Positions 1-64,000 of a stretch of 64,000 nt of DNA are shown in pieces. The notes beneath the pieces are model-generated. The model had not been told where the DNA came from, searched no databases, and saw only the letters and a program-made list of their open reading frames with translations. The first letter of the stretch is position 1, and every line of letters starts with the position of its first letter. The position numbers were made by a program, and so were the translations under genes. This DNA comes from Limnothrix sp. FACHB-406. Its GTDB lineage: Bacteria; Cyanobacteriota; Cyanobacteriia; CACIAM-69d. The stretch covers positions 1 to 64,000 of the forward strand of contig NZ_JACJSP010000017.1 of assembly GCF_014698235.1 (NCBI RefSeq), given 5' to 3'.

Positions 1-206
1 TTACAAGCCTTGGAAAACGTTGATATGTCTACTGAGATACCGGTGTGATTGAGCTTGAAAAATAGGTCTCTCATGCTCATCAAACCTTGATCAAGAATGA
101 AAGTCAACCAGATCTCAAAAAATCTCCGACTGCTGAGCACTGGGTAATCATGCTCAGGTAAGCTTTTGAGAATAGGTTTGACGATTTGAGAGAATGAGCG
201 TAACAT
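1..206 (-). mobile_element. IS4-like transposase, N-terminal 68 codons, runs off left edge
   Basis: An open frame starts at ATG (204-206) and stays open to base 1, so the rest of the gene lies outside the window. The 68 visible residues begin MLRSFSQIVKPILKSL and end with DISTFSKAC, with RRFFEIWLTFILDQ and MRDLFFKLNHTG between. This resembles the N-terminus of a group of IS4-family transposases common in cyanobacteria. The DDE catalytic residues would lie further on and cannot be checked. A perfect hairpin with a T-run follows at 231-263 on the IS-outward side. No terminal inverted repeat can be confirmed because only one end is visible. Whether the element is intact is unknown. Confidence 0.6.
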
Positions 207-230
207 TGGTGTATTACTTTTTGATTGTTT

Positions 231-263
231 GGGGTAAGAATTACATCTTCTTACCCCTTTTTT
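231..263 (+). terminator. Rho-independent-type hairpin beside the transposase
   Basis: GGGGTAAGAA (231-240) pairs perfectly with TTCTTACCCC (248-257) across a 7-base loop, followed by six T (258-263). On the + strand this is a textbook terminator. It sits just upstream of the minus-strand transposase and before the DUF3800 gene, so it would stop rightward transcription into the DUF3800 gene. It could alternatively mark the IS end. Confidence 0.6.
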
Positions 264-380
264 ATAACCTGAATCTGTCATTCAACACTTCTGCTTCTTG
301 GTAACATCAGACATGGCTAGTCATTGAGCTTTTCATCATCCAAGCTCTTTGAAGTGAGTCAATCTTCAAGCGTTTTTTTC

Positions 381-1205
381 ATGACTATCGATTCGGAAAC
401 ACACCACTACTTTGTTGATGAAGCAGGCGATTTAACGTTCTTTAATAAAAAAGGGCGAGTGATCATTGGTCAGCCAGGGGCTTCTCGGTTTTTCATGGTA
501 GGCATTGCCCAGATTGCTGACCCTGAAGTCGTTGCTAGGGAGTTGGAGAGCTTGCGGTTGGCATTAATAAATAATCCGCGCTACAAAGACATTCCCTCCA
601 TGCAACCGCAAGCCCAAAAAACAGTAGTCACCTTTCACGCAAAAGATGACTATGCAGAAATTCGAGAGCAAGTTTTTGAATTAATGCAGTCCTTCGATGT
701 CAAAATCTATGTTGCAATTCGTAGCAAGATTGAAATTGCCCAACGAGCGCAAGATAATTTCAAGAACCTGAATAAAAAATTGCAACAAAATTCGATTTAC
801 GATGACTTGATTAAGCGCCTATTTAAAGATCGACTGCACAAAGCGAATTTCATTAACATCACCATTGCACGACGCGGCAAAGAAGCCCGCGAAGAAGCAC
901 TAGGACAAGCAATTAACCAAGCTCGCAAAAACTTTGAATCCAGGTGGAATATTAGCGCTAACGGGTTAATTTCAATCGAGTCAACATACCCGTCTCAGAG
1001 TCCAGGCTTGCAAATTATTGATTACTATTTGTGGGCGCTGCAACGCTTCTATGAGCGCGAAGAAGATCGATTTTTTAAACCGCTTGCCCCTAAATATCGG
1101 CTGATTATGGATCTAGACGATAAACGCCATAAAGATTATGGAGAGTGGTACAGCGATAGGAATCCGCTAACGGCTGAAAAAATGAGAGAGGCTAGGTCTA
1201 GGTAA
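381..1205 (+). CDS. DUF3800 domain protein
   Basis: The product is 274 residues from ATG 381; a TTG 57 bases upstream (324) is a possible but weaker start. The family mark is the opening block HHYFVDEAGD, followed by a long alpha/beta region, RSKIEIAQRAQ, and a C-terminal part with IIDYYLWALQRFYEREEDRFF. DUF3800 proteins have an RNase-H-like arrangement with conserved acidic residues (here VDEAGD near residue 10) and are often near mobile elements; a nuclease role is inferred, not shown. The gene is visibly AT-richer than the genes to its right and lies beside a transposase, which suggests acquisition by transfer. No partner gene is present on the right side. Confidence 0.8.
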   Translation: MTIDSETHHYFVDEAGDLTFFNKKGRVIIGQPGASRFFMVGIAQIADPEVVARELESLRLALINNPRYKDIPSMQPQAQKTVVTFHAKDDYAEIREQVFELMQSFDVKIYVAIRSKIEIAQRAQDNFKNLNKKLQQNSIYDDLIKRLFKDRLHKANFINITIARRGKEAREEALGQAINQARKNFESRWNISANGLISIESTYPSQSPGLQIIDYYLWALQRFYEREEDRFFKPLAPKYRLIMDLDDKRHKDYGEWYSDRNPLTAEKMREARSR

Positions 1206-1375
1206 AACCTAAACACACGGCATGGAGCCGACGTTCGCCTCTCGCTCTCTATTTTACCGCGCTGACCTGGGATGTGACGACGGAAAACCGTTGCAACTGC
1301 CCAAGTTGGCACATGCGCACCAAACCCCTAGCCGCGATGCCGATATTCTGAGGGCGATGTTGCTATGTCTTGTCC

Positions 1376-2254
1376 ATGACCGTGAGTAGCCCCGACGCGA
1401 TCGCCGCCCTTGAAGCCGCCAAAGCCCAAGTCATTGCGGAGTTTGGTGACTGGACGAACCACAACATGCGCCTTGCTGACGGGTGCTACACGATCGCCCC
1501 AACCCCGACCCCCTCGGAACCAAAGCTGCGCCGCATGACCCAAATTGTCATGGACTGGTGCGGCGGTTCTGTGGAAGGGTTGCGGATTCTGGATTTGGCT
1601 TGTTTGGAGGGGATGTATGGCCTGGAGTTGGCCATGCAGGGCGCACAGGTGGTGGGCATTGAAGGGCGCGAAGCCAATTTGGCCAAGGCGCGCTTTGTGA
1701 AAGAAAGCCTGGGCCTGAGCAACATCGACTTTTACTGCGACGACGTGCGCAACCTGTCCGTGGAGCGCTACGGCCAGTTTGATGTGGTTCTGTGCTTGGG
1801 GATTTATTACCACCTGGACGCGCCGGACGTGTTTCGGTTCATGGAGCAAATCGGCTCCGTTTGCACCAAGCTGGCGATCGTCGATACCCACGTCAGCCGC
1901 ACCGCCGAAGAGCAGCACGACTACGCCGGGTTGACCCTGGCCGGTTGTCGCTATGTGGAACACGCGCCGGAAGCTTCCACGGACGATCGCCTGAAAATTC
2001 TTTGGGCTTCTTTGGACAACGACTACAGCTTTTGGTTAACGCGCCCGTCGCTGTTTAACCTGATGCAGCACTGTGGCTTTACATCGATTTACGAATGTCA
2101 CTCGCCGCTGGTGGAAAAATTCGAGCAATTGCGGCGATCGGGGACGGGCGATCGGGCCACCTTTGTGGCCTTCAAGGGTCGCCCCGTGGCCCTCAAGGCT
2201 TCCGACCTCAGCAACGACAGCCGCCCCCTGCCCTGGCCGGAAATCCCCCGCTAA
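1376..2254 (+). CDS. Class I SAM-dependent methyltransferase
   Basis: The protein is 292 residues from ATG 1376 (a TTG at 1370 adds two residues). The Rossmann SAM-binding motif I is ILDLACLEGMYGLELAMQG (near residue 70), followed by VVGIEGREANLAKA (acidic residue after strand 2) and FDVVLCLGIYYHL (motif IV/post-IV). The IEGRE and CLGIYYHL motifs resemble the carboxy-SAM/tRNA-wobble (CmoB-like, DUF1698-like) branch and sugar-type methyltransferases; substrate cannot be named. It stands alone, convergent with the response regulator downstream, and the two are separated by a short GC hairpin. Confidence 0.75.
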   Translation: MTVSSPDAIAALEAAKAQVIAEFGDWTNHNMRLADGCYTIAPTPTPSEPKLRRMTQIVMDWCGGSVEGLRILDLACLEGMYGLELAMQGAQVVGIEGREANLAKARFVKESLGLSNIDFYCDDVRNLSVERYGQFDVVLCLGIYYHLDAPDVFRFMEQIGSVCTKLAIVDTHVSRTAEEQHDYAGLTLAGCRYVEHAPEASTDDRLKILWASLDNDYSFWLTRPSLFNLMQHCGFTSIYECHSPLVEKFEQLRRSGTGDRATFVAFKGRPVALKASDLSNDSRPLPWPEIPR

Positions 2255-2277
2255 AGGCCAATGAGCGGTGGATCGTG

Positions 2278-2296
2278 GCCCGCTCAGTCGGCGGGC
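2278..2296. terminator. GC hairpin between convergent genes
   Basis: GCCCGC (2278-2283) pairs with GCGGGC (2291-2296) over a 7-base loop between the convergent methyltransferase and response-regulator genes. There is no T-run, so termination is likely but not certain. Confidence 0.4.
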
Positions 2297-2311
2297 TAAG
2301 GGGCTAGGTAT

Positions 2312-2950
2312 TCAGCGTCGGTAGTGCTGTTGGGCCCAGAGGGCCGCTTGGGTGCGATCGGTCACCTGTAGTTCACTCAAAATGCGACTGATGTGGTTTT
2401 TGACAGTGCCGTGGGCTAAATACAAAATCTGGGCGATTTCCTGATTGGTTTTGCCCTCGCCCAGCAGCCTGAGCACCGCCAATTCGCGATCGCTAAAACG
2501 CTGGGTCAGGTCAGCCGGGGTGGTTGGTGGATGGGTGGTTAAATGCGCGAAAACTTTCGGGGCGATCGTCGGGCCTAGTTGACTATAGCCATGGTGGACG
2601 CTGCGAATTGCATCGGCCACTTGTTTGGAAGGGGCGTTTTTGAGGATATAGCCCAAAGCTCCTGCCTGGAGTGATTGCCAAATATAATCCTCGCGATCGA
2701 ACGTGGTCAGCACCAAAATGCGAATCCAAGGAAATCGCTGATGAATTTCCTGCGTTGCCCGAATTCCATTACAAATGGGCATTTCAATATCCATCAAAAT
2801 AATGTCGGGTTGCTGTTGCTCGGCCAGGGCGATCGCCGTCTGGCCATTGTCCGCTTGACCCACAATTTCGAGATCCGTTTCTAGGGCTAGCAACGTGGCC
2901 AAGCCCTGCCGAAAGAGATCTTGATCATCAACCAATAGCAGCCGAATCAT
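2312..2950 (-). CDS. NarL/LuxR-type response regulator
   Basis: The protein is 212 residues: a receiver domain (1-120) and a LuxR-type helix-turn-helix (about 145-210). The acidic pair D8-D9, phospho-acceptor D54 (IILMDIEMP) and the Thr/Lys switch (LVLTTF, ILKNAP) are all present. The output domain shows LTQRFSDRELAVLRLLGEG and TNQEIAQILYLAHGTVKNH, the standard DNA-recognition element. It lies six bases downstream of the histidine kinase gene and is almost certainly its partner. The cluster also carries an efflux-type permease and adaptor, so it probably regulates that transporter in response to an envelope stress or a small molecule. Confidence 0.92.
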   Translation of the reverse strand: MIRLLLVDDQDLFRQGLATLLALETDLEIVGQADNGQTAIALAEQQQPDIILMDIEMPICNGIRATQEIHQRFPWIRILVLTTFDREDYIWQSLQAGALGYILKNAPSKQVADAIRSVHHGYSQLGPTIAPKVFAHLTTHPPTTPADLTQRFSDRELAVLRLLGEGKTNQEIAQILYLAHGTVKNHISRILSELQVTDRTQAALWAQQHYRR

Positions 2951-2956
2951 AGCGGC

Positions 2957-4177
2957 TCAATCCTCGGGGGTTAATCCCCATGATCGGGGAATTGTGATGC
3001 GGAGGGTGGTGCCTGTTCCCGGTGTGCTGGCGATCGCAAACTGCCCGCCGAGAAGCTGCACTCGTTCTCGTATGCCGCGCAATCCATAACCAGTCGTGGC
3101 CGCGCCCCGATCAAAGCCTTGGCCATTGTCCATAATTTCCAAGTTGAGCGTGGATGCTGTGTAGTGACTCAGCAGATTCACCCTCGAAGCCCGCGCATGT
3201 TTTTGTACGTTGGTTAAGGCTTCTTGAATGATGCAATAAACCTGATGGCTGGTTTGGATATCGATCGCCGGTAGGTTCAGTCTTGAGGTAATCACCAGGG
3301 ATTGGGTGTTGTGAATTTGATTGATTAACCGCTGCAAGGCCACATCGAGCTGAAAAGAGGGATCACGGGTGGTTTGAACCGCTTGGTGTACCGCCTCTAA
3401 GCATTGACTGGCTAAGGTTTGTGCATGGTTGAGGGCGGTAGCTGCTTGATCGCGATCGCGCCCTTGCATCACTTGCACTAACTCGAGTTGTAGGCGCAGG
3501 GTGGTCAGCGAATGGCCCAAGGAGTCGTGAATTTCGCGGGCAATGCGCGATCGCTCCAAATCCGCCGCTAGGGTTTCGATCGCTTGGGCTAGGGCTTCCG
3601 ATCGTTGGCGGCTGCGACGCTCCGCCATGATCAAAAAGCCAATCAGCATCACCAACGCACTGATGCTGATATATTCCACCGAACTCGACAAAATAATCGC
3701 CTGTGGCTTGTAAATCTCCTCCCACTGTTGCGATCGGGTGGTTTCAATGAATAACTTTTCAATGATAGGAATCGTCCACCAGATACAGAGCAAATAGCTA
3801 ATTCCTGATCCTGCCACGAGATAGACAATGGTTTTTCGATTAAATAAAAAACAACTCTTGATTAAGATCAAATATAAAAGCAGATGCAAATCGACTAGTA
3901 ACAATTGCGCCACTAGAACCAGCGAAATTTCTAGTCCAATATAGACGTATCGCACCCAGTGAGGTTGCTTGATTGGAAAAAACCAACTCAGCAACCAAAA
4001 GATGGTAACAAACACCAAAACCTTGCTGAATAAATCGGGCAAGGTCGGCAATTTATAAAAATACCAATCAATGCCATAGGCCAAGCCATACATTAAGAGC
4101 AAGACCCATTCCGCATAGCGCATCATGGGCCGTAACTTAAAGAAAGAGGAACCAAAGTAGCTGCGTAGAGCTTTCAT
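2957..4177 (-). CDS. HisKA_3-type sensor histidine kinase
   Basis: From ATG 4177 the product is 406 residues. The N-terminal half has about five hydrophobic helices (AEWVLLLMYGLAYGI, VLVFVTIFWLLSWFF, a block rich in L/V/I, VYLVAGSGISYLL, ALVMLIGFLIM), so sensing is likely in or near the membrane. The dimerisation/phospho-acceptor motif is SRIAREIHDSLGHSLTTLR, and the ATPase domain contains EALTNVQKHARAS, EIMDNGQGFD and YGLRGIRERVQLLGG. The frame stays open to a GTG at 4273 that overlaps the permease stop codon (TAGTG), which would add 32 residues unlike the family; translational coupling from there is possible. It pairs with the NarL-type regulator downstream. Confidence 0.88.
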   Translation of the reverse strand: MKALRSYFGSSFFKLRPMMRYAEWVLLLMYGLAYGIDWYFYKLPTLPDLFSKVLVFVTIFWLLSWFFPIKQPHWVRYVYIGLEISLVLVAQLLLVDLHLLLYLILIKSCFLFNRKTIVYLVAGSGISYLLCIWWTIPIIEKLFIETTRSQQWEEIYKPQAIILSSSVEYISISALVMLIGFLIMAERRSRQRSEALAQAIETLAADLERSRIAREIHDSLGHSLTTLRLQLELVQVMQGRDRDQAATALNHAQTLASQCLEAVHQAVQTTRDPSFQLDVALQRLINQIHNTQSLVITSRLNLPAIDIQTSHQVYCIIQEALTNVQKHARASRVNLLSHYTASTLNLEIMDNGQGFDRGAATTGYGLRGIRERVQLLGGQFAIASTPGTGTTLRITIPRSWGLTPED

Positions 4178-4272
4178 CCTGAAATACAGTGAGTAATTCC
4201 CACTGGAGAATGATTTAACGTGATTGAAGTCCATTGAAAAATGGTGCGATCGCGTCATTTGCCGGCATTGCA

Positions 4273-5478
4273 CTAGGACGTTTTCAAGGCTGTAATCGGA
4301 TCGAGCTGGGCCGCTTGACGAGCCGGAACCACGCCAAAAACCAGACCGATCGCACCGGAAATAGCCGTGACCACCACCACGACCGGCACAGGAACGGTGG
4401 GCTTGAAAGGAGTCAAAGTGCCGATCAGGGCCATCCCGCCCGCGCCCAGGGAAATGCCCACGACACCGCCGGCCACAGCCAAGATCGTGGCTTCAATTAA
4501 AAACTGCTGCAAGATCGCCTGGGGGGGAGCGCCGATCGCCTTGCGGAGACCAATTTCCTGGGTGCGCTCGGCGACGGAAACCAACATGATGTTCATGATC
4601 CCAATGCCGCCCACCAGCAAGGAAATCCCCGCAATTAAGGTGAGCATTGTCCCCAACGCGCTGGTAATTTGCCCTAACAAATCCTGAATGGATTTATTCG
4701 CCACCACTGAGAAATCCTGTTTGCCATGCAAGCGTGTCAACAGATTCGTGACTTGAAAAGCAGCCGATCGAATCTGGGCTTGGTCGCGGGCAGTGATCTC
4801 AATTTCATCGATCAGCAGTCCTTGGGGAACTCGTCGCCCCACGACTTGATGGGCCATGGTTGTGATTGGAATGAAGGCATTGGCATCGGGATTCACACCG
4901 AGAAATGCGCCTTTTCTTTGGATGATGCCAATGATCTGAAAGCTCTGATTGTTAATTTGAATTTCTTGGCCGATCGGGTTGGTGCGATCGAACAGTTTCC
5001 GGGCCAGCTCCCCACCCAACACCGCCACCTTGCGATCCTGACGTTGGGCAGCCTCATCCCAAAAAATCCCCTGGGCCATGCGGATATTCCGCACTTTGAG
5101 AAAGTCGGGCGTGACTCCCTGCACCGTTGCCGTCACGGTGCGACTGCGATGGCCGATCGCCAAGGAACTCGAAATCGTCGGTGACACCCATTGGACGGCC
5201 GGTGCTTGGGCGGCGATCAAGTCAGCTTCGGACAGCAACAAGCGCGGCACTTCACCGGTCAGTTCCTTGCTTTGTTGTTCACTTAAAAAAACGTACAGGG
5301 AGTTCGCACCCAAGGATTCCACCTGAGTTGCGGTGAAATGTTGGGCCCCTTCACCCAGCCCCACGGTGGCCACCACTGAAGCATTGCCAATCACGATGCC
5401 CAGCATGGTCAGCAGGCTCCGCATTCGATGGCTGACCAGGGTGCTGATCGCCATGTTGAGCGTATCTAGAGGGTTCAT
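4273..5478 (-). CDS. FtsX/MacB-type ABC transporter permease
   Basis: The protein is 401 residues. It has an N-terminal membrane helix preceded by the family signature ISTLVSHRMRSLLTMLGIVIG, a large extracytoplasmic MacB-PCD domain (about 45-245), then three C-terminal helices (TLIAGISLLVGGIGIMNIML, ATILAVAGGVVGISLGAG, PVPVVVVVTAISGAIGLVFG). The sequence SVAERTQEIGLRKAIGA is typical of the coupling segment. It has no ATP-binding cassette, and none is encoded beside it, so the ATPase must come from elsewhere. Its start overlaps the stop of the upstream adaptor gene (TAATG), indicating a coupled pair. Likely an export or lipid/lipoprotein handling complex in the plasma membrane. Confidence 0.9.
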   Translation of the reverse strand: MNPLDTLNMAISTLVSHRMRSLLTMLGIVIGNASVVATVGLGEGAQHFTATQVESLGANSLYVFLSEQQSKELTGEVPRLLLSEADLIAAQAPAVQWVSPTISSSLAIGHRSRTVTATVQGVTPDFLKVRNIRMAQGIFWDEAAQRQDRKVAVLGGELARKLFDRTNPIGQEIQINNQSFQIIGIIQRKGAFLGVNPDANAFIPITTMAHQVVGRRVPQGLLIDEIEITARDQAQIRSAAFQVTNLLTRLHGKQDFSVVANKSIQDLLGQITSALGTMLTLIAGISLLVGGIGIMNIMLVSVAERTQEIGLRKAIGAPPQAILQQFLIEATILAVAGGVVGISLGAGGMALIGTLTPFKPTVPVPVVVVVTAISGAIGLVFGVVPARQAAQLDPITALKTS

Positions 5479-6824
5479 TAGAAGCCGCTTCCTTCGGGAT
5501 TATCAACACCCGGAATCACTTGGTTGATTGGGGGACTCAGCAAAATTCGATCGCCCGCTTGCAGGCCCGATCGCACCTGGGCTTGGCTGCCACTTTCTGC
5601 ACCGATTTCCACGGTTTGAAAGCGTGCTTCCTGGTTGGGCACAAGTCGCCATACGCCCTTGCGGCCGTCCTTTTGGGTGACAAGGGCCGCGAGCGGCACT
5701 ACCAGCGCATTCCGAATTGGCTGGCCCAAAAACGCTAACTTGACGTTCATGCCGGCTTTTAAGATGTCCAGGCCCGTTTGCAGGGAAACTTTGATGCGAA
5801 AGGTGGTGACGTTGTTTTCTGGCACAGCTCGGGGGGCAATGCGCTTGACCCGCCCCTGAAACGTGCGATCGGGATAGCTGTCGCTGCGAATTTCGACGGC
5901 TTGGCCCTGGCGAATTTGACCGATCGCGGTTTCGGGAATTTTGGCTTCGACTTCTAAACCACTGAAGAGTTCGGCAATGGCGGCAGAGGTGGCCCCATCA
6001 CTGCTGGATGCGGTGGTGGTGGGTGCCACAAAATCCCCCACATCGGCAAATCGACGGGTGATGACTCCTCCAAAGGGCGATCGAATCAGCGTGTTTTGTA
6101 GCTGGATCCGCACGACTTGCAGTTGCGATCGCGCTTCTGCGACTTGGGCGCGGGCTTGGGCAACTTCCTCGGCGCGAAACCCCTGGCGCTGTTTATGGAA
6201 TTCCTGTTCGGCGGTGGCCAAGCTGGCTCTGGCTTGCTCCACGGTGGCGCTGGCGTTGCGGGCTTCGGTCAAGGTCTCATCCAAGGCATCTTGACTCAGT
6301 ACGCCTTCGTTGGCCAAAAGCTGGCGGCGCTGGAGTTTTTGGGTGGCTAATTGCCACTTTCCTTCGGCCTCTTGCAACTGGGCTTGCTGCCGTTGCACCT
6401 CGGCTTGGGCTTTGGTGATGTCTTCAGGGCGATTCCCCGCGAGTTTCAGTTGCAATTCCGCCTGCGATCGCGCCAGGCCCGCTTGAGATTGTTTGACCTG
6501 CGCTTGCAGTTGTTCGCCGTCCATTTGGGCCACCACTTGCCCAGGCTGCACTCGATCGCCCTCGCGCACAAATAAGGCCGCCACCTTGCCGGCCTCCTTG
6601 GGGGCCAAGTTGACTTTACGCAGGGGCTGCACCACCCCATTGGCCTGCACTTGCACCACCAAATCTTGCCGCTGAACCAGGGTTGTGTCCTGGGCAAGAT
6701 CCACCTTGGGGGCAGGCGCTGGGTGAGGGATCACCAGGGCGATCGTGCCCAACAGGCCCAGGGCCCCGAGGCCCCCGGCCCACAGCCGCCATTGCTGAAA
6801 CTTGAACCGAATCGCAGGTTGCAT
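5478..6824 (-). CDS. HlyD/MacA-type periplasmic adaptor (membrane fusion protein)
   Basis: From ATG 6824 the protein is 448 residues; the frame extends to 6905, but the extra 27 residues look non-native. One N-terminal membrane anchor (LWAGGLGALGLLGTIALVI) is followed by a biotinyl-lipoyl half (VNLAPKEAGKVAALFVREGDRVQPG), a long alpha-helical coiled-coil hairpin rich in Q/A/E (about 95-230), a second lipoyl half (IRSPFGGVITRRFADVGDFV), and beta-barrel domains with ALVVPLAALV. This is the architecture of adaptors that link a MacB-like permease to a TolC channel. A TolC-like gene lies at 58.8 kb but not in the same operon. It is first in the cluster adaptor-permease-kinase-regulator. Confidence 0.9.
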   Translation of the reverse strand: MQPAIRFKFQQWRLWAGGLGALGLLGTIALVIPHPAPAPKVDLAQDTTLVQRQDLVVQVQANGVVQPLRKVNLAPKEAGKVAALFVREGDRVQPGQVVAQMDGEQLQAQVKQSQAGLARSQAELQLKLAGNRPEDITKAQAEVQRQQAQLQEAEGKWQLATQKLQRRQLLANEGVLSQDALDETLTEARNASATVEQARASLATAEQEFHKQRQGFRAEEVAQARAQVAEARSQLQVVRIQLQNTLIRSPFGGVITRRFADVGDFVAPTTTASSSDGATSAAIAELFSGLEVEAKIPETAIGQIRQGQAVEIRSDSYPDRTFQGRVKRIAPRAVPENNVTTFRIKVSLQTGLDILKAGMNVKLAFLGQPIRNALVVPLAALVTQKDGRKGVWRLVPNQEARFQTVEIGAESGSQAQVRSGLQAGDRILLSPPINQVIPGVDNPEGSGF

Positions 6825-6997
6825 CGACGTTGCCCAAACCGGGATCAAATGCCACGCCATCACTCTAAAAACATCGCCCCCATCGCGACGACTGCCGCCG
6901 GTCATCAGTGCCCATGACTAGAGTCACGATTTCCCAGCGGCCGCCATCAGGGGCGGATTGCCGGAAATTCCCCGCTAGCGCAACGGGCCGGCCGCTT

Positions 6998-7020
6998 GGT
7001 ATAAGCACCTTGTCTATACC
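6998..7020. promoter_or_regulatory. Inverted repeat just upstream of fabD
   Basis: GGTATA (6998-7003) and TATACC (7015-7020) form an interrupted palindrome with an 11-base spacer, ending 22 bases before the fabD ATG and lying between the divergent adaptor and fabD genes. The half-sites also look like -10 elements on either strand. An operator or a divergent promoter are both possible. Confidence 0.3.
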
Positions 7021-7042
7021 GATGCGAAGCACAGCAAACACA

Positions 7043-7921
7043 ATGGCAAAAACCCTCTGGATGTTCCCGGGCCAAGGCTCCCAAGCCGTTGGCATGACTG
7101 CCGACTTGCTCGACTCGCCGGCCGCCCAAGCGAAGTTGGCGATCGCGGATGAAATTTTGGGTTGGTCGGTGGCGGAGGTCTGCAACGGCGACGAAGCGCA
7201 ACTCTCCCAAACCCAATACACCCAGCCTTGCCTCTACGCGATCGAGGCGATCTTGGTTGATGCGCTGAAAGCCGCCGGTCAATCGCCTGATTTGGTGGCG
7301 GGTCACAGCCTGGGGGAATACGTGGCCCTCTACGCGGCCGGGGCCTTCAGCTTTGAAGCGGGTCTGAAGTTGGTGAAGCGGCGGGCAGAGTTGATGCAAG
7401 CGGCTTCCGGCGGCAAGATGGCGGCCATGATTGGCTTCAACCGCCCGGCCCTAACCGAGGCGATCGCCGCTACCGAGGGTGTGGTGCTGGCCAACGACAA
7501 CAGCGATGCCCAAGTGGTAATTTCCGGAACGCCCGAGGCGGTGGATGCGATCCTGGGCAGCGTCAAAGCCAAGCGGGCTGTGCCCTTGGCCGTGTCCGGT
7601 GCGTTCCACTCGCCCTACATGGCGGAAGCATCGGCGGAATTTAACGAAATTTTGGCGGCCACGGATTTTGCGGACACGGCGATCGGGGTGCTCTCCAACA
7701 CTGACCCCACCCCGGAAACCAGCGGCGCAGCTTTGAAAGAACGGCTCTCGAAGCAGATGACCGGTTCGGTGCGCTGGCGGGAAACGATGGTGATGTTGAA
7801 CCAGGTGGCCTGCACGGAGGCGATCGAGGTGGGGCCGGGCAAGGTGCTGACGGGGTTGCTGAAGCGTGCCTGCCCCAACACCGCCCTGGTCAATATTGCC
7901 GCCCTCGCCGACATCGCTTAA
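7043..7921 (+). CDS. fabD: Malonyl-CoA:acyl carrier protein transacylase
   Basis: From ATG 7043 the protein is 292 residues, the usual FabD length; an upstream in-frame ATG (6908) would add 45 unconserved residues. It begins TLWMFPGQGSQAVGM (oxyanion loop) and carries the nucleophile elbow GHSLGEY (Ser89), the conserved Gln/Asn-rich NDNSDAQVVISG and the catalytic His in SGAFHSPYM. It transfers malonyl from CoA to ACP for fatty acid chain initiation and elongation in the cytoplasm. It stands alone here, without fabH or acpP nearby. Confidence 0.95.
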   Translation: MAKTLWMFPGQGSQAVGMTADLLDSPAAQAKLAIADEILGWSVAEVCNGDEAQLSQTQYTQPCLYAIEAILVDALKAAGQSPDLVAGHSLGEYVALYAAGAFSFEAGLKLVKRRAELMQAASGGKMAAMIGFNRPALTEAIAATEGVVLANDNSDAQVVISGTPEAVDAILGSVKAKRAVPLAVSGAFHSPYMAEASAEFNEILAATDFADTAIGVLSNTDPTPETSGAALKERLSKQMTGSVRWRETMVMLNQVACTEAIEVGPGKVLTGLLKRACPNTALVNIAALADIA

Positions 7922-8086
7922 ATCTGCTTGCTGGTGACGTGATGGAGTGATCGCTAGCTATCCATAACAATCAATGGTAACTGGCGATCGATTCCATCAC
8001 AATGAGTATTGATCCAATGAAAAAGTTCGTAATCAATTCTTTATTTGAAGTAAGCCCTAAAACTGATGCAAGCCTGTCGCCTGTAG

Positions 8087-8103
8087 GGTGGGCACTGCCC
8101 ACC
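8087..8103. repeat. Dispersed-type palindrome GGTGGGCA/TGCCCACC
   Basis: GGTGGGCA (8087-8094) and TGCCCACC (8096-8103) form an almost gapless palindrome in the fabD downstream spacer. Very similar 'gtagggtgggca' palindromes are dispersed in many cyanobacterial genomes. It may also act as the fabD terminator. Confidence 0.5.
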
Positions 8104-8140
8104 TAATAATTGCTTCATAGCACCTGCAATACGGCGTACT

Positions 8141-8172
8141 AACCGTTTTAGGTAAAAACCGTTTTAGGTAAA
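8141..8172. repeat. 16-bp tandem duplication
   Basis: AACCGTTTTAGGTAAA occurs twice head to tail (8141-8156, 8157-8172), followed by a partial third copy (AACTGTAAAA). It lies 23 bases before the small gene at 8195 and so in its leader or promoter. Confidence 0.7.
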
Positions 8173-8194
8173 AACTGTAAAAGCTCTACAACTG

Positions 8195-8476
8195 ATGAAA
8201 GTAATTTATCTAACCCATGTTATTCAGTTTCTTCTGAATCTCTTTGCCCAAGCTCAAGATGATGTTCTGCTTTTGAAGCTGCCCGATGGTCGCGAATTTG
8301 TGTTGACCTCCGTTGAGCGATTGCAAAATTCGGCCGAGGATTTGACCACGGAGGTTCAGCAAATTACGCAAAATCCAGAACTGATGGCCCTGTTGCAAGA
8401 GCGCAAGACGGATCGATCGCGCTTGAGTTTGGCGGATGCTTACGATCGCCTGGGTCTAGAACAGCCCGAGTCATAA
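8195..8476 (+). CDS. Small conserved hypothetical protein, antitoxin-like look
   Basis: The protein has 93 residues with no recognisable enzyme motif. The core DVLLLKLPDGREFVLTSVE looks like a small beta sheet, followed by a helical charged region (QQITQNPELMALLQERK) and the ending SLADAYDRLGLE. Small cyanobacterial proteins with this 'LRLPDGREF ... LxEVxxxLGL' layout are often annotated as antitoxin-like, but I cannot assign a function. It ends ten bases before the broken gene at 8487, and the two look like a two-gene unit. Start ATG 8195 has no strong ribosome-binding site. Confidence 0.6.
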   Translation: MKVIYLTHVIQFLLNLFAQAQDDVLLLKLPDGREFVLTSVERLQNSAEDLTTEVQQITQNPELMALLQERKTDRSRLSLADAYDRLGLEQPES

Positions 8477-8486
8477 GCTGAGATTC

Positions 8487-8834
8487 ATGAATGATTTTCT
8501 AAGGCGGCGCGATCGGTATATGCGTGATAGTTTGGCGGTGCGTTTAGGTGGCATTGCGGCAAATTTGGCGCGGGTCAAATCCTTTGGCAAAAATCCTGAT
8601 CATGGGTAGCTCATTTCCAGTTTGCTGCGGGAAAGTGGTTGGTTTATTGAATGGGCAGCCCCCGAGACCGATTTACCGGTGGCGATCGAGCTGGTGGCGA
8701 TTCAGCGGCAGATTGTTCAGTGGTTGGCGGAGTGGTCGGTGCTGTGGCCAAATGCCGATCGCCGTCAGGTGGTGTTGGAGCGATCGAGCCTGTGGAGTCA
8801 ATGGATTTTGGAGCGATCGGGCCTGTTGGACTAG
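8487..8834 (+). pseudogene. Small conserved protein interrupted by an in-frame amber codon
   Basis: Reading from ATG 8487 gives MNDFLRRRDRYMRDSLAVRL through NPDHG, then TAG at 8607-8609, then continues in the same frame as LISSLLRESGWFIEW to a TAG ending at 8834. Both halves have normal coding character and fit one continuous protein of about 115 residues (helical, Trp-rich second half: QWLAEWSVLW, SLWSQWILERSGLLD). A single substitution in a Gln, Glu or Lys codon would create this stop. Alternatives are restart at TTG 8622 giving two pieces, amber readthrough, or a sequencing error. I do not know the function. Confidence 0.65.
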
Positions 8835-9014
8835 GGGAATGGTCACCGAGCTAAATGATGGTTTTGAGCGATCGGCGGCCGAGCGTTCTGTGAGACTTCG
8901 TAAAGGTTCGTTGCAATTCGGGTGAGCAAAACCTAAAAACTTGTCAACAAATCTAACCAAAACAAGGGGATCAACCTAGCGTAAAAACAGAACGCCATTC
9001 CTGCGAGGTGCGTT

Positions 9015-11648
9015 ATGACCGTTACCAACGATCGCGAACTCGAAGCCCTAATTGCGCGGGTCAAAGCCGCACAGCGCACCTATGCCACCTTCAGCCAAGA
9101 GCAGGTGGATTTGATCTTCAAAAAAGCAGCCTTGGCGGCCAACGCGGCCCGCATCCCCCTGGCCAAGCTGGCGGTAACCGAAACGAGAATGGGGACGATC
9201 GAGGACAAAGTGATCAAAAATCACTTCGCCTCGGAATTCATCTACAACAAATACAAAGCCGAGAAAACCTGCGGGGTGATCGAAGAGGACAAGGCCTTTG
9301 GGATTCAGCGCATTGCCGAACCCGTGGGGATTTTGGCGGGAATTGTGCCCACCACGAACCCCACTTCGACGGCGATTTTTAAGGCCTTGATTGCCCTGAA
9401 AACCCGCAACGCGATTATCTTTTCGCCCCACCCCCGGGCCAAGGACTGCACGATCGAGGCGGCGCGGGTGATTTTGCAAGCGGCCGTGGAAGCCGGGGCC
9501 CCGCCGGACATCATTGGCTGGATTGATCAGCCGACCGTGCCCCTGTCGCAGCAGTTGATGCAGCACCCGGATGTGAACCTGATTTTGGCCACGGGCGGGC
9601 CGGGCATGGTGCGGGCTGCTTACTCGTCGGGCCATCCCTCCTTGGGTGTGGGCGCGGGGAATACGCCGGCCCTGATTGACGAAACGGCGCACCTGAAAAT
9701 GGCCGTGTCGTCGATTATTCTCAGCAAAACCTTTGACAACGGCATGATCTGCGCCAGCGAGCAATCGGTGGTGGTGGTGGATGCGGTCTATGAACAGGTG
9801 AAGCAGGAGTTTCGCGATCGGGGAGCCTATTTCCTGAACCCCGAAGAGAAAGTCCGGATGGGCGCGCAAATCCTGATTGATGGGCGGCTGAACCCGAACA
9901 TCGTCGGCCAATCGGTGGAACAGATTGCGGCGATGGCCGATATTCAACTGCCACCGGGCACGCGCCTGATCGTCGGGGAGGCGAGCGTGGTGGGGCCAGA
10001 GGAGCCGTTCTCCTATGAGAAGCTGTCGCCAGTACTGGCCATGTATCGGGCGGCGGATTTTGCCCAAGCGGTGGAGCTGAGTGAGTCGCTGGTGATGTTT
10101 GCGGGGCGGGGGCACACGGCGGTGCTCTACACGTCGCCGGACAACCGCGACCGAATCAAGCAGTTTGAGGATCAGGTGCAAACGGCGCGGGTGCTGATCA
10201 ACACGCCCTCATCCCAAGGGGCGATCGGGGATATCTATAATTTCCGGCTGGATCCGTCCCTCACCCTCGGTTGCGGCACTTGGGGTGGCAACTCGATCAG
10301 TGAGAACGTGGAACCGCGCCACCTGCTGAACATCAAAACCGTGGCGGAACGGCGGGAAAATATGCTCTGGTTCCGGATTCCGCCGAAAATCTACTTCAAA
10401 TATGGCTCGCTACCGGTGGCGCTGCGAGAGCTGGCCGGGCGCGATCGGGCGTTCATCATCACCGACAAACCCCTTTACAACCTGGGGATCACGGCGGGTC
10501 TGGAAAGCGTCCTGGATGATATTGGTCTGAAGTACGACACCTTTTACGATGTGGAGCCGGATCCTTGTCTGGGAACGGTGAACCGGATTTTGGAACAGAT
10601 GCGATCGTTCAATCCGGACACGATCATCGCGATCGGGGGTGGCTCACCGATGGACGCGGCCAAGATTGCCTGGTTGCTGTACGAGCATCCCGAAATTGAG
10701 TTCGAGGGGCTGTCGATGCGGTTCATGGACATCCGCAAGCGGGTGTATGAGCTGCCGCCTTTGGGCCAAAAGGCCATCCTAGTGGCGATTCCCACCACCT
10801 CGGGCACGGGGTCGGAGGTTACGCCCTTCGCGGTGGTGACGGACGAGCGCACGGGGATCAAGTACCCCCTGGCGGACTACGCCCTCACGCCGACCATGGC
10901 CATTTGCGATCCGCAATTGGTGCTGGATATGCCCAAGTCCCTGACGGCCTTTGGGGGCGTTGATGCCTTGACCCACGCCCTGGAGTCCTACGTGTCGGTG
11001 TTGGCTTCGGAGTTCACGAACGGCGAGGCCCTGGAGGCGATTCGGCTGATTTTCAAATATCTGCCCTCGGCCTATGAGCACGGGGCGGCGGATCCGAAGG
11101 CGCGGGAAAAGATGCACTACGCGGCGACGATGGCGGGGATGGCCTTTGCCAATGGTTTCTTGGGGATTTGCCACTCGATCGCCCACCAAATTGGCGGCAC
11201 GTTCCACATTCCCCACGGCCTGGCCAATGCGCTGTTGATTTCCCACGTGATTCGATACAACGCGACGGATGCGCCCTTTAAGCAGGCGGCGTTCCCGCAA
11301 TACAAGTATCCGAATGCCAAGTGGCGCTACGCCCGGATTGCGGACTATTTGAACTTGGGGGGCACGACGGAGGACGAGAAGATCGATCGACTGATTGGGG
11401 CGATCGAGGCGCTGAAGCAGCAGGTGGGAATTCCCCGATCGATCCGGGAAGCCACGTCAATTAGCGAGGCGGAGTTTTTGGCGAAGTTGGACGATGTGGC
11501 CGATCGCGCCTTTGACGATCAATGCACGGTGTCGAATCCCCGTTACCCGATGATCAGCGAGCTGAAAACGCTGTTGTTGCGGGCCTATCACGGAGATTCG
11601 CCGCTGTTGTCGGCTCCGGAAGCGCCGGAACCGGTGACGACTCCCTAG
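9015..11648 (+). CDS. adhE: Bifunctional acetaldehyde-CoA / alcohol dehydrogenase
   Basis: The protein has 877 residues, the normal AdhE length. The N-terminal CoA-acylating aldehyde dehydrogenase (about 1-440) shows the catalytic Cys in NGMICASEQ (near residue 246) and ATGGPGMVRAAYSSG. After a short linker comes an iron-dependent alcohol dehydrogenase (about 455-870) with IAIGGGSPMDAAKI, TSGTGSEVTPFAVV and metal ligands in FGGVDALTHALESYVS and CHSIAHQIGG...HGLANA. It reduces acetyl-CoA to ethanol, regenerating two NAD+, which points to dark anaerobic fermentation. RBS-like GCGAGG lies 9 bases before ATG. Its stop overlaps the stop of the convergent kinase gene within CCTAGG. Confidence 0.96.
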   Translation: MTVTNDRELEALIARVKAAQRTYATFSQEQVDLIFKKAALAANAARIPLAKLAVTETRMGTIEDKVIKNHFASEFIYNKYKAEKTCGVIEEDKAFGIQRIAEPVGILAGIVPTTNPTSTAIFKALIALKTRNAIIFSPHPRAKDCTIEAARVILQAAVEAGAPPDIIGWIDQPTVPLSQQLMQHPDVNLILATGGPGMVRAAYSSGHPSLGVGAGNTPALIDETAHLKMAVSSIILSKTFDNGMICASEQSVVVVDAVYEQVKQEFRDRGAYFLNPEEKVRMGAQILIDGRLNPNIVGQSVEQIAAMADIQLPPGTRLIVGEASVVGPEEPFSYEKLSPVLAMYRAADFAQAVELSESLVMFAGRGHTAVLYTSPDNRDRIKQFEDQVQTARVLINTPSSQGAIGDIYNFRLDPSLTLGCGTWGGNSISENVEPRHLLNIKTVAERRENMLWFRIPPKIYFKYGSLPVALRELAGRDRAFIITDKPLYNLGITAGLESVLDDIGLKYDTFYDVEPDPCLGTVNRILEQMRSFNPDTIIAIGGGSPMDAAKIAWLLYEHPEIEFEGLSMRFMDIRKRVYELPPLGQKAILVAIPTTSGTGSEVTPFAVVTDERTGIKYPLADYALTPTMAICDPQLVLDMPKSLTAFGGVDALTHALESYVSVLASEFTNGEALEAIRLIFKYLPSAYEHGAADPKAREKMHYAATMAGMAFANGFLGICHSIAHQIGGTFHIPHGLANALLISHVIRYNATDAPFKQAAFPQYKYPNAKWRYARIADYLNLGGTTEDEKIDRLIGAIEALKQQVGIPRSIREATSISEAEFLAKLDDVADRAFDDQCTVSNPRYPMISELKTLLLRAYHGDSPLLSAPEAPEPVTTP

Positions 11649-13570
11649 GGCCTGGTTAAGCCGTCGCTCGCGAGTGGTTCGATCGGGGCTGGATCGTCTG
11701 CGGCTAAAGGGGCTGCTTGCGGTTGGGCTGGATCGGCGATCGCGAGTCGAATCGGTAACTTCAGCGTAAACGTCGTTCCCCAATCGCCCGATTCACAATC
11801 GATCGTGCCGCCGTGCTTTTCCACAATCACCTGCTGGGCGATCGCCAGACCCATGCCCGAGCCTTTGCCCACGGGTTTGGTTGTGTAAAACAACTCAAAA
11901 ATCCGCGATTGTTCACTGACGGGAATGCCCAAGCCGCTGTCGGTGACCGCCAAGCTGACCGAATCCGGGTCAAGGGTGCGGGTGGTGAGCTTCAGGGTCA
12001 AGAGCCGATCGGGCTGTTGGCGGAAGGCCTCATCCAGCGCATCGATCGCGTTCGTCAAAATGTGCATTAACACCTGATTGAGCTGACCTGCATAGCACTC
12101 GATCGGGGGCAAAGATCCGTAGTCCAACTGCACCACAATGGCCGGGCGGTGAGCTTGGGCACAGAGGCGCGACCCCAAAATGGTGAGCACGCTGTCCAGG
12201 CTTTGGGGCAGGTCGATCGCCTTCACCTCCGCCTCATCCAAACGGGCAAACAACCGCAACGACAGGACGATCGCCCGGATGCGTTCCGCGCCCGATCGCA
12301 TGGAAGCCATCAGTTGCGGCAAATCTTCCCGCACAAACTCCAAATCCAACTGTTCCACGAGCGATCGAATCTCTGGACTGTGGGGGCCATGGCCCGCCTC
12401 ATACAGCGTCAGTAACTCCAGCAGATGGCTCACCCCCTCCGTGACATGGATTAGGTTGCCGTAGATAAAACTGGTGGGGTTATTGATTTCGTGGGCCACC
12501 CCGGCCACCACCTGCCCCAGGAGCGACATTTTTTCCGTTTGGATCAGTTGCGCTTGGGTGCGGCGCAAATCCATCAGAGTTCTGTAGAGGGTGCGGGCTT
12601 GGGAGCTGGCAAAATCCGCCGCGTCCGCCAATTCCTGATTGCGTTCGGCCACCCGCTCAATCAACGTATCGAGGGCTTGGGCCAAGGATCCCACCTCGTC
12701 TTGGCTGGTGATGCCCACCCGTTGGCTGAAGTCGCCGGTTTCCGCCACCCCTTGGGCCACCGTGGCCGCCCGCACCAGGGGATTGACGATCGCCCGCGTG
12801 ACTCGCATCGCAATCACCCCCGCCACCGCCGCCGACAGCAACAGGCTCAGGATCACAACGCCTTTTTCCAGACCTTGGGCCTCTTCGAGCAAAACTTCCG
12901 CCTGTTCCGCTTGCCCATGGGCCATAATCACCAGCCGGGACAGGGCGCGATCGGCCCCGGCCAGCGCTTTCCACTCCAGGGCCTCCGCTGCCTCTTTGGC
13001 TTCCTTTTGGGCGGCCGATTGATTGGCCTCGTCCGCCTGCTGCATCAGCATTTGCTGATTGGCATATTCCTGAAGATCCGCCACGCTTTGATTGGCCAAG
13101 TGCAACAGGCGATCGGGGCGATCGGCCAGCCATTGGGGATTTTGCTTGAGATAGGCGGTTAGCTCGTTGGCTAAGTCGCGGGCTGCTTGGATGGCCGCGA
13201 TCGCATCCTGCTGGAACAGTTGCCGTTGTGCGGCGGGAATTTCATCATCCCCCGCTTCATCAATGGCGAGGCGAGCCGCCTGCAAGTTGCTGCGTAAATC
13301 ACTGAGTAATTGAACTTGTGTGGTTGCGTCGTGCAGTTGGGCCACCCCGCGCCCTTGGAAATGATCCGCCAGGGCGATGCCGGCCAAGGAGCCAACAACC
13401 CCCGTGGCGATCGCCAAGATATAGCCCAACGCAATCTTTTGGCTGAAGTGCCAATTGCTGATGCGTTGTTGCCAATAGCCGAGCCAGCGCGATCGCCCCT
13501 TGATCTGGATCTTCATCGTGGAGTGGGACATCGCTGCCGTCGAGTGAGGAGAGGGCAGTGGAAAATTCAT
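11645..13570 (-). CDS. HAMP-domain sensor histidine kinase
   Basis: The protein has 641 residues (ATG at 13531 or 13516 would shorten it by 13 or 18). Membrane helix 1 (ALGYILAIATGVVGSLAGIA) and helix 2 (GVVILSLLLSAAVAGVIAM) flank a largely helical periplasmic sensor of about 150 residues. A HAMP linker follows (RAIVNPLVRAATVAQGVAET), then a coiled coil, the H-box SLLGQVVAGVAHEINNPTSF and an ATPase domain with NAIDALDEA, DSGLGIP and GKGSGMGLAIAQQ. The AHEINNP subtype is typical of NtrB/Hik-like kinases lacking a fused receiver. No regulator gene is adjacent, so its partner is unknown. It converges on adhE; a functional link is only positional. Confidence 0.9.
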   Translation of the reverse strand: MNFPLPSPHSTAAMSHSTMKIQIKGRSRWLGYWQQRISNWHFSQKIALGYILAIATGVVGSLAGIALADHFQGRGVAQLHDATTQVQLLSDLRSNLQAARLAIDEAGDDEIPAAQRQLFQQDAIAAIQAARDLANELTAYLKQNPQWLADRPDRLLHLANQSVADLQEYANQQMLMQQADEANQSAAQKEAKEAAEALEWKALAGADRALSRLVIMAHGQAEQAEVLLEEAQGLEKGVVILSLLLSAAVAGVIAMRVTRAIVNPLVRAATVAQGVAETGDFSQRVGITSQDEVGSLAQALDTLIERVAERNQELADAADFASSQARTLYRTLMDLRRTQAQLIQTEKMSLLGQVVAGVAHEINNPTSFIYGNLIHVTEGVSHLLELLTLYEAGHGPHSPEIRSLVEQLDLEFVREDLPQLMASMRSGAERIRAIVLSLRLFARLDEAEVKAIDLPQSLDSVLTILGSRLCAQAHRPAIVVQLDYGSLPPIECYAGQLNQVLMHILTNAIDALDEAFRQQPDRLLTLKLTTRTLDPDSVSLAVTDSGLGIPVSEQSRIFELFYTTKPVGKGSGMGLAIAQQVIVEKHGGTIDCESGDWGTTFTLKLPIRLAIADPAQPQAAPLAADDPAPIEPLASDGLTRP

Positions 13571-14217
13571 TGATTACGAATTTTAGGGCAGCTCCAACCG
13601 CAACAGCCCTACGCCGTGGGCTGATTATGCTTGGTTGTAACCTCAATGGATTGATGCAAACCCTGAAAGATGGATAAATTTAACGATTCATGAGGGATGA
13701 AACGTGAATTCACTATCTTTTTTGTGTCATTTTGGAAGGCGAAGGCCGTCGTCAAAGTCGATCCCAATCTATCAGGTGCTTTCTTGAAATGGCGTTAAGA
13801 AATGCAATCAATAATCAACAATATAATCCATCAGTTGATTGCCTAATTGGGTGCGATCGGCAACATGATCAGTATCCAAATGTCCGTATTTGAAGGCCTT
13901 GAAAGTCGCAAAGTTTACCAAACCCTGACCCTAAAAACCGCAATTCTGGTGACGCTGAATGGGTCATGGCTGCCGCAACTGAAATGTTTCGTCCCGATCG
14001 CTCAGTTCGCCAACCGATTCCCGGGGAGCATGGCGCTGGGTGGAGTCTGGGGCCTGAGCCAAAACCTGAGCCAAAACCTGAGCCAAAATATATTCCCCAA
14101 TGCTTCGGTTGGGGTTCGGTGGCCCCACCCCCCCGCGTCTCGGTCGGTAGGCAGTAGGATTAAAAGTGATTTTGTAATCGATGCAACACAACCTTGAAGC
14201 TTTCAGGCCGCCCAACC
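13571..14217. other. Long spacer between divergent kinase and cysE genes
   Basis: This 647-base spacer contains no gene I can defend. A 116-codon frame at 13847-14197 has poor protein character. It holds one 12-bp tandem array (14053-14088) and presumably the promoters of the kinase (leftward) and cysE (rightward); no clear -35/-10 pair stands out. Confidence 0.5.
14053..14088. repeat. 12-bp tandem repeat, three perfect copies
   Basis: CCTGAGCCAAAA is repeated three times (14053-14064, 14065-14076, 14077-14088) in the spacer upstream of cysE. The unit resembles, at about 8 of 12 positions, the CTTGCCCGAAAA-type unit found in egtB and upstream of btpA. Confidence 0.85.
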
Positions 14218-15069
14218 GTGCTAAACGCTCTCATTGCTGACTTTCGCATCATCTTCGATCGTGACCCCGCCGCCCGCAATTGGCTAGAGGTGCTTTTTTG
14301 CTATCCGGGGTTGCAAGCGTTGATCCTCCATCGGCTGGCCCATGGGCTGCAACAGCGCCAATTACCCTTTGTGCCTCGGCTGATTTCCCACATTGGACGA
14401 CTGTTGACCGGGATTGAAATTCACCCGGGCGCAACGATCGGGCAAGGTGTGTTTATCGATCACGGCATGGGCGTTGTGATTGGTGAAACGGCGATTGTGG
14501 GCGACTATTGCTTGATTTACCAGGGCGTGACCCTGGGGGGCACGGGCAAGGAAAGCGGCAAGCGCCACCCCACCTTGGGTGACAACGTGGTGGTGGGAGC
14601 TGGGGCTAAGGTGCTCGGCAATCTGAATATTGGCGAAAATGTGCGCATTGGGGCTGGTTCCGTGGTTTTGCGGGATGTGCCTGCCGATTGCACGGTGGTG
14701 GGTGTGCCTGGTCGTGTGGTCTATCGATCGGGTGTGCGGGTAGATCCACTGGAGCATGGCAAGCTGCCGGACTCGGAAGCCCAGGCGATTCGGGCCCTGC
14801 TCGATCGCATCGAAACCCTGGAGCGGCGGATTGAGGAAATGGAAGCGGAACGGGCCCAAGTGCCGGTGGCCGTGGGTGCGCCGGAGCGCCCTTGCGAAGA
14901 CTTGACCCTTTGCGATTGGGAACGGATTGCCAAGGTGGCCGCGGAGGTGACGGCGGCCCAACGCCAACTGGGCCAGCTCAATCTTGTGAGTGGTGATGAC
15001 CCGGCGGGAAAGCGTTGCCGGTTGAGCGATCGAGCCTTGGAAGAGTTCTTTGATGGGGCTGGAATTTAG
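14218..15069 (+). CDS. cysE: Serine O-acetyltransferase
   Basis: From GTG 14218 the protein is 283 residues and begins [20 protein letters not shown], matching the family's start better than the TTG at 14194. The left-handed beta-helix hexapeptide repeats include [51 protein letters not shown] and [17 protein letters not shown], and the active-site His residues lie in DHGMG and KRHPT. It makes O-acetylserine from serine and acetyl-CoA for cysteine synthesis. The C-terminal 90 residues (a helical, acidic tail with RRIEEMEAE) are longer than in short bacterial forms. It stands alone. Confidence 0.95.
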
Positions 15070-15179
15070 GGTTAATGATCGGTCTGATCACTTGGGCTGG
15101 TCACTGGGCTGATGTCGATCGCGTCGGGGCCGGATGCCGTCCGGCTGGCGGTCTTGCGCCTTGCTGATTTGCGCCTTGC

Positions 15180-18100
15180 CTAGGGGATCTGGTGGGGCGG
15201 CGGGGCCAGCAGGGGAAGTTCGATCGTGAAGCAACTGCCCACTCCCACTTCGCTGACCACATCCACACAGCCCTGGTGCAGTTCCACAATTTGCTTCACT
15301 AGCGCCAAACCCAATCCTGTGCCGTCATATTGGCGATTCAAGGCCCCGTCCACTTGGATGAAGGGCTGAAAGAGCTTGGGTAAATTTTCGGCGGCAATGC
15401 CAATCCCGGTGTCGGCTACGGCAATGCGCACGAAGGTTGTGGGTTGGTTGGCGGGCGCGGTGGGGGCTGGGGGCTGCTGAACCAGGCCCTGGAGATGCAT
15501 TTTGGACAGAGAGCGCGATCGCACAAATTCCGAGGCGGCGGTTAACGATTCGCTGGTCACGGCGATCGAAAGGGTAATTTTGCCCCCTTCCGGCGTGAAC
15601 TTCACCGCATTGCTCAGCAAATTAATCAACACCTGGCGCAGTCGTCGTTCATCGACCCACAGATTGGGCAAGTTTTCCGGGCTGTTGAGGTTCAGTTCAA
15701 TCCGTTTTTTTGTGGCCTGCTGTTGAATAAAAACCAGGCTCGATCGACACATGGGCACCAAGTCCGTGATTGACCAATCCAACTCCATTTGGCCAGACTC
15801 AATCTTGGCCATATCCAAAATGTCGTTAATGAGTTCCAGCAGGTGTGTGCCGCTTTGGTCGATCGTCCTGAGCGCATAGTCCTGCTGGGGCGTAATTGGC
15901 CCAAAAATTTCCTCTTGCAGGCTTTCGGTCATCCCCAAAATGGCATTCAGCGGCGTGCGCAATTCGTGGCTCATATTGGCCATGAACTCATCTTTTAAGC
16001 GCGTTGCTCGCAACAGTTGTTGATTCGTTCGTTGCAACTGTAATTCCGCCGCTTGGCGATCGGTAATGTCTTGATAGATGCCCAAAACCCCAATCACCGT
16101 TCCTGACGAATCCCGGAGCGGAACCTTGTTGGTTTCAATCTGGATCAGGGAGCCATCCAGTTGTTTTTGGGACTCAATGAGATGTAGCTTGGCCATGCCA
16201 GACTCAATCACTTCCCGATCGTCCGCTCGGTATAGCTCGGCTTCGCTGACTCCCCAGGGCAAGTCGTAATCTGTCTTGCCCACGATCGCCTCCGGTGAAG
16301 GCAGCCCCGCCGCCGCCGCAAAGTTTTGGTTGCACCCCAGGTAAACCGAATTGCGATCTTTCCAAAACACAAAGAGCGGAAATGTATTCAAAACCGTTTG
16401 CAAGAATTGCTGCGATTCTTGAAGTGCTTTGCGGGTTTGTTTGCCCTCAGTCACATTCCGAAACATGCTGCGAATGGCGATCGGTTTCCCCTCTTGAAAA
16501 TCGCAGTTGGCATTTCCTTCCAACAAAATTTCTTGGCCATCTTTGCTGAGAAAGCGAGTTTCAATGTCTAAAGAAGCTTCCCCGGCGCAAAGGCGATCTA
16601 AATATTGGCGGTAGTCCTCTAAGTCCGCAGGATGGACAACCTGAAAGATTGACAAATCATTTAAATCTTCATCGCCATAGCCCAAGGTTTCTTTCCAAAC
16701 CCGGTTGACCAACAAGATTTGCCCTTGGGGATCAATTCGTTGAATTAAATCCGTTGCATTGTCAAACAAATCCCTCAGTTGCGCTTCTTGAGCTTGCAGT
16801 TCCAAGGTGCGCTGCAATACCCTCGCTTCCAAGTCTTGGTTCAGTTGCTCCAAGGCATCGTTGGCCTGTTTGCGCTGAAGTTCGGCCCCTGCCCGGGAGG
16901 CCAACACCCGCAAAAGGGCCATGGCTTGTTGGTGTTTTTCTTCAGAAAAGGGTTGTTGATCTAGGATGCAAAGACTGCCGATCGCCTGTCCTTGATCATC
17001 CTGTAAAGCAACGCCCAACAGCCCATTCACTGCCCCAGGAAAGAGGGAATGGGAAATGGAAAAACAGGACTGTCCGCCGGTTTCACAATAGAGTTCGCCA
17101 TGCTCCAAAATGTAGGAACAGGGTGTGTTTTCTAAGTCCAAATTGGAATTGTCGCCCAGTTGACCATCAACCCAAACACCAAGGGTTTGTAATCGATCGC
17201 CCCGTAATTCCGTGGCTACCACATAATCCACATTCAGGGCTTCCGCAATATGCCGCACCAAGTTGGGGAAAAACTGTGCTCCGGTTACCGTGGCCGTGCC
17301 TTCAATCACTTGATGCAAAGCTTTTTCGGCCTGTTCTCGGGCCATTTCTGCCAAATATTGATCGGTAACATCCTGCACCGTGCCTTGGGAATAAAGGGGC
17401 GTGCCATCCTCGTCATAGGTTGTTTCGCATTGCTCATGGACATATTTAATCCGCCCATCTGCCAACAGCAACCGATGGGTGACGGAATAGGGTTCATGAT
17501 TGACTAAGTGGCGCTCATAGGCTCGATCGACCATTTCCCGATCGTCAGGATGAACAGCGGCCATGAAGGCTTCATAGGATGCATCAAATTGCTGTGCATC
17601 CACTTCAAAAATCTCAAAAACTTGCTCAGACCAATAGAGCTTGTTGCTTCGTAAATCTATTTGCCAATTGCCGAGCTTGGCAATCCGCTGGGACTCTTGC
17701 AGGCGATCGCTCAGTTGGCGCAGGTTCTGTTCCGCAGCCTTGCGATCGCTGATATCCGTGACGAATCCCTCTAAAAACAGAAATTTTCCTTCATTGGAAT
17801 AAACACCGCTACCCCGCTCCCAAACCCACTTTTCTTGAGCAAACTTGGTGAGAATGCGATATTCGCACTCATAGGGTTCTTGCTTTTGAATGGCGGCTTG
17901 GACAATTTCCCAAACGCGATCGGCATCTTCGGGGTGAATTTCTTGACCGCAACTGGTGGTGCGATCGACTAAATATTCATGAGTTTCATAGCCCGTGATG
18001 GCCGTTACTCCATCGCTAACAAAAAGCGCGGAGTATTCAGGATTATTAGCCACTCGATAAACATAGCCGGGCAAATTGGCCACCAGGGTCGAAAGACTTT

Positions 18101-19772
18101 TTTCCTGTTCCGCCAGGGCCAGTTCCACCTGTTTGCGAGCCGTAATATCAACCCCTACGCCCAAGACTCCATATTCACCCTTGGCGGGCAGAAAAATCGG
18201 TGACTTGTGCCATTGCAGCCATTGAATGTCTGGATTGGTTCCAAATGGATCATCAACTTGGCCGTTGCAGGAATCTGCCCCAGAGGAACCACCAGCCCCC
18301 GATAAATTGATTTCCAAGGCAGTTCCTAGGGTGTTGGTTCCTAAGTCAGATTCTGGGGAAGCATCGAGGAGGGCACCATCCTGCTCCACTGAGGCGATCG
18401 AGTCTGGCTGAACATCTGACTGAGCAATTTTGCGGCGAATCACCATTTCCTCAGGCAAGAAGAGTTCCTGGCGATTTTCAATGACGAAGCGATTTTCGCT
18501 CAAAAACCGAGCATTGGCTTCCGAGGGCCCTAGTAATTCTTCGTCAGTTTTATTCAGCAGTTCATCAACGGTGGTTCCGTAATAATCCGCCATGGCTTGA
18601 TTGGCGAGCACATACCGACCCTCCCAATCTTTGACGAAAATTAAATTGGGATTGTTGTCAATAACAGATCGTAAAAAGACCTGTTGACGATTAATAAAAT
18701 CGCGACTGAGGCGCAGCGAAATTTTTGATTTAATACGTTCTTGGTTTTCGCGATGTAACTCCCCGATCGCCTCCTGAAGCTGATTGGTTCGAGATTGAAT
18801 AATGCTATTTAAGCTGCTTTGAACATTGTGAATTGAAGACTGTACTTCCTTCAGGAAATGCACATTTTTCAGCACGCCCACCCGAATGGCTTGGCAACCA
18901 TCATCAATAAAGGTTTCCGAGAGCAACATGCTGAGGGCTGGCCGATCGGGCTGCTGGATGGCTAATTCCACATCCCGGCGGTGATAGGGTTGCTGTAGAT
19001 CGGAGGCGATCGGGGCCTGTTGTTGCACCCAACGGGTCAAAGCGGGCTGGCCCAGGGTGGTGATGGGTTGCCCTTGTAGGTTTTGCTGCTCGATCGCGCA
19101 AATTGCTTTTAGCGCGTCATTGGTAAACAGTAATTGCCCACCGGCATCGGCCACATACACACCATCGGGTAAACTTTGAACCGTATGATTCAGCCACTGT
19201 AATTGGCGTTGTTGCTGATAGGTTTGCCAGCTTTTTTGTAAGGTAATTGGCAATAGCTTGAGATAGGCTCCAGCGGCATCTTTCACCACATAATCGGCAG
19301 CGCCCTGTTGCACCAGTGCCAAGGCCACATCTGCGGCATCCGCTGGAACCATCACCAGCCAGAGAACCGCCTGGGCTTCCATGAGCTGCAAGAGTTCCCG
19401 AAAGCTGGGTGCGGCTTGGTCGAGGAGGTCGGGTTGATCCTGCGCGATCGGGGTTACGGGGCGATCGCTGGGCTGGGGGCTGCGATCGGCCAAGTCTTCA
19501 GGCTTGTTGGCGGGACAGCTTTCAGTCCCTGCCGACGGTTCCAAGACCGCCTCGATCGGGGGAATCGCACAGCCATTGAGCAACACCATCTCGACCGGTT
19601 GCCGACGCAAATGGGCGATCGCCGCCTGCATGGAAGCCACCACATGCCCTTCACCCAGCCAGGGCCAGTGCTGAAAACAGCGAGCAAATTTTAACTGATC
19701 CGTTTCATCAGGTTCCAAGACCAATAATTGGCCCAAAAAGGGTGATGCATTAGCCGCAGCAACGTTGGTCAT
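15180..19772 (-). CDS. Multi-PAS/GAF sensor histidine kinase with degenerate receiver
   Basis: The protein has 1530 residues and no obvious membrane helix. Domains in order: a receiver-like fold (about 10-190) whose phospho-Asp site reads VLLNG, so it is probably inactive, with an acidic/Pro insertion; PAS (about 195-300); a coiled coil; PAS (about 370-545) interrupted by a Ser/Asp-rich insertion of some 70 residues; PAS/PAC (about 560-690); PAS/PAC (695-825); GAF (about 835-990); PAS/PAC (1010-1130); PAS/PAC (1135-1255); HisKA with NMSHELRTPLNAILGM; and HATPase with NLLSNAVKFT, ADTGIGI and GTGLGLALV. It likely integrates several cytoplasmic signals. No regulator gene is adjacent. GAF Cys residues (CSYILEHGELYCE) could matter for a bound chromophore, but this is unproven. 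Confidence 0.92.
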   Translation of the reverse strand: MTNVAAANASPFLGQLLVLEPDETDQLKFARCFQHWPWLGEGHVVASMQAAIAHLRRQPVEMVLLNGCAIPPIEAVLEPSAGTESCPANKPEDLADRSPQPSDRPVTPIAQDQPDLLDQAAPSFRELLQLMEAQAVLWLVMVPADAADVALALVQQGAADYVVKDAAGAYLKLLPITLQKSWQTYQQQRQLQWLNHTVQSLPDGVYVADAGGQLLFTNDALKAICAIEQQNLQGQPITTLGQPALTRWVQQQAPIASDLQQPYHRRDVELAIQQPDRPALSMLLSETFIDDGCQAIRVGVLKNVHFLKEVQSSIHNVQSSLNSIIQSRTNQLQEAIGELHRENQERIKSKISLRLSRDFINRQQVFLRSVIDNNPNLIFVKDWEGRYVLANQAMADYYGTTVDELLNKTDEELLGPSEANARFLSENRFVIENRQELFLPEEMVIRRKIAQSDVQPDSIASVEQDGALLDASPESDLGTNTLGTALEINLSGAGGSSGADSCNGQVDDPFGTNPDIQWLQWHKSPIFLPAKGEYGVLGVGVDITARKQVELALAEQEKSLSTLVANLPGYVYRVANNPEYSALFVSDGVTAITGYETHEYLVDRTTSCGQEIHPEDADRVWEIVQAAIQKQEPYECEYRILTKFAQEKWVWERGSGVYSNEGKFLFLEGFVTDISDRKAAEQNLRQLSDRLQESQRIAKLGNWQIDLRSNKLYWSEQVFEIFEVDAQQFDASYEAFMAAVHPDDREMVDRAYERHLVNHEPYSVTHRLLLADGRIKYVHEQCETTYDEDGTPLYSQGTVQDVTDQYLAEMAREQAEKALHQVIEGTATVTGAQFFPNLVRHIAEALNVDYVVATELRGDRLQTLGVWVDGQLGDNSNLDLENTPCSYILEHGELYCETGGQSCFSISHSLFPGAVNGLLGVALQDDQGQAIGSLCILDQQPFSEEKHQQAMALLRVLASRAGAELQRKQANDALEQLNQDLEARVLQRTLELQAQEAQLRDLFDNATDLIQRIDPQGQILLVNRVWKETLGYGDEDLNDLSIFQVVHPADLEDYRQYLDRLCAGEASLDIETRFLSKDGQEILLEGNANCDFQEGKPIAIRSMFRNVTEGKQTRKALQESQQFLQTVLNTFPLFVFWKDRNSVYLGCNQNFAAAAGLPSPEAIVGKTDYDLPWGVSEAELYRADDREVIESGMAKLHLIESQKQLDGSLIQIETNKVPLRDSSGTVIGVLGIYQDITDRQAAELQLQRTNQQLLRATRLKDEFMANMSHELRTPLNAILGMTESLQEEIFGPITPQQDYALRTIDQSGTHLLELINDILDMAKIESGQMELDWSITDLVPMCRSSLVFIQQQATKKRIELNLNSPENLPNLWVDERRLRQVLINLLSNAVKFTPEGGKITLSIAVTSESLTAASEFVRSRSLSKMHLQGLVQQPPAPTAPANQPTTFVRIAVADTGIGIAAENLPKLFQPFIQVDGALNRQYDGTGLGLALVKQIVELHQGCVDVVSEVGVGSCFTIELPLLAPPPHQIP

Positions 19773-20492
19773 TGGATGTAAAGAACGCGGGGATCCATTC
19801 CCTTAAACACTGAATCACCATCGGCCGAGCGTTGACCCAGAACCCGGAACGCCAATTTGCAAGATACCTAAAAGGGTTTGAACATCAGGTTTGGATAATG
19901 ACTGAGAACCATGGCTTGACCATCACAAAATGATCAAAATTTGCTCCATGAGCGTTTGGCTGATCCCTCAGCATTGACTGATCTGGCTAGCGGGGCGGTC
20001 TGTTGATCGAGGATGCTGAATTTTTCAGTCAACAGAATTTTCTCACGTCTTGAACCAATCGGATCTATGTTTTAGATCGGATTTGAGCTTGGTTGAAATC
20101 CATTTAGGTTCACCCCAAACTTCTGTTCAAATCTTGATCTCAGCCCTAGCCTTAATGCTTGAAGCCTTTTAGAAACCTTCCTTTGTGAACCGCAATTGTT
20201 CCGAGAATCCTGCTCTGTTTTTAAAAATTAACCGTGATGATTGAGCAATCGTTGAAAATTCTTGAGCTGGTGGGGTTGATAATTCTATTTAAGCATTCCC
20301 TGCGATTCTCCTAAAGTATTCCAAGGGGCAAAGGCGATCAAATTCAATCAAGAAGGATTTGGGTATAAACTATCACCAGAGTATGAATTTAAATCATTGA
20401 CTACTGATCATTATTAATACCTAATTCCATCATTGATTGCTGACAATGTTGCTGGCCGTTGCAGCCGGCCGCCGAAGTTGACCCTATCGCCC
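19773..20492. other. 720-base non-coding spacer
   Basis: AT-richer spacer between the start of the multi-PAS kinase gene and the end of the glycosyltransferase gene. No open frame with protein character, tRNA or strong terminator was seen. It should contain the kinase promoter near 19780-19900, but no clear consensus is visible. A small hairpin, CCCTAT/ATAGGG at 20482-20500, overlaps the glycosyltransferase stop codon. Confidence 0.4.
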
Positions 20493-21752
20493 TTATAGGG
20501 AAAAAGAGGTGAAAGTTGGCTGTTGTGGGGAGCTTTGTAAAACAGCTTCGTAATGTTGGGCGGCTTGGTCCCAGCTAAAGTCGCGCTCCACGTAGGCGCG
20601 GGCCGCTTGGGAGAGTTGGGCCCGCAACTCCGTAGATTCCCACAACCGACCGATGGCGGCAATGTATTCAGCGGGTTGGTTGGCCCGTAAGGCTAAGGGC
20701 GGTTGGTCGATCGTCAAGCCCTCGAGTCCCCGATCGCTCCCCACCACGGGTACGCCGGCCGCCATGGCCTCGAGGGTTTTGTTTTTGATGCCCAGCCCGG
20801 TGCGCAGGGGCACGACGCAAACGGAGGCCCGATGTAGCTCGGCGGCCATGGAATCCACAGGGCCAGTGACCACTACGCCAGGTCGATCGCCCAGGGCCAA
20901 CACCTCAGCGCTGGGCCGGGCCCCCACAATCCGAAAGGTGGCGGCGGGATAGGTCGATCGCAGCGGTGGCAGAACGGCATTCACAAAAAACTTCACCGCA
21001 TCGATGTTGTGGGTGGCATCCATTGCGCCCACAAACACCAATTCATAACCCCCGGGATCCCGATCGCGCAGCGGAAACAGGGCCAAGTCCACCCCGTTGG
21101 GAATGACGAAACCGGGCACTTGGGGCGCAAATTGGGCCATGTAGTCCCGATCGTCGGGCGTGGTGGTGACGATCGCGCTGAATTTGTTGGCGTAGCGGCG
21201 CTCGTAGCGGGCGAGCAAGGGCAAATACAGCCAATCGCGCGTGGGGTGGGGAGATGCACCCAAATCCAGATGCCCCTTGGCCCAACCGTAAACGGAGCTG
21301 TGAACATCCACAATCGATCGCAGTTTGGGGTAGCGCCGCTGCCAATCGGGCCGCACATAGATTTCATTCACACTGTGCTCGCAGGTGACCACATCAAAGC
21401 GATCGGCCGCAATTTGTTGATCAATCCAAGCCTGCATCGGCCGCGAAAAGCGATGCAACACATTGGGCGGCGTGCCCCTCAGCCAAGATTGCCCAAACCG
21501 CTTCACCTTGCGGGCCAACTGGCGCGGACTGCGGCTGGCGGCCGGATCCGGTGGCAGCGGAAACACCATCACCTCCTGAACAGTTGCCCGAAGCGCGGCC
21601 AGATGGTCATCGGTGACACTAGGATGGCGCTGGGTGGCAATGGTGACCGCATGGCGCTGGGCCAAACGGGCCAGCAGGTTGTAAGTCCGAATTTCCGTGC
21701 CGCCTTTGCTGGGCGGATAAGGAAAGGTAGAAGAAATGGCTAAAATTCTCAT
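20493..21752 (-). CDS. GT4-family glycosyltransferase
   Basis: From ATG 21752 the protein is 419 residues and opens MRILAISSTFPYPPSKGGTE, the classic N-terminal donor-sugar fold start with a glycine-rich loop. The C-terminal GT-B half has LVFVGAMDATHNIDAVKFF, FRIVGARPSAEVLAL and the nucleotide-sugar binding stretch GLGIKNKTLEAMAAGVPVVG (E-x7-E region). It is a cytoplasmic retaining transferase of a type found in cell-surface polysaccharide synthesis. It is divergent from galE with only 34 bases between the start codons, so the two may share a control region. Donor and acceptor cannot be told. Confidence 0.88.
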   Translation of the reverse strand: MRILAISSTFPYPPSKGGTEIRTYNLLARLAQRHAVTIATQRHPSVTDDHLAALRATVQEVMVFPLPPDPAASRSPRQLARKVKRFGQSWLRGTPPNVLHRFSRPMQAWIDQQIAADRFDVVTCEHSVNEIYVRPDWQRRYPKLRSIVDVHSSVYGWAKGHLDLGASPHPTRDWLYLPLLARYERRYANKFSAIVTTTPDDRDYMAQFAPQVPGFVIPNGVDLALFPLRDRDPGGYELVFVGAMDATHNIDAVKFFVNAVLPPLRSTYPAATFRIVGARPSAEVLALGDRPGVVVTGPVDSMAAELHRASVCVVPLRTGLGIKNKTLEAMAAGVPVVGSDRGLEGLTIDQPPLALRANQPAEYIAAIGRLWESTELRAQLSQAARAYVERDFSWDQAAQHYEAVLQSSPQQPTFTSFSL

Positions 21753-21786
21753 GGCGATCGCCCCGTAATTCCCGTCGCTGCCCCCC

Positions 21787-22797
21787 ATGACCGACGCTTG
21801 CTCAAAACCCACCATTCTCGTGACCGGCGGCGCTGGCTACATCGGCTCCCATACCGTTCTAGCGCTTCAACAGGCTGGCTATCCGGTGGTTGTGCTGGAT
21901 AATTTGGGCTACGGCCACCGCGAGATTGTGGAATCGGTGCTAAAGGCTGAGTTGATTGTGGGTGATATTGGTGATCGGGCCTTACTCGATCGACTCTTTG
22001 CCCAGCGCCAGATTGGAGCCGTGCTGCACTTCGCCGCCTACATTGCCGTGGGCGAGTCCGTTGCCAATCCCGCCAAATACTATCGCAACAACGTGGTGGG
22101 AACCCTGACCCTGTTGGAAGCCATGGTGGCGGCCCAAGTGCCCCATTTCGTGTTTTCCTCCACGGCGGCCACCTATGGCGTACCCCAAACCCCCAAAATT
22201 GCCGAAGATCATCCCCAACAGCCGATTAATCCCTATGGGGAGTCTAAATTAACCGTCGAGCGGATGCTGCGGGATTTTGACCTGGCCTATGGATTGCGAT
22301 CGGTCATCTTCCGTTACTTCAACGCTGCCGGAGCCGACCCCTCCGGCAACCTGGGCGAAGATCACCAGCCGGAAACCCATCTGATTCCACTGATTTTGCT
22401 GGCGGCCCTGGGCCAGCGGGACAACATCGCCATTTTCGGCACGGACTACCCCACCCCCGACGGCACTTGCATTCGGGATTATGTCCATGTGAACGACTTG
22501 GCCCACGCCCATGTGTTGGGGTTGGAATATTTGCTGAACGGCGGCGAATCCACGGCATTTAATTTGGGTAATGGCAACGGATTTTCCGTGAAGGAAACGA
22601 TCGCTGCTGCTCGCCAGGTGACCCAACGCCCGATCGTTGTGGTGGAGCGCGATCGCCGGGCTGGTGATCCGCCCGTGTTGGTCAGCAGCAGCGATCGGGC
22701 CCAGGCGGTTTTGGGCTGGCAACCGGAGTACCCAGATTTAGAGGCGATCGTGTCCCATGCTTGGCACTGGCATCAACGCCGCCACGGCACTGAATAA
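21787..22797 (+). CDS. galE: UDP-glucose 4-epimerase
   Basis: The protein has 336 residues, the usual GalE length. It has the NAD-binding motif VTGGAGYIGSHT (residues 12-23), the catalytic Ser in VFSSTAATYG, the YxxxK pair in NPYGESK, and FRYFNAAGADPSG. It interconverts UDP-glucose and UDP-galactose for surface polysaccharide and galactolipid precursors. It is divergent from the glycosyltransferase gene. No RBS is obvious between the two close starts. Confidence 0.95.
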   Translation: MTDACSKPTILVTGGAGYIGSHTVLALQQAGYPVVVLDNLGYGHREIVESVLKAELIVGDIGDRALLDRLFAQRQIGAVLHFAAYIAVGESVANPAKYYRNNVVGTLTLLEAMVAAQVPHFVFSSTAATYGVPQTPKIAEDHPQQPINPYGESKLTVERMLRDFDLAYGLRSVIFRYFNAAGADPSGNLGEDHQPETHLIPLILLAALGQRDNIAIFGTDYPTPDGTCIRDYVHVNDLAHAHVLGLEYLLNGGESTAFNLGNGNGFSVKETIAAARQVTQRPIVVVERDRRAGDPPVLVSSSDRAQAVLGWQPEYPDLEAIVSHAWHWHQRRHGTE

Positions 22798-22933
22798 TGC
22801 CAGCCAGCTTCTATCCAGCAGTTTTTAGTCAGTTACCCAATGAAAGCCGCCCAATTTTTCTCCGTTGAAATCAGATGAAATCAGAGGATAAAAATAGGTC
22901 AATGCGGATGAGGCTTGATTTTTTGAAAGAGGC

Positions 22934-23386
22934 TTATTGGGGTAGAAAATTTTCGTTTAATACCTCAAAAAGTTGGTAGGGACAAGCTTCTGGAAACTGT
23001 TCGATCGGTAATTCTGTTTCATCACTGGCTTGCCGACGTGCTCTGGGATAGGCCCAATCTAGGGCCTCAGTTAGGAAATTTTTGAGGCTAGGGGAATCGT
23101 CTAATAGGGACTGAATTCGGGTTCGGTGTTCCGTGATGCTTCCTGCCCAGCTTCCCGATCGCATCTCAGGCTGAAATTGCCACTTTAAAAGATGCACAAG
23201 AATCACCACCAAATTATGTTTAATGGCACGTTTATCGCTGCGGGCCATTGACTCTAATTCATCTAATAAATTATCCCAATCCACATTGCCGTAGTCACGG
23301 CGGCGCAGTTGTTCGATTGTTGCGTCTAACCAAAGGGCGTAATCGCACTCATACAACGTTGCCAAATTGTCCCGGGCCACTGTCAT
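22934..23386 (-). CDS. DUF29 domain protein
   Basis: The protein is 150 residues. It has the DUF29 pattern common in cyanobacteria: LYECDYALWLDATIEQLRRR at the start, then VDWDNLLDELESMARSDKRA and a helical segment with LVVILVHLLKWQFQPE and SWAGSITEHRTRIQSLLDDSP. The family is small, helical and multi-copy in cyanobacteria; its function is unknown. It is a monocistronic minus-strand gene downstream of egtBD, separated by a hairpin. Confidence 0.88.
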   Translation of the reverse strand: MTVARDNLATLYECDYALWLDATIEQLRRRDYGNVDWDNLLDELESMARSDKRAIKHNLVVILVHLLKWQFQPEMRSGSWAGSITEHRTRIQSLLDDSPSLKNFLTEALDWAYPRARRQASDETELPIEQFPEACPYQLFEVLNENFLPQ

Positions 23387-23504
23387 CGCTGTACCTCACG
23401 GAAACAAGCAAACTGAGAGGGCAAAAACGTTCACCCTCTCAATTTAGCAGTTCGCCTAAGAAAATGCCTTGACTTCCTTGGGGATCCAATCAAGTCTCGA
23501 TGGA

Positions 23505-23542
23505 TGATTGATAGTTTTGACTGTCAACTAGACTATCAATCA
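23505..23542 (-). terminator. Hairpin downstream of egtBD
   Basis: TGATTGATAGT (23505-23515) and ACTATCAATCA (23532-23542) form a perfect 11-bp stem with a 16-base loop, 40 bases past the egtD stop on the minus strand. No T-run follows. It is the likely 3' end of the egtBD transcript, or a regulatory palindrome upstream of the DUF29 gene. Confidence 0.45.
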
Positions 23543-23582
23543 CATGAGCTTGATTGACGTTTGAAGAAAGGAGAACAAGAAT

Positions 23583-24650
23583 CTACGAGCTGGTAGCTTG
23601 ACACAACAGCAGTCCAAACCATTGCTGTGGATCGCTCCAGGTTTTGACGGTGGTGAGGCCGCGCTCTGCGAGCTGTTGGGGCAAGCGATCGAGCCGGAAT
23701 TTGCGGGAAAGTTCCGTCAAAATCGACTCCCCGGCTTGGAAGTTGGCGACAAAATTCAGGCGATCGAACTGCACTTGGCAATCGCGGTGACAATGGAGAT
23801 ACATCTCGATTTGCGAGTCTGCGGTGTTATAAACCGCTTCGTGACTGAAAGCATCGAGATCAAAATTGCCCCCAAAACGCCGGTTCAAATGAGCCAGCAT
23901 GTTCAAGTTGAAGGCGGCCGTCACTCCCTGAGAATCGTTATAGGCTGCCTTGAGGATTTCCAGGTCTTTTTCGAGGTCAACTCCTAACAGGAAATAGTCA
24001 CCGGGCTTGAGCGATTGGGCCACGCGATCGACAAAGCTGTTGAAGTCTGCGGGGGAGAAATTTCCCATCGAACTGCCCAGGAAAAACAATAGGCGCGATC
24101 GCTCATTGCTGTGGGCTAAATAGTCCAAGGCTTGGTCATAGGTTCCTAATAGTCCCTGGATCTGAAATTCAGGATATTGCGATTGCAGTTGCACCACGCT
24201 GCTGTGCAAAATGCCGCCACTAATATCCACCGGGAGATAGTGGCAAGTGTCGGGGCGATCGGCCCAGAGCGATCGATAGGCATCCAACAGTAAGCGAGTT
24301 TTGGTGGAACTGCCGCTGCCTAATTCAATCAGTTCGTGGCTGTCGGTGATTGCAGCAATTTCGGTGGCATAGGTTTGCAAAATCCAAGCTTCTGTACGGG
24401 TTGGATAATATTCCGGAAGCTGGCAAATGTCCTCAAAGAGTTGCGATCCCCGATCGTCATAAAAATACTTGGGAGACAACTGCTTAGGGTTTTTGCTCAA
24501 GCCTTGGATCACCTCTGCCCCTTCTGGGGTGGCGGGTACGTGGCTGTGATCCAAAACAATGATCGCCCCCGATCGAATATCCGCATCAACCATTTCAGCG
24601 GCATTTACAGGGCGCGATTGAACAGACAAAGACCGGCTTTCTAGTGGCAT
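23583..24650 (-). CDS. egtD: L-histidine N-alpha-methyltransferase (EgtD)
   Basis: The protein is 355 residues. The family signatures are QLSPKYFYDDRGSQLFEDIC (58-77), LPEYYPTRTE, the SAM-binding loop ELIELGSGSSTKTRLLLDAY (106-125) and FFLGSSMGNFSP. EgtD trimethylates histidine to hercynine, the first step to ergothioneine, in the cytoplasm. Its start overlaps the end of egtB by ten bases, so the two are co-translated. Together they make the minimal ergothioneine pathway seen in cyanobacteria, with no EgtA, EgtC or EgtE gene nearby. Confidence 0.94.
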   Translation of the reverse strand: MPLESRSLSVQSRPVNAAEMVDADIRSGAIIVLDHSHVPATPEGAEVIQGLSKNPKQLSPKYFYDDRGSQLFEDICQLPEYYPTRTEAWILQTYATEIAAITDSHELIELGSGSSTKTRLLLDAYRSLWADRPDTCHYLPVDISGGILHSSVVQLQSQYPEFQIQGLLGTYDQALDYLAHSNERSRLLFFLGSSMGNFSPADFNSFVDRVAQSLKPGDYFLLGVDLEKDLEILKAAYNDSQGVTAAFNLNMLAHLNRRFGGNFDLDAFSHEAVYNTADSQIEMYLHCHRDCQVQFDRLNFVANFQAGESILTELSRKFRLDRLPQQLAERGLTTVKTWSDPQQWFGLLLCQATSS

Positions 24651-26149
24651 AAATCACTTGTTCCTTGGGCAATCCGAAAGCCCACATGTTGATAAAAATG
24701 AGGTCGAAACCAATTGCGATAGGATGGCAGGGCCATGGAGCCATTGGTGGCCCAAGAACCACCCAGCATCATCCGGTGATCTTCATCAAAAAAAGGCGCT
24801 GACTGATCCTCATAAAGGGGATGAGGTTCAAAGCCGGGTAATGGATTAAAAGCATCAGCAATCCATTCCCAAACATTGCCGCACAAATCCGCAAGTCCTT
24901 GGGCGATCGCCCCGTTTGAATTGACCGCTCGGGGTGAGATCCATTGCCAGTGCAAATTGGGAGGCAATTCAGCCATGGGGCCTGAGTTTTGCCCGAAAGC
25001 CTGCCCAAAGTCTTGCCCGAAATCTTGATCTAGATCTTGGATGAAAGGGCGATTGAAGTGGGGATCTGTTTGCTGATTCCAAGGCTGGAAATCATGACCT
25101 TGCGCAGGGTTTTGTGCCTCTGTTGTTGACCATTGCAATGCACGATTCCATTCCGCCTCGCTGAGCAATCGCACGCCTTCACCCTTCCAGCGACAGAAGG
25201 CGATCGCCTCGTGATAGTTCACTTCTGCGGGCCAGGCGAGGGGTAAATCACATTCAAAAAAGGTCGATCGATACCGGTAGTGATCGCCTTGCGGAATCCA
25301 AAACTTGGGATGGGAAACCTGATGCATTTCGCGCCATTGCCAACCCTCGGCCGACCAGTAGGCTGCATTTTGGTAGCCACCGGCTGCCACAAATTCTTGA
25401 TACTCTTGGTTGGTGATGAGGAATTGGCTCGCCCAAAAGCTGGGCACTTCCACTGGGCGGCGACCATATTCACTATCCCAACCATAGGTTTGATCGGTTG
25501 GGGATTTCCCGAGGGTGACTGTGCCGCCGGGAATCAGGCGCATGAAATTTTGCGGCGCGGGCAAATCCGTTGGGGCGATCGACCAATCGGCCGGACATCG
25601 CAGGCGATCGAGGGGTAATTGGCGCAACAACATCGAAGAGGTTTCAATGTGAATCCGCTGATGTTCGATCGCCATCAACAGGGCCCAAAGGGGATGTTGG
25701 GGGTGAATGGGCAATTCAAAATCAACAGTCTGAATCACTTGCTCGATCGTGGCCTTGACCCGATCGCGATAGTCCCAAACAGCCGCCACTTCTGGCCATT
25801 GAATCTCGCCAATGACGGCATCTAATTCCGCAGCAGTGTTAGGATCAACCCCGATTTCAAACAACTGCTCATAGTCTGGGTTCAGCCGTTGTGACCACAG
25901 GCCAACCCGCACCAACTTATTGACATAAAAAACCGCTGAATGTCCTAAGTAGAAAATCAGCGGGTTGCGTAGGGGATCTGGTCGTAAATAAAAGGTTGCT
26001 GGCTCTGCCAAACTGCTTAGCAGTTTATCTTCTAAAGCCCAGGCATCCTGAAAATAATGCAGCAGTTCCTGCGAGCAACAACGGTCTAACCGTGGCACAG
26101 TTGGGGCTGAATTCATCCGAATGTCAGCCGGATTGGTTGCAACAGTCAT
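24641..26149 (-). CDS. egtB: Ergothioneine sulfoxide synthase (EgtB)
   Basis: The protein is 502 residues. The N-terminal DinB-like domain carries the non-heme iron triad: His70 (YLGHSAVFY) and the HX3HXE motif AIEHQRIHIE (H163, H167, E169). The C-terminal formylglycine-generating-enzyme-like domain shows IPGGTVTLGKSP, PVEVPSFWASQFLITNQEY, RLLSEAEWNRAL, LCGNVWEWIADAF and YRNWFRPHFYQHVGFRIA. It joins hercynine to a thiol donor with O2; without a gamma-glutamylcysteine-processing gene beside it, direct use of cysteine is plausible, as reported for cyanobacterial EgtB. A repeat-encoded insertion DFGQDFGQAFGQ sits at about residues 368-388. It is first gene of egtBD. Confidence 0.94.
   Translation of the reverse strand: MTVATNPADIRMNSAPTVPRLDRCCSQELLHYFQDAWALEDKLLSSLAEPATFYLRPDPLRNPLIFYLGHSAVFYVNKLVRVGLWSQRLNPDYEQLFEIGVDPNTAAELDAVIGEIQWPEVAAVWDYRDRVKATIEQVIQTVDFELPIHPQHPLWALLMAIEHQRIHIETSSMLLRQLPLDRLRCPADWSIAPTDLPAPQNFMRLIPGGTVTLGKSPTDQTYGWDSEYGRRPVEVPSFWASQFLITNQEYQEFVAAGGYQNAAYWSAEGWQWREMHQVSHPKFWIPQGDHYRYRSTFFECDLPLAWPAEVNYHEAIAFCRWKGEGVRLLSEAEWNRALQWSTTEAQNPAQGHDFQPWNQQTDPHFNRPFIQDLDQDFGQDFGQAFGQNSGPMAELPPNLHWQWISPRAVNSNGAIAQGLADLCGNVWEWIADAFNPLPGFEPHPLYEDQSAPFFDEDHRMMLGGSWATNGSMALPSYRNWFRPHFYQHVGFRIAQGTSDLCH
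24987..25046. repeat. 12-bp tandem array inside egtB
   Basis: Five degenerate 12-bp units (TTTTGCCCGAAA, GCCTGCCCAAAG, TCTTGCCCGAAA, TCTTGATCTAGA, TCTTGGATGAAA) lie head to tail in the FGE-like half of egtB and encode a repeated D/FGQ tetrapeptide. The unit is the same 12-mer, in inverse orientation, as the array upstream of btpA. Confidence 0.85.
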
Positions 26150-26262
26150 ATGGCTAGATCACCATGACGATTTCAAATGATCTGATCTCCAATGGTTTTA
26201 GCATTGGGCAATGGCCCGAGCCATCCCTTGAAAATCAAGACTGAATTTTCCCCATTGCGGTC

Positions 26263-26286
26263 AAAACCGATCCTTCTGGATCGGTT
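26263..26286 (-). terminator. Candidate terminator of the mrp operon
   Basis: AACCGATCC (26265-26273) and GGATCGGTT (26278-26286) form a perfect 9-bp stem with a 4-base loop. On the minus strand it is followed by two further T, giving TTTT. It lies downstream of mrpB and upstream of egtB. Confidence 0.5.
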
Positions 26287-26430
26287 GAGGTCGCTTGCTT
26301 TGCAGCGGGTCTTGCCCAATTAGGATTTCAATGAGGCAAGGGCAAAGGTTTGGGGAATTGTGTTCCCATCCTCAGTCTGATTTTGGATCCTGAAGGGGAA
26401 CTTCAGCAATTCTTCAGCGTTATGGGATCT

Positions 26431-26480
26431 ATTTCTTCACAAAGCGTGATTGAACATTTCTTCACAGAGTGTGATTGAAA
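26431..26480. repeat. 25-bp tandem duplication
   Basis: ATTTCTTCACAAAGCGTGAT plus five further bases (26431-26455) is repeated at 26456-26480 with three to four mismatches, in the spacer between mrpB and egtB. Confidence 0.8.
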
Positions 26481-26612
26481 TTCCCTTGAAGAATCGCTGT
26501 CAACAATTCGTTTCACGAGTCATGTCTAAGCATCCCTTCCCAAGGTCGATCGGGGTGGCCAGCAACATCACAGAAAACGATCAGTCGGATCACTCAACTG
26601 TAAAAGCCAAAC

Positions 26613-27278
26613 CTAAAACAGTCCACGGTAGCGTATAAAAACTAACAGCGCCGCCCAAGATCCCAAGGCCACTTTCACTGCCACCAATAAGTTCAAGATT
26701 GGCAATAAACCGCCGCTGGCGAGGGTCCCTAACTCACCGTGGGGCAATTCATACCCAATCAAGGTGACGACAGCCAAGGCGATGAAAACGAGGACGGAAA
26801 TTTTTTCCCAGGTGGCGGCTCGCCAGCGTTGATAAAGATTTTGCATCCAGTCTGGCGAAGCAGTAATGGTCACTAGGCCGATCGCAGTGCCCCCCGCCAC
26901 GCCCGCTGCAAAACCACCGCCGGGGCTGAGGTGACCGCGAATTCCTAGCTCGATCGCGACCAGGGCAGCAATCGTGGCTCCTAACCGCGCCAGCACGATC
27001 GAGGGCTGATCCACCAAGCGTTGAATTGAGCAGGATGGATTTTCATTAGCCAATAGAAATTGCGATCCCATGATTGCAATTGTAAAAACCACCACCTCAA
27101 AAATGGTGTCGTATAACCGATTGCGAAAAATGATCCCCGAAACAGCATTCGGCACCCCGCTATCGGTCACCACTGCCTGCACAATTTCAGCCCCAATCAC
27201 ATCTGGCGCATAGTTGGGAAACAGCACCATTTTGCAATAGAGCGCTAAGCCTGCCAGTACATAAATCCACTTAATCAT
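26613..27278 (-). CDS. mrpB: Na+/H+ antiporter subunit B (MrpB/MnhB-like)
   Basis: The protein is 221 residues with about six membrane helices. The MnhB core shows VVVFTIAIMGSQFLL, RLGATIAALVAIELGIRGHL and the family signature RGHLSPGGGFAAGVAGG near residue 130. It has an extra N-terminal helix and a GAEIVQ segment, as in the longer cyanobacterial forms. It overlaps the DUF4040 gene upstream by four bases and is last in the mrp operon. As part of the complex in the plasma membrane it would help exchange Na+ for H+. Confidence 0.88.
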   Translation of the reverse strand: MIKWIYVLAGLALYCKMVLFPNYAPDVIGAEIVQAVVTDSGVPNAVSGIIFRNRLYDTIFEVVVFTIAIMGSQFLLANENPSCSIQRLVDQPSIVLARLGATIAALVAIELGIRGHLSPGGGFAAGVAGGTAIGLVTITASPDWMQNLYQRWRAATWEKISVLVFIALAVVTLIGYELPHGELGTLASGGLLPILNLLVAVKVALGSWAALLVFIRYRGLF

Positions 27279-28006
27279 GAGGGTTTGCGCTCCTGGGTAA
27301 GGGTGACGTTGGCTGACGAATCAGTTGATAAATTGGCTAATAAATTGGCTGACTGATATGCTGACTGATAAGTAATGGTGGCCAAGTCTGACAGGGGCTT
27401 TTCCCGCATAATTTCGTAGAGCCGTTGAACGCGGGTGATGAGTTGTGGCTTTCCGGAATGGGGCTGAGGCGCTGTTGAGTCTTCAGGGGCACTTAAAAGA
27501 CTGAATGTGGGCGTATAGATGGCATGAACTTCCCGATCGCCCAAGGCTCGCTGGAGTGCCGTCAGGCTGGGATAGGGAACCAATTCAATGCGGAGGTAAA
27601 AGGGCTTGAATGTATTTGCTAAACATTCCACCACCGTGGGATCTAATTCCCCATTGGCAGACTCTTGGGTTAAGTCAGGTGCGTGGGTTTCCGGGTCTAA
27701 ATGCAGTAGATGAGGCGGGGTAACAATGGTTGGATCTTCTAGATATCCTAACTGCAAAACCAAGGACGATCGCACAGCAATTGCATATAGGGTAATTGCC
27801 AGTAATGTGCCCATCAGTGCTTCCGTTAAAGACACATCAGCAGCACCCAAAACCGCATAAACAGCCGCCGCCAAAGCGCCCAAAATGCCACGAATCACCA
27901 GTGCATGGTAAGGATTCGATTGAAAAATTACCATCGCTGCCGAGAGCGGCAACAGCGCAGTGATCACATAAATTGGCAGGTCATTAACCCAGTTCAACTC
28001 ATTCAT
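27275..28006 (-). CDS. Short MrpA-like subunit (DUF4040/MbhD domain)
   Basis: From ATG 28006 the protein is 243 residues; this start overlaps the mrpG stop as ATGA. Three membrane helices (PIYVITALLPLSAAMVIF, HALVIRGILGALAAAVYAVL, TEALMGTLLAITLYAIAV) make the MbhD-type domain that in other bacteria is the C-terminal part of large MrpA, here with the typical GAADVSLTEALMG. A soluble tail of about 130 residues follows, ending in a Ser/Ala/Asn-rich part encoded by 12-bp repeats (27315-27374). The long proton-channel part of MrpA is absent, as in cyanobacterial short MrpA. Confidence 0.8.
   Translation of the reverse strand: MNELNWVNDLPIYVITALLPLSAAMVIFQSNPYHALVIRGILGALAAAVYAVLGAADVSLTEALMGTLLAITLYAIAVRSSLVLQLGYLEDPTIVTPPHLLHLDPETHAPDLTQESANGELDPTVVECLANTFKPFYLRIELVPYPSLTALQRALGDREVHAIYTPTFSLLSAPEDSTAPQPHSGKPQLITRVQRLYEIMREKPLSDLATITYQSAYQSANLLANLSTDSSANVTLTQERKPS
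27315..27374. repeat. 12-bp tandem array in the MrpA-like gene
   Basis: Five degenerate 12-bp units (GACGAATCAGTT, GATAAATTGGCT, AATAAATTGGCT, GACTGATATGCT, GACTGATAAGTA) cover the C-terminal coding end and give the QSAYQSANLLANLSTDS-like residue repeat. The unit keeps the reading frame. Confidence 0.75.
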
Positions 28007-28299
28007 GGTTGATCTCCGCTGGTGGAGCAGTAGGCCAAAACATAGCCCAACATAGTGTTCCAAACGGCCAAACAAATCATGGCCAAAATGAGCAATGGCC
28101 ACTCATTGGGAATCTTTAATAACAATCCAAACACGATCGCCAAAGATCCCAAGGTGTCCGACACCGATAAGCCGTGTAATTTAAAAAGCACCGATCGACG
28201 GGTGAGTAATTGGGTTGTGCCCCAAAACCAAAACACCATCCCACCCCCTAAACAAAGATTGCTGATGCCATCAACCAAAGGCAGTTCTGTCCAGGTCAT
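28003..28299 (-). CDS. mrpG: Antiporter subunit G (MrpG/MnhG)
   Basis: The protein is 98 residues with three hydrophobic helices. MnhG features are GGGMVFWFWGTTQLL, the conserved RRSVLFKLHGLSVSDTLGSL and the final helix LLILAMICLAVWNTMLGYVL. The KLHGLSVSDTLG block corresponds to the family's RLHAxTKxxTLG motif. It lies two bases after mrpF and overlaps the MrpA-like gene. Confidence 0.85.
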   Translation of the reverse strand: MTWTELPLVDGISNLCLGGGMVFWFWGTTQLLTRRSVLFKLHGLSVSDTLGSLAIVFGLLLKIPNEWPLLILAMICLAVWNTMLGYVLAYCSTSGDQP

Positions 28300-28301
28300 G
28301 T

Positions 28302-28556
28302 TTAGGCTTCTCCCATTCGTTTCAAAACGTTAGCCAGCAGCATTAATCCAGCATTGCCCACGCTCAACACAATCACGGCTACGACCCCGATCGACCAATC
28401 ATCTCGCTGCACTGAAACCAGCAAAATGGCGATTGAAACCTTGCTGGAAACACTCGACAGGGCCAACATCTTTTGCCAAACGTCTTCTTCTGCGCAGGCT
28501 TTATAAATTGGAATTAACAAAGCCAAAATGGCAGCAATCAAAATGGTATTGGTCAT
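28302..28556 (-). CDS. mrpF: Antiporter subunit F (MrpF/MnhF)
   Basis: The protein is 84 residues with three membrane helices (ILIAAILALLIPIYKAC, KVSIAILLVSVQRDDW, GVVAVIVLSVGNAGLMLLA). Length, position between E and G, and the VxRDDWxIGVVAVIxLSxGNAG-type ending fit the MnhF family, though small subunits of this kind are assigned partly by context. Confidence 0.8.
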   Translation of the reverse strand: MTNTILIAAILALLIPIYKACAEEDVWQKMLALSSVSSKVSIAILLVSVQRDDWSIGVVAVIVLSVGNAGLMLLANVLKRMGEA

Positions 28557-28613
28557 GGTGAATTGAGCAACCTGAGTCAGGAAGTTGAGCAGTCACGGCG
28601 AAGCAATCAAACT

Positions 28614-29000
28614 CTAGGGATCAATTTTGTGAACGGCATAGCCGGTTTCTTTGTCGTATCGGCAAACGATGGTTTTGGGGGTGAAGGTAATGAGAAAGAT
28701 GTCCAAAAAAATTAGTTGGGTCGATCGCCGCTGAGGAACCTGTTCCCAAACAATGCTTTCCCGACGATGGGGACGGAACATGATTTCAATGGATTCGATA
28801 TAGGCCATGGGAATGGCGGTCACGATCTTCCAGAAAACGGTGAGCCAATCTTTGAGGCGATCGGGCGCAAAGGATTGACGCGGCAAAAGCACAGCAACCA
28901 CAATCCCGATCGCGAGGTTGACCCCGCTGCCATCGGCTGTTAGCAACAACCAAATCAGAAGGCGAAATAAAATAATTGCGAGCCGGCCGATCTTTACCAT
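28614..29000 (-). CDS. mrpE: Antiporter subunit E (MrpE/MnhE)
   Basis: From ATG 29000 the protein is 128 residues; an in-frame ATG at 29015 would add five. One N-terminal helix pair (LAIILFRLLIWLLLTAD, VNLAIGIVVAVLLPRQ) and a basic cytoplasmic part with IEIMFRPHR and TPKTIVCRYDKETGYAVHKI match the short MnhE family. The start overlaps the mrpD stop by 7 bases, so translation is coupled. Confidence 0.82.
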   Translation of the reverse strand: MVKIGRLAIILFRLLIWLLLTADGSGVNLAIGIVVAVLLPRQSFAPDRLKDWLTVFWKIVTAIPMAYIESIEIMFRPHRRESIVWEQVPQRRSTQLIFLDIFLITFTPKTIVCRYDKETGYAVHKIDP

Positions 29001-30652
29001 GACAATGCCATCCAAAACAGCACAACAGACGTTAAACTCATGGCCCCCACCAGGTGATCAAATTCTTCGGCTACCTGAGGTAATTTCACAGTGCTTTGAC
29101 GAATCACAACCCAATAGATCAGCCAGCCTGCGGCAATGGTTAAACCAGCCTTGCTGGCACTATCCACCGTGTAAGCCGCTCCATAAAAACCATTGGCCAG
29201 CACCAGGCTTCCGAGTAGCAAACTCACAGCAATCCAAAGCCCAAATTTGGGAGTGGTGGCGGCTGCTTTGGGTTCCAAATGGGCAGCACTCGTACCAGAA
29301 AAATCTAGGTTTTGGGTAGCCAAACTTGATGGAGCTAATGCTGCGCTAGCCATGACGGCCACTTCGGGTTGCGGCAGAGCATGGGTTGTGATTTGACCTG
29401 CCCCTTGGTCACCGCTGATCGCCTTGCCAAAGGATGGGAATCCATCGGGTTTGAGGAAGATAAATTTCGCAAAGGAAATGGCTGTCCCAATCGCGGCTGC
29501 GTTCATTAGCATGGTTTGCCAAGGTTGCAGTTCTTTCAGGGTTAAGGCCTTGGCCGCAAAACCAGCCAAAAGGGGCAACCCAGAAATCGACAAACTAGCC
29601 AGCAGCAACCCAACCCAAAGGGTGCGATCGATCGTTTGGCTTTTTAAAACCTTGAAGTTGCGGCTGGGTAAAGAACCCGCCAATAAAAACAAACAGGACT
29701 TCACTAAACCATGGGTGAGGGCGTAAAATCCACCGACCAAGGGCGCGGCCAAAACAAACCCCAACTGCGAAATGGTGTGAAAAGCCAACATTCGTTTGGT
29801 GTCTTTTTCAAACATGGCGTAGCTAACCCCTAAAAGGGCTGTTGCGACCCCAAAAATTCGGACAATTAAATCCAAATCATCAGACACCAAGGCACAGCGT
29901 AACAAAGGCAAAATGCTGGCTTTAATGGCAATTCCCGAAAGCAGGGCTGAAACGGAGGTTTCTGATTCTGAGTGGGTGAGCGGTAGCCACAAACCGGAGA
30001 TAAAAACCCCACCTTTCACCAGCAGTCCCAAAAAGATGAGGGCGATTGCCTCCGGTGGAGCCTTGGCAAGACCTGCTAGGGCAAAGGAATGTTGATGTTG
30101 ATAAACAGAAACTGCCCCCACCAGGTAAAACAGCATGGCAGCATTGCTAATGAAGAGATAGCGCAGGGCGACCCAAATGGAGCGATCGCTGCGGGGATAG
30201 GCAATGAGCAAAAAAGCCGCAATGCCGCTAACCTCTAGGGCAATATAAATACTGACTAAATCAGCACAAATAAATGCCGCATTAAGGCTGCCATGGAGCA
30301 TTAACAATTGGCTGTAAAAAAAAGCTTTTTTGGGGCTTTGCCAGGAGTAGCACAAGACTGCGAGGGTGACGATCGCATTGGTCAAAATGAAAAAAGCCGC
30401 CAAGGAATCGGCAACCAAAGTCACCCCAAACCGATCCAAGAGGGTTAGCGGCAAGGGAGCATTGGCGGTTAACAGTAGCCCGGCATAAACCGCTGAGGTG
30501 ACGGCGACCAGCAGGGACAAGACTCGATCGAGCTTGGGCAGCAGGGCAATTACAAACCCCACCATCAGGGAAAAAACAACCCAGCCAACGGTTAAAGGTT
30601 CCAAGATAGAAGATGCAAGCATGGTGGCTTCTGGGGGTGGTGAATGAGCCAT
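28994..30652 (-). CDS. mrpD: Proton-translocating antiporter subunit D (MrpD-like)
   Basis: The protein is about 552 residues from ATG 30652 (ATG 30622 would remove ten). It has some 13-14 membrane helices. Complex-I-like signatures include LHGSLNAAFICADLVSIYIA and LEVSGIAAFLLIAYPR (the conserved membrane Glu), LVKGGVFISGLWLPLTHSES (Lys in the channel helix), and MLAFHTISQLGFVLAAPLVG (conserved His). It belongs to the NuoL/M/N antiporter family and would move protons across the plasma membrane as part of the Mrp complex. A loop of about 50 residues (near residues 420-475) is rich in S/A/T. Many cyanobacterial mrp operons have two D genes; only one is visible here. Confidence 0.88.
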   Translation of the reverse strand: MAHSPPPEATMLASSILEPLTVGWVVFSLMVGFVIALLPKLDRVLSLLVAVTSAVYAGLLLTANAPLPLTLLDRFGVTLVADSLAAFFILTNAIVTLAVLCYSWQSPKKAFFYSQLLMLHGSLNAAFICADLVSIYIALEVSGIAAFLLIAYPRSDRSIWVALRYLFISNAAMLFYLVGAVSVYQHQHSFALAGLAKAPPEAIALIFLGLLVKGGVFISGLWLPLTHSESETSVSALLSGIAIKASILPLLRCALVSDDLDLIVRIFGVATALLGVSYAMFEKDTKRMLAFHTISQLGFVLAAPLVGGFYALTHGLVKSCLFLLAGSLPSRNFKVLKSQTIDRTLWVGLLLASLSISGLPLLAGFAAKALTLKELQPWQTMLMNAAAIGTAISFAKFIFLKPDGFPSFGKAISGDQGAGQITTHALPQPEVAVMASAALAPSSLATQNLDFSGTSAAHLEPKAAATTPKFGLWIAVSLLLGSLVLANGFYGAAYTVDSASKAGLTIAAGWLIYWVVIRQSTVKLPQVAEEFDHLVGAMSLTSVVLFWMALSW

Positions 30653-30655
30653 CAA

Positions 30656-31026
30656 GGGGCTATTAGCGACTCAATCTAGGGGAGGACTAGCTCAGTGCGC
30701 GATCGCGCCATCTGAACCATCGTTGAGCCATTGAAGATGCTGAGAATTGACGGATTTTGGGCGAGCAACGCCGCTCAACTCAGCAAGCATTTGTGGGGTG
30801 ATGAATGGCCAACGGGACAGTTGACCAAGGGGTGAATTCAGACTTAACCCAAAGTTAATTGGAACTTAAACCTGAACCCATAGGCGACCCAACTAAGAGC
30901 CATGAAACCAGGATCAATTCAGATGAGTTACTTGAAACTAATTTCAACGAAATTAACTGAAAATTAGTTGCTAGTTGATCTGGATAAATCCCTGATTGAG
31001 GATCGATTTAAAAACCATTGAGCGGC
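30656..31026. other. 371-base gap inside the mrp operon
   Basis: The gap between mrpC and mrpD is unlike the tight spacing of the other subunits. No MrpD-like remnant or open frame is visible. A 9-bp inverted pair, AACTAATTT (30936-30944) and AAATTAGTT (30961-30969), could be a terminator or an operator. mrpC may therefore be transcribed separately from D-E-F-G-A-B. Confidence 0.5.
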
Positions 31027-31365
31027 CTATCGCTGATTGTTTTTTTCAATTTCAGCCGTTTCCAAGGTTGGGTTATCCCGCGCTAACTTCATCACGCCCA
31101 CCAGCATCAGTGCTTGGATGGAAAAGCCAATTACGATCGCCGTCAAAATCACCGCTTGGGGCACTGGATCTGCATAGGTCACATCACGGGGAGGTGATTG
31201 CAAAATGGGTGTAAATAGACCCGATCGCGCCGCTATGAGCACATAGTAGGCAATGACACCTGTGCTCATGACATCCATCGCAACAATCTTCATGACTAGA
31301 TTTTTCTTTAAAACCATCCCGAAAAATCCTAATAAAATAGTGGCAAAAATAAATCCTTCTAACAT
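31027..31365 (-). CDS. mrpC: Antiporter subunit C (MrpC/NuoK-like)
   Basis: The protein is 112 residues with three helices (GFIFATILLGFFGMVL, VAMDVMSTGVIAYYVLIAAR, PQAVILTAIVIGFSIQALMLVGV). The DVMSTGVIAYYVL and PVPQAVILTAIVIGFS blocks are NuoK/MnhC hallmarks. It is first in the operon, 371 bases before mrpD, and would form part of the antiporter membrane arm. Confidence 0.85.
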   Translation of the reverse strand: MLEGFIFATILLGFFGMVLKKNLVMKIVAMDVMSTGVIAYYVLIAARSGLFTPILQSPPRDVTYADPVPQAVILTAIVIGFSIQALMLVGVMKLARDNPTLETAEIEKNNQR

Positions 31366-31914
31366 GGCTCATTACTCTATGGTGAAGGTCATTTGAATCA
31401 GCAATTCTGAAAGCAAACCAATGCAATGAAAGATGACTTAGGACAGATTGAACAGATTGATTAGAGCAAGTTGCACAGATTGCTGAGACAGAACAATCCG
31501 ATCATATTCGGACGGAATGCCTGGGCAAAGAAGTTGGAAATGTCCAGGGCGATGAAAAACGGCTTGGGCCTACTTAGCCCATTCAAATTAAATAGGGTGT
31601 TGCTGTAACCAGATGATCTGATTACTCTTTTTTAGTACTGACTTAACGACTATACTATGGAGCGCTTGAGGATTGATCGCCTTGGTCAATTAGAGACTGA
31701 CATAAAAACTTAATTGTTTGATTGAATTTTCCTATTTGAATCTGGATCAATGGGTGCTGTTTGGAAAGGGGCAGGGACAGGAAGCACGCCACCGCAATCA
31801 ATAGGGCGATCGAGTGGCCCATTGCAGCCTGCTCGATCGCCCCAGTGGCACTGAGTGCCGAATATTATGAAGTTTGTTGAAGCTTAATTGGGTTCGACGA
31901 GATTCGATCGCCCC
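31366..31914. other. 549-base spacer upstream of mrpC and downstream of the binding protein
   Basis: No gene is evident. The part next to mrpC should hold the mrp promoter, but no unambiguous -35/-10 pair is visible. A + strand TATACT (31651-31656) after a T-rich stretch is only a weak candidate. The right end contains two hairpins (31804-31859) that probably end the neighbouring transcript. Confidence 0.45.
31804..31859 (-). terminator. Double hairpin after the amino-acid binding protein gene
   Basis: GGGCGATCGAG (31804-31814) pairs perfectly with CTCGATCGCCC (31832-31842); next to it GGCAC (31847-31851) pairs with GTGCC (31855-31859). Both lie within 110 bases past the minus-strand stop at 31915. 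There is no T-run, as is common in cyanobacteria. Confidence 0.5.
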
Positions 31915-33270
31915 CTATTGCAACTTCACCTTGCCCTTAATCGAAATCTTGCCGTCACTCTCCACATTCCAAACGTCGTAGTTCCCCACCACGTCGCCGT
32001 TCTCGTCAATGTCCACGTTGCCGCTTGTGCCCTGGTAGTTAATCTTCTTGCCCGCCTTCAGCAACTCCAGCCCCTTGCAGACATCGGTAACCGCTTCCCC
32101 GTCGCCGCTAGACACTTCCCGAATCTTGCTTTGGATCCCTGTGCCCGTGTTTTCGCCGGCCGCTTGGGCTGCCAAGGCCATCAACATCACCGCATCCCAG
32201 GTTTGGGGCACAAAAGCGGCGGGGGCCTTGTTCAGCTTCCGTTGCACCAACTCTGTCAGGGCCGTGAGGCTTTCACCGTCGGCTCCGGGCACTGTCCCGA
32301 TCGCCCCGGCCACAATCGGTTTCCCATCGGATCCCATTCCCACCTGTTTCGCCAGGTCGTCCGTTTTCATGCCGTCCGTCAGCATGATTTGCACCCCCTT
32401 GCTCAGGCCCTGCTCATAGGCCGCCTTCAACAACAGGGCCCCGCTTTCCACATAAAGAATTGCCGCCACCGCGTCGGGTTTTTGGCTGAAGGCCGCGTTC
32501 ACTTCCGATTCAAAGGTGGCCGCCTTGGGGTCATAGCGGGTGGGTTTGGCTTCGTTGACCACCGTGCCGCCCAGTTTTTTGAACGCAGCGATGAATTTTT
32601 GCTCAAAGCCCACGCCGTAATCGTTATTAATCACGATCGTGGCAACCCGCTTGTGGCCCCGCTCAAAGGCCAGCTTGGCCAGTGCTTCGGCCTGGTAGGT
32701 GTCCGGCGGGGCTGTTCGGGCCCAAAATCCTTGAAATTCGCCTTTTTTCGCCCGTTCCGTGAATACGGGGCTGGTGCTGCCGGGCGAAATCATCATCACC
32801 TTGTTGCGCACGGCCACATCCACCGCCGCGCCGGAAACACTGCTGGCAAAGGAGCCAACCACCCCGGCCACCTTGTCCACTTCCACCAGCTTGGTCATCC
32901 CTTCCACGCCCACGGTCGGATCCGTTTGGTCATCGGCCAGCACCAGGCTCACGGGTTTGCCGTTCACGCCCCCGCAGGCGTTAATGGTTTCGACGGCCAG
33001 GGGCAAAACCTCTGACATGGGCTGCCCGATCGACTGTAAATCGCCTGTGGTGGGCAACAGGGCCCCCAACTTCAGCCCATCGGCAGGCGCAGCGGCTTCC
33101 GGGCTGCCTCCGGCGGGGGATGCGTTGGGCTGTCCGGCACAGGCTCCGAGCAAACTGGTCAAGGCCGCCACGGCCATCAGGGCGGGCCAGGTGCGACGCG
33201 GCTGTCTGGCTCGCGAGGTCAATTGTGGTTTCATGGGGTCGTGATGCTCGGGCATCGCAGTCATGGTCAT
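31915..33270 (-). CDS. Amino-acid ABC transporter substrate-binding lipoprotein (LivK/NatB type)
   Basis: The protein is 451 residues. ATG 33270 follows GAGGAG closely; ATG 33264 is equally possible. A lipoprotein signal (VAALTSLLGAC, Cys near residue 44) is followed by a Ser/Pro/Ala linker and a type I periplasmic binding fold: LGALLPTTGDLQSIGQPM, KPVSLVLADDQTDPTVGVEG, AGVVGSFASSVSGAAV, IVINNDYGVGFEQKF and AAILYVESGALLL. It would capture branched-chain or other neutral amino acids in the periplasm. Permease and ATPase genes are not nearby. Its upstream region contains four tandem repeat arrays within 450 bases. Confidence 0.88.
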   Translation of the reverse strand: MTMTAMPEHHDPMKPQLTSRARQPRRTWPALMAVAALTSLLGACAGQPNASPAGGSPEAAAPADGLKLGALLPTTGDLQSIGQPMSEVLPLAVETINACGGVNGKPVSLVLADDQTDPTVGVEGMTKLVEVDKVAGVVGSFASSVSGAAVDVAVRNKVMMISPGSTSPVFTERAKKGEFQGFWARTAPPDTYQAEALAKLAFERGHKRVATIVINNDYGVGFEQKFIAAFKKLGGTVVNEAKPTRYDPKAATFESEVNAAFSQKPDAVAAILYVESGALLLKAAYEQGLSKGVQIMLTDGMKTDDLAKQVGMGSDGKPIVAGAIGTVPGADGESLTALTELVQRKLNKAPAAFVPQTWDAVMLMALAAQAAGENTGTGIQSKIREVSSGDGEAVTDVCKGLELLKAGKKINYQGTSGNVDIDENGDVVGNYDVWNVESDGKISIKGKVKLQ

Positions 33271-33377
33271 TCACTCCTCAAGAATTGGAAAACCCAATGC
33301 GGCCTAGTCTTAGCCCGTTCTGGCTCGATCGAGCAAATCGATCGCCCAGGAGTCTCGGCCCTGAGTTTGCTCCTGGG

Positions 33378-33429
33378 TTGATCAAATTAATTGATCAGAT
33401 TAGTTGATCGAATGAGTTGATCAAATCAG
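33378..33429. repeat. 13-bp tandem array with TTGATC core, four units
   Basis: TTGATCAAATTAA, TTGATCAGATTAG, TTGATCGAATGAG and TTGATCAAATCAG follow each other at exactly 13-base spacing. The TGATCA palindrome in two of the units makes a protein-binding array possible. It lies about 110 bases upstream of the binding-protein start. Confidence 0.85.
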
Positions 33430-33485
33430 GGGTCGGTCTGAAGCCCAGGCGGATTTAATCTCTCAATCTAATATTCCGGCTCGAT

Positions 33486-33537
33486 CTCTGAAACTGATTC
33501 CTAGAATTCATCTCTAGAACTCATCTCTGCAATCCAT
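33486..33537. repeat. 13-bp degenerate tandem array, four units
   Basis: CTCTGAAACTGAT, TCCTAGAATTCAT, CTCTAGAACTCAT and CTCTGCAATCCAT are consecutive 13-base units sharing a C-T-N-G/A-A-A...CAT pattern. The unit differs from the TTGATC array 57 bases away, yet has the same period. Confidence 0.75.
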
Positions 33538-33678
33538 GAGTGTTCCATGCGCTCATGCATCTCAATGATTGCCCCTGAGGGATGCCTGAAAAGTATCTTT
33601 GGAGACTGGCAAAGCACCCATAATCGTGGATGCCAGGTATTGCAGCCCTTTAGCTCCGTCGATCGACCACGGATTAAT

Positions 33679-33720
33679 TTTGGCTGTTTAGATTTGGCTG
33701 TTCAGATTTGGCTGTTTGGA
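33679..33720. repeat. 14-bp tandem array, three units
   Basis: TTTGGCTGTTTAGA, TTTGGCTGTTCAGA and TTTGGCTGTTTGGA are consecutive copies with one or two mismatches, in the same spacer as the two 13-bp arrays. Confidence 0.9.
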
Positions 33721-33894
33721 GATCCGCTCAGGCTGATGGATCTTTAAGAATATTTTTTTAAAAATATCTGCGAGTGATGACTATCCCGATCGCGCTTGAA
33801 CAGTCATTGGCAGCTATTTGCCATTCTATTGATAATGGCTCAGCCTTGATGGTTCGGCCTTGAACCCAGACCCTAGCTCAAAGCCTGTTCAGAA

Positions 33895-33984
33895 CGGAGA
33901 GAGAGGGATTCGAACCCTCGGAGAGTCTAAACGACCCTCAACAGATTAGCAATCTGCCGCTTTCGACCACTCAGCCATCTCTCC
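33895..33984 (-). tRNA. tRNA-Ser (anticodon GCU)
   Basis: On the minus strand the 90-base gene begins GGAGAGATGGCTGAGTGG and ends with the acceptor strand TCTCTCC plus discriminator G. The anticodon loop reads TTGCTAA within CAGATTGCTAATCTG, giving GCU, which reads serine AGC/AGU codons. A long variable arm (GAGGGTCG...GACTC region), as in class II tRNAs, and a T arm with GGTTCGAATCC are present. CCA is not encoded. Confidence 0.97.
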
Positions 33985-34014
33985 AGAAGGCGCTGTGTTG
34001 ACAACGCGAGCTAC

Positions 34015-34044
34015 ATAGTAGCAGAGTTTTTTTGATTCTGTGAA
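34015..34044 (-). promoter_or_regulatory. Probable sigma-70-type promoter of tRNA-Ser
   Basis: On the minus strand a -35-like TTCACA (34039-34044) and a -10-like TACTAT (34015-34020) are separated by 18 bases. The -10 is 30 bases before the tRNA 5' end, a reasonable leader. Confidence 0.55.
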
Positions 34045-34086
34045 GGGTTTTGGGAACAGTTTCAATTTTTTTGTTTTCAGGGAGCC

Positions 34087-34257
34087 ATGACCAGCCGCGA
34101 TCGTGGTGAGTCAGTTTCGGGGCGCGGTGTTCTCAGCGGTGGCCGCAAAGGATTGCTTGTGGGGGCGATCGGGCGATTCGGCCCCTCGGCGGTTTGTGTA
34201 AAAGTTAAGGAATATGTAAAAGTTAAGGAATATTATGAAGTGCTAGGCTCAAATTAG
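34087..34257 (+). CDS. Uncertain 56-codon ORF with in-frame duplication
   Basis: ATG 34087 follows AGGGAG closely and opens a frame of 56 residues beginning MTSRDRGESVSGRGVLSGGR and ending YYEVLGSN. The middle is Gly/Arg-rich. The segment VKVKEY is doubled because of an 18-bp direct repeat. I do not recognise it, and it may simply be non-coding spacer; protein character is weak in the first half. Confidence 0.2.
   Translation: MTSRDRGESVSGRGVLSGGRKGLLVGAIGRFGPSAVCVKVKEYVKVKEYYEVLGSN
34198..34233. repeat. 18-bp perfect tandem duplication
   Basis: GTAAAAGTTAAGGAATAT is present twice without mismatch (34198-34215, 34216-34233), about 190 bases before the NYN gene. Confidence 0.95.
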
Positions 34258-34419
34258 GCAGCTCACGGCGCGATCGCTCCCGCTGTATCGGGGTCTCAAG
34301 CATCAGCCAACCCTAACCCTCAGCCAGCCCCTTCGTTAGACCAAGCTGCCATACGCTAGCGTCTAAATCCCTAAACACTTCTCAAAACATCTGAATCAAC
34401 CAGCTAGGCTTCCTTCTCT

Positions 34420-34938
34420 ATGACAATTAATACCGCCCGTCTATCCATTTTTGTGGATGGCAACAATATGTTTTATGCCCAGCAAAAGAATGGCTGGTTT
34501 TTCGATCCTCGGCGGGTTCTTGAATATTTCACCGAACCAGCTAATGTGCAATTGATTAATGCCTTTTGGTATACGGGGCTGAAGGATCCTCAGGATCAAC
34601 GGGGATTTCGGGATGCATTGATTAATCTGGGCTACACGGTTCGCACCAAATTGCTGAAGGAATATTACGACGACAAGTCTGAGCGCTATTCCCAAAAGGC
34701 GAACCTGGACATTGAAATCGTGATTGATATGTTCAACACTGTGGATCAATATGATGCAGTGGTGTTGTTCAGTGGGGATGGAGATTTTGAGCGGGCGATC
34801 GAGCTGTTGCGCTCCAAAAACACCCATATCACCGTGGTTTCCACCGAGGGCATGATTGCCCGGGAACTGCGCAATGCAACCGATCGCTACATTGACCTGA
34901 ACGACATCCGCCGCAAAATCGAAAAGTCGGATTATTAA
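34420..34938 (+). CDS. NYN domain protein (LabA/DUF88 family)
   Basis: The protein is 172 residues and consists of a single NYN domain. The conserved acidic residues of the PIN-like nuclease fold are visible: SIFVDGNNMFYAQ (Asp13), KANLDIEIVIDMF (Asp residues near 98-105) and VVLFSGDGDFERAIELL (SGDGDF, near 119). Family members are predicted Mg2+-dependent ribonucleases; in Synechococcus the related LabA takes part in circadian output. A role for this protein in the clock is inference only. The start has no strong RBS but matches the family N-terminus. Confidence 0.9.
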   Translation: MTINTARLSIFVDGNNMFYAQQKNGWFFDPRRVLEYFTEPANVQLINAFWYTGLKDPQDQRGFRDALINLGYTVRTKLLKEYYDDKSERYSQKANLDIEIVIDMFNTVDQYDAVVLFSGDGDFERAIELLRSKNTHITVVSTEGMIARELRNATDRYIDLNDIRRKIEKSDY

Positions 34939-34978
34939 CCGATGACTATTCATCGGGACTTCAGCGATCACTGACTGT

Positions 34979-34998
34979 GGGCGCACGGCGGTGCGCCC
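34979..34998 (+). terminator. Hairpin / dispersed-type palindrome after the NYN gene
   Basis: GGGCGCAC (34979-34986) pairs with GTGCGCCC (34991-34998) over four bases, 41 bases past the NYN stop. 'Gtaggggcgcac' palindromes of this kind recur in many cyanobacterial genomes, and one can serve as a terminator. Confidence 0.5.
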
Positions 34999-35105
34999 CT
35001 ACCTGGTTGAATTGTCCAGAGCTTTGAGGGGTGGACTCGGTACGCCCATCCCATTGACTGATTACAATCCCGATCGCCCCTTGCGCGATCGGCAACCAAA
35101 ATCGT

Positions 35106-35111
35106 TAGAAT
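35106..35111 (+). promoter_or_regulatory. Candidate -10 element for leuA
   Basis: TAGAAT at 35106-35111 is the best -10 match upstream of leuA; a -35-like TTGCGC (35081-35086) lies 19 bases before it. A transcript would begin near 35118, directly before the leader hairpin. Confidence 0.3.
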
Positions 35112-35122
35112 AAACCCCATGG

Positions 35123-35151
35123 GCGCAACCTAAATTTAGCGTTGCGCTTTT
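35123..35151 (+). terminator. Leader hairpin with T-run upstream of leuA
   Basis: GCGCAAC (35123-35129) pairs with GTTGCGC (35141-35147). The 11-base loop CTAAATTTAGC can itself fold as CTAAA/TTTAG. TTTTGCATTTTT follows. It has the form of an intrinsic terminator 69 bases before the leuA start, so it is either the end of an upstream transcript or an attenuator. Confidence 0.5.
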
Positions 35152-35170
35152 GCATTTTTGGTTGTCCCTT

Positions 35171-35215
35171 ATGAATAGTTGTCCGCATTGGTCGCGGCCG
35201 ATTCCTCGGAGGTAA
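35171..35215 (+). CDS. Putative 14-codon upstream ORF in the leuA leader
   Basis: ATG 35171 opens [14 protein letters not shown] and stops at TAA 35213-35215, inside GGAGGTAAG, the leuA ribosome-binding site, five bases from the leuA ATG. It has no leucine codon, so it is not a classical leu leader peptide. It may be chance, or may couple translation into leuA. Confidence 0.25.
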
Positions 35216-35219
35216 GTTC

Positions 35220-36851
35220 ATGACCGCTCAGTCTGCTGGCCCGGTAATTAATCCCGATCGCGTTTTGATTTTTGACACCACCCTGCGCGATGGCGAACAG
35301 TCGCCCGGCGCATCGCTGAACGTCGAAGAAAAGCTAACGATCGCCCGCCAGCTAGCTCGACTGCAAGTGGACATCATCGAAGCCGGTTTTCCCTTCTCCA
35401 GCCCCGGGGACTTCGATGCCGTCCAGCGGATTGCCGCCGAAGTGGGAACCCCCAACGGCCCGACCATTTGCGGCTTGGCCCGCGCCCGCAAGGAAGATAT
35501 CCAAACGGCGGCCGCAGCTCTGAAGGAAGCGTCGAAGTGGCGGATCCACACCTTTATTGCCACGTCCGACATCCACATGAAGTACAAGCTCAAAAAAGAG
35601 CGGCCGGAAGTGGTGGCGATCGCTGAAGAAATGGTGGCCTACGCCAAGAGCTTCACTAACGATGTGGAATTTTCGCCGGAGGATGCGGGTCGCAGCGATC
35701 CGGAATTCCTTTATGAAGTGCTGGAACGGGCGATCGCCGCTGGGGCGACCACGGTGAACATTCCCGATACCGTGGGCTACACCACCCCCGACGAGTTCGG
35801 GGCCCTAATTCGCGGCATCAAGGAAAATGTGCCGAACATTGATCAGGCGGTGATTTCCGTCCATGGTCACAACGACTTGGGCTTGGCGGTGGCCAACTTC
35901 CTGGCGGCAGTCCAAAACGGCGCACGTCAGTTGGAATGCACCCTGAACGGCATCGGTGAACGGGCGGGCAATGCTTCCCTGGAAGAGTTGGTGATGGCGC
36001 TGCACGTGCGGCGATCGTTCTATAACCCGTTCTTTGGGCGATCGCCGGAGTCGGAAGAACCCTTGACCGGTGTGAACCTGAAGGAGATCTACCGCACCTC
36101 GCGGATGGTGTCGCAACTGACGGGCATGATCGTCCAACCGAACAAGGCGATCGTCGGGGCCAACGCCTTCTCGCACCAGTCGGGTATTCACCAGGACGGG
36201 ATGCTCAAGAACAAGCTGACCTACGAAATCATTGATGCCCAAACGATCGGGCGGACGGAAAATCAAATTGTCCTCGGCAAGCTGTCGGGTCGCAACGCCT
36301 TCGCCACGCGCCTGAAGGAGTTGGGCTTTGAGCTGACCGAAACGGAATTGAACAAGGCCTTTGTGCGGTTCAAGGACGTGGCGGACAAGAAAAAGGAAGT
36401 GAGCGATCGGGATTTGGAGGCGATCGTCAACGACGAAATCCGCCAAGTGCCGGAACTCTACCGCCTGGAGCATGTGCAGGTATCCTGCGGTGATAAGTCC
36501 TGCCCCACGGCCACCGTCACGGTGCGGATGCCCGACGGGAGCGATCGCACCGACGCGGCCACCGGCACGGGCCCCGTGGATGCGGTTTACCGCGCTATCA
36601 GCCGGATCGCTCAAATCGACAACGACTTGATTGAGTTCTCCGTCCAATCCGTCACCGAAGGGATCGATGCGATGGGCGAAGTCACGATCCGGATTCGCCA
36701 CGCGGACACGGTGTTTTCGGGCCATTCGGCCAACACCGACATCGTGGTGGCTTCCGCCCAAGCCTACGTCAGCGCCCTCAACCGGTTGGCGGCGGCCCTG
36801 CAAACGGAAGGGAAGCGTAATCCCCAAACGGAAACGGTCTCGATCGGGTAA
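35220..36851 (+). CDS. leuA: 2-isopropylmalate synthase
   Basis: The protein is 543 residues with a strong RBS (GGAGG, 6-7 bases from ATG). The catalytic TIM barrel has [13 protein letters not shown] (metal and acetyl-CoA site, 19-30), [24 protein letters not shown] and [16 protein letters not shown] with the metal-binding Hx[11 protein letters not shown] follows in the linker. The C-terminal regulatory domain (about 390-525) with [14 protein letters not shown] and [13 protein letters not shown]-like blocks binds leucine for feedback control. It condenses 2-oxoisovalerate with acetyl-CoA, the first leucine step. It is a single gene with a structured leader. Confidence 0.97.
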
Positions 36852-36909
36852 GTCTTGCCCCATGAGTCCCTAATTTCCTAAATGGGGGCGATATTGGGGC
36901 GATCGATTG

Positions 36910-36936
36910 GGGGGTCAGGTTCAGCGCCTGACCCCC
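36910..36936 (+). terminator. Strong hairpin downstream of leuA
   Basis: GGGGGTCAGG (36910-36919) pairs perfectly with CCTGACCCCC (36927-36936) with a 7-base loop, 58 bases after the leuA stop. No T-run follows. It is the likely leuA transcript end. Confidence 0.6.
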
Positions 36937-37130
36937 AGCCAAACCAAAAGAAAAAACGAGGATACCGCTAGGGTTCCCTCGTGTTGCCGCAAATTTAGTG
37001 AAGTCTATCGGATCCCGATCGCCCCAATTGATGCGCTAGGGCGATCGCCCGACTTTCTCCAAAGACTGAAAAAACTGAAAAGCTGGGAAGCTGCCAACGG
37101 CGATTCTGAAGAATCAACCGCAGCCTTGGT

Positions 37131-37406
37131 TTAACCGCCCGCGACGGCCGGCACGATGCTCACCTCATCGCCGTCGGCCAGGCTGGTGGCTTGGCCATCC
37201 AGGAAGCGGATGTCTTCGCTGTTCACGTAGACATTCAGGAAGCGGCGGAGTTTGCCTTGCTCATCGCAAATGCGCTCTTTAATTCCCGGACAGCTTTCTT
37301 CCAGGGAATTGATCATCGCGTCGATCGTGTCGCCGCTGCATTCGATTTCGGCCCGATCCTCGGTGAATTTTTGCAGCGGGGTAGGAATCAAAACTTTAAT
37401 GGCCAT
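37131..37406 (-). CDS. MoaD/ThiS-family small sulfur-carrier protein
   Basis: The protein is 91 residues with a beta-grasp fold and the C-terminal diglycine (PAVAGG) that is thiocarboxylated by an E1-like enzyme. [19 protein letters not shown] and [16 protein letters not shown] are family marks. The Phe in [11 protein letters not shown] and the ending fit the MoaD-type sulfur carriers more than ThiS. It lies 348 bases downstream of threonine synthase on the same strand, an association I recall from other cyanobacteria, so its sulfur recipient may not be molybdopterin. No moaE or E1 gene is nearby. Confidence 0.85.
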
Positions 37407-37754
37407 GGTCGTGCAGATTCAGAAACTCAGAACAACGCAAAAAAAAGGGCAGGCGATCGAATCAATCATCGAATCGTGACGATGAATCGTGATTGCGAGT
37501 CGTGATTGCGAACAATCAACAACAGTCACAAGCAAGCCCGCAAACAGCAGGCACGAATCGCCCGAGATTGGCCCTAGCCTCCTAACCTCACCCCAGTGGG
37601 ATTCGGTGGTGGGGTTCGGTCGGCCGCCGCTTGGGCTGGCCAGGTCAGTGGACAGGCTCCCCATGGGCAAGAGCTATGAGCGCGTGACCAACTCCCGCGC
37701 GGTGGGGGTGATTCACAACCCAAGCCGCGAATCACCCGGTTTTTGGGAAAATCC
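37407..37754. other. Spacer between thrC and the MoaD-like gene
   Basis: This 348-base spacer holds a 13-bp tandem array (37471-37509) directly upstream of the MoaD-like gene. No open frame or terminator of note was seen. Confidence 0.5.
37471..37509. repeat. 13-bp tandem array, three units
   Basis: GAATCGTGACGAT, GAATCGTGATTGC and GAGTCGTGATTGC lie head to tail 65 bases upstream of the MoaD-like gene start, in its likely promoter region. Confidence 0.85.
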
Positions 37755-39107
37755 CTAGACCAAAACCTGTTGCCACTCCAGGCGATCGAGCGTGCGGGCC
37801 CGATCCCAAGCACGCTCAAAGCTATCCAGCTTCGGATCAATTTCCAACGGTTGACCCGCATGGCTTTGAACCGCCTCTTGGGTTTTCAGACCGTTGCCGG
37901 TGATGTAAACCACCGTGGTTTCGTCGGGGTTAATCTTGCCCGCTTCCACCAATTTCTTCAAGACGGCGATCGTCGTACCGCCAGCAGTTTCCGTGAAGAT
38001 GCCTTCGGTTTCCGCCAGCAGCTTGATCCCTTCCACGATTTCTTCGTCGGTGGCGGTTTCAATGTGGCCGCCGGTTTTGCGGGCTTGCTCCACCGCATAG
38101 ATCCCATCAGCGGGGTTCCCGATCGCGATCGACTTGGCGATCGTGTTGGGCTTCACGGGGGCAATAAAGTCCCGCTCTTCCTTGAAGGCCGTGGCGATCG
38201 GGTTGCAACCCTCCGCCTGGGCCCCGCTACACTTCACGGGCTTCGATTCCACCAAGCCCGTGGCGATCAGCTCTTGGAAGCCCTTGTGAATTTTCGTGAA
38301 CAGGGAGCCAGAAGCCAACGGAGCCACAATGTGATCCGGCAGTTGCCAACCCAACTGTTCCGCCACCTCGAAGCCCAAGGTCTTGGAACCTTCAGAGTAG
38401 TAAGGACGCAGGTTGATGTTCACGAAGCCCCAGCCGTAGCTGTTGGCCACTTCCGAGCAAAGACGGTTCACTTGGTCATAGTTACCGCGCACCGCCATCA
38501 CGGTGGGGTTATAGATCAACGTGCCCAACACCTTGCCCGATTCCAGGTCAGCGGGAATGAACACGCAGCATTCCAAACCCGCGTGGGCTGCGATCGCCGC
38601 TGTGGAGTTAGCCAAGTTGCCGGTGCTGGCGCAGGAAACCGTAGTGAAGCCCAGCTCGCGAGCGCGGGTCAGGGCCACGGACACCACCCGATCCTTGAAG
38701 CTCAAGGTGGGCATGTTCACCGCGTCGTTCTTGATATAGAGGTTCTTGAGACCCAAACGACGAGCCAGGCGGTTAGCCTTCAGGAGGGGAGTCATGCCCG
38801 TGCCCACGTCGATCGGGTCGCTGCCTACGGGCAGAAAATCTTTGTAGCGCCAGATGGAGTTCGGGCCGGCCGCAATTTTTTCGCGCGATACGTTGCGGGC
38901 GATCGCCTCGTAGTCATACTTCACTTCCAGCGGGCCAAAGCACAACTCGCACACATGCATGGCGGTGGCTTCGTATTCAGCACCACATTCTTTGCACTTC
39001 AGGTGCGTAAAGTGGCCGCTGTGGCTATGGTGGCCATCGGTTGGGTGGCTGTGCTGATGATCGGGCGATTCGGTGGCGGTGCGGCGGGTATCGAGAACTC
39101 CAGTCAT
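37755..39107 (-). CDS. thrC: Threonine synthase
   Basis: From ATG 39107 (with AGGAG nearby) the protein is 450 residues; the frame extends to 39290, but the extra 61 residues are unlike the family. A His-rich N-terminal tail (HQHSHPTDGHHSHSGHFTH) precedes a zinc-ribbon-like CKEC...CELC, then the PLP-binding core with VGTGMTPLLKANRLA, TLSFKDRVVSVAL (PLP Lys), CASTGNLANSTAAIAAHAG and TTVVYITGNGLKT. It converts O-phosphohomoserine to threonine. The His tail plus four Cys may bind Zn2+ and is unusual. The opposite strand carries a long spurious frame. Confidence 0.93.
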   Translation of the reverse strand: MTGVLDTRRTATESPDHQHSHPTDGHHSHSGHFTHLKCKECGAEYEATAMHVCELCFGPLEVKYDYEAIARNVSREKIAAGPNSIWRYKDFLPVGSDPIDVGTGMTPLLKANRLARRLGLKNLYIKNDAVNMPTLSFKDRVVSVALTRARELGFTTVSCASTGNLANSTAAIAAHAGLECCVFIPADLESGKVLGTLIYNPTVMAVRGNYDQVNRLCSEVANSYGWGFVNINLRPYYSEGSKTLGFEVAEQLGWQLPDHIVAPLASGSLFTKIHKGFQELIATGLVESKPVKCSGAQAEGCNPIATAFKEERDFIAPVKPNTIAKSIAIGNPADGIYAVEQARKTGGHIETATDEEIVEGIKLLAETEGIFTETAGGTTIAVLKKLVEAGKINPDETTVVYITGNGLKTQEAVQSHAGQPLEIDPKLDSFERAWDRARTLDRLEWQQVLV

Positions 39108-39348
39108 GGGGCGGTTTCGCTCCTGTTTTGCGGCAACGGGATTAGGGAGTATCCCATCGAATGCAGAAAGCGTATCACGGGTTACAAGGGGCCTGCAAAC
39201 AATCCCGATTAAAAAAGTCGGGATTTGTTTTACACCTGTTTCAACGCCCAAAACCCGGATCTGTAAAGGGATATGTCGATCGCCCGCCATCGGTTAAGCT
39301 ATCGATCGCACCTTGCTACAAAATTTTTATTTTTCTTAAGAAACTGTG

Positions 39349-41424
39349 ATGGTCATCGGGCGGAGGGGGCGTTGGTGGCAACGGTGGGTGATGGTGACAG
39401 GCTGTGCCATGGCGGTAACCCTTTGGGGGGATGGGTTTTCCACAGGGTTGTCCCTGGGCGTTGTGGCCGGAAACCGCCCCCCTTCCCCATCGGTTGCCCT
39501 TGCCCTTACGTCACCCCCCTTGCCCATCGGTCAATTTGAAGCGGCCCCTTGCCCATCGCTGCTGCGCACCGAGGCCTTGGCTCGGTTGGGCGATCGGTTG
39601 CGCTGTGGCTTTGTGACCGTGCCGGAGCGCCATGCCAACCCCACGGGGCCCACGATTCGCCTGGCCGTGGCCCAAATTCGCAGCGATCGCCCCCAGGCCC
39701 AACCGGATCCGCTGGTGATGGCCCAAGGAGGGCCCGGTGGTTCCACCCTGATGCTGCTGGAACCTTGGTGGGAAGCCATCGCCGCCACGCCGGGCCTGAG
39801 CGATCGGGACTTGGTGCTGATTGAGCAACGGGGCACGCAATTTTCCCAGCCCTATTTGTTTTGCCAAGAAATCTACGAGGTCGATCGACAGATTGCGCCC
39901 CAACTGCCCCAGCTCAGCGAGGAAACCATCAACCAAAAAACCCTGGCGGCCTATGGGGCCTGTCGCGATCGACTCTTGGGCCAAGGGATAGACCTGGGAG
40001 CCTATAACAGTTGGGAAAATGCTGACGATATCCCGCTGGTGATGTCTGCCCTGGGCTATGGCCGCTTCAATTTCTATGGGGTGTCCTACGGGACAATGTT
40101 GGGTCAACACCTGATGAAGCGCCATCCCGATCGACTGCGGAGCGTGATCCTAGATGCGGTGGTTCCCCTAAACACCAACTACATCACCGAATCCTTGCGC
40201 AGTCACGATCGGGCCCTGCGGCAACTGTTTGAACAATGCCGACGATCGCCCGTTTGCCAGCGGGAATATCCCCGTCTGCAAGAAACCTTCCAAGCCGTGG
40301 TGGCCCAACTGGAGCGCCAGCCCATTACCACTGAAGGCTTTGACGCGATCGCCTATGTGGATGCGCAATTGCAAGCGGGGCGATCGGGCCGAGTCCTGGC
40401 CGCCAATGGTGAGCAATTTTGGCGCACCGTGGCGATCGACGGCGATGGGCTGGTTAACCTGGTCATTTCAGCGCTCTACGACAGCAGCTTAATTCCGCAA
40501 CTCCCGGAATGGCTGCGCGAAATGCGATCGGGCGACTGGTCTTCCCTCACGGAGCTAGCGTCCGATTGGTTCAGCCCCCTAGCCGACGGAATGCAACAAT
40601 CGGTGCTTTGTGCCGAAGAGGCCGGATTCACCACCCCCGGAACCACCGACTTGGGCAGCATTCTGCCGGAATTGCGCTCCCTCAGCACCGATCCACAAGA
40701 ATTTCTAGACAGTTGCCGTCTCTGGCCAGTCCCCACCTTGGGCCCCGAAGCCAACCGCCCCGTGCGCACCAACATTCCAACCCTGTTGCTGTCGGGCAAC
40801 TTAGATCCGGTCACGCCGCCACCCTTTGGCAATCAGGTGGCAGCCAGCCTGTCCCACGCCTATCACTACACCTTTCCCGGGTTGGGCCATGGGGCCTTTG
40901 CCAGCAGTGATTGCGCCAACCGCCTGGTTCGCGATTTTTTGCGCGATCCAAACCAATCTCCCGATGGGCGTTGTGCGGCTCAGGTGCAATTTATGCCCCA
41001 AGTGCCGATGATTCCTGCCCTGCACGCGATCGCGGTGTGGGGGACGCGAGTTCGATCGCTCGTCCCCTTGGGCTGGCAGCGAGATTCGATCTTGACCAAC
41101 CTGTGGCGATCGCCCGAAACAGAACCGAATGAAGGCCGCATCAGCTTCATGTGGGTGGTGGGCGAAACCGGCCCCCAAGCCTTGCGACGGTTGGGGCTGA
41201 CCGTGCCCTTGACCGCTCAAGGATCCCGGCAGGTGGGCGGGCGCACTTGGCAGCTTTACACTAGCCCCCAAAGCCCGGTGCAGGTGGCCGCCACCACCGA
41301 CGGCCAGGATACGTATCTCATTGCAGTGGAAAGCTTGCGCCAGCGATCGCGCCAAGCCATTTTGCAAGGGGCGATCGCCGGGTTTCAACTGGCCCCCGCC
41401 ATTGCATTGCCGTCCAAGCCATAA
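39349..41424 (+). CDS. Exported alpha/beta hydrolase, TAP-like (S33-type) peptidase
   Basis: The protein is 691 residues from ATG 39349 (a GTG three bases earlier is possible). The N-terminus has a hydrophobic export segment (VMVTGCAMAVTLWGDGF...LSLGVVAG) and a Pro/Ser/Leu-rich stretch, so it is probably periplasmic or membrane anchored. The hydrolase core shows VMAQGGPGGSTLMLLEPW (oxyanion HGGPG-type motif), LVLIEQRGTQFSQP, the nucleophile elbow FYGVSYGTMLGQHLM (Ser), and the C-terminal acid and His in LLLSGNLDPVTPP and GLGHGAF. This is the architecture of secreted tripeptidyl/prolyl aminopeptidase-type enzymes. The last 150 residues form an uncharacterised domain. Confidence 0.85.
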   Translation: MVIGRRGRWWQRWVMVTGCAMAVTLWGDGFSTGLSLGVVAGNRPPSPSVALALTSPPLPIGQFEAAPCPSLLRTEALARLGDRLRCGFVTVPERHANPTGPTIRLAVAQIRSDRPQAQPDPLVMAQGGPGGSTLMLLEPWWEAIAATPGLSDRDLVLIEQRGTQFSQPYLFCQEIYEVDRQIAPQLPQLSEETINQKTLAAYGACRDRLLGQGIDLGAYNSWENADDIPLVMSALGYGRFNFYGVSYGTMLGQHLMKRHPDRLRSVILDAVVPLNTNYITESLRSHDRALRQLFEQCRRSPVCQREYPRLQETFQAVVAQLERQPITTEGFDAIAYVDAQLQAGRSGRVLAANGEQFWRTVAIDGDGLVNLVISALYDSSLIPQLPEWLREMRSGDWSSLTELASDWFSPLADGMQQSVLCAEEAGFTTPGTTDLGSILPELRSLSTDPQEFLDSCRLWPVPTLGPEANRPVRTNIPTLLLSGNLDPVTPPPFGNQVAASLSHAYHYTFPGLGHGAFASSDCANRLVRDFLRDPNQSPDGRCAAQVQFMPQVPMIPALHAIAVWGTRVRSLVPLGWQRDSILTNLWRSPETEPNEGRISFMWVVGETGPQALRRLGLTVPLTAQGSRQVGGRTWQLYTSPQSPVQVAATTDGQDTYLIAVESLRQRSRQAILQGAIAGFQLAPAIALPSKP

Positions 41425-41467
41425 CCCTGGACTGATTAGTGCCGATTAATTAGGCTTGAGCCTCTGA

Positions 41468-41489
41468 GTTAGTACCCATGGGTGCTAAC
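41468..41489. terminator. Palindrome between convergent hydrolase and btpA genes
   Basis: GTTAGTACCCA and TGGGTGCTAAC form a near-perfect 22-bp palindrome (one G-T pair), flanked by two further copies of CATGGGTG at 41491-41519. It lies 44 bases after the hydrolase stop and 17 bases before the btpA stop, and may terminate both. Confidence 0.4.
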
Positions 41490-41505
41490 TCATGGGTGCA
41501 ACTCA

Positions 41506-42348
41506 TCAGCTCATGGGTGTAGGCGTAGGAACAACGATCGCCGGAGCCGGCCGGCCCCGCCGTGCCACCTCCACAAACTGGCTAACCCGGTTCGGGTCGA
41601 TCGGCAAATCCCGCCGGCCTCGCCGCTTCAGGGAGCTGGCCACAATTACCCCATCCGCCACTTCCAGCAGTTGCGCCACATTGTCATAATTAGCCCCGCT
41701 GCCCACAAAGATCGGCGTATCTCCCGCCGCAGCCTTGGCTAATTCCAAATCTTCAATGTTTGGCGGGCTACCAGTGGCCCAGCCCGACAAAATCGCCCCA
41801 TCGGCCAAGCCACGTTCGATCGTGTCCTGCACCGCCACCGTTAAGTTGGGCGACCCGATCGGGCGAGCATGTTTCACCAACACATCCGCCAAAATCTTGA
41901 CATCATTGCCCAGTTCTCGCCGGTAACGCAGGAGCTGGTGGGCCTGGCCTTCAATCAATCCCTGATCGGTGGCCATCACCCCCGACAGCACATTGACCCG
42001 AATGAAGTGCGCCCCGGTGCAAGAGGCGATCGCAATGGCCGAATGGGCATCATTGCGCAACACATTCACCCCGATCGGTAAAGTCACCAAATTTTGTAAA
42101 TGGTGAACCACCAGCGTCATGGCACTCACCACCGCCGGATCAACCGCATCTTTCGGAAAAGGGGCATCAAAAAAATTTTCCACCAAAATCGCATTCACCC
42201 CACCGGCAGCCAGCGCCACTGCTTCCTGTTCAGCGCGCTCAATAACTGCCTTAAGGCTCAGTCCCCACCGCGCAGAACTCGGCAGCGGCAACAAATGGAC
42301 GACTCCAATGATTGGCTTAGGATGTTTAAAGACTCGATCTAGATCCAC
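41506..42348 (-). CDS. btpA: BtpA family protein (photosystem I biogenesis)
   Basis: From GTG 42348 the protein is 280 residues and starts MDLDRVFKHPKPIIGVVHLL, the known family start; the frame continues to 42765, but that extension is repeat-derived. The TIM-barrel core shows AVIERAEQEAVALAAGGVNAILVENFFDAPF, LPIGVNVLRNDAHSAIAIA, HFIRVNVLSGVMATDQG and IVASSLKRRGRRDLPID. BtpA is needed for stable PsaA/PsaB accumulation in cyanobacteria; the fold is phosphate-binding but the chemistry is unproven. The C-terminal tail is Pro/Thr-rich. It is divergent from the STAND gene, separated by a 560-base spacer with a 12-bp repeat array. Confidence 0.9.
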   Translation of the reverse strand: MDLDRVFKHPKPIIGVVHLLPLPSSARWGLSLKAVIERAEQEAVALAAGGVNAILVENFFDAPFPKDAVDPAVVSAMTLVVHHLQNLVTLPIGVNVLRNDAHSAIAIASCTGAHFIRVNVLSGVMATDQGLIEGQAHQLLRYRRELGNDVKILADVLVKHARPIGSPNLTVAVQDTIERGLADGAILSGWATGSPPNIEDLELAKAAAGDTPIFVGSGANYDNVAQLLEVADGVIVASSLKRRGRRDLPIDPNRVSQFVEVARRGRPAPAIVVPTPTPMS

Positions 42349-42433
42349 GCAAAGACCTGAAAACTCGGCGAAACACAGCGGCGTTGCTAGCACCCCCCAT
42401 TCTATCGAGCTTAGGGATCCCAGTCGGGTCAAA

Positions 42434-42541
42434 TTTTCGGGCAAATTTTGAGGCAAGTTCTCGGGCGAGTTCCCGGGCAAGTTTTCGGGCAAGTTCTCGG
42501 GCGAGTTCCCGGGCGAGTTCCCGGGCAAGTTTTTGGGCGCA
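42434..42541. repeat. 12-bp tandem array, nine units, upstream of btpA
   Basis: Nine consecutive units of TTYYCGGGCRAG type (for example TTTTCGGGCAAG, TTCTCGGGCGAG, TTCCCGGGCAAG, last unit TTTTTGGGCGCA) run from 42434 to 42541. It is the longest array in the window and matches the egtB array unit in inverse orientation. Confidence 0.92.
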
Positions 42542-42581
42542 GGGTGCGCCGTCGATCTTCGTTCATTTCTGAGTCGGGTCT

Positions 42582-42605
42582 GGGGTGGTGTTTGGGGTGG
42601 TGTTT
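42582..42605. repeat. 12-bp tandem duplication
   Basis: GGGGTGGTGTTT is present twice without mismatch (42582-42593, 42594-42605), 40 bases beyond the nine-unit array. Confidence 0.9.
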
Positions 42606-42908
42606 GGGTTGCCTCCCTGTCCGCTATTTGCAGAGTGATTGCGACCCTATCCACCCCTGTAGTTAATGCCCATAAACTCATGTTCAGAAAACCCTGAATT
42701 CCAAGACTCCTTGGCCAGAGCAGGGTAAAACCTGCTTGGAAGGCACAAGTATCTTGAAAACGCAATATTCCACCGTGCGAGATGCGAGAGCTTATCCCAC
42801 TCTCCCCTGATAGCTACGAACTCATGTCTAGAAAATATTCATATAAGAAATACATTTTCGAGGCTAAGATGAAGGCCGAAGATTGTTTAGTACAGAGAGA
42901 TTGGTGAA

Positions 42909-44522
42909 TTGATTCCTCAAGACTTTTTGAGACAAATTGCGAAGGAGCATAGTGTCTCGAATACCGAGCTGGATGTGCTGGCCGCAGCCATCAATGGTGA
43001 GCCGATGAATGCCATTGCCCAACGCCTAGGAATCCGCCCAGAAGCGGCCCGTAAGCGCTTGGGTGAAGTGTATAAAAAGTTTCATATTGCTGGTGCTGGG
43101 CCAGGAAAATTGGCCAAGCTTCAGCAGATTTTGGTGTCTCAGTATCAAACCCGCCAAACACAAGGGCCGATCGTGGCAATTCCGGTCACCCCCGAAGTGG
43201 AAGTGGGCGAGTTGCCGCCGCAGTATGACTGGGGAGAAGCGCCGGATATTTCGGCTTTCTATGGCCGTGCGCAGGAGCTGACTGCCCTGCAAACCTGGAT
43301 TTCTCAAGATCACTGCCGCGTGGTGGCCTTGCTGGGGATCGCGGGAATTGGCAAGACGGCGTTGGCGGTGCGCTTGGCTCGATCGCTCGAAGAGCAAGAC
43401 GAGTTTGAGTTCATCATTTGGCGATCGCTCCGCCATGGGGTTTCGCCCCGCGAGGTGATTGGTCGGTTGGTGCAAACCTTGTCTCGCAAGCGCCAAACCT
43501 ATTTGCCCGACAGTGCCCACAACCGCATTACGTTGTTGATTGACTATCTGCGTCAACACCGCTGCTTGTTGGTGCTGGATGGGGTGGAGTCGGTACTGCG
43601 CCAAGGGGATATCTCCGGACAATACCGCGACGGGTTTGAGGACTATGGTGAATTGCTGCGCCGGGTGGGCGAAGAGTCGCACCAAAGCTGCTTGCTGCTC
43701 ACCAGTTCCGAAAAGCCCCGTGAGGTGGCTCGCCTAGAGGGCAATACGTTGCCGGTGCGAGTGTCGCAGTTGGGCGCGTTGGGCCCCGATGAAGCGGGTG
43801 AAATTTTCCGCGACAAGGGCTTGCAAGAGGAAAAACTCTGGAAGGAGTTGATTGATTTGTATCGGGGAAACCCGCTCACCTTGAAGATTGCTTCGACCAC
43901 GATTCAAGAACTGTTTGGCGGTCGGGTGTCGGAGTTTTTGAAGCAATCGACCCTGGTGTTTGGGGATATTCGCGATTTGTTGCAACGCCAGTTTGATCGC
44001 CTGTCGGATATTGAACGGGCGATTGTTTATTGGTTGGCGATCGAACAGCAACCTCTGTCTTTGAGCCAACTGCGCGACAAAATTTCGATTCCGTTCTCGC
44101 AACCGGAATTAATCGAAGCGTTGGAATCCCTGGGCCGGCGATCGCTGATTGAGCGTGGCGCGGCCGGTGGGGCCATGTTTGGCTTGCAACCGGTGGTCTT
44201 GGAATATGTGACCCAAGAGTTTACCGATCGGGCTTGCTATGAATTGCAAGACCTGTTGCGGACGCAAAAGATCGATCGCCTGGATCTGTTCCGTACCCAT
44301 GCCCTCGAAGCCTCTGAGGGTAAAGACACGGGGCCGATTCTGCCGGCCGTTAAGGATCGGCTGCGGAAGCTGATTCGCAACGATCGCCAGCTTGAAGGTC
44401 AGCTCGATCGGGTGTTGGCCGTTTTGCAAGCCAAGTTCCCCCTCGAAGTGGGCTATGCCACCAGCAATGTCCAAAGCGTTTTGGATTCGTTGCGGTTGGA
44501 TCTGCCTCCGGTTGAGGCTTAG
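42909..44522 (+). CDS. STAND NTPase (NB-ARC) with N-terminal HTH, no sensor domain
   Basis: The protein is 537 residues from TTG 42909; the frame is closed by a stop just upstream, and MIPQDFLRQIAKEHSVSNTE fits the family start. Residues 15-75 form a LuxR-like helix-turn-helix (TELDVLAAAINGEPMNAIAQ, RPEAARKRLGEVYKKF). An NB-ARC ATPase follows with Walker A GIAGIGKT (143-150), Walker B LVLDGV (221-226), LLLTSSEKPREVA, and GNPLTLKIASTTI (GxP motif), then a winged-helix part. Cyanobacterial relatives usually continue into WD40 repeats; here the frame ends cleanly. It may be a shortened regulator or a separately acting switch. Ligand unknown. Confidence 0.85.
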   Translation: MIPQDFLRQIAKEHSVSNTELDVLAAAINGEPMNAIAQRLGIRPEAARKRLGEVYKKFHIAGAGPGKLAKLQQILVSQYQTRQTQGPIVAIPVTPEVEVGELPPQYDWGEAPDISAFYGRAQELTALQTWISQDHCRVVALLGIAGIGKTALAVRLARSLEEQDEFEFIIWRSLRHGVSPREVIGRLVQTLSRKRQTYLPDSAHNRITLLIDYLRQHRCLLVLDGVESVLRQGDISGQYRDGFEDYGELLRRVGEESHQSCLLLTSSEKPREVARLEGNTLPVRVSQLGALGPDEAGEIFRDKGLQEEKLWKELIDLYRGNPLTLKIASTTIQELFGGRVSEFLKQSTLVFGDIRDLLQRQFDRLSDIERAIVYWLAIEQQPLSLSQLRDKISIPFSQPELIEALESLGRRSLIERGAAGGAMFGLQPVVLEYVTQEFTDRACYELQDLLRTQKIDRLDLFRTHALEASEGKDTGPILPAVKDRLRKLIRNDRQLEGQLDRVLAVLQAKFPLEVGYATSNVQSVLDSLRLDLPPVEA

Positions 44523-44708
44523 GGGTCGTCGTCATCGGCTGGCGCGAGGCTGAAGCGACTGAGTTTTGGTGCGCCAGTCGCTGTAATTAAGGACTTGAAG
44601 TCCCTTCAGACCGTTGATTAACCTTCACCTCCCTTCTCCTCCGTTTGCTTGGAGAGTTGGGGGGTGAATTTTTTGATCGTGATTTGGAATGGGCCCTTTG
44701 ACCAACGC

Positions 44709-45110
44709 TCAGGAGGCGGCCTCGGTTTGACCGTAGCCCGCTTGGCCGTAATAGGTGCTGTAATCCATATGTAAGCGAGGATTCAGCAAATCTGAGACCG
44801 GGTGATTTTGCCGCAGATGTTCCTCCACAATCCTGGACACATCCGCTGGCTCGACCCGGGCATACCAAGTTTCATCGGGCACAATTCGCACACTGGGGCC
44901 CAAGTGGCACTGGCCATGGCAATCGCTGGCGGTGACAGTGACCCCCGCTGGCAAGGCGGCGCTCTGGAAAGCGGCCAGCACGGCTCCCGATCGATTGCGG
45001 TAGCAGTGAACGTTCTGGCAAATCAGGATCGATCGCCCATTTTCCCCTGTACCCAACTCGGCCGCAGGCTGGTTTTGGGACTGGAGTTCAGAATCAGCGG
45101 CGTTGTTCAT
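44709..45110 (-). CDS. Thioredoxin-like (2Fe-2S) ferredoxin domain protein
   Basis: From ATG 45110 the protein is 133 residues; a GTG at 45182 would add a Thr/Pro/Asn-rich tail encoded by short repeats. The core has ILICQNVHCYRNRSGAVLAAF (first Cys pair) and ASDCHGQCHLGPSVRIVPDETWYARV (second Cys pair), the four-cysteine layout of thioredoxin-fold 2Fe-2S proteins, as in NuoE-type domains. It may transfer electrons or sense redox state in the cytoplasm. It is convergent with the STAND gene, and an independent unit. Confidence 0.82.
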   Translation of the reverse strand: MNNAADSELQSQNQPAAELGTGENGRSILICQNVHCYRNRSGAVLAAFQSAALPAGVTVTASDCHGQCHLGPSVRIVPDETWYARVEPADVSRIVEEHLRQNHPVSDLLNPRLHMDYSTYYGQAGYGQTEAAS

Positions 45111-45296
45111 AGCGGTAGCCGGGGTGTGCTTGGGCGTGTTTGGTGTGGAGTTGGGTGTGGATTGGGGCACAGAGTGTGTCACGAGCGGCTTTCGAGGGTG
45201 TGGAATGAATGGGGCCAGGAGTCTGGCCAGGAGCCGAGACCGCCATTTCTCTGATTATGATGGTTCAGAGGCGAGTCGGAGGCGAAGGCAACCCCC

Positions 45297-46232
45297 ATGG
45301 GCGATCGGACGGCCATCCCTTGGCTGTATCTGTGGCAAGAAACCCGGCAAGGCCTGCGACGGGGCGGCTGGATGAACTGGGCCGCCGTGGGTACGGTGGC
45401 GGTGTCCTTGTTTTTGTTTGGCATTAGCTTGCAGGGCACTTGGTATCTCGATCGGGCCCTGGCCAAACTGGGGAGCCAGCTCGAAATTTGCGTGTATTTG
45501 CAACCCGGGGCCCAAACCGCCGCCGTTGCCCGATCGATCGCCCAGCTCGAAGGCGTGGTGGCCGTGCAAGTGATTCCGAAAGATCAGGCCTGGCAAGACC
45601 TGGTTCGGGATTTGGGCATTTCGGATATTGCCCGCGCCACCCAACAGTTGGAAGGCAACCCCCTCACCGACGAGCTAAAAGCCCAAGCAGCCCAGGCCGA
45701 GCTGACTCCCCAACTGGCGGCCACCATTGCCCAATTGCCCGGCGTAGATGCGGCCCGGTATGCGGCGGAAGTGGTGGTGCGGCTGCGGGAACTGGATTGG
45801 GGGCTGAAGGTGGTGGCCACGGGTACGATCGTCCTGTTGGTTTCCGCTGCGATCGCCACGATCATCACCGCCATTCGGTTGGTGGTGGCCGCCCGTCGTC
45901 AGGAAATTGAAATTGCTCAACTGGTGGGGGCAACCCCTGTGTGGATCTATCTGCCCTTTATTCTCCAAGGGGCCGTTTTTGGATTCCAGGGAGCCTCGAT
46001 CGCCAGTTTGGCCGTCATGGCCTTGCAACAGGCCCTCGGTTCCTTGCTGAACAGCCGCTTGGGATTGGTGCAACTGCTGGCCCGAGACTTGCCCCTCACG
46101 GGTTCTGACTTGCTATTGTTGCTTTCGATTTTGGTAGGGTTTGGCTGTTCCGTGGGCCTCTTGGGCAGCTACGTGGCCGTGCGTCGCACCACCAGCGACT
46201 TGGCCATCAGGGGCGCGGAGTTTGAGGTTTAG
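45297..46232 (+). CDS. ftsX: FtsX-like permease (cell division)
   Basis: The protein is 311 residues with four helices: one near residues 25-50 (NWAAVGTVAVSLFLFGISLQG), an extracytoplasmic domain, then three C-terminal helices (VVATGTIVLLVSAAIATIIT, WIYLPFILQGAVFGFQGASI, LLLLLSILVGFGCSVGLLGS). RLVVAARRQEIEIAQLVGATPVWI is the FtsX coupling segment. FtsX normally works with the ATPase FtsE to control peptidoglycan hydrolases at division; ftsE is not adjacent. An ATG at 45372 could be an internal start, but the longer protein fits. Confidence 0.88.
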   Translation: MGDRTAIPWLYLWQETRQGLRRGGWMNWAAVGTVAVSLFLFGISLQGTWYLDRALAKLGSQLEICVYLQPGAQTAAVARSIAQLEGVVAVQVIPKDQAWQDLVRDLGISDIARATQQLEGNPLTDELKAQAAQAELTPQLAATIAQLPGVDAARYAAEVVVRLRELDWGLKVVATGTIVLLVSAAIATIITAIRLVVAARRQEIEIAQLVGATPVWIYLPFILQGAVFGFQGASIASLAVMALQQALGSLLNSRLGLVQLLARDLPLTGSDLLLLLSILVGFGCSVGLLGSYVAVRRTTSDLAIRGAEFEV

Positions 46233-46313
46233 TCCAAAACTGCGATCGGCCCCAAGCATCAAAACTGTTGATTAACCCCAATCCCGAAACTCAGGTCTAA
46301 GGAGGCTTGTTTG

Positions 46314-46916
46314 ATGTTGCTTTCACACCGTTTGCCCCCCTTGGGGTTTTTGGCTTGGGTGCGCCAATGGCTCGATCGCGCGTTGGTGGGTTGTTTGGCT
46401 GGGGCGATCGCCCTGGCGCTGTGGTTTGTTGGCCCCAATGCCGCCTGGGCCTTGGGTGGCCCTCAGCCGGCCTTGAATGCCCCGGCTCCCGATTTCACCC
46501 TGCCCAGCAACAGCGGCGATGGCATGATTTCGCTGCAAGATTACCGAGGCCAGTGGGTGGTGTTGTATTTCTACCCCAAGGATTTCACCTCTGGCTGCAC
46601 GATCGAGGCCCAGCGGTTCCAGCGCGACTTGCCCCAATATCAAGCCCGTAACACCCAAATTTTGGGAGTCAGCGCCGATGATGTGGACAGCCACGCGGAA
46701 TTCTGTGATGCGGAGGGGTTGCGTTTTCCCCTGTTGGCAGACACCGACGGGGCCGTCAGCCGGGCCTATGGTTCCTGGATGAATCCCATGTCCATGCGCC
46801 ATACCTATCTGATCGACCCGGAAGGGATGCTGCGCGATCGATTCTTGAAGGTGCGGCCGGTGGTTCACAGTGCGGAAGTGCTGGAACGGCTGGATCAGTT
46901 GCAGAAAGTCGGCTGA
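46314..46916 (+). CDS. Exported peroxiredoxin of the BCP/PrxQ group
   Basis: The start ATG 46314 follows GGAGG by eight bases. The 200-residue protein has an export signal (ALVGCLAGAIALALWFVGPNAAWA) so it likely acts in the thylakoid lumen or periplasm. The AhpC/TSA fold shows APDFTLPSNSGDG, VVLYFYPKDFTSGCTIEA (peroxidatic Cys), VSADDVDSHAEFC and HTYLIDPEG. The resolving Cys normally five residues after the peroxidatic Cys in PrxQ is missing (CTIEAQ), so it is either 1-Cys type or uses the distant Cys in AEFC. It is cotranscribed with nothing obvious. Confidence 0.9.
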   Translation: MLLSHRLPPLGFLAWVRQWLDRALVGCLAGAIALALWFVGPNAAWALGGPQPALNAPAPDFTLPSNSGDGMISLQDYRGQWVVLYFYPKDFTSGCTIEAQRFQRDLPQYQARNTQILGVSADDVDSHAEFCDAEGLRFPLLADTDGAVSRAYGSWMNPMSMRHTYLIDPEGMLRDRFLKVRPVVHSAEVLERLDQLQKVG

Positions 46917-47016
46917 TTGACGGCCGGGGCGATCGAAGTAGGGTGGAATTGGCCGAATTCATAGATTGAATTCATCAATTGAATTCATAACCTTGAGCTG
47001 AGGAGTTGCGATCGCG

Positions 47017-47967
47017 GTGGCTGTTCCCTCTTGTTCCCTGTCGATCATGGTGGCGCGTACGGATTTGCCATTCATGATGCACACCATTCCGCACCTGGTT
47101 CGGAGTTGCAACTTTCCCTTTGTGGAGCGGGTGCTATTTGTGGATACGGCTCCCCTGTCTGGCGATAAGGTGCAGCGGCCGGGCCTGGGGACGATCGAGC
47201 AATTGCGGGCCGCCTGCCAAGAACTGCTCGATCGCGGCATTGTCGATCGGCTCGCAGACATGGACTATGGCCAACGGCCCCAGGTTTACCGCAAGCACTT
47301 CGGTTGGCCCCTGCCCCACACCCACAACTGGAAGGGCTACCCCATTTTTGGCAGCCTCTACGCCCTCGAAGCGATCGCGGGTGACTACCTGCTGCACTTC
47401 GACAGCGACATGATGCTTTATCAAAAGCCCGGCCATGATTGGATTTCCGAAGGGGTGGAACTGCTCAAGGCTCGGCCCGATGTGATGTCTGTGCGGCCAC
47501 TGACGGGGCCGCCGGCCGATGCCATGCATCAGGTCAAACCCTTCACCCAAGACCCCGATGGGTTTTATCGCTTCAAATTCTTCAGCAGCCGCGCCTTTTT
47601 GATCGATCGCCGCCGGTTTGACCAACTCTTGCCCTGGCCCATTTTGTGGCATCGATCGCCCCGGCCCTGGTTCGATCAGCTCCCCACCGCCCTGCGCACC
47701 GCCTTGTATGGAACCACCGGGCGCGGTCGCCTGGATTCCTGGGAATTAATGGTTTCCAAACGGCTGGAACTGGGCCCCTGGTGGCGGGCGGTGCTGCCGT
47801 CCACCGATGCTTGGACGGTGCATCCCAACCTCCGATCGCCCGAATTTTTAGCCGCCCTGCCGCAAATTCTGGCCAAAATCGAACAGGGTTGGTATCCCCC
47901 CGAACAGGCAGGCCAATATGACTTGCAGATTCAGCCCTGGTTGGCGGCCTTGGCTGCCGAGAATTAG
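47017..47967 (+). CDS. Glycosyltransferase-like (GT-A fold) hypothetical protein
   Basis: The protein is 316 residues from GTG 47017 (ATG 47047 is an alternative); AGGAG lies 11 bases upstream. The start SLSIMVARTDLPFMMHTIPH and FVERVLFVDTAP, plus a DxD-like HFDSDMMLY in the middle, suggest a nucleotide-sugar-dependent GT-A fold, but no family is certain. YRFKFFSSRAFLIDRRRF and a Trp/Pro-rich C-terminus follow. It lies 123 bases before a lipid-linked sugar transferase and gmd on the same strand, consistent with surface polysaccharide synthesis. Confidence 0.55.
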   Translation: MAVPSCSLSIMVARTDLPFMMHTIPHLVRSCNFPFVERVLFVDTAPLSGDKVQRPGLGTIEQLRAACQELLDRGIVDRLADMDYGQRPQVYRKHFGWPLPHTHNWKGYPIFGSLYALEAIAGDYLLHFDSDMMLYQKPGHDWISEGVELLKARPDVMSVRPLTGPPADAMHQVKPFTQDPDGFYRFKFFSSRAFLIDRRRFDQLLPWPILWHRSPRPWFDQLPTALRTALYGTTGRGRLDSWELMVSKRLELGPWWRAVLPSTDAWTVHPNLRSPEFLAALPQILAKIEQGWYPPEQAGQYDLQIQPWLAALAAEN

Positions 47968-48090
47968 CCGCCGGAATTGGCTCGATCGCCCCGGTAGTCA
48001 GTTCTTGAAGCGTATTGTCCGGGCCGGACTTTCGGAACCAAGCCTTATCATTAGGCTCAGGTGTGGTGTGAACAAACTTGAAGGAGTGTC

Positions 48091-48795
48091 ATGCTGGCTA
48101 AGAGTCCTTCCGTTGCCAGCCGGGCCGGGCGATCGACCTCCCGTCGAAGCCTCGGGCCTGCCGTTATCAGCAACCTGAATGCGGACTTTGTTAAACGACT
48201 GTTTGACATCGTTTTTTCCCTGTTTGTACTGACTGTTTTTTCGCCGCTGTATCTGCTGCTGATTGCCCTTGTGGCCTTCAGTTCGCCCGGCCCCGTTTTT
48301 TATACCCAAAGTCGCGTCGGCAAAAACTTTCGCCGTTTTCGGTGCATCAAATTTCGCACCATGGTGGTGAACGCCGATGAAATGCTAGCCGCCATGATTG
48401 CCAAAGATCCCGCCCTGCAGGCCGAATATGCCGCCACCTGCAAGCTCAAGCGCGACCCCCGCATCACCTGGATTGGTCGCTTTTTGCGGGTGACCAGCTT
48501 GGACGAATTCCCCCAGTTTTTAAATGTATTGCTGGGGGATATGAGTGTGGTGGGGCCGCGGCCGTTGGTTCCCGAAGAATTGCCCATGTATGGTCGTCAC
48601 ATCCATAAGGTGCTGACCGTGAAGCCGGGAATTACTGGACTATGGCAAGTGTCGGGACGCAACGATATTCCCTACGATCGCCGCATTTCGATCGATGTGT
48701 ACTATGCCAGCGCTCGGAACCTTTGGCTTGATATTTGGATCGTGTTAAAGACCCTCTGGGTGGTGGTGGCCACCAAGGAGAACGGCGCTTACTAG
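48091..48795 (+). CDS. Undecaprenyl-phosphate sugar phosphotransferase (WbaP/ExoY-type)
   Basis: The protein is 234 residues; AAGGAG is well placed before ATG 48091. One N-terminal membrane hairpin (LFDIVFSLFVLTVFSPLYLLLIALV) follows a Ser/Arg-rich head. Family motifs are SPGPVFYTQSRVGKNFRRF, KFRTMVVNADEM, ITWIGRFLRVTSLDEFPQ, GDMSVVGPRPLVPEE and KPGITGLWQVSGRND. It transfers a sugar-1-phosphate from a nucleotide sugar to the lipid carrier on the inner face of the plasma membrane, the first step of exopolysaccharide or O-antigen repeat assembly. It is followed by gmd 200 bases on. Confidence 0.94.
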   Translation: MLAKSPSVASRAGRSTSRRSLGPAVISNLNADFVKRLFDIVFSLFVLTVFSPLYLLLIALVAFSSPGPVFYTQSRVGKNFRRFRCIKFRTMVVNADEMLAAMIAKDPALQAEYAATCKLKRDPRITWIGRFLRVTSLDEFPQFLNVLLGDMSVVGPRPLVPEELPMYGRHIHKVLTVKPGITGLWQVSGRNDIPYDRRISIDVYYASARNLWLDIWIVLKTLWVVVATKENGAY

Positions 48796-48997
48796 GCCCT
48801 AGTGTCCTCGATCCATCAGCAATGACCCGCAACGATCGCCCGCAACGATGCCCTGCGGTTGGTGGCGGCCTTGCTCGATCGTCATGGATAATGGCGACGG
48901 TTCGATCGCGCTTGGGTTGCGGTGCTGTTCTCCCTTCAGGTTCGATCGCCCAGCCCAGACGATCCCAACCTCCCTTCAGTCGTAAACCCTGTCCCTA

Positions 48998-50086
48998 ATG
49001 ACGCAACCCAAGCGCGCCCTAATCACCGGCATTACCGGCCAAGACGGCTCCTATCTGTCGGAACTGCTGCTCCAAAAGGGCTATGAAGTTCACGGCATCA
49101 TCCGCCGCACCTCCACCTTCAACACCGATCGGATCGATCACCTCTACGAAGATCCCCACAACGAAGGTGTGCGGCTGTTTCTGCACTACGGCGATCTGTG
49201 CGATGGCTCCACCCTCCGCCGGATCCTCGACAAAATTCAGCCCCACGAAGTCTATAACCTGGGGGCCCAGTCCCATGTGCGGGTGAGCTTTGACGAGCCG
49301 GAATATACCGTGGATGCCGTAGGGCTGGGAACCTTGCGGATTTTGGAGGCCTTGCGCGAAACCCAACAACGCACCGGCCAAGAAATTCGCTATTACCAAG
49401 CTGGCTCTTCCGAAATGTTCGGCAAGGTGCTGGAGGTTCCCCAAAAGGAAACAACCCCGTTTTATCCCCGCAGTCCCTACGCCTGCGCCAAGGTCTATGC
49501 CCATTGGCAAACGGTGAATTACCGCGAGTCCTACGGGCTATTTGCCTGCAATGGCATTTTGTTTAACCACGAGTCGCCTCGTCGGGGTGAAACCTTCGTG
49601 ACCCGCAAGATTACGCGGGCCCTGTCGCGAATTTTGGCCGGAACCCAAAAGAAAATCTTTATGGGTAATCTCGATTCCAAGCGCGATTGGGGCTATGCCA
49701 AGGACTACGTGCGGGCCATGTGGCTGATGTTGCAGCAGGAACAACCCGATGACTATGTGGTGGCCACCAATGAAACCCACTCGATCCGGGAGTTTTTGGA
49801 TGTGGCCTTTGGCTATGTGAATTTGGACTGGCAGCAGTTTGTGGAGTTTGACCCGCGCTACTTGCGGCCGGCTGAAGTGGATCTGTTGATTGGGGATGCG
49901 GGCCGGGCGAAGGAAAAGCTGGGCTGGGAACCGTCGGTGACCTTTGAGGAATTGGTCAAGATCATGGTGGATGCGGATCTGCGGGCGATCGGGCTGGAGC
50001 CGCCCGGAGAAGGGGAGGCCCTGATGCATCGAGAAGCGGCCACCGTGCGCCAGGATTCACCGATTACGGTGGACTTGGGTGGCTGA
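48998..50086 (+). CDS. gmd: GDP-mannose 4,6-dehydratase
   Basis: The protein is 362 residues. The NAD(P) motif [17 protein letters not shown] (9-25), [35 protein letters not shown] (catalytic Thr/Ser and Glu region) and the YxxxK pair in [13 protein letters not shown] are all typical. [20 protein letters not shown] is diagnostic for Gmd. It makes GDP-4-keto-6-deoxymannose for GDP-fucose or GDP-rhamnose in surface polysaccharide. No fcl/wcaG gene follows, so the next enzyme is elsewhere. Confidence 0.96.
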
Positions 50087-50120
50087 TGCGTGAAAACCAG
50101 GGGGCTTTGGCTCAAGCACC

Positions 50121-50144
50121 CCAATCATCAGTCCAATCATCAGT
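50121..50144. repeat. 12-bp tandem duplication
   Basis: CCAATCATCAGT is repeated twice without mismatch just after gmd. Confidence 0.9.
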
Positions 50145-50152
50145 CGTGGGGG

Positions 50153-50172
50153 CAAGGGGCTTTAGCTCCTTG
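50153..50172. terminator. Hairpin between convergent gmd and binding-protein genes
   Basis: CAAGGGGC (50153-50160) pairs with GCTCCTTG (50165-50172) with one G-T pair and a 4-base loop. It lies between two convergent genes and may end both transcripts; there is no T-run. Confidence 0.4.
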
Positions 50173-50229
50173 TCTGCGTTGATCGCTGGGGCACACAGGG
50201 TGGCTAGTTTCGGCTGCTCAGAGACCCGC

Positions 50230-52011
50230 TCAAGCTTCCCGATCGAGCCGCAACTCGTGAATATTCCAAAATGCGCCGCCGAGGGCATTCACCTTTAGCC
50301 CTTGGAGCGTGTTTCGCACGGCCACCAGAGAATAGGGCGTGATCAGGTGGATGAAGGGAAGATATTGCTGGGTTAACTGCTGGGTGCGGGCGTAAAGGGC
50401 GCGGCGCTTGGTTTCATCTAGCTCCTGGGAGGCTTGGGCATAGAGGCGATCGATCTCCAATTCCCAGGGGGCAAATTCCTGGCCCACCAGTTGCTTGCCG
50501 GGATCCGGCGTTTGGTTAAAGGCATGGAGTCGGCCCGTGACCCGCCACACATTGGAACCGCCGTGGGGTTCAACACCGCCGGTAAATCCCAGCAAATGGC
50601 ATTCCCAATCCAAACTATCGGAGAGTTTGGAAACCAAGCTGCCAAAGGCGATCGGCTGAAGATCAACCTTCATTCCCAGTTTGGCCAGGTCTTGGGCGAT
50701 TTGTGCGCCCATGGCTTCGCGAATTTTGTTGCCCGCGTTGGTGATCAGGGTGAAGCGCACTCGGTTGCCGGCCGCGTCGAATAATTCACCGTTGCGATTT
50801 TGGAAGCCGGCCTCGGTCAGCAGTTGGCGCGATCGCTCCGGGTTGAAACCATAGGTCAGCAGCCCCTGTTCCGGCGAGAGGTAATAGGGGCTTTGGCTGG
50901 CGATCGGGGAATGTTGCAGTTGCCCCAGCCCCCGAAAGATGCTGTCAATCATGGTTTGGCGATCGATCCCGTGGGCCACCGCCTGCCGAAATTGCAAATC
51001 ATTAAACCAAGCAGACTTGACCGGATCAACGAGAGGTTTGCCGTCCCGTTGGCCTTTGTTCAAGTTGAAGCAGATAAACGAAGTGGTTAAGGTGGGGCCA
51101 GCGTTGTAAATCGTGAAGTTGCCGCGTTTTTCCTCCCGCTTCAGCAGGGAAAAATAGTCGGCGGTGACGCTGATCGAGTCCAAACCGCCCGATCGAAACT
51201 GCAAGAGGGAGGTGTCTTGGGATTCCACAATTTGCCAAACCCACTCTTCGATGTAGGGCTGGGGCGCATTGTTTGGCCCCTTGCGCCAATAGTGGGGATT
51301 GCGCTCAAACACCAGCCGTTGACTGGTGACATATTCCTTGAGCCGGTAGGGGCCATTGCCAACAATTTGGCTGGGCGGAGTGTCCACGCCCCAAGTGGTC
51401 AAAAATTGCGGCCGGCCGTCGGTTCCCTTGGTTTTGAGGGTGGGGCGCAGGCGATGGGCGGGCAAAATGCCCACGCCCAAACTTCGCAAAAAGGGAGCAA
51501 AGGGTTCCGGAACGCTGAATTCCACCTGGAGCGGGCCCAGCATTTTCACTTGGGGTAGCGCGTTGCTTTGGCCCACCCGCAACACGTCTCGAATACCCGT
51601 GGGAATTGCTTCATTGAAGAAGACTTCATTGAAGGTGAAGGACACATCATCGGCCGTGAGGGGCGCACCGTCCGACCAACGCAACCCCGATCGCAGGGTG
51701 ACAACGATCCGCTGACCGTTGTTGCTCATTTCCCAGCCTGCGGCCAGGGCCGGTTCCACCTTGCCGGTTTCTGGATCTTCTTCCACCAGGCCTTCGTAGG
51801 TGATGCCGAAGATGTTGGGCGATTCTTCGTTAATGGCGTAGTTGAAGGTTTTGGGTTCGCTGAGGATGCTGGTGACCAGTTGCGATCGCCCGCCACCGCC
51901 CGTGCTGCCCGATCGCCCACAACCCCCGATCGCCGCGATCGACAGTCCCCCCAAGGCCCACAGCAACCGCCGCCGAGTTAGCCCCACCGTCCAATCCGTT
52001 AACGTTGCCAT
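50230..52011 (-). CDS. Family-5 ABC solute-binding lipoprotein (peptide/nickel type)
   Basis: The protein is 593 residues. The N-terminus TRRRLLWALGGLSIAAIGGC is a lipoprotein signal with twin-arginine character, Cys near residue 30. The SBP family 5 core shows VTSILSEPKTFNYAINEES, GLVEEDPETGKVEPALAAGW, TLRSGLRWSDGAPLTADDVSFT, FRQAVAHGIDRQTMIDS and PYYLSPEQGLLTYGFNPERS. It would bind oligopeptides or related solutes in the periplasm and feed a DppBCDF-like permease encoded elsewhere. No permease or ATPase gene is adjacent. Confidence 0.9.
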   Translation of the reverse strand: MATLTDWTVGLTRRRLLWALGGLSIAAIGGCGRSGSTGGGGRSQLVTSILSEPKTFNYAINEESPNIFGITYEGLVEEDPETGKVEPALAAGWEMSNNGQRIVVTLRSGLRWSDGAPLTADDVSFTFNEVFFNEAIPTGIRDVLRVGQSNALPQVKMLGPLQVEFSVPEPFAPFLRSLGVGILPAHRLRPTLKTKGTDGRPQFLTTWGVDTPPSQIVGNGPYRLKEYVTSQRLVFERNPHYWRKGPNNAPQPYIEEWVWQIVESQDTSLLQFRSGGLDSISVTADYFSLLKREEKRGNFTIYNAGPTLTTSFICFNLNKGQRDGKPLVDPVKSAWFNDLQFRQAVAHGIDRQTMIDSIFRGLGQLQHSPIASQSPYYLSPEQGLLTYGFNPERSRQLLTEAGFQNRNGELFDAAGNRVRFTLITNAGNKIREAMGAQIAQDLAKLGMKVDLQPIAFGSLVSKLSDSLDWECHLLGFTGGVEPHGGSNVWRVTGRLHAFNQTPDPGKQLVGQEFAPWELEIDRLYAQASQELDETKRRALYARTQQLTQQYLPFIHLITPYSLVAVRNTLQGLKVNALGGAFWNIHELRLDREA

Positions 52012-52055
52012 GTTCCTTGTTGCTTTGTTCTGGATCCGAACCGCTGCCTAACCTT

Positions 52056-52095
52056 GATGCAATGGCCTAGATGCAATGGTCTATGAAATGGCCTA
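52056..52095. repeat. 14/12-bp degenerate tandem repeats at the end of the PIN gene
   Basis: GATGCAATGGCCTA, GATGCAATGGTCTA and TGAAATGGCCTA follow each other. The third unit covers the stop codon of the PIN-TRAM gene (52093-52095), so the repeat meets the gene end. Confidence 0.8.
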
Positions 52096-53175
52096 TGAAA
52101 CGGCGGCTTCGGGTTTGGCAAAAATCATCCGCCCGGCGGAAGTTTGCAGGGCACTGGTGACCACCACCCGCAATTCACCGCCCAAATAGGAGTTGCCATC
52201 TTCAACCACCACCATCGTCCCATCGCTGAGATAGCCCACCCCTTGGGCCGGTTCCTTGCCTTCCCGGACAATTTTTAGCTCAATGCTGTCGCCGGGCAGG
52301 TAGGCGGGGCGCAGGGCATCGGCCAGGTCATTGACATTCAAGACCGGGACGTTTTGCACCGTGGCCACCTTATTCAGGTTGTAGTCCGTGGTCAGCAGTG
52401 CGCCGTTGATTTCTTGGGCCAGTCGCACCAGTTTGGCATCAACGGTGGTGATGTCTTCGTAGTCGGCGGAGTGGATCGTGAGTCGATCGGGATAGGCCTC
52501 ACGCATTTGCTGCAAAATATCCAGCCCCCGCCGCCCGCGCGATCGCTTCTGGTCGCTGGCGGAATCGGCAATGCGCTGCAATTCCTGCAACACAAACTGG
52601 GGCACAATCAAGCGCCCTTCAATGAATTTGGTTTCCAGCAGGGCCGTCAGCCGGCCGTCAATGATGCAACTGGTGTCCACCACCTTGGCGGCGGCCGGAG
52701 CCAGGGTTCCTTCACTGACCAGGATGGATTCAACGCTGTTGGGGTTAATTAACCGCAGGAACGATCGCCCGTGGGTGTCGGCCAGCGATACGCCCGTGAC
52801 CGCAAACAGCACACTGCCCAACACCGCCACGAGGGGTTTGATGAAGGCCAGCTCCCAAGGAAACGGCAGCAGATATAAAGGAGCCAACATCAAGTTGGCC
52901 ATCAACAGCCCCAACACCACCCCACCCGATCGGGTCAGCAGCCGATCGGGGGGCATTTGGCGCACCTGGTTTTCAATGCGTCGGTAGGTGGTTTGGCAAG
53001 CCAGTCCCAGCACCAAGCCAATCAGGGCCCCAAAACCACCCGTGGCAAAGCTGAGACCTTCGCGGTTGGTGACTTGGGCCAGGGTTTGGGCGGGCAAAAA
53101 GTCAATGCCGAAAAAGCCAATGCCCGCACCGGCGATCAGAAATGAAAGGATAATTACGGTGTCAATCATGGTCAT
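52093..53175 (-). CDS. PIN-TRAM domain integral membrane protein
   Basis: The protein is 360 residues. Four N-terminal helices (VIILSFLIAGAGIGFFG, GFGALIGLVLGLACQ, GGVVLGLLMANLMLAPLYLL, VAVLGSVLFAVTGVSL) precede a PIN nuclease fold with VVDTSCIIDGRLTALLE, LIVPQFVLQELQRIAD, and TTVDAKLVRLAQEINGALL; a TRAM-like domain (about 290-350) with GDSIELKIVREGKEPAQGVG ends the protein. This is the YacL-type layout found in Firmicutes and cyanobacteria. RNA binding and cleavage at the membrane are inferred from the domains only. Confidence 0.93.
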   Translation of the reverse strand: MTMIDTVIILSFLIAGAGIGFFGIDFLPAQTLAQVTNREGLSFATGGFGALIGLVLGLACQTTYRRIENQVRQMPPDRLLTRSGGVVLGLLMANLMLAPLYLLPFPWELAFIKPLVAVLGSVLFAVTGVSLADTHGRSFLRLINPNSVESILVSEGTLAPAAAKVVDTSCIIDGRLTALLETKFIEGRLIVPQFVLQELQRIADSASDQKRSRGRRGLDILQQMREAYPDRLTIHSADYEDITTVDAKLVRLAQEINGALLTTDYNLNKVATVQNVPVLNVNDLADALRPAYLPGDSIELKIVREGKEPAQGVGYLSDGTMVVVEDGNSYLGGELRVVVTSALQTSAGRMIFAKPEAAVS

Positions 53176-53594
53176 CGATCGAGTGGACGATCGCCCGAGT
53201 CATCGCGACCATTGCTCAGAGCATTGCTTGCAGGCGGTGGATGCAGGAACGATCGCGGTGGCTAATTGCAGGCTCTTCGGTGGGTGGGGGCTGAGTCGAA
53301 TTGGGATTGGTCGCGGTGGTTGCTAGTCCTTGATCGGCCGCCCATGGGCGGCGATTCAGAACGATTGCGCCCAATTCTTGACAGAATTTGATGAGTATTA
53401 TAGCCCCGTGACTTGGTGGCTTTGGCTGAAACCCAGGGCGGTTAACCGATCGAGCCAGCAAATCAAGCCAGCAAATCGGGCCAGCAAATCAAACGAGCTA
53501 AGGCACGCGATCGCGCCAGCCGATTTCCACAAGCCGATCAAGCTAACTGGCAACAGCGACCCAAAACACCGACCCGGAACGCCGACAGAATCCC
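53176..53594. other. Spacer between divergent PIN-TRAM and hemW genes
   Basis: This 419-base spacer has no gene. It contains a 13-bp tandem array (53454-53492) and must hold both divergent promoters; no clear consensus could be picked. Confidence 0.5.
53454..53492. repeat. 13-bp tandem array, three units
   Basis: GCCAGCAAATCAA, GCCAGCAAATCGG and GCCAGCAAATCAA are consecutive, about 100 bases upstream of hemW. Confidence 0.92.
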
Positions 53595-54842
53595 ATGAGT
53601 CATCCCGTCGCCCTGGCCCTGTCCCCGCCCCGGGCCGCCTATTTGCACATTCCCTTTTGTCGGCGGCGTTGCTTTTATTGCGATTTCCCCATTTCCGTGG
53701 TGGGGGAGTTCAAAACCTTCCGCGATCGCCCCGACCAACCACCGGAACCCGCCACAGGTCGCAACAGCCCCCAAATCATTGAATACTTGGCAGCCTTGGA
53801 GCGGGAAATCACCCTTGGGGCCGATCGCGCCGCCGCAGACCAACCACCCTTGGAAACTGTCTTTTTTGGGGGCGGCACGCCGTCCCTGCTGGCCCCCGAA
53901 CAGGTCGATCGGCTCTTGCAACTGCTCGATCGCCGCTTTGGGTTGGCTCCCCAAGTGGAAATTTCCATGGAACTCGATCCGGGCACGTTCGATCGCGCCT
54001 GGTTGGCGGGCTTTTTGGCGGCCGGGGTCAACCGCATTAGCCTGGGGGTGCAAGCCTTTCAATCGGAATTGTTAGCCGCCTGCGGCCGATCGCATGGAGT
54101 CCAAGATATTGAACAGGCCGTGGCCCTTTTGCAGTCAGCGGGGGTCAAAAATTGGAGCCTAGATCTGATCTCGGGATTACCCAATCAGTCGATCGACCAG
54201 TGGCAAGCGTCCCTCGATCGGGCTGTGGCCTGTGGCCCGGCGCACCTGTCAGTTTATGACCTGATCATTGAGCCGCAAACCGTGTTCGATCGACGCTACC
54301 AACCGGGCGATCGGCCCCTACCCTCCGATGAACAAACGGCTCAAATGTATCGGATGGCTTCCCAAACCCTCCAGGCAGCGGGTTTTCAGCACTACGAAGT
54401 TTCCAACTATGCCCAGTCGGGCTTTCAGTGTCGCCACAACCGCACCTACTGGGAAAATCGCCCCTACTACGGTTTTGGGATGGGAGCCACCAGCTACGTG
54501 GCCGGGCAGCGCTTTGGCCGGCCACGCACCCGAGCTGCTTACTACGATTGGCTGAACAACGGCGCAATTGAACCACCCGCTTCACCCCAACCTGCGCCCG
54601 ATCGATTGGCAGAAACGCTGATGTTGGGGTTGCGGTTGGCGGAGGGTTTGGCCTTGGAACCCCTGCGCCGAGAATTTGGCACGGTTTGGGTCGATCGGGT
54701 GTTGCAATGCCTCGATCGATTTGTGGCGGAGGGTTGGGTGGTGCGATCGGGCGATCGGCTTGCTCTTGCAGAACCGGATGGTCTGCTATTTTCTAACAGC
54801 ATTCTGGCGGAAATTTTCAGCACCTTGGAACAAGAACCATAG
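53595..54842 (+). CDS. hemW: Radical SAM heme chaperone HemW (HemN-like)
   Basis: The protein is 415 residues. AAYLHIPFCRRRCFYCDFPI carries the CX3CX2C radical SAM cluster site. ETVFFGGGTPSLL, ISMELDPGTFD, NRISLGVQAFQSELLAACGR and WSLDLISGLPNQS are typical. The C-terminal part (YEVSNYAQSGFQCRHNRTYW, YYGFGMGATSYV) matches HemW rather than true HemN, since the HemN-specific N-terminal extension is absent. HemW binds heme and delivers it to respiratory enzymes; it is not expected to oxidise coproporphyrinogen. A spacer insert of about 18 residues (near residues 40-60) is unusual. Confidence 0.92.
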   Translation: MSHPVALALSPPRAAYLHIPFCRRRCFYCDFPISVVGEFKTFRDRPDQPPEPATGRNSPQIIEYLAALEREITLGADRAAADQPPLETVFFGGGTPSLLAPEQVDRLLQLLDRRFGLAPQVEISMELDPGTFDRAWLAGFLAAGVNRISLGVQAFQSELLAACGRSHGVQDIEQAVALLQSAGVKNWSLDLISGLPNQSIDQWQASLDRAVACGPAHLSVYDLIIEPQTVFDRRYQPGDRPLPSDEQTAQMYRMASQTLQAAGFQHYEVSNYAQSGFQCRHNRTYWENRPYYGFGMGATSYVAGQRFGRPRTRAAYYDWLNNGAIEPPASPQPAPDRLAETLMLGLRLAEGLALEPLRREFGTVWVDRVLQCLDRFVAEGWVVRSGDRLALAEPDGLLFSNSILAEIFSTLEQEP

Positions 54843-54911
54843 AGCTATCTAATGATCTTGATACTGCTTACTATGATCGGTGCGATCATTCTTTTGGTTG
54901 AACTGAATCCA

Positions 54912-55067
54912 ATGCCAATTTTCTTCAGCCCCGAGGAATATCTCAACCTAGAAGCCAATAGCCCCATGCGCCATGAATATCGATCGGGCTTGGTATACGC
55001 CATGGCCGGTATTTCCGAACGCTTCCTGGCTCGTCGGACAGCGGCGAACCAGGAAAAGTCCGGTTGA
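54912..55067 (+). pseudogene. Truncated Uma2-family (DUF820) gene
   Basis: ATG 54912 opens MPIFFSPEEYLNLEANSPMR, then HEYRSGLVYAMAG, the typical start of Uma2 nuclease-like proteins, which normally run to about 190 residues. After AMAG the frame leaves the family (ISERFLARRTAANQEKSG) and ends at 55067. The catalytic core is therefore missing, so this is a remnant. It is squeezed between hemW and the convergent acyltransferase gene. Confidence 0.7.
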
Positions 55068-55078
55068 AGGTGACCCGG

Positions 55079-56440
55079 CTAGGCGATTAGGTTTTTGAGG
55101 GATTGGTGAATTTCCTGGGTGACGGATTGCAGGGTGGCGCGGCGATTGGCTTTGTAGTCCGCTGCGCGATCGCTCACCCAAATCGGGTCAGCAACCCGTA
55201 ACCAAACCGCTTGTTTGCCCAGTTGCGGGGGCTTGCTGGTGTCGTCTCCCTGAATCCAGGTGGTGACGCGCCACAAAATCAGTAGGGTTTCCGCAAACCG
55301 TTCGGCGGTGGGTTTTTCGCGCACATAGCGGCCCGTGACGGCGGTGAACCGTTCCACTAGGCGCATGTGTTGCATTCGGATGGTGGCTTCGGCGGCCACC
55401 CAGTTGGCCAAACCGCGCTCCACTGGGCAGCGCGATCGCCCATCATCGCAGTAGATCCGATCCCAGCCGGCCTGTTCCAACCGCCGGCAACGCTCTTCAA
55501 CCGTGCCAGTGTTGGTTACGCCAAAATAGGCTTCTCCCACCCGTAATGCCGTATCCAAGAGATTTTTCAGCCGTTGGCCCATGCGTTCGTTGGGGTCGGG
55601 CAAGTCCACGATCGGGAGGGTTTGTTGATAGAAGGTTTGATAAAACTGTTCCACCAAGTCCAAAAGCCGATCGCCCAACAGGTATAACCGCAAGTAGCGA
55701 CCTTCTTCGGGGCTGGTGGGGGCGGTGGTTTTCAGGGGATTCGTGAGGCCAAGGCTGGTTTCGATCGTGTCGATGAGCCGATCGATCTCGGCCCAAGGGG
55801 GCGAAAGGTAGGTGTATTGAATCCCGATCGGGACAATGGCCACCCGTTCCGATCGCCCGGCCGATCGCAAATCCTCCACCGTCCAAAAGGCCATTTGGGC
55901 CACGCCCGGCTCCAGGGGGCTAACCACTTCGCTGTGGCTGTTGGTTGCGCCTTCCGGGGCCGCCGCCAGCGGAAACCGCCCGTTCAGCAACAGATCGCGA
56001 GCCGTTTTTAGCCCGGGGCGATCGAGCTTGCCCCGCTGCATTGATGTGCCGCCCAAGTGGGAAAACATCCAGGCCACCGCATCCCCCGCCCAAAGGGGAA
56101 TGCCCCGATCGTAGATAAAGTGCGTGTGCGGCCAATCCGGCAGCCGAATGCCCCGATCGCGCGCTGCCTGGGGCACTGCCTCCCACAGCAAGTGGGACAT
56201 CACGAACGGGTCATTGGTGCTGGGATGCCGAAAAGCCAAAATAAAGCGGAGTTTGCCCGCCTGGAAGTCGCGAAACAGTTCCGCCAACGTTTCAGCATTT
56301 TCCGTATGGAGTTTTGCGATGCCCTGTTGGCGAATCAACCAAGGAAAGATCCAACGCGCCAACCGATGCACCCAAGGGGTGTAGTTGGGTGGAATGAATT
56401 CCAGAGTGGGCTGAATGCCGGAAGCGGATGCGGCGGGCAT
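55079..56440 (-). CDS. PlsC-like lysophospholipid acyltransferase
   Basis: From ATG 56440 the protein is 453 residues (a TTG at 56452 would add four). ILAFRHPSTNDPFVM contains the HX4D acyltransferase motif, followed by FIYDRGIPLWAGDAVAW, GGTSMQRGKLDRPGL and PLAAAPEGATNSHSEVVSPL (the EGATN motif III-like). IPIGIQYTYLSP-type and a long C-terminal alpha-helical domain complete it. It is cytoplasmic or peripheral at the membrane; likely an acyl-CoA/acyl-ACP acyltransferase for glycerolipid synthesis. The exact acceptor is uncertain. Convergent with the Uma2 remnant. Confidence 0.85.
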   Translation of the reverse strand: MPAASASGIQPTLEFIPPNYTPWVHRLARWIFPWLIRQQGIAKLHTENAETLAELFRDFQAGKLRFILAFRHPSTNDPFVMSHLLWEAVPQAARDRGIRLPDWPHTHFIYDRGIPLWAGDAVAWMFSHLGGTSMQRGKLDRPGLKTARDLLLNGRFPLAAAPEGATNSHSEVVSPLEPGVAQMAFWTVEDLRSAGRSERVAIVPIGIQYTYLSPPWAEIDRLIDTIETSLGLTNPLKTTAPTSPEEGRYLRLYLLGDRLLDLVEQFYQTFYQQTLPIVDLPDPNERMGQRLKNLLDTALRVGEAYFGVTNTGTVEERCRRLEQAGWDRIYCDDGRSRCPVERGLANWVAAEATIRMQHMRLVERFTAVTGRYVREKPTAERFAETLLILWRVTTWIQGDDTSKPPQLGKQAVWLRVADPIWVSDRAADYKANRRATLQSVTQEIHQSLKNLIA

Positions 56441-56655
56441 AGGGTTAATCAACAGTTGGTAGAGTGGTTACGAGCAATCAACGGCCACCAAAGCCGCCTT
56501 GGCCTTGCCCAGTGGGGTTCAAGGCTTGGGAATCAACAGCATAGGCCCGATCGCCCCAGCACAATCGCCATTGGGTGTCTGTATTTTGGCCGGTTGTGCC
56601 CAAGGAAAACACGATTGGTGACCGCCTGGCCAGTTGTCTATTCAGGAGCGTGGGG

Positions 56656-58479
56656 ATGAGCGAAGCAGCGGTGCGACCGGCCAAAATTACGCGAGTGTTG
56701 CCTGGATCAATTGCCCAGGAGGTGGGGTTTGAAGTGGGCGATCGGTTGGTGGCCATCAATGGCCAAAAACCCCGAGATTTGATTGATTACAACTTCCTCT
56801 GTGCCGATGAGGTGTTGGAGTTGGAAGTGTTGGATCAGCACGATCGCACCCACCTGGTTGAAATTGAAAAGGACTATGACGACGAGTTGGGCTTGGAATT
56901 TGAGGCGGCCCTGTTTGATGGACTGATTCAGTGCAATAACCGCTGTCCCTTTTGTTTTATTGATCAGCAGCCACCCGGTAAACGCGCATCGCTTTATTAC
57001 AAAGATGATGATTATCGGTTGAGTTTTCTCTATGGCTCCTATCTCACCCTCACCAATTTGACGCAGCGGGAATGGGATCGCATCGAGCGGCTGCGGTTGT
57101 CGCCTTTGTTTGTTTCGGTGCATTCCACGGAGCCAGAGGTGCGATCGCGCCTGCTGAAAAATCCTCGGGCGGGCGAGATCATGAACCAGTTAGCTTGGTT
57201 TCGCGATCGGCGCTTGCAAATCCATGCTCAAGTGGTGCTCTGTCCTGGCATTAATGATGGGGTGCATTTGGAGCGAACCATTCATGATTTGGCCGGCTTT
57301 TATGGATCGCCTGCGGGCCAAGCCGGGCCCAGTCGGCGGGCTATGCCGGCCCTGGCTGACCAAGCCGCGATCGGGGGTGGCTGGGCCATTTCCGAAAATG
57401 TGACGTTGTTGGCGGGGCGATCGCCTGGGGCCGATTTGGGGGCGATCGAATCTGAGCGCGATCGGGTGGCGGTGATCGATCGCCTCGACGGTTCAGAAGC
57501 GGCAGAGTCGGATCTGTCTGACCCAAATGTTGTTAATCCGAATGTTGTCGATCCAGATGTTTTCGATCCAAATGTGTTCGATCCGCGATCGCAGCCCATG
57601 GGCTTGACGGATTGGGATTCAGAGGAAGATCAGGCCGATGGGGATGATCAGTGGGATGGGGCCGATGGGTTCGATCGGGCCGCTTGGGATGATCAAGACC
57701 CCAACGAGCTAGACGATGATCTAGATGGCGACCAAGACGAAGTGGAACCCCATCGCCCAACGGTCACCTCCGTGGCGATCGTGCCAGCGGGGCTAACGCA
57801 ATTCCGCCCGGCCGATGATGAGCTACAGCCCGTTACCCCCGCCAAAGCCTGCGAAGTTATTGCCCAGGTGCGATCGCTCCAACAAACCTTTCGCCAAACC
57901 CTCGGTTCCACCTTTGTTTGGTTAGCCGATGAGTGGTTTCTGATTGCGGGTCAGGATTTGCCGGAAATGGTCGAGTACGAAGATTTTCCGCAAATCGACA
58001 ACGGCGTGGGTTCCATTCGGCTGTTTGTGGATCAGTTTGAGCGGGCCCTGGCGGCGAACCCGGTGCGTGCAACTCCGTTTCCCCGTCGCCTCACCTGGGT
58101 GGTGGGGAACACGGTGGAGCGGCCCTTCAGTGGTTTGGTGCGCCAGCTCAATCAAATTTCGGGGCTAACGGTGCAGTTGGCGGCCCTAAATTCAGATTAT
58201 TGGGGCCAAACCATGACCGTTACCGGCTTGCTGACGGGCCAGGATTTGGTGCAAAAGTTGGCGTGCCAAGATTTGGGGGATGCGTTGCTGCTGCCGTCGT
58301 TGATGTTACGCCATGGTGAACAGCGCTTTTTGGACGATATGACGGTGCAGGAGGTGAGCGATCGGCTGCAAGTCCCGATCGTGATTGTCACCAGTGCTGA
58401 AGCGGTGATTGAACAAGCGGTGGCCGCCGCTTGGCCCCAAGCGATCGCCCCCCAAGCGCCCAGTGATTTGCTGGCGTAG
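56656..58479 (+). CDS. PDZ / radical SAM / DUF512 protein (TIGR03279-type) with acidic insertion
   Basis: The start ATG 56656 follows AGGAG by seven bases; the protein is 607 residues. Order: a PDZ-like domain (ITRVLPGSIAQEVGFEVGDR, about 8-45), a radical SAM core with CNNRCPFC (CX3CX2C, residues 97-104), a large insertion at about 217-366, and a DUF512 domain (IVPAGLTQFRPADDEL onward). The insertion is rich in Asp, Ser and Pro, contains a 15-bp repeat (VDPDVFDPNVFDP-like), and is absent in typical members, where LARF-type sequence continues directly to SVAIVPAG. The function of this cyanobacterial family is unknown. Confidence 0.9.
   Translation: MSEAAVRPAKITRVLPGSIAQEVGFEVGDRLVAINGQKPRDLIDYNFLCADEVLELEVLDQHDRTHLVEIEKDYDDELGLEFEAALFDGLIQCNNRCPFCFIDQQPPGKRASLYYKDDDYRLSFLYGSYLTLTNLTQREWDRIERLRLSPLFVSVHSTEPEVRSRLLKNPRAGEIMNQLAWFRDRRLQIHAQVVLCPGINDGVHLERTIHDLAGFYGSPAGQAGPSRRAMPALADQAAIGGGWAISENVTLLAGRSPGADLGAIESERDRVAVIDRLDGSEAAESDLSDPNVVNPNVVDPDVFDPNVFDPRSQPMGLTDWDSEEDQADGDDQWDGADGFDRAAWDDQDPNELDDDLDGDQDEVEPHRPTVTSVAIVPAGLTQFRPADDELQPVTPAKACEVIAQVRSLQQTFRQTLGSTFVWLADEWFLIAGQDLPEMVEYEDFPQIDNGVGSIRLFVDQFERALAANPVRATPFPRRLTWVVGNTVERPFSGLVRQLNQISGLTVQLAALNSDYWGQTMTVTGLLTGQDLVQKLACQDLGDALLLPSLMLRHGEQRFLDDMTVQEVSDRLQVPIVIVTSAEAVIEQAVAAAWPQAIAPQAPSDLLA
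57523..57582. repeat. 15-bp tandem array, four units, in the radical SAM/DUF512 gene
   Basis: CCAAATGTTGTTAAT, CCGAATGTTGTCGAT, CCAGATGTTTTCGAT and CCAAATGTGTTCGAT lie head to tail inside the acidic insertion and give a PNVVN/PNVVD/PDVFD/PNVFD peptide repeat. Confidence 0.9.
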
Positions 58480-58825
58480 GAGTTTGGGGACTCGGGGGAG
58501 CGAGCCGGCCGATTCTGTAGGCCAGCCGCTAGACTAACCAGTATGCTTTTTGAGGCACAACCTCGATTCGATCCTGGGTCGATTCTCAGTTTGATCTCAG
58601 TTCGATCGAGTATCCACTGCGCAAGGCCATCCAACCGACGCTGGCAACCCCCACAGGGAGTAATCAATCCCTGAACTTTCGGGCCCCGAACTTTCGGGAG
58701 TTGGCAGCGTCTGCTGGTGACGATGCGAGCAATAGGCGAGTAATTGAGTAATTTACGAACTTTGCACCAGTGGCAGCCGTCAAAACAGCCGGTTTTAGGC
58801 GTGAGGAGCGAAGCAAGTTTTGGTT
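58480..58825. other. Spacer upstream of the TolC-type gene
   Basis: This 346-base spacer contains no gene. A 15-bp tandem duplication (58673-58702) is the only clear structure. The promoter of the TolC-type gene is presumably here; no confident consensus is visible. Confidence 0.5.
58673..58702. repeat. 15-bp tandem duplication
   Basis: GAACTTTCGGGCCCC and GAACTTTCGGGAGTT are adjacent (58673-58687, 58688-58702), with 11 identical leading bases. Confidence 0.85.
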
Positions 58826-60817
58826 ATGAAGATTGCCCATCGAGCGATCGCCACGGGTTTAGGGGTTACCGTCGCGTTGTGTTGTCTGTGGGCGGATGCC
58901 GCCCGCGCCGAGTCGGTGGAAGCGGATGCGGCCGCCACCTTGGCTGAAGCTGATCATGTCATAGCCGACAAGTCCCCTACTTCGCCACCGGATTCAGCCG
59001 CCGCGACTGGTTCGGAATCTGCTGAATCCGCTGAATCGCCTCATTTGCCTGTTAATTCGCTGAATTTGCCTAAGCCAGCTAAACCGGCCAAACCGGCTGT
59101 GGGTGTGGTGGCCACCGCAGTTCCGATCGCTGCCGAGCGTCATCAGGAGCCGATCGCCCAAGAATCAGCCAGCCAAGAGCAAGCCAGCCAAGAGCAAGCC
59201 GGTCAAGAGCAAGCGCTTGCAGCAGCCTCCCCCAGGGCCGACGCTTTCGAGTCGATCGGGGGAGACTCAGCTCCCGTGGCCCAGGCGAATGATAGTTCCA
59301 GTAATCCCGATCCGTTCGGAAATGTGCCCTCAGCGCCTGGTTCCTTGGGCGATCGGCCTGAAGGCAACACAGAAGCGGATGAGCTGGTGATCCAACGGCT
59401 GGAATCTGACCCAAACCCGCTGCAATTTCCCACCCTGCCGGAAGAAGTGCGGATCTTGCTGACCCAGCCGATTACCCTTGAGCAGGCCCTAGAAATTGGC
59501 CGTCGCAATAACCGAGACCTGCGCCAGGCCTACCTCAGCATCGAAAGCAGCCGGGCCCAACTGCGCCAGGCGATCGCCGCCAACTATCCCCAATTGCGGT
59601 TTTCCTCTTCCCTCTCGGATTCGCTCACGGCCGGCAGTCGTTTGAACCTGTTGTTGCAAAACCGGACCGCTCGCCGTCTCGGCAATTTTGGGGGCCAGGT
59701 GGACATTGACACCCAAGATCAGTTCACCTGGAGCAGCGCTCTGGAACTGAGCTACAACATCTACACTTCGGGACTGCGGCCCGCGAACATTGCCGCCGCC
59801 CAAGCCCAGTTGCGAGCCACTGAGTTGTCCCTCGAAGCCACCTTTGAGGATTTGCGGCGCGACATCACCGATAGCTACTACCGGCTACAGCAGGAAAACG
59901 AGCAGCTCAAAATTGACCAATCGGCGGTCAAGTTTCGGGAGCAAAGCGTGAAGGATGCCCAAGCTTTGGAAAAGGCTGGGTTGGGAACGCGGTTTGAGGT
60001 GCTGCAAGCGGAAGTGGAATTGGCCAACGATCGCCAGTTGGTGGTGCAAACGCGCGATCGACAAACCCAGCGCCGCCGAGAACTGGCCCGGCTGTTGAGC
60101 TTGCCGGAGGCGATCGACATCCAAACCGCTGACCCGATCGCCAAGGCGGGTGAATGGACGCTGCCCCTCGAAGACAGCATCGTGTTGGCCTATCGCAACC
60201 GGGCAGAAATTGAACAGCAACTGGCCCAGCGAGAACTGAACAGCGCCCAACGGCGGGCCCGGTTGTCTCAGTTGGGGCCCCAGCTCAGTGCCTTTGCTCG
60301 CTATGAGTTGCTGGATGTGATTCAGCCCGATGACGACTTCAGCTTGGTCAGCGGCTATTCCACGGGCTTGCAGTTGCAATGGACGCTGTTTGATGGCGGA
60401 GCGGCGCGGGCCCAGGCGCGTCAGGAGTCGGTGGCGATCGAGCAGGCCGAAAACGGTGTGGGTCGGGCGCGCGATCGAATTCGGTTTGAAGTGGAAGTGG
60501 CCTACTCCAACCTGCAAGCCAACGCCGAAAACATTCAAACTTCCCTCAAGGCGATCGAGTCAGCCCAAGAGGAAGTGCGCTTGGCGCGGCTCCGGTTCCA
60601 GGCCGGCGTGGGCACACAGACCGATCGACTCAACGCAGAAACCCGCCTTACCCGGGCGCGGGGTAACGTGCTGATTGCGATTATTGGCTACAACCGCGCG
60701 TTGGCCGCCCTCAACCGTGCCGTCAGCAACCTGCCGCCGGGTACGATTCAACCGGTTCCGGAACCGATTCAACTGCCTGAACTGGTCGATGCACCGACGG
60801 GCCCTGCTACTCCGTAG
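58826..60817 (+). CDS. TolC-family outer membrane efflux protein
   Basis: From ATG 58826 the protein is 663 residues. A signal peptide (MKIAHRAIATGLGVTVALCC, cut near AARA) is followed by a low-complexity region of about 170 residues rich in A/S/E/Q/P with a 15-bp repeat (SQEQA units), then two OEP repeats (about 205-390 and 400-630) with TLEQALEIGRRNNRDLRQAY, SLEATFEDLRRDITDSYYRL and GVGTQTDRLNAETRLTRARG. It forms the outer membrane channel of export systems, and could work with the MacA-like adaptor at 5.5-6.8 kb, though the two are not linked. Confidence 0.92.
   Translation: MKIAHRAIATGLGVTVALCCLWADAARAESVEADAAATLAEADHVIADKSPTSPPDSAAATGSESAESAESPHLPVNSLNLPKPAKPAKPAVGVVATAVPIAAERHQEPIAQESASQEQASQEQAGQEQALAAASPRADAFESIGGDSAPVAQANDSSSNPDPFGNVPSAPGSLGDRPEGNTEADELVIQRLESDPNPLQFPTLPEEVRILLTQPITLEQALEIGRRNNRDLRQAYLSIESSRAQLRQAIAANYPQLRFSSSLSDSLTAGSRLNLLLQNRTARRLGNFGGQVDIDTQDQFTWSSALELSYNIYTSGLRPANIAAAQAQLRATELSLEATFEDLRRDITDSYYRLQQENEQLKIDQSAVKFREQSVKDAQALEKAGLGTRFEVLQAEVELANDRQLVVQTRDRQTQRRRELARLLSLPEAIDIQTADPIAKAGEWTLPLEDSIVLAYRNRAEIEQQLAQRELNSAQRRARLSQLGPQLSAFARYELLDVIQPDDDFSLVSGYSTGLQLQWTLFDGGAARAQARQESVAIEQAENGVGRARDRIRFEVEVAYSNLQANAENIQTSLKAIESAQEEVRLARLRFQAGVGTQTDRLNAETRLTRARGNVLIAIIGYNRALAALNRAVSNLPPGTIQPVPEPIQLPELVDAPTGPATP
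59171..59215. repeat. 15-bp tandem array, three units, in the TolC-type gene
   Basis: AGCCAAGAGCAAGCC occurs twice perfectly and once as GGTCAAGAGCAAGCG, encoding a repeated (A/G)QEQ(A) segment in the periplasmic low-complexity region. Confidence 0.92.
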
Positions 60818-61224
60818 GGGGCTTGGTTGGCCGGGATCGATCGAACTGGAATGGCCTGCTTTGAGCGGTCTTGCGTTTTGGGGGGCGATCGGGCCGAGGT
60901 CGGTTTTTTCGACTCTCTGCCACGATTGCTCCTGAGGCACTCGCATTAAACTGGGGTAGCTCAACAAACTGCAACATCTTGCAATGATCTTGCAATCTTT
61001 CACCGATTGCCTTTGCTTTCATTGCGTTTGTTGCATCTGTTGCTGCATCTGTTGTGTCCCTTGCTTGCAGCACTGCACCTGTGTTTGGGCGAAGCAGTGG
61101 CATTGGTCGTGGTTTTTGCCCCTTCTTGATCGCCCTGCCCACCACACGAGTTCCCAGTTTTCAGCAAAGACCCACAATTCCCCCTGAGCTACGCCCCGTC
61201 AGCGAGTCCCTTTCCCAACACCCT
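60818..61224. other. Spacer between the TolC-type and ferredoxin genes
   Basis: This 407-base spacer shows no gene and no strong hairpin. The part from 60960 to 61090 is rich in TTGC and TGTTGC runs. The ferredoxin promoter should be here, but no convincing -35/-10 pair stands out. Confidence 0.45.
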
Positions 61225-61521
61225 ATGGGCACTATTCACTTCGTTAACGAAAACAAGGACGTAATCGCCGCCACCGGTTCCAACCTGCGAATCAAGGCGA
61301 TCGAGAACGGCATTGATATCTATAAGCTGTACGGCAAAATGATGAACTGCGGTGGCTATGGCCAATGTGCCACCTGCGTTGTCGAAATTGTGGAAGGGAT
61401 AGAAAATTTGTCCGATCGGACGGATTTTGAAAATCGCACCCTTCGCAAGAAGCCCGACAATTACCGTTTGGCTTGCCAGGTGTTGGTGAATGGCCCCGTG
61501 AGCGTGCGTACTAAGCCCTAG
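61225..61521 (+). CDS. Plant-type [2Fe-2S] ferredoxin-like protein
   Basis: The start ATG 61225 gives 98 residues; an in-frame ATG 171 bases upstream adds a poor extension. The cluster Cys are in [20 protein letters not shown] (C-x5-C-x2-C) and YRLACQV. The long first spacing and the [19 protein letters not shown] lead are unlike bulk photosynthetic PetF (C-x4-C-x2-C) and match a cyanobacterial ferredoxin-like subgroup. It is a cytoplasmic or thylakoid-associated electron carrier; partner unknown. A clear terminator follows 60 bases on. Confidence 0.9.
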
Positions 61522-61580
61522 TATTGATGCCAGTGCTTTTGTAATTTCTAGGCCGAACAGAACTCTAGAACTCGACAATT

Positions 61581-61623
61581 ACCGAAGGTAACAGCGCTTT
61601 GTTGTGTTGTTCCTTCGGTTTTT
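61581..61623 (+). terminator. Intrinsic terminator after the ferredoxin gene
   Basis: ACCGAAGG (61581-61588) pairs perfectly with CCTTCGGT (61612-61619), followed by TTTTT. The loop is 23 bases. The position is 60 bases beyond the ferredoxin stop. Confidence 0.8.
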
Positions 61624-61749
61624 GCGTTGGGAATGGTTGATTGTTCCAACGCAACGGCCCATCTGCCCTGAAACAGTGGCACTGGCAACGGATTCTGTTG
61701 TGCAATTGCAATTGAGTAGATTAATCAGGCATGTAGATTGTTTCGGGGG

Positions 61750-61911
61750 CTAATGATAGGGGGTTGAATTGTCATCCTCCTCGCCGTAAGCGGACAAGCA
61801 TTCCCGAGTCTCCCGATTTGGGTTTTCTGCTTCATAGCACGCGCCTTCCGAGACTTGCTTTTCGGGTCTTACGGTCGCTCCACAGACTGACACCGCTAGC
61901 CCAGCGGCCAA
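61750..61911 (-). pseudogene. TnpB (IS200/IS605) C-terminal remnant
   Basis: A minus-strand frame of 53 codons follows an in-frame stop (61912-61914) and reads LAAGLAVSVCGATVRPEKQ, then a charged tail to a stop at 61750. The 'GLAVSVCGATVRP' segment is the typical end of TnpB proteins, after the last zinc-ribbon Cys. The rest of tnpB is missing. The conserved MKQ-like tail occurs in another frame (CGTGCTATGAAGCAG region), hinting at a frameshift. An insertion has decayed here, 53 bases before the PhoX-like gene. Confidence 0.55.
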
Positions 61912-61963
61912 CTACATTCTAACAAGTCCTAAAGGGCGGGGTTTCAGACTCCGTTTTCAAACG

Positions 61964-64000
61964 ATGAAGCGGCGGAATTTTCTGGGGTTGTTGGGCCTGG
62001 GTGCTGGTTCTGCGGTGGCCCTGGACTGGCAAAAAGTTTGGGCAAATCCGGGAACTGCAAGTGCATTGCGCCAGGCGATCACTGCGAAGTTTCAGCCCAT
62101 TCCCTTTGCAATTCCTTTGGATTTTGAAGGAGCCTCGATCGCGGAGCAAATTGCCAGCCACCGCACGTTTACGGTGCAGGATAATTTGGTGCTGCCTGAG
62201 GGATTTACCTATGACCTGTTGGCGGTTTGGGGCGATCGCCTTGGAAACGGCCATGTGGGCTACAACAACGACTACCTGGGATTCGTGGCCACCGATCGCG
62301 ATCGGGGAGATTTGGTGGTCAATTTTGAATATGTTTGCGCCAAGCCTTGGTTAGAGGCCTACGAAACGGTGATGGGGCGATCGCTCCCGATCGAGCCGGT
62401 GACCCGTGCCCTAGCCCAGGCCGGTGGTCAAGGCCTGGATTGGGGGCGACTGGCCCCCGCAGATCCCCTCCGCGAGGCCCTGCGGCAAATTGCCACCGCC
62501 GCTCTGGAAGACTTAGGGATCGGTGTCATCAGTATTCAGCGCGATCGCACCGGGCGCTGGCGGCGGCAACCGTCCCGCCGAGAACGGCGAGTGACAGGCC
62601 TTTCGGGACTAACTGACGGGCACTACCTGCAAGCCACGGGCCCCGCCACGGCCATTTTCCGAAAGGCCACCATGCGGGGCTACAACGACCAACTGGGCGA
62701 TCGAATCATTGGCACCTTTGCCAACTGTGCGGGTGGCACTTCTCCTTGGGGAACGGTTTTCAGCGCCGAAGAAAACTTTCAAGACGTGGTGGTGGAGCCA
62801 GTTCACGCGGATGGCAGCTCCTTTGCCCCTGAAACACTCCGATTCAAGATGGACACCGACGACTTCATGGGCTGTGGCAGCCTGTTGGGTCTGGCGGGCA
62901 ATAAATATGGCTGGATGGTGGAAATTGACCCCAAAAACCCTCAGGACTACGGAACCAAACACACCTGGCTGGGACGGTTTCGCCACGAAGCGGTAGCCCT
63001 GCGAGTTGTCCCCGATCGCCCCTTAGCAATCTATTCCGGGTGCGATCGACGGGGTGGCCACATCTACAAATTCGTGAGCCAGGGCCGGGTGCGCAACCCC
63101 CAAGACAAACGCAACTCCCAACTGCTTCAGGAAGGAATGCTTTACGCGGCCCAGTTTGATCCCGACGGGACAGGGCGTTGGATCCCCTTAGCTCCGGATA
63201 CGCCAGTGGATCCGGTTTTGCCCAGCCATTGCGTCGGGGGAATGGTCACCTTGCCCCAGCGGCCGGCGGGTGGCATTACCTGGGTGCGAGATGATGCGGT
63301 GGCCCTGGCCTTCAAGGCGAAATTTGCCACCCTCGGAGACCTATATGAAGGCACACCCGCAGAACGCCAAGGCGCAATTTTAATTGATGCCCACTTTGCA
63401 GCCAATGCAGCCGGAGCCACTTGCACGGCTCGGCCGGAGGATACGGAATTGGCGGCCGATGGCTCGGTGCTAATTGCCTTCACCTCCGGTTCCACCAACA
63501 GCCTGGACGGTGGCCCCGATCGCCGCGTCTTTGTGGGGCCCCAAGGGGAAGGAGCCTATGAGTATGGTTGGGTTGCTCGCCTGGTGGAAACTGATCAGGA
63601 TCCGGCGGCCCTCACCTTCCGCTGGCAGTTGATCGCCACAGGTGGGGAACCGGCGGCCGGAGGTTTGGGGTTTGCCAATCCCGATAATTTGGCCTTTGAC
63701 CCGGGGGGCGATCTCTGGATGGTGACGGACATGAGCGGCGATAAACAAAATCGTCCGGTTCCTGCCAATCGCCGCGACTCCCAAGGCCAGCCCCTGAGCC
63801 AATCGAATCTCAGGGCTATCTATGGCAACAATTCCCTTTGGTGGTTGCCAACGCGCGGGCCAGCGGCCGGTTTGGCAATTCCCTTTGCCTATGGGCCCAT
63901 GGAAACGGAACTAACGGGGCCTTGCTTTTTGCCCGATCGCGCCACCCTACTGATTTCGGTGCAACACCCTGGCGAATTTGGCGGTACTCGTCGCCAGGAT
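61964..64000 (+). CDS. PhoX-like alkaline phosphatase / DUF839 protein, 3' end outside window
   Basis: The frame opens at ATG 61964 and stays open for 679 codons to the window edge. The N-terminus MKRRNFLGLLGLGAGSAVAL is a twin-arginine signal, so it should be exported folded. PhoX-type features include LPEGFTYDLLAVWGDRLGNG, GYNNDYLGFV, GTFANCAGGTSPWGTVFSAEENF, GRFRHEAVALRV, GCDRRGGHIYKFVS and NPDNLAFDPGGDLWMVTDMS. PhoX enzymes are Ca2+/Fe-dependent phosphatases in the periplasm, scavenging phosphate from esters. I see no Pho box between the TnpB remnant and the start. Confidence 0.9.
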   Translation, partial: MKRRNFLGLLGLGAGSAVALDWQKVWANPGTASALRQAITAKFQPIPFAIPLDFEGASIAEQIASHRTFTVQDNLVLPEGFTYDLLAVWGDRLGNGHVGYNNDYLGFVATDRDRGDLVVNFEYVCAKPWLEAYETVMGRSLPIEPVTRALAQAGGQGLDWGRLAPADPLREALRQIATAALEDLGIGVISIQRDRTGRWRRQPSRRERRVTGLSGLTDGHYLQATGPATAIFRKATMRGYNDQLGDRIIGTFANCAGGTSPWGTVFSAEENFQDVVVEPVHADGSSFAPETLRFKMDTDDFMGCGSLLGLAGNKYGWMVEIDPKNPQDYGTKHTWLGRFRHEAVALRVVPDRPLAIYSGCDRRGGHIYKFVSQGRVRNPQDKRNSQLLQEGMLYAAQFDPDGTGRWIPLAPDTPVDPVLPSHCVGGMVTLPQRPAGGITWVRDDAVALAFKAKFATLGDLYEGTPAERQGAILIDAHFAANAAGATCTARPEDTELAADGSVLIAFTSGSTNSLDGGPDRRVFVGPQGEGAYEYGWVARLVETDQDPAALTFRWQLIATGGEPAAGGLGFANPDNLAFDPGGDLWMVTDMSGDKQNRPVPANRRDSQGQPLSQSNLRAIYGNNSLWWLPTRGPAAGLAIPFAYGPMETELTGPCFLPDRATLLISVQHPGEFGGTRRQD

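Follow-up and report, generated by a model that had tools for sequence, protein, structure and literature searches.

The closest described enzymes to the protein considered here are csDUF512 of Clostridium sporogenes (structure 9cg1) and Mmp10 (7qbs-7qbv). In the excerpted text of PMC11659888, DUF512 was shown to be a cobalamin-binding domain, the radical-SAM domain of csDUF512 covers residues 81-266, and the middle Asp of its DDD motif ligates the cluster. According to the same excerpts, Mmp10 shares a DUF512-like cobalamin domain, its known substrate is an arginine of methyl-coenzyme M reductase, and it has a fuller barrel where enzymes of the csDUF512 type have a barrel completed by the PDZ domain. 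The TIGR03279 family (cyano_FeS_chp) has the same whole core of PDZ, radical-SAM and DUF512 domains as the Limnothrix protein; a literature search found no publication on TIGR03279 by name. In-frame coding tandem repeats that produce disordered segments are a general phenomenon, as described in excerpts of PMC7230257 and PMC12871928. No work on tandem repeats together with acidic disorder in cyanobacteria was found in the literature search.

The window, i.e., the whole stretch of 64,000 nucleotides from Limnothrix sp. FACHB-406 that was analysed, contains one such gene at 56656..58479 on the forward strand. It starts with ATG and codes for 607 aa plus a stop, without internal stops; an upstream GTG at 56575 in the same frame would add 27 aa. 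The gene is present as a single copy in its own genome. In a profile search, the protein scored 710.4 bits against TIGR03279, summed over two stretches, and thereby passed the curated cut-off (574.7 bits). The match is split in two within one frame, profile positions 1-207 corresponding to 56683-57303 and positions 199-432 to 57718-58422. The domains follow the family order, namely a PDZ_6 match at residues 11-58 (56686..56829, +, 43.8 bits), a Radical_SAM_2 match at residues 72-216 (56869..57303, +) and a DUF512 match at residues 376-579 (57781..58392, +, 245 bits), a cobalamin-binding domain by homology. Within the Radical_SAM_2 match, the CX3CX2C cluster motif reads CNNRCPFC (56932-56955, +) with C93, C97 and C100, and KDDDYR (57001-57018, +) holds D117-D119, which align to the DDD motif of csDUF512. 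Both sets of residues are invariant in 52 aligned proteins. The carboxylate-binding loop of the PDZ domain (hydrophobic-Gly-hydrophobic) is also present, L78-G79-L80 being aligned to L72-G73-I74 of csDUF512. Strong constraint on the core and the intact motifs rule out a pseudogene. Judged from its sequence, the Limnothrix protein is an otherwise ordinary TIGR03279 enzyme with a functional-looking core. Upstream of the family gene and in the same orientation, a gene with a QGLTEFLPISSAH-like motif, presumably the motif of undecaprenyl-diphosphate phosphatase, was seen in 26 of 80 loci (L033-L112).

The particularity of the protein is an insert of 150 aa (residues 217-366, 57304..57753, +), which takes the place of the usual 3-residue xG[D/E] turn. 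The first-pass annotation had placed an in-frame insert at these residues of an apparently functional gene, and this holds: the frame is kept, no stop interrupts it and the core motifs are intact. It had also assumed that the flanking parts join directly in typical members; the core is indeed interrupted, but a 3-residue turn is found there instead of a direct join. Of the proposed Ser/Asp/Pro-rich composition only Asp stands, and the insert is better called Asp/Ala/Gly-rich, because D 29, A 18 and G 15 lead the 150 residues, ahead of P 12, S 10 and E 10. Two halves can be distinguished. The first (residues 217-284, 57304..57507, +) is near-neutral, with 15% acidic residues and a net charge of -4, and holds the motif GGWAISEN (57376-57399, +). 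The second (residues 285-366, 57508..57753, +) contains 35% D/E and has a net charge of -27. The 15-bp coding repeat and the DDDLDGDQDE run reported earlier were both recovered, the former as an in-frame tandem array at 57523..57584 (+; 4.1 copies, 82% match) coding for PNV(V/F)(D/N)-type units, the latter as residues 353-362. When all 37 stop-free frames of at least 250 codons in the window were scanned, 66 of 15189 segments of 82 aa had a net charge of -20 or lower, and all 66 lie in the TIGR03279 gene. Hence, chance acidity is ruled out, no other such frame in the window being as acidic.

The first-pass annotation had suggested a cation-binding loop, with which the 35% Asp/Glu of the second half would agree. 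Acid content alone is no sign of specific binding, however, and the insert has no match in Pfam at E values up to 10; the suggestion gains no support from this search and is very improbable. A mobile protein element or a captured domain, such as an intein or a transposon-derived segment, might produce an in-frame insert of this size at a single, exactly defined site. Nevertheless, the insert matched no Pfam family, 72,556 plasmid records gave no hit, no intein splicing blocks were seen by eye, and the sole other match in the genome (E 4.9e-4, 50% identity over 40 residues) lies in a frame with two stops. Lacking a family, a plasmid match and a real second genomic copy, this origin is ruled out, and its probability is negligible.

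The insert is absent from nearly all TIGR03279 members to which the protein was aligned, as the first-pass annotation had proposed to check; they carry the 3-residue turn, so the insert conserved across many cyanobacteria that would have spoken against its reading was not found. Counted between query residues 216 and 367, the junction has exactly 3 residues, mostly xG[D/E], in 102 of 119 measured loci, which include duplicates of the same genes, and 150 in the window. Four loci (L001, L002, L113, L114) were set aside before the count, and two were dropped for one missing half (L050, L120). L075 has a junction length of 0, and its translation holds a stop. The short turn after the CPGIND helix is a length feature of most members and not part of the curated TIGR03279 definition. 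By genome, the family was found in 334 of the 388 genomes of the class (150 + 179 + 5 readable Limnothrix-family genomes), of which 330 are readable at the junction, after exclusion of G005, G292, G346 and G376 with matches that do not cover it. At least 30 extra residues were found in 7 of the 330 readable genomes. Five of them, the window's genome (G000) and G001 to G004, represent all readable genomes of the Limnothrix family (5/5), with inserts of about 120-150 residues; in the sixth genome of the family, G005, the contig ends before the insert. The other two, G008 and G061, belong elsewhere and carry acidic repeat inserts of 54 and 48 aa, respectively, at the same turn. The turn has 3 residues in G032, a family-mate of G008, and in G015, a genus-mate of G061; therefore, the inserts of G008 and G061 are separate and recent. 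Smaller junctions of 22 and 7 residues were measured in G059 and G026.

In six genomes of family f13, genus g82 (G147, G175, G209, G235, G324, G358), the match exceeds its profile stretch by about 20-23 codons, and the junction was not read. In two loci with likewise longer matches (L118, L119), the turn has 3 aa and the extra residues lie elsewhere. A second draw of the class yielded mostly the same genomes; for the new ones (G388 to G432), the summary table showed no large split at the junction, with coordinates listed for a minority of them. In G122 (L116), an insert near reference residues 262-271 consists of two copies of a NPPLSRGGEDLNPILATEGDS-like unit and is not acidic-aromatic. The listed genomes of families f17 and f23 had no TIGR03279 match, which suggests loss in whole families; 34 further genomes without a match lay outside the listing.

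In the alignment to 9cg1, query residue 216 corresponds to chain residue 210 and query residue 368 to chain residue 211, and the entire insert falls between them. Given a radical-SAM domain of residues 81-266, the insert therefore lies within this domain and not between the radical-SAM and cobalamin domains. An AlphaFold2 model was obtained from 52 sequences, with a mean pLDDT of 60.9 and 9cg1 as its best fold match (E 9.5e-33). It has a helix at 203-213, an unstructured segment at 218-364 with pLDDT of about 22-33, and a strand at 370-378. Because the PDZ and cluster-loop region is modelled poorly too, the model served for this local order of helix, insert and strand alone. The disorder put forward in the first-pass annotation is thus predicted as well, as no secondary structure appears across the insert, although low pLDDT is weak evidence of disorder because only two alignment rows contain the insert. 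A charge-hydropathy plot puts the first half on the side of folded sequences and the second half on that of disordered ones. Altogether, the insert is a predicted unstructured loop. In such barrels, helix-to-strand turns sit on the side opposite the active site. From barrel geometry, and not from coordinates, the insert-bearing turn should thus face away from the cluster, SAM and cobalamin. Conserved post-strand motifs flank the insert, CPGIND (196-201) before it and GLTxFRP (379-385) after it, and their placement fits such a rear-face position.

The periodicity of the insert was matched by none of 500 codon shuffles, whereas the core parts, taken as a comparison, had their own periodicity matched in 104/300 and 48/300. 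It is weaker in the first half (7/500) and modest in the insert of G003 (3/500); the slices taken for G003 and G008 missed the exact ends by between one and a few codons. Each of the seven insert-bearing genes contains tandem repeats whose unit length is a multiple of 3: 15 bp in the window, G001 and G002, 12 and 15 bp in G003, 12 and 24 bp in G004, 12 and 24 bp in G008 (DFGENFSE-like), and 15 and 30 bp in G061 (YSDxD-like). The inserts of the window and of G001 differ in length by one whole 15-bp unit and one 3-bp codon, the kind of difference between close strains that the first-pass annotation had expected from repeat growth. In G002, the frame shifts just after the 15-bp repeats (L006:2392-2450), which splits the radical-SAM part from DUF512; this genome is a MAG, in which assembly error and real mutation are indistinguishable. 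Growth by repeats, as originally proposed for the insert, seems to account for it partly: it fits the acidic second half, and less so the near-neutral first half with its weaker periodicity and a W-A motif found across the genera of the family. Repeats are also present nearby. The downstream gene for a TolC-type outer membrane protein (58820-60817) has its own 15-bp in-frame array of SQEQA units at 59158-59214, with a copy number that differs between the window and G001. Moreover, at 58669-58698, 3' of the TIGR03279 gene, CCCCGAACTTTCGGG occurs twice head-to-tail, as it does in G001.

In the comparison with G001 (Limnothrix sp. CACIAM 69d), the genus-mate and closest relative of the window's strain, dN/dS was 0.244 in the insert, against 0.013 in the part before it (residues 1-216) and 0.048 in the part after it (residues 367-607). 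These values come from a single species pair and from a simple method that takes no account of transition bias. Within the insert, 22/331 nonsynonymous and 25/104 synonymous sites have changed, so nonsynonymous change is the rarer of the two per site (Fisher p 4.9e-6). Nonsynonymous change is much commoner in the insert than in the core (p 3.5e-10), and synonymous change is also somewhat higher (p 0.022). With a dN/dS of about 0.24, the insert looks weakly constrained, and its Asp/Asn-rich codons could lower this value without selection. An assembly artefact in the window is ruled out, since G001 keeps the insert in frame despite about 22 nonsynonymous and 25 synonymous changes.

Within the family, W and A are invariant in the four aligned inserts (window, G001, G003, G004), and the insert of G002 reads GGWAISDN. 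From these sequences, the W-A motif is likely a shared ancestral motif. Shuffle tests of the first halves gave mixed results. The score was matched in 0/2000 shuffles for G003/G004, 5/2000 for G002/G003 and 38/2000 for the window/G004, while G002/G004 (215/2000) and the window/G003 (419/2000) were no better than shuffles. A common origin of the family inserts is thus not proven by sequence comparison.

These data bear on the question whether the loop does anything at all. It could be a functionless passenger, grown by repeats at a tolerant acidic turn and simply never removed. Its length and sequence change fast, with a dN about ten-fold or more above that of the core, a frame change lies inside the repeat tract of G002, and almost all cyanobacteria live without the loop. 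The acidity need not be selected either: in the ancestral junction, the helix ends in an aromatic residue and x-G-acid comes next, so copies of it would themselves be acid-aromatic. However, dN/dS stays under 1 in the insert, the four aligned inserts all retain W and A, with the same WA in G002, and about 120 or more residues persist in 5/5 readable genomes of the family. A purely neutral loop is therefore a tentative alternative that we hold to be rather unlikely.

At the other extreme, the acid-aromatic loop could be a selected module that docks a partner or substrate protein, which would explain its repeated origins. Inserts of at least 48 aa at this turn, from three lineages, are all acidic, with 26-32% D/E and net charges of -14 to -34 in six inserts (G002 was left out owing to its frame change). 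Moreover, aromatics often adjoin acids in the turn inserts, which is not so in the inserts elsewhere in the protein (G122, G133, G268). Yet only three origins are clear, the turn was acidic and next to an aromatic residue from the start, and the ORFs around eight loci differ from one another by eye. To our knowledge, no partner has been identified. A dedicated binding module is accordingly improbable. A related and broader proposal is likewise doubtful, namely that acid-aromatic disordered loops grow at this turn again and again, having arisen three or more times by duplication of the turn itself, and were selected as docking or regulatory tails.

The explanation that we favour, and consider fairly probable, is a disordered surface loop that sits in a helix-to-strand turn of the radical-SAM barrel, owes part of its length to the in-frame duplication of repeats and is weakly constrained. 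On the barrel face away from the cluster, SAM and cobalamin, extra residues would do little harm. The already acidic turn may have been lengthened by in-frame duplication of units of 12, 15 or 24 bp, through slippage or unequal recombination, and an enlarged loop may already have existed in the ancestor of the Limnothrix family. Weak selection at the protein level would now keep it as an acidic solubilising or docking tail, in which the W-A segment might serve as a short binding motif. We infer at most a modest role in solubility or docking; catalysis is probably unaffected.

The states before and after the growth of a disordered insert are both visible in this family: 3 residues in nearly all cyanobacteria, 48 aa with 15-bp repeats in one species as against 3 in its genus-mate, and 120-150 aa throughout the Limnothrix family. 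The insert alone does not reveal the substrate of the TIGR03279 enzyme. It shows, nonetheless, at which site a radical-SAM/DUF512 enzyme can accommodate large additions, a point useful for tagging or engineering.

Compared with the known systems, the protein is a known enzyme in a variant form that is specific to one clade and has grown by repeats; acidic loops arose at this turn in three or more lineages. It shares the three-domain order, the cluster cysteines and the DDD motif with csDUF512, with LGL in place of LGI in the PDZ carboxylate loop; csDUF512 lacks the insert, its chain residues 210 and 211 being adjacent. Mmp10 is a distant match by sequence (E 8.2e-4) and by fold (E 2.6e-5). While nearly all TIGR03279 members have the 3-aa turn, the Limnothrix protein has its 150-aa insert near profile position 207. 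Units divisible by 3, predicted disorder, length variation and one relative with a frame change are common to this case and to coding tandem repeats in general. In contrast to that general phenomenon, growth here has taken place more than once at exactly the same turn, within a single enzyme family.
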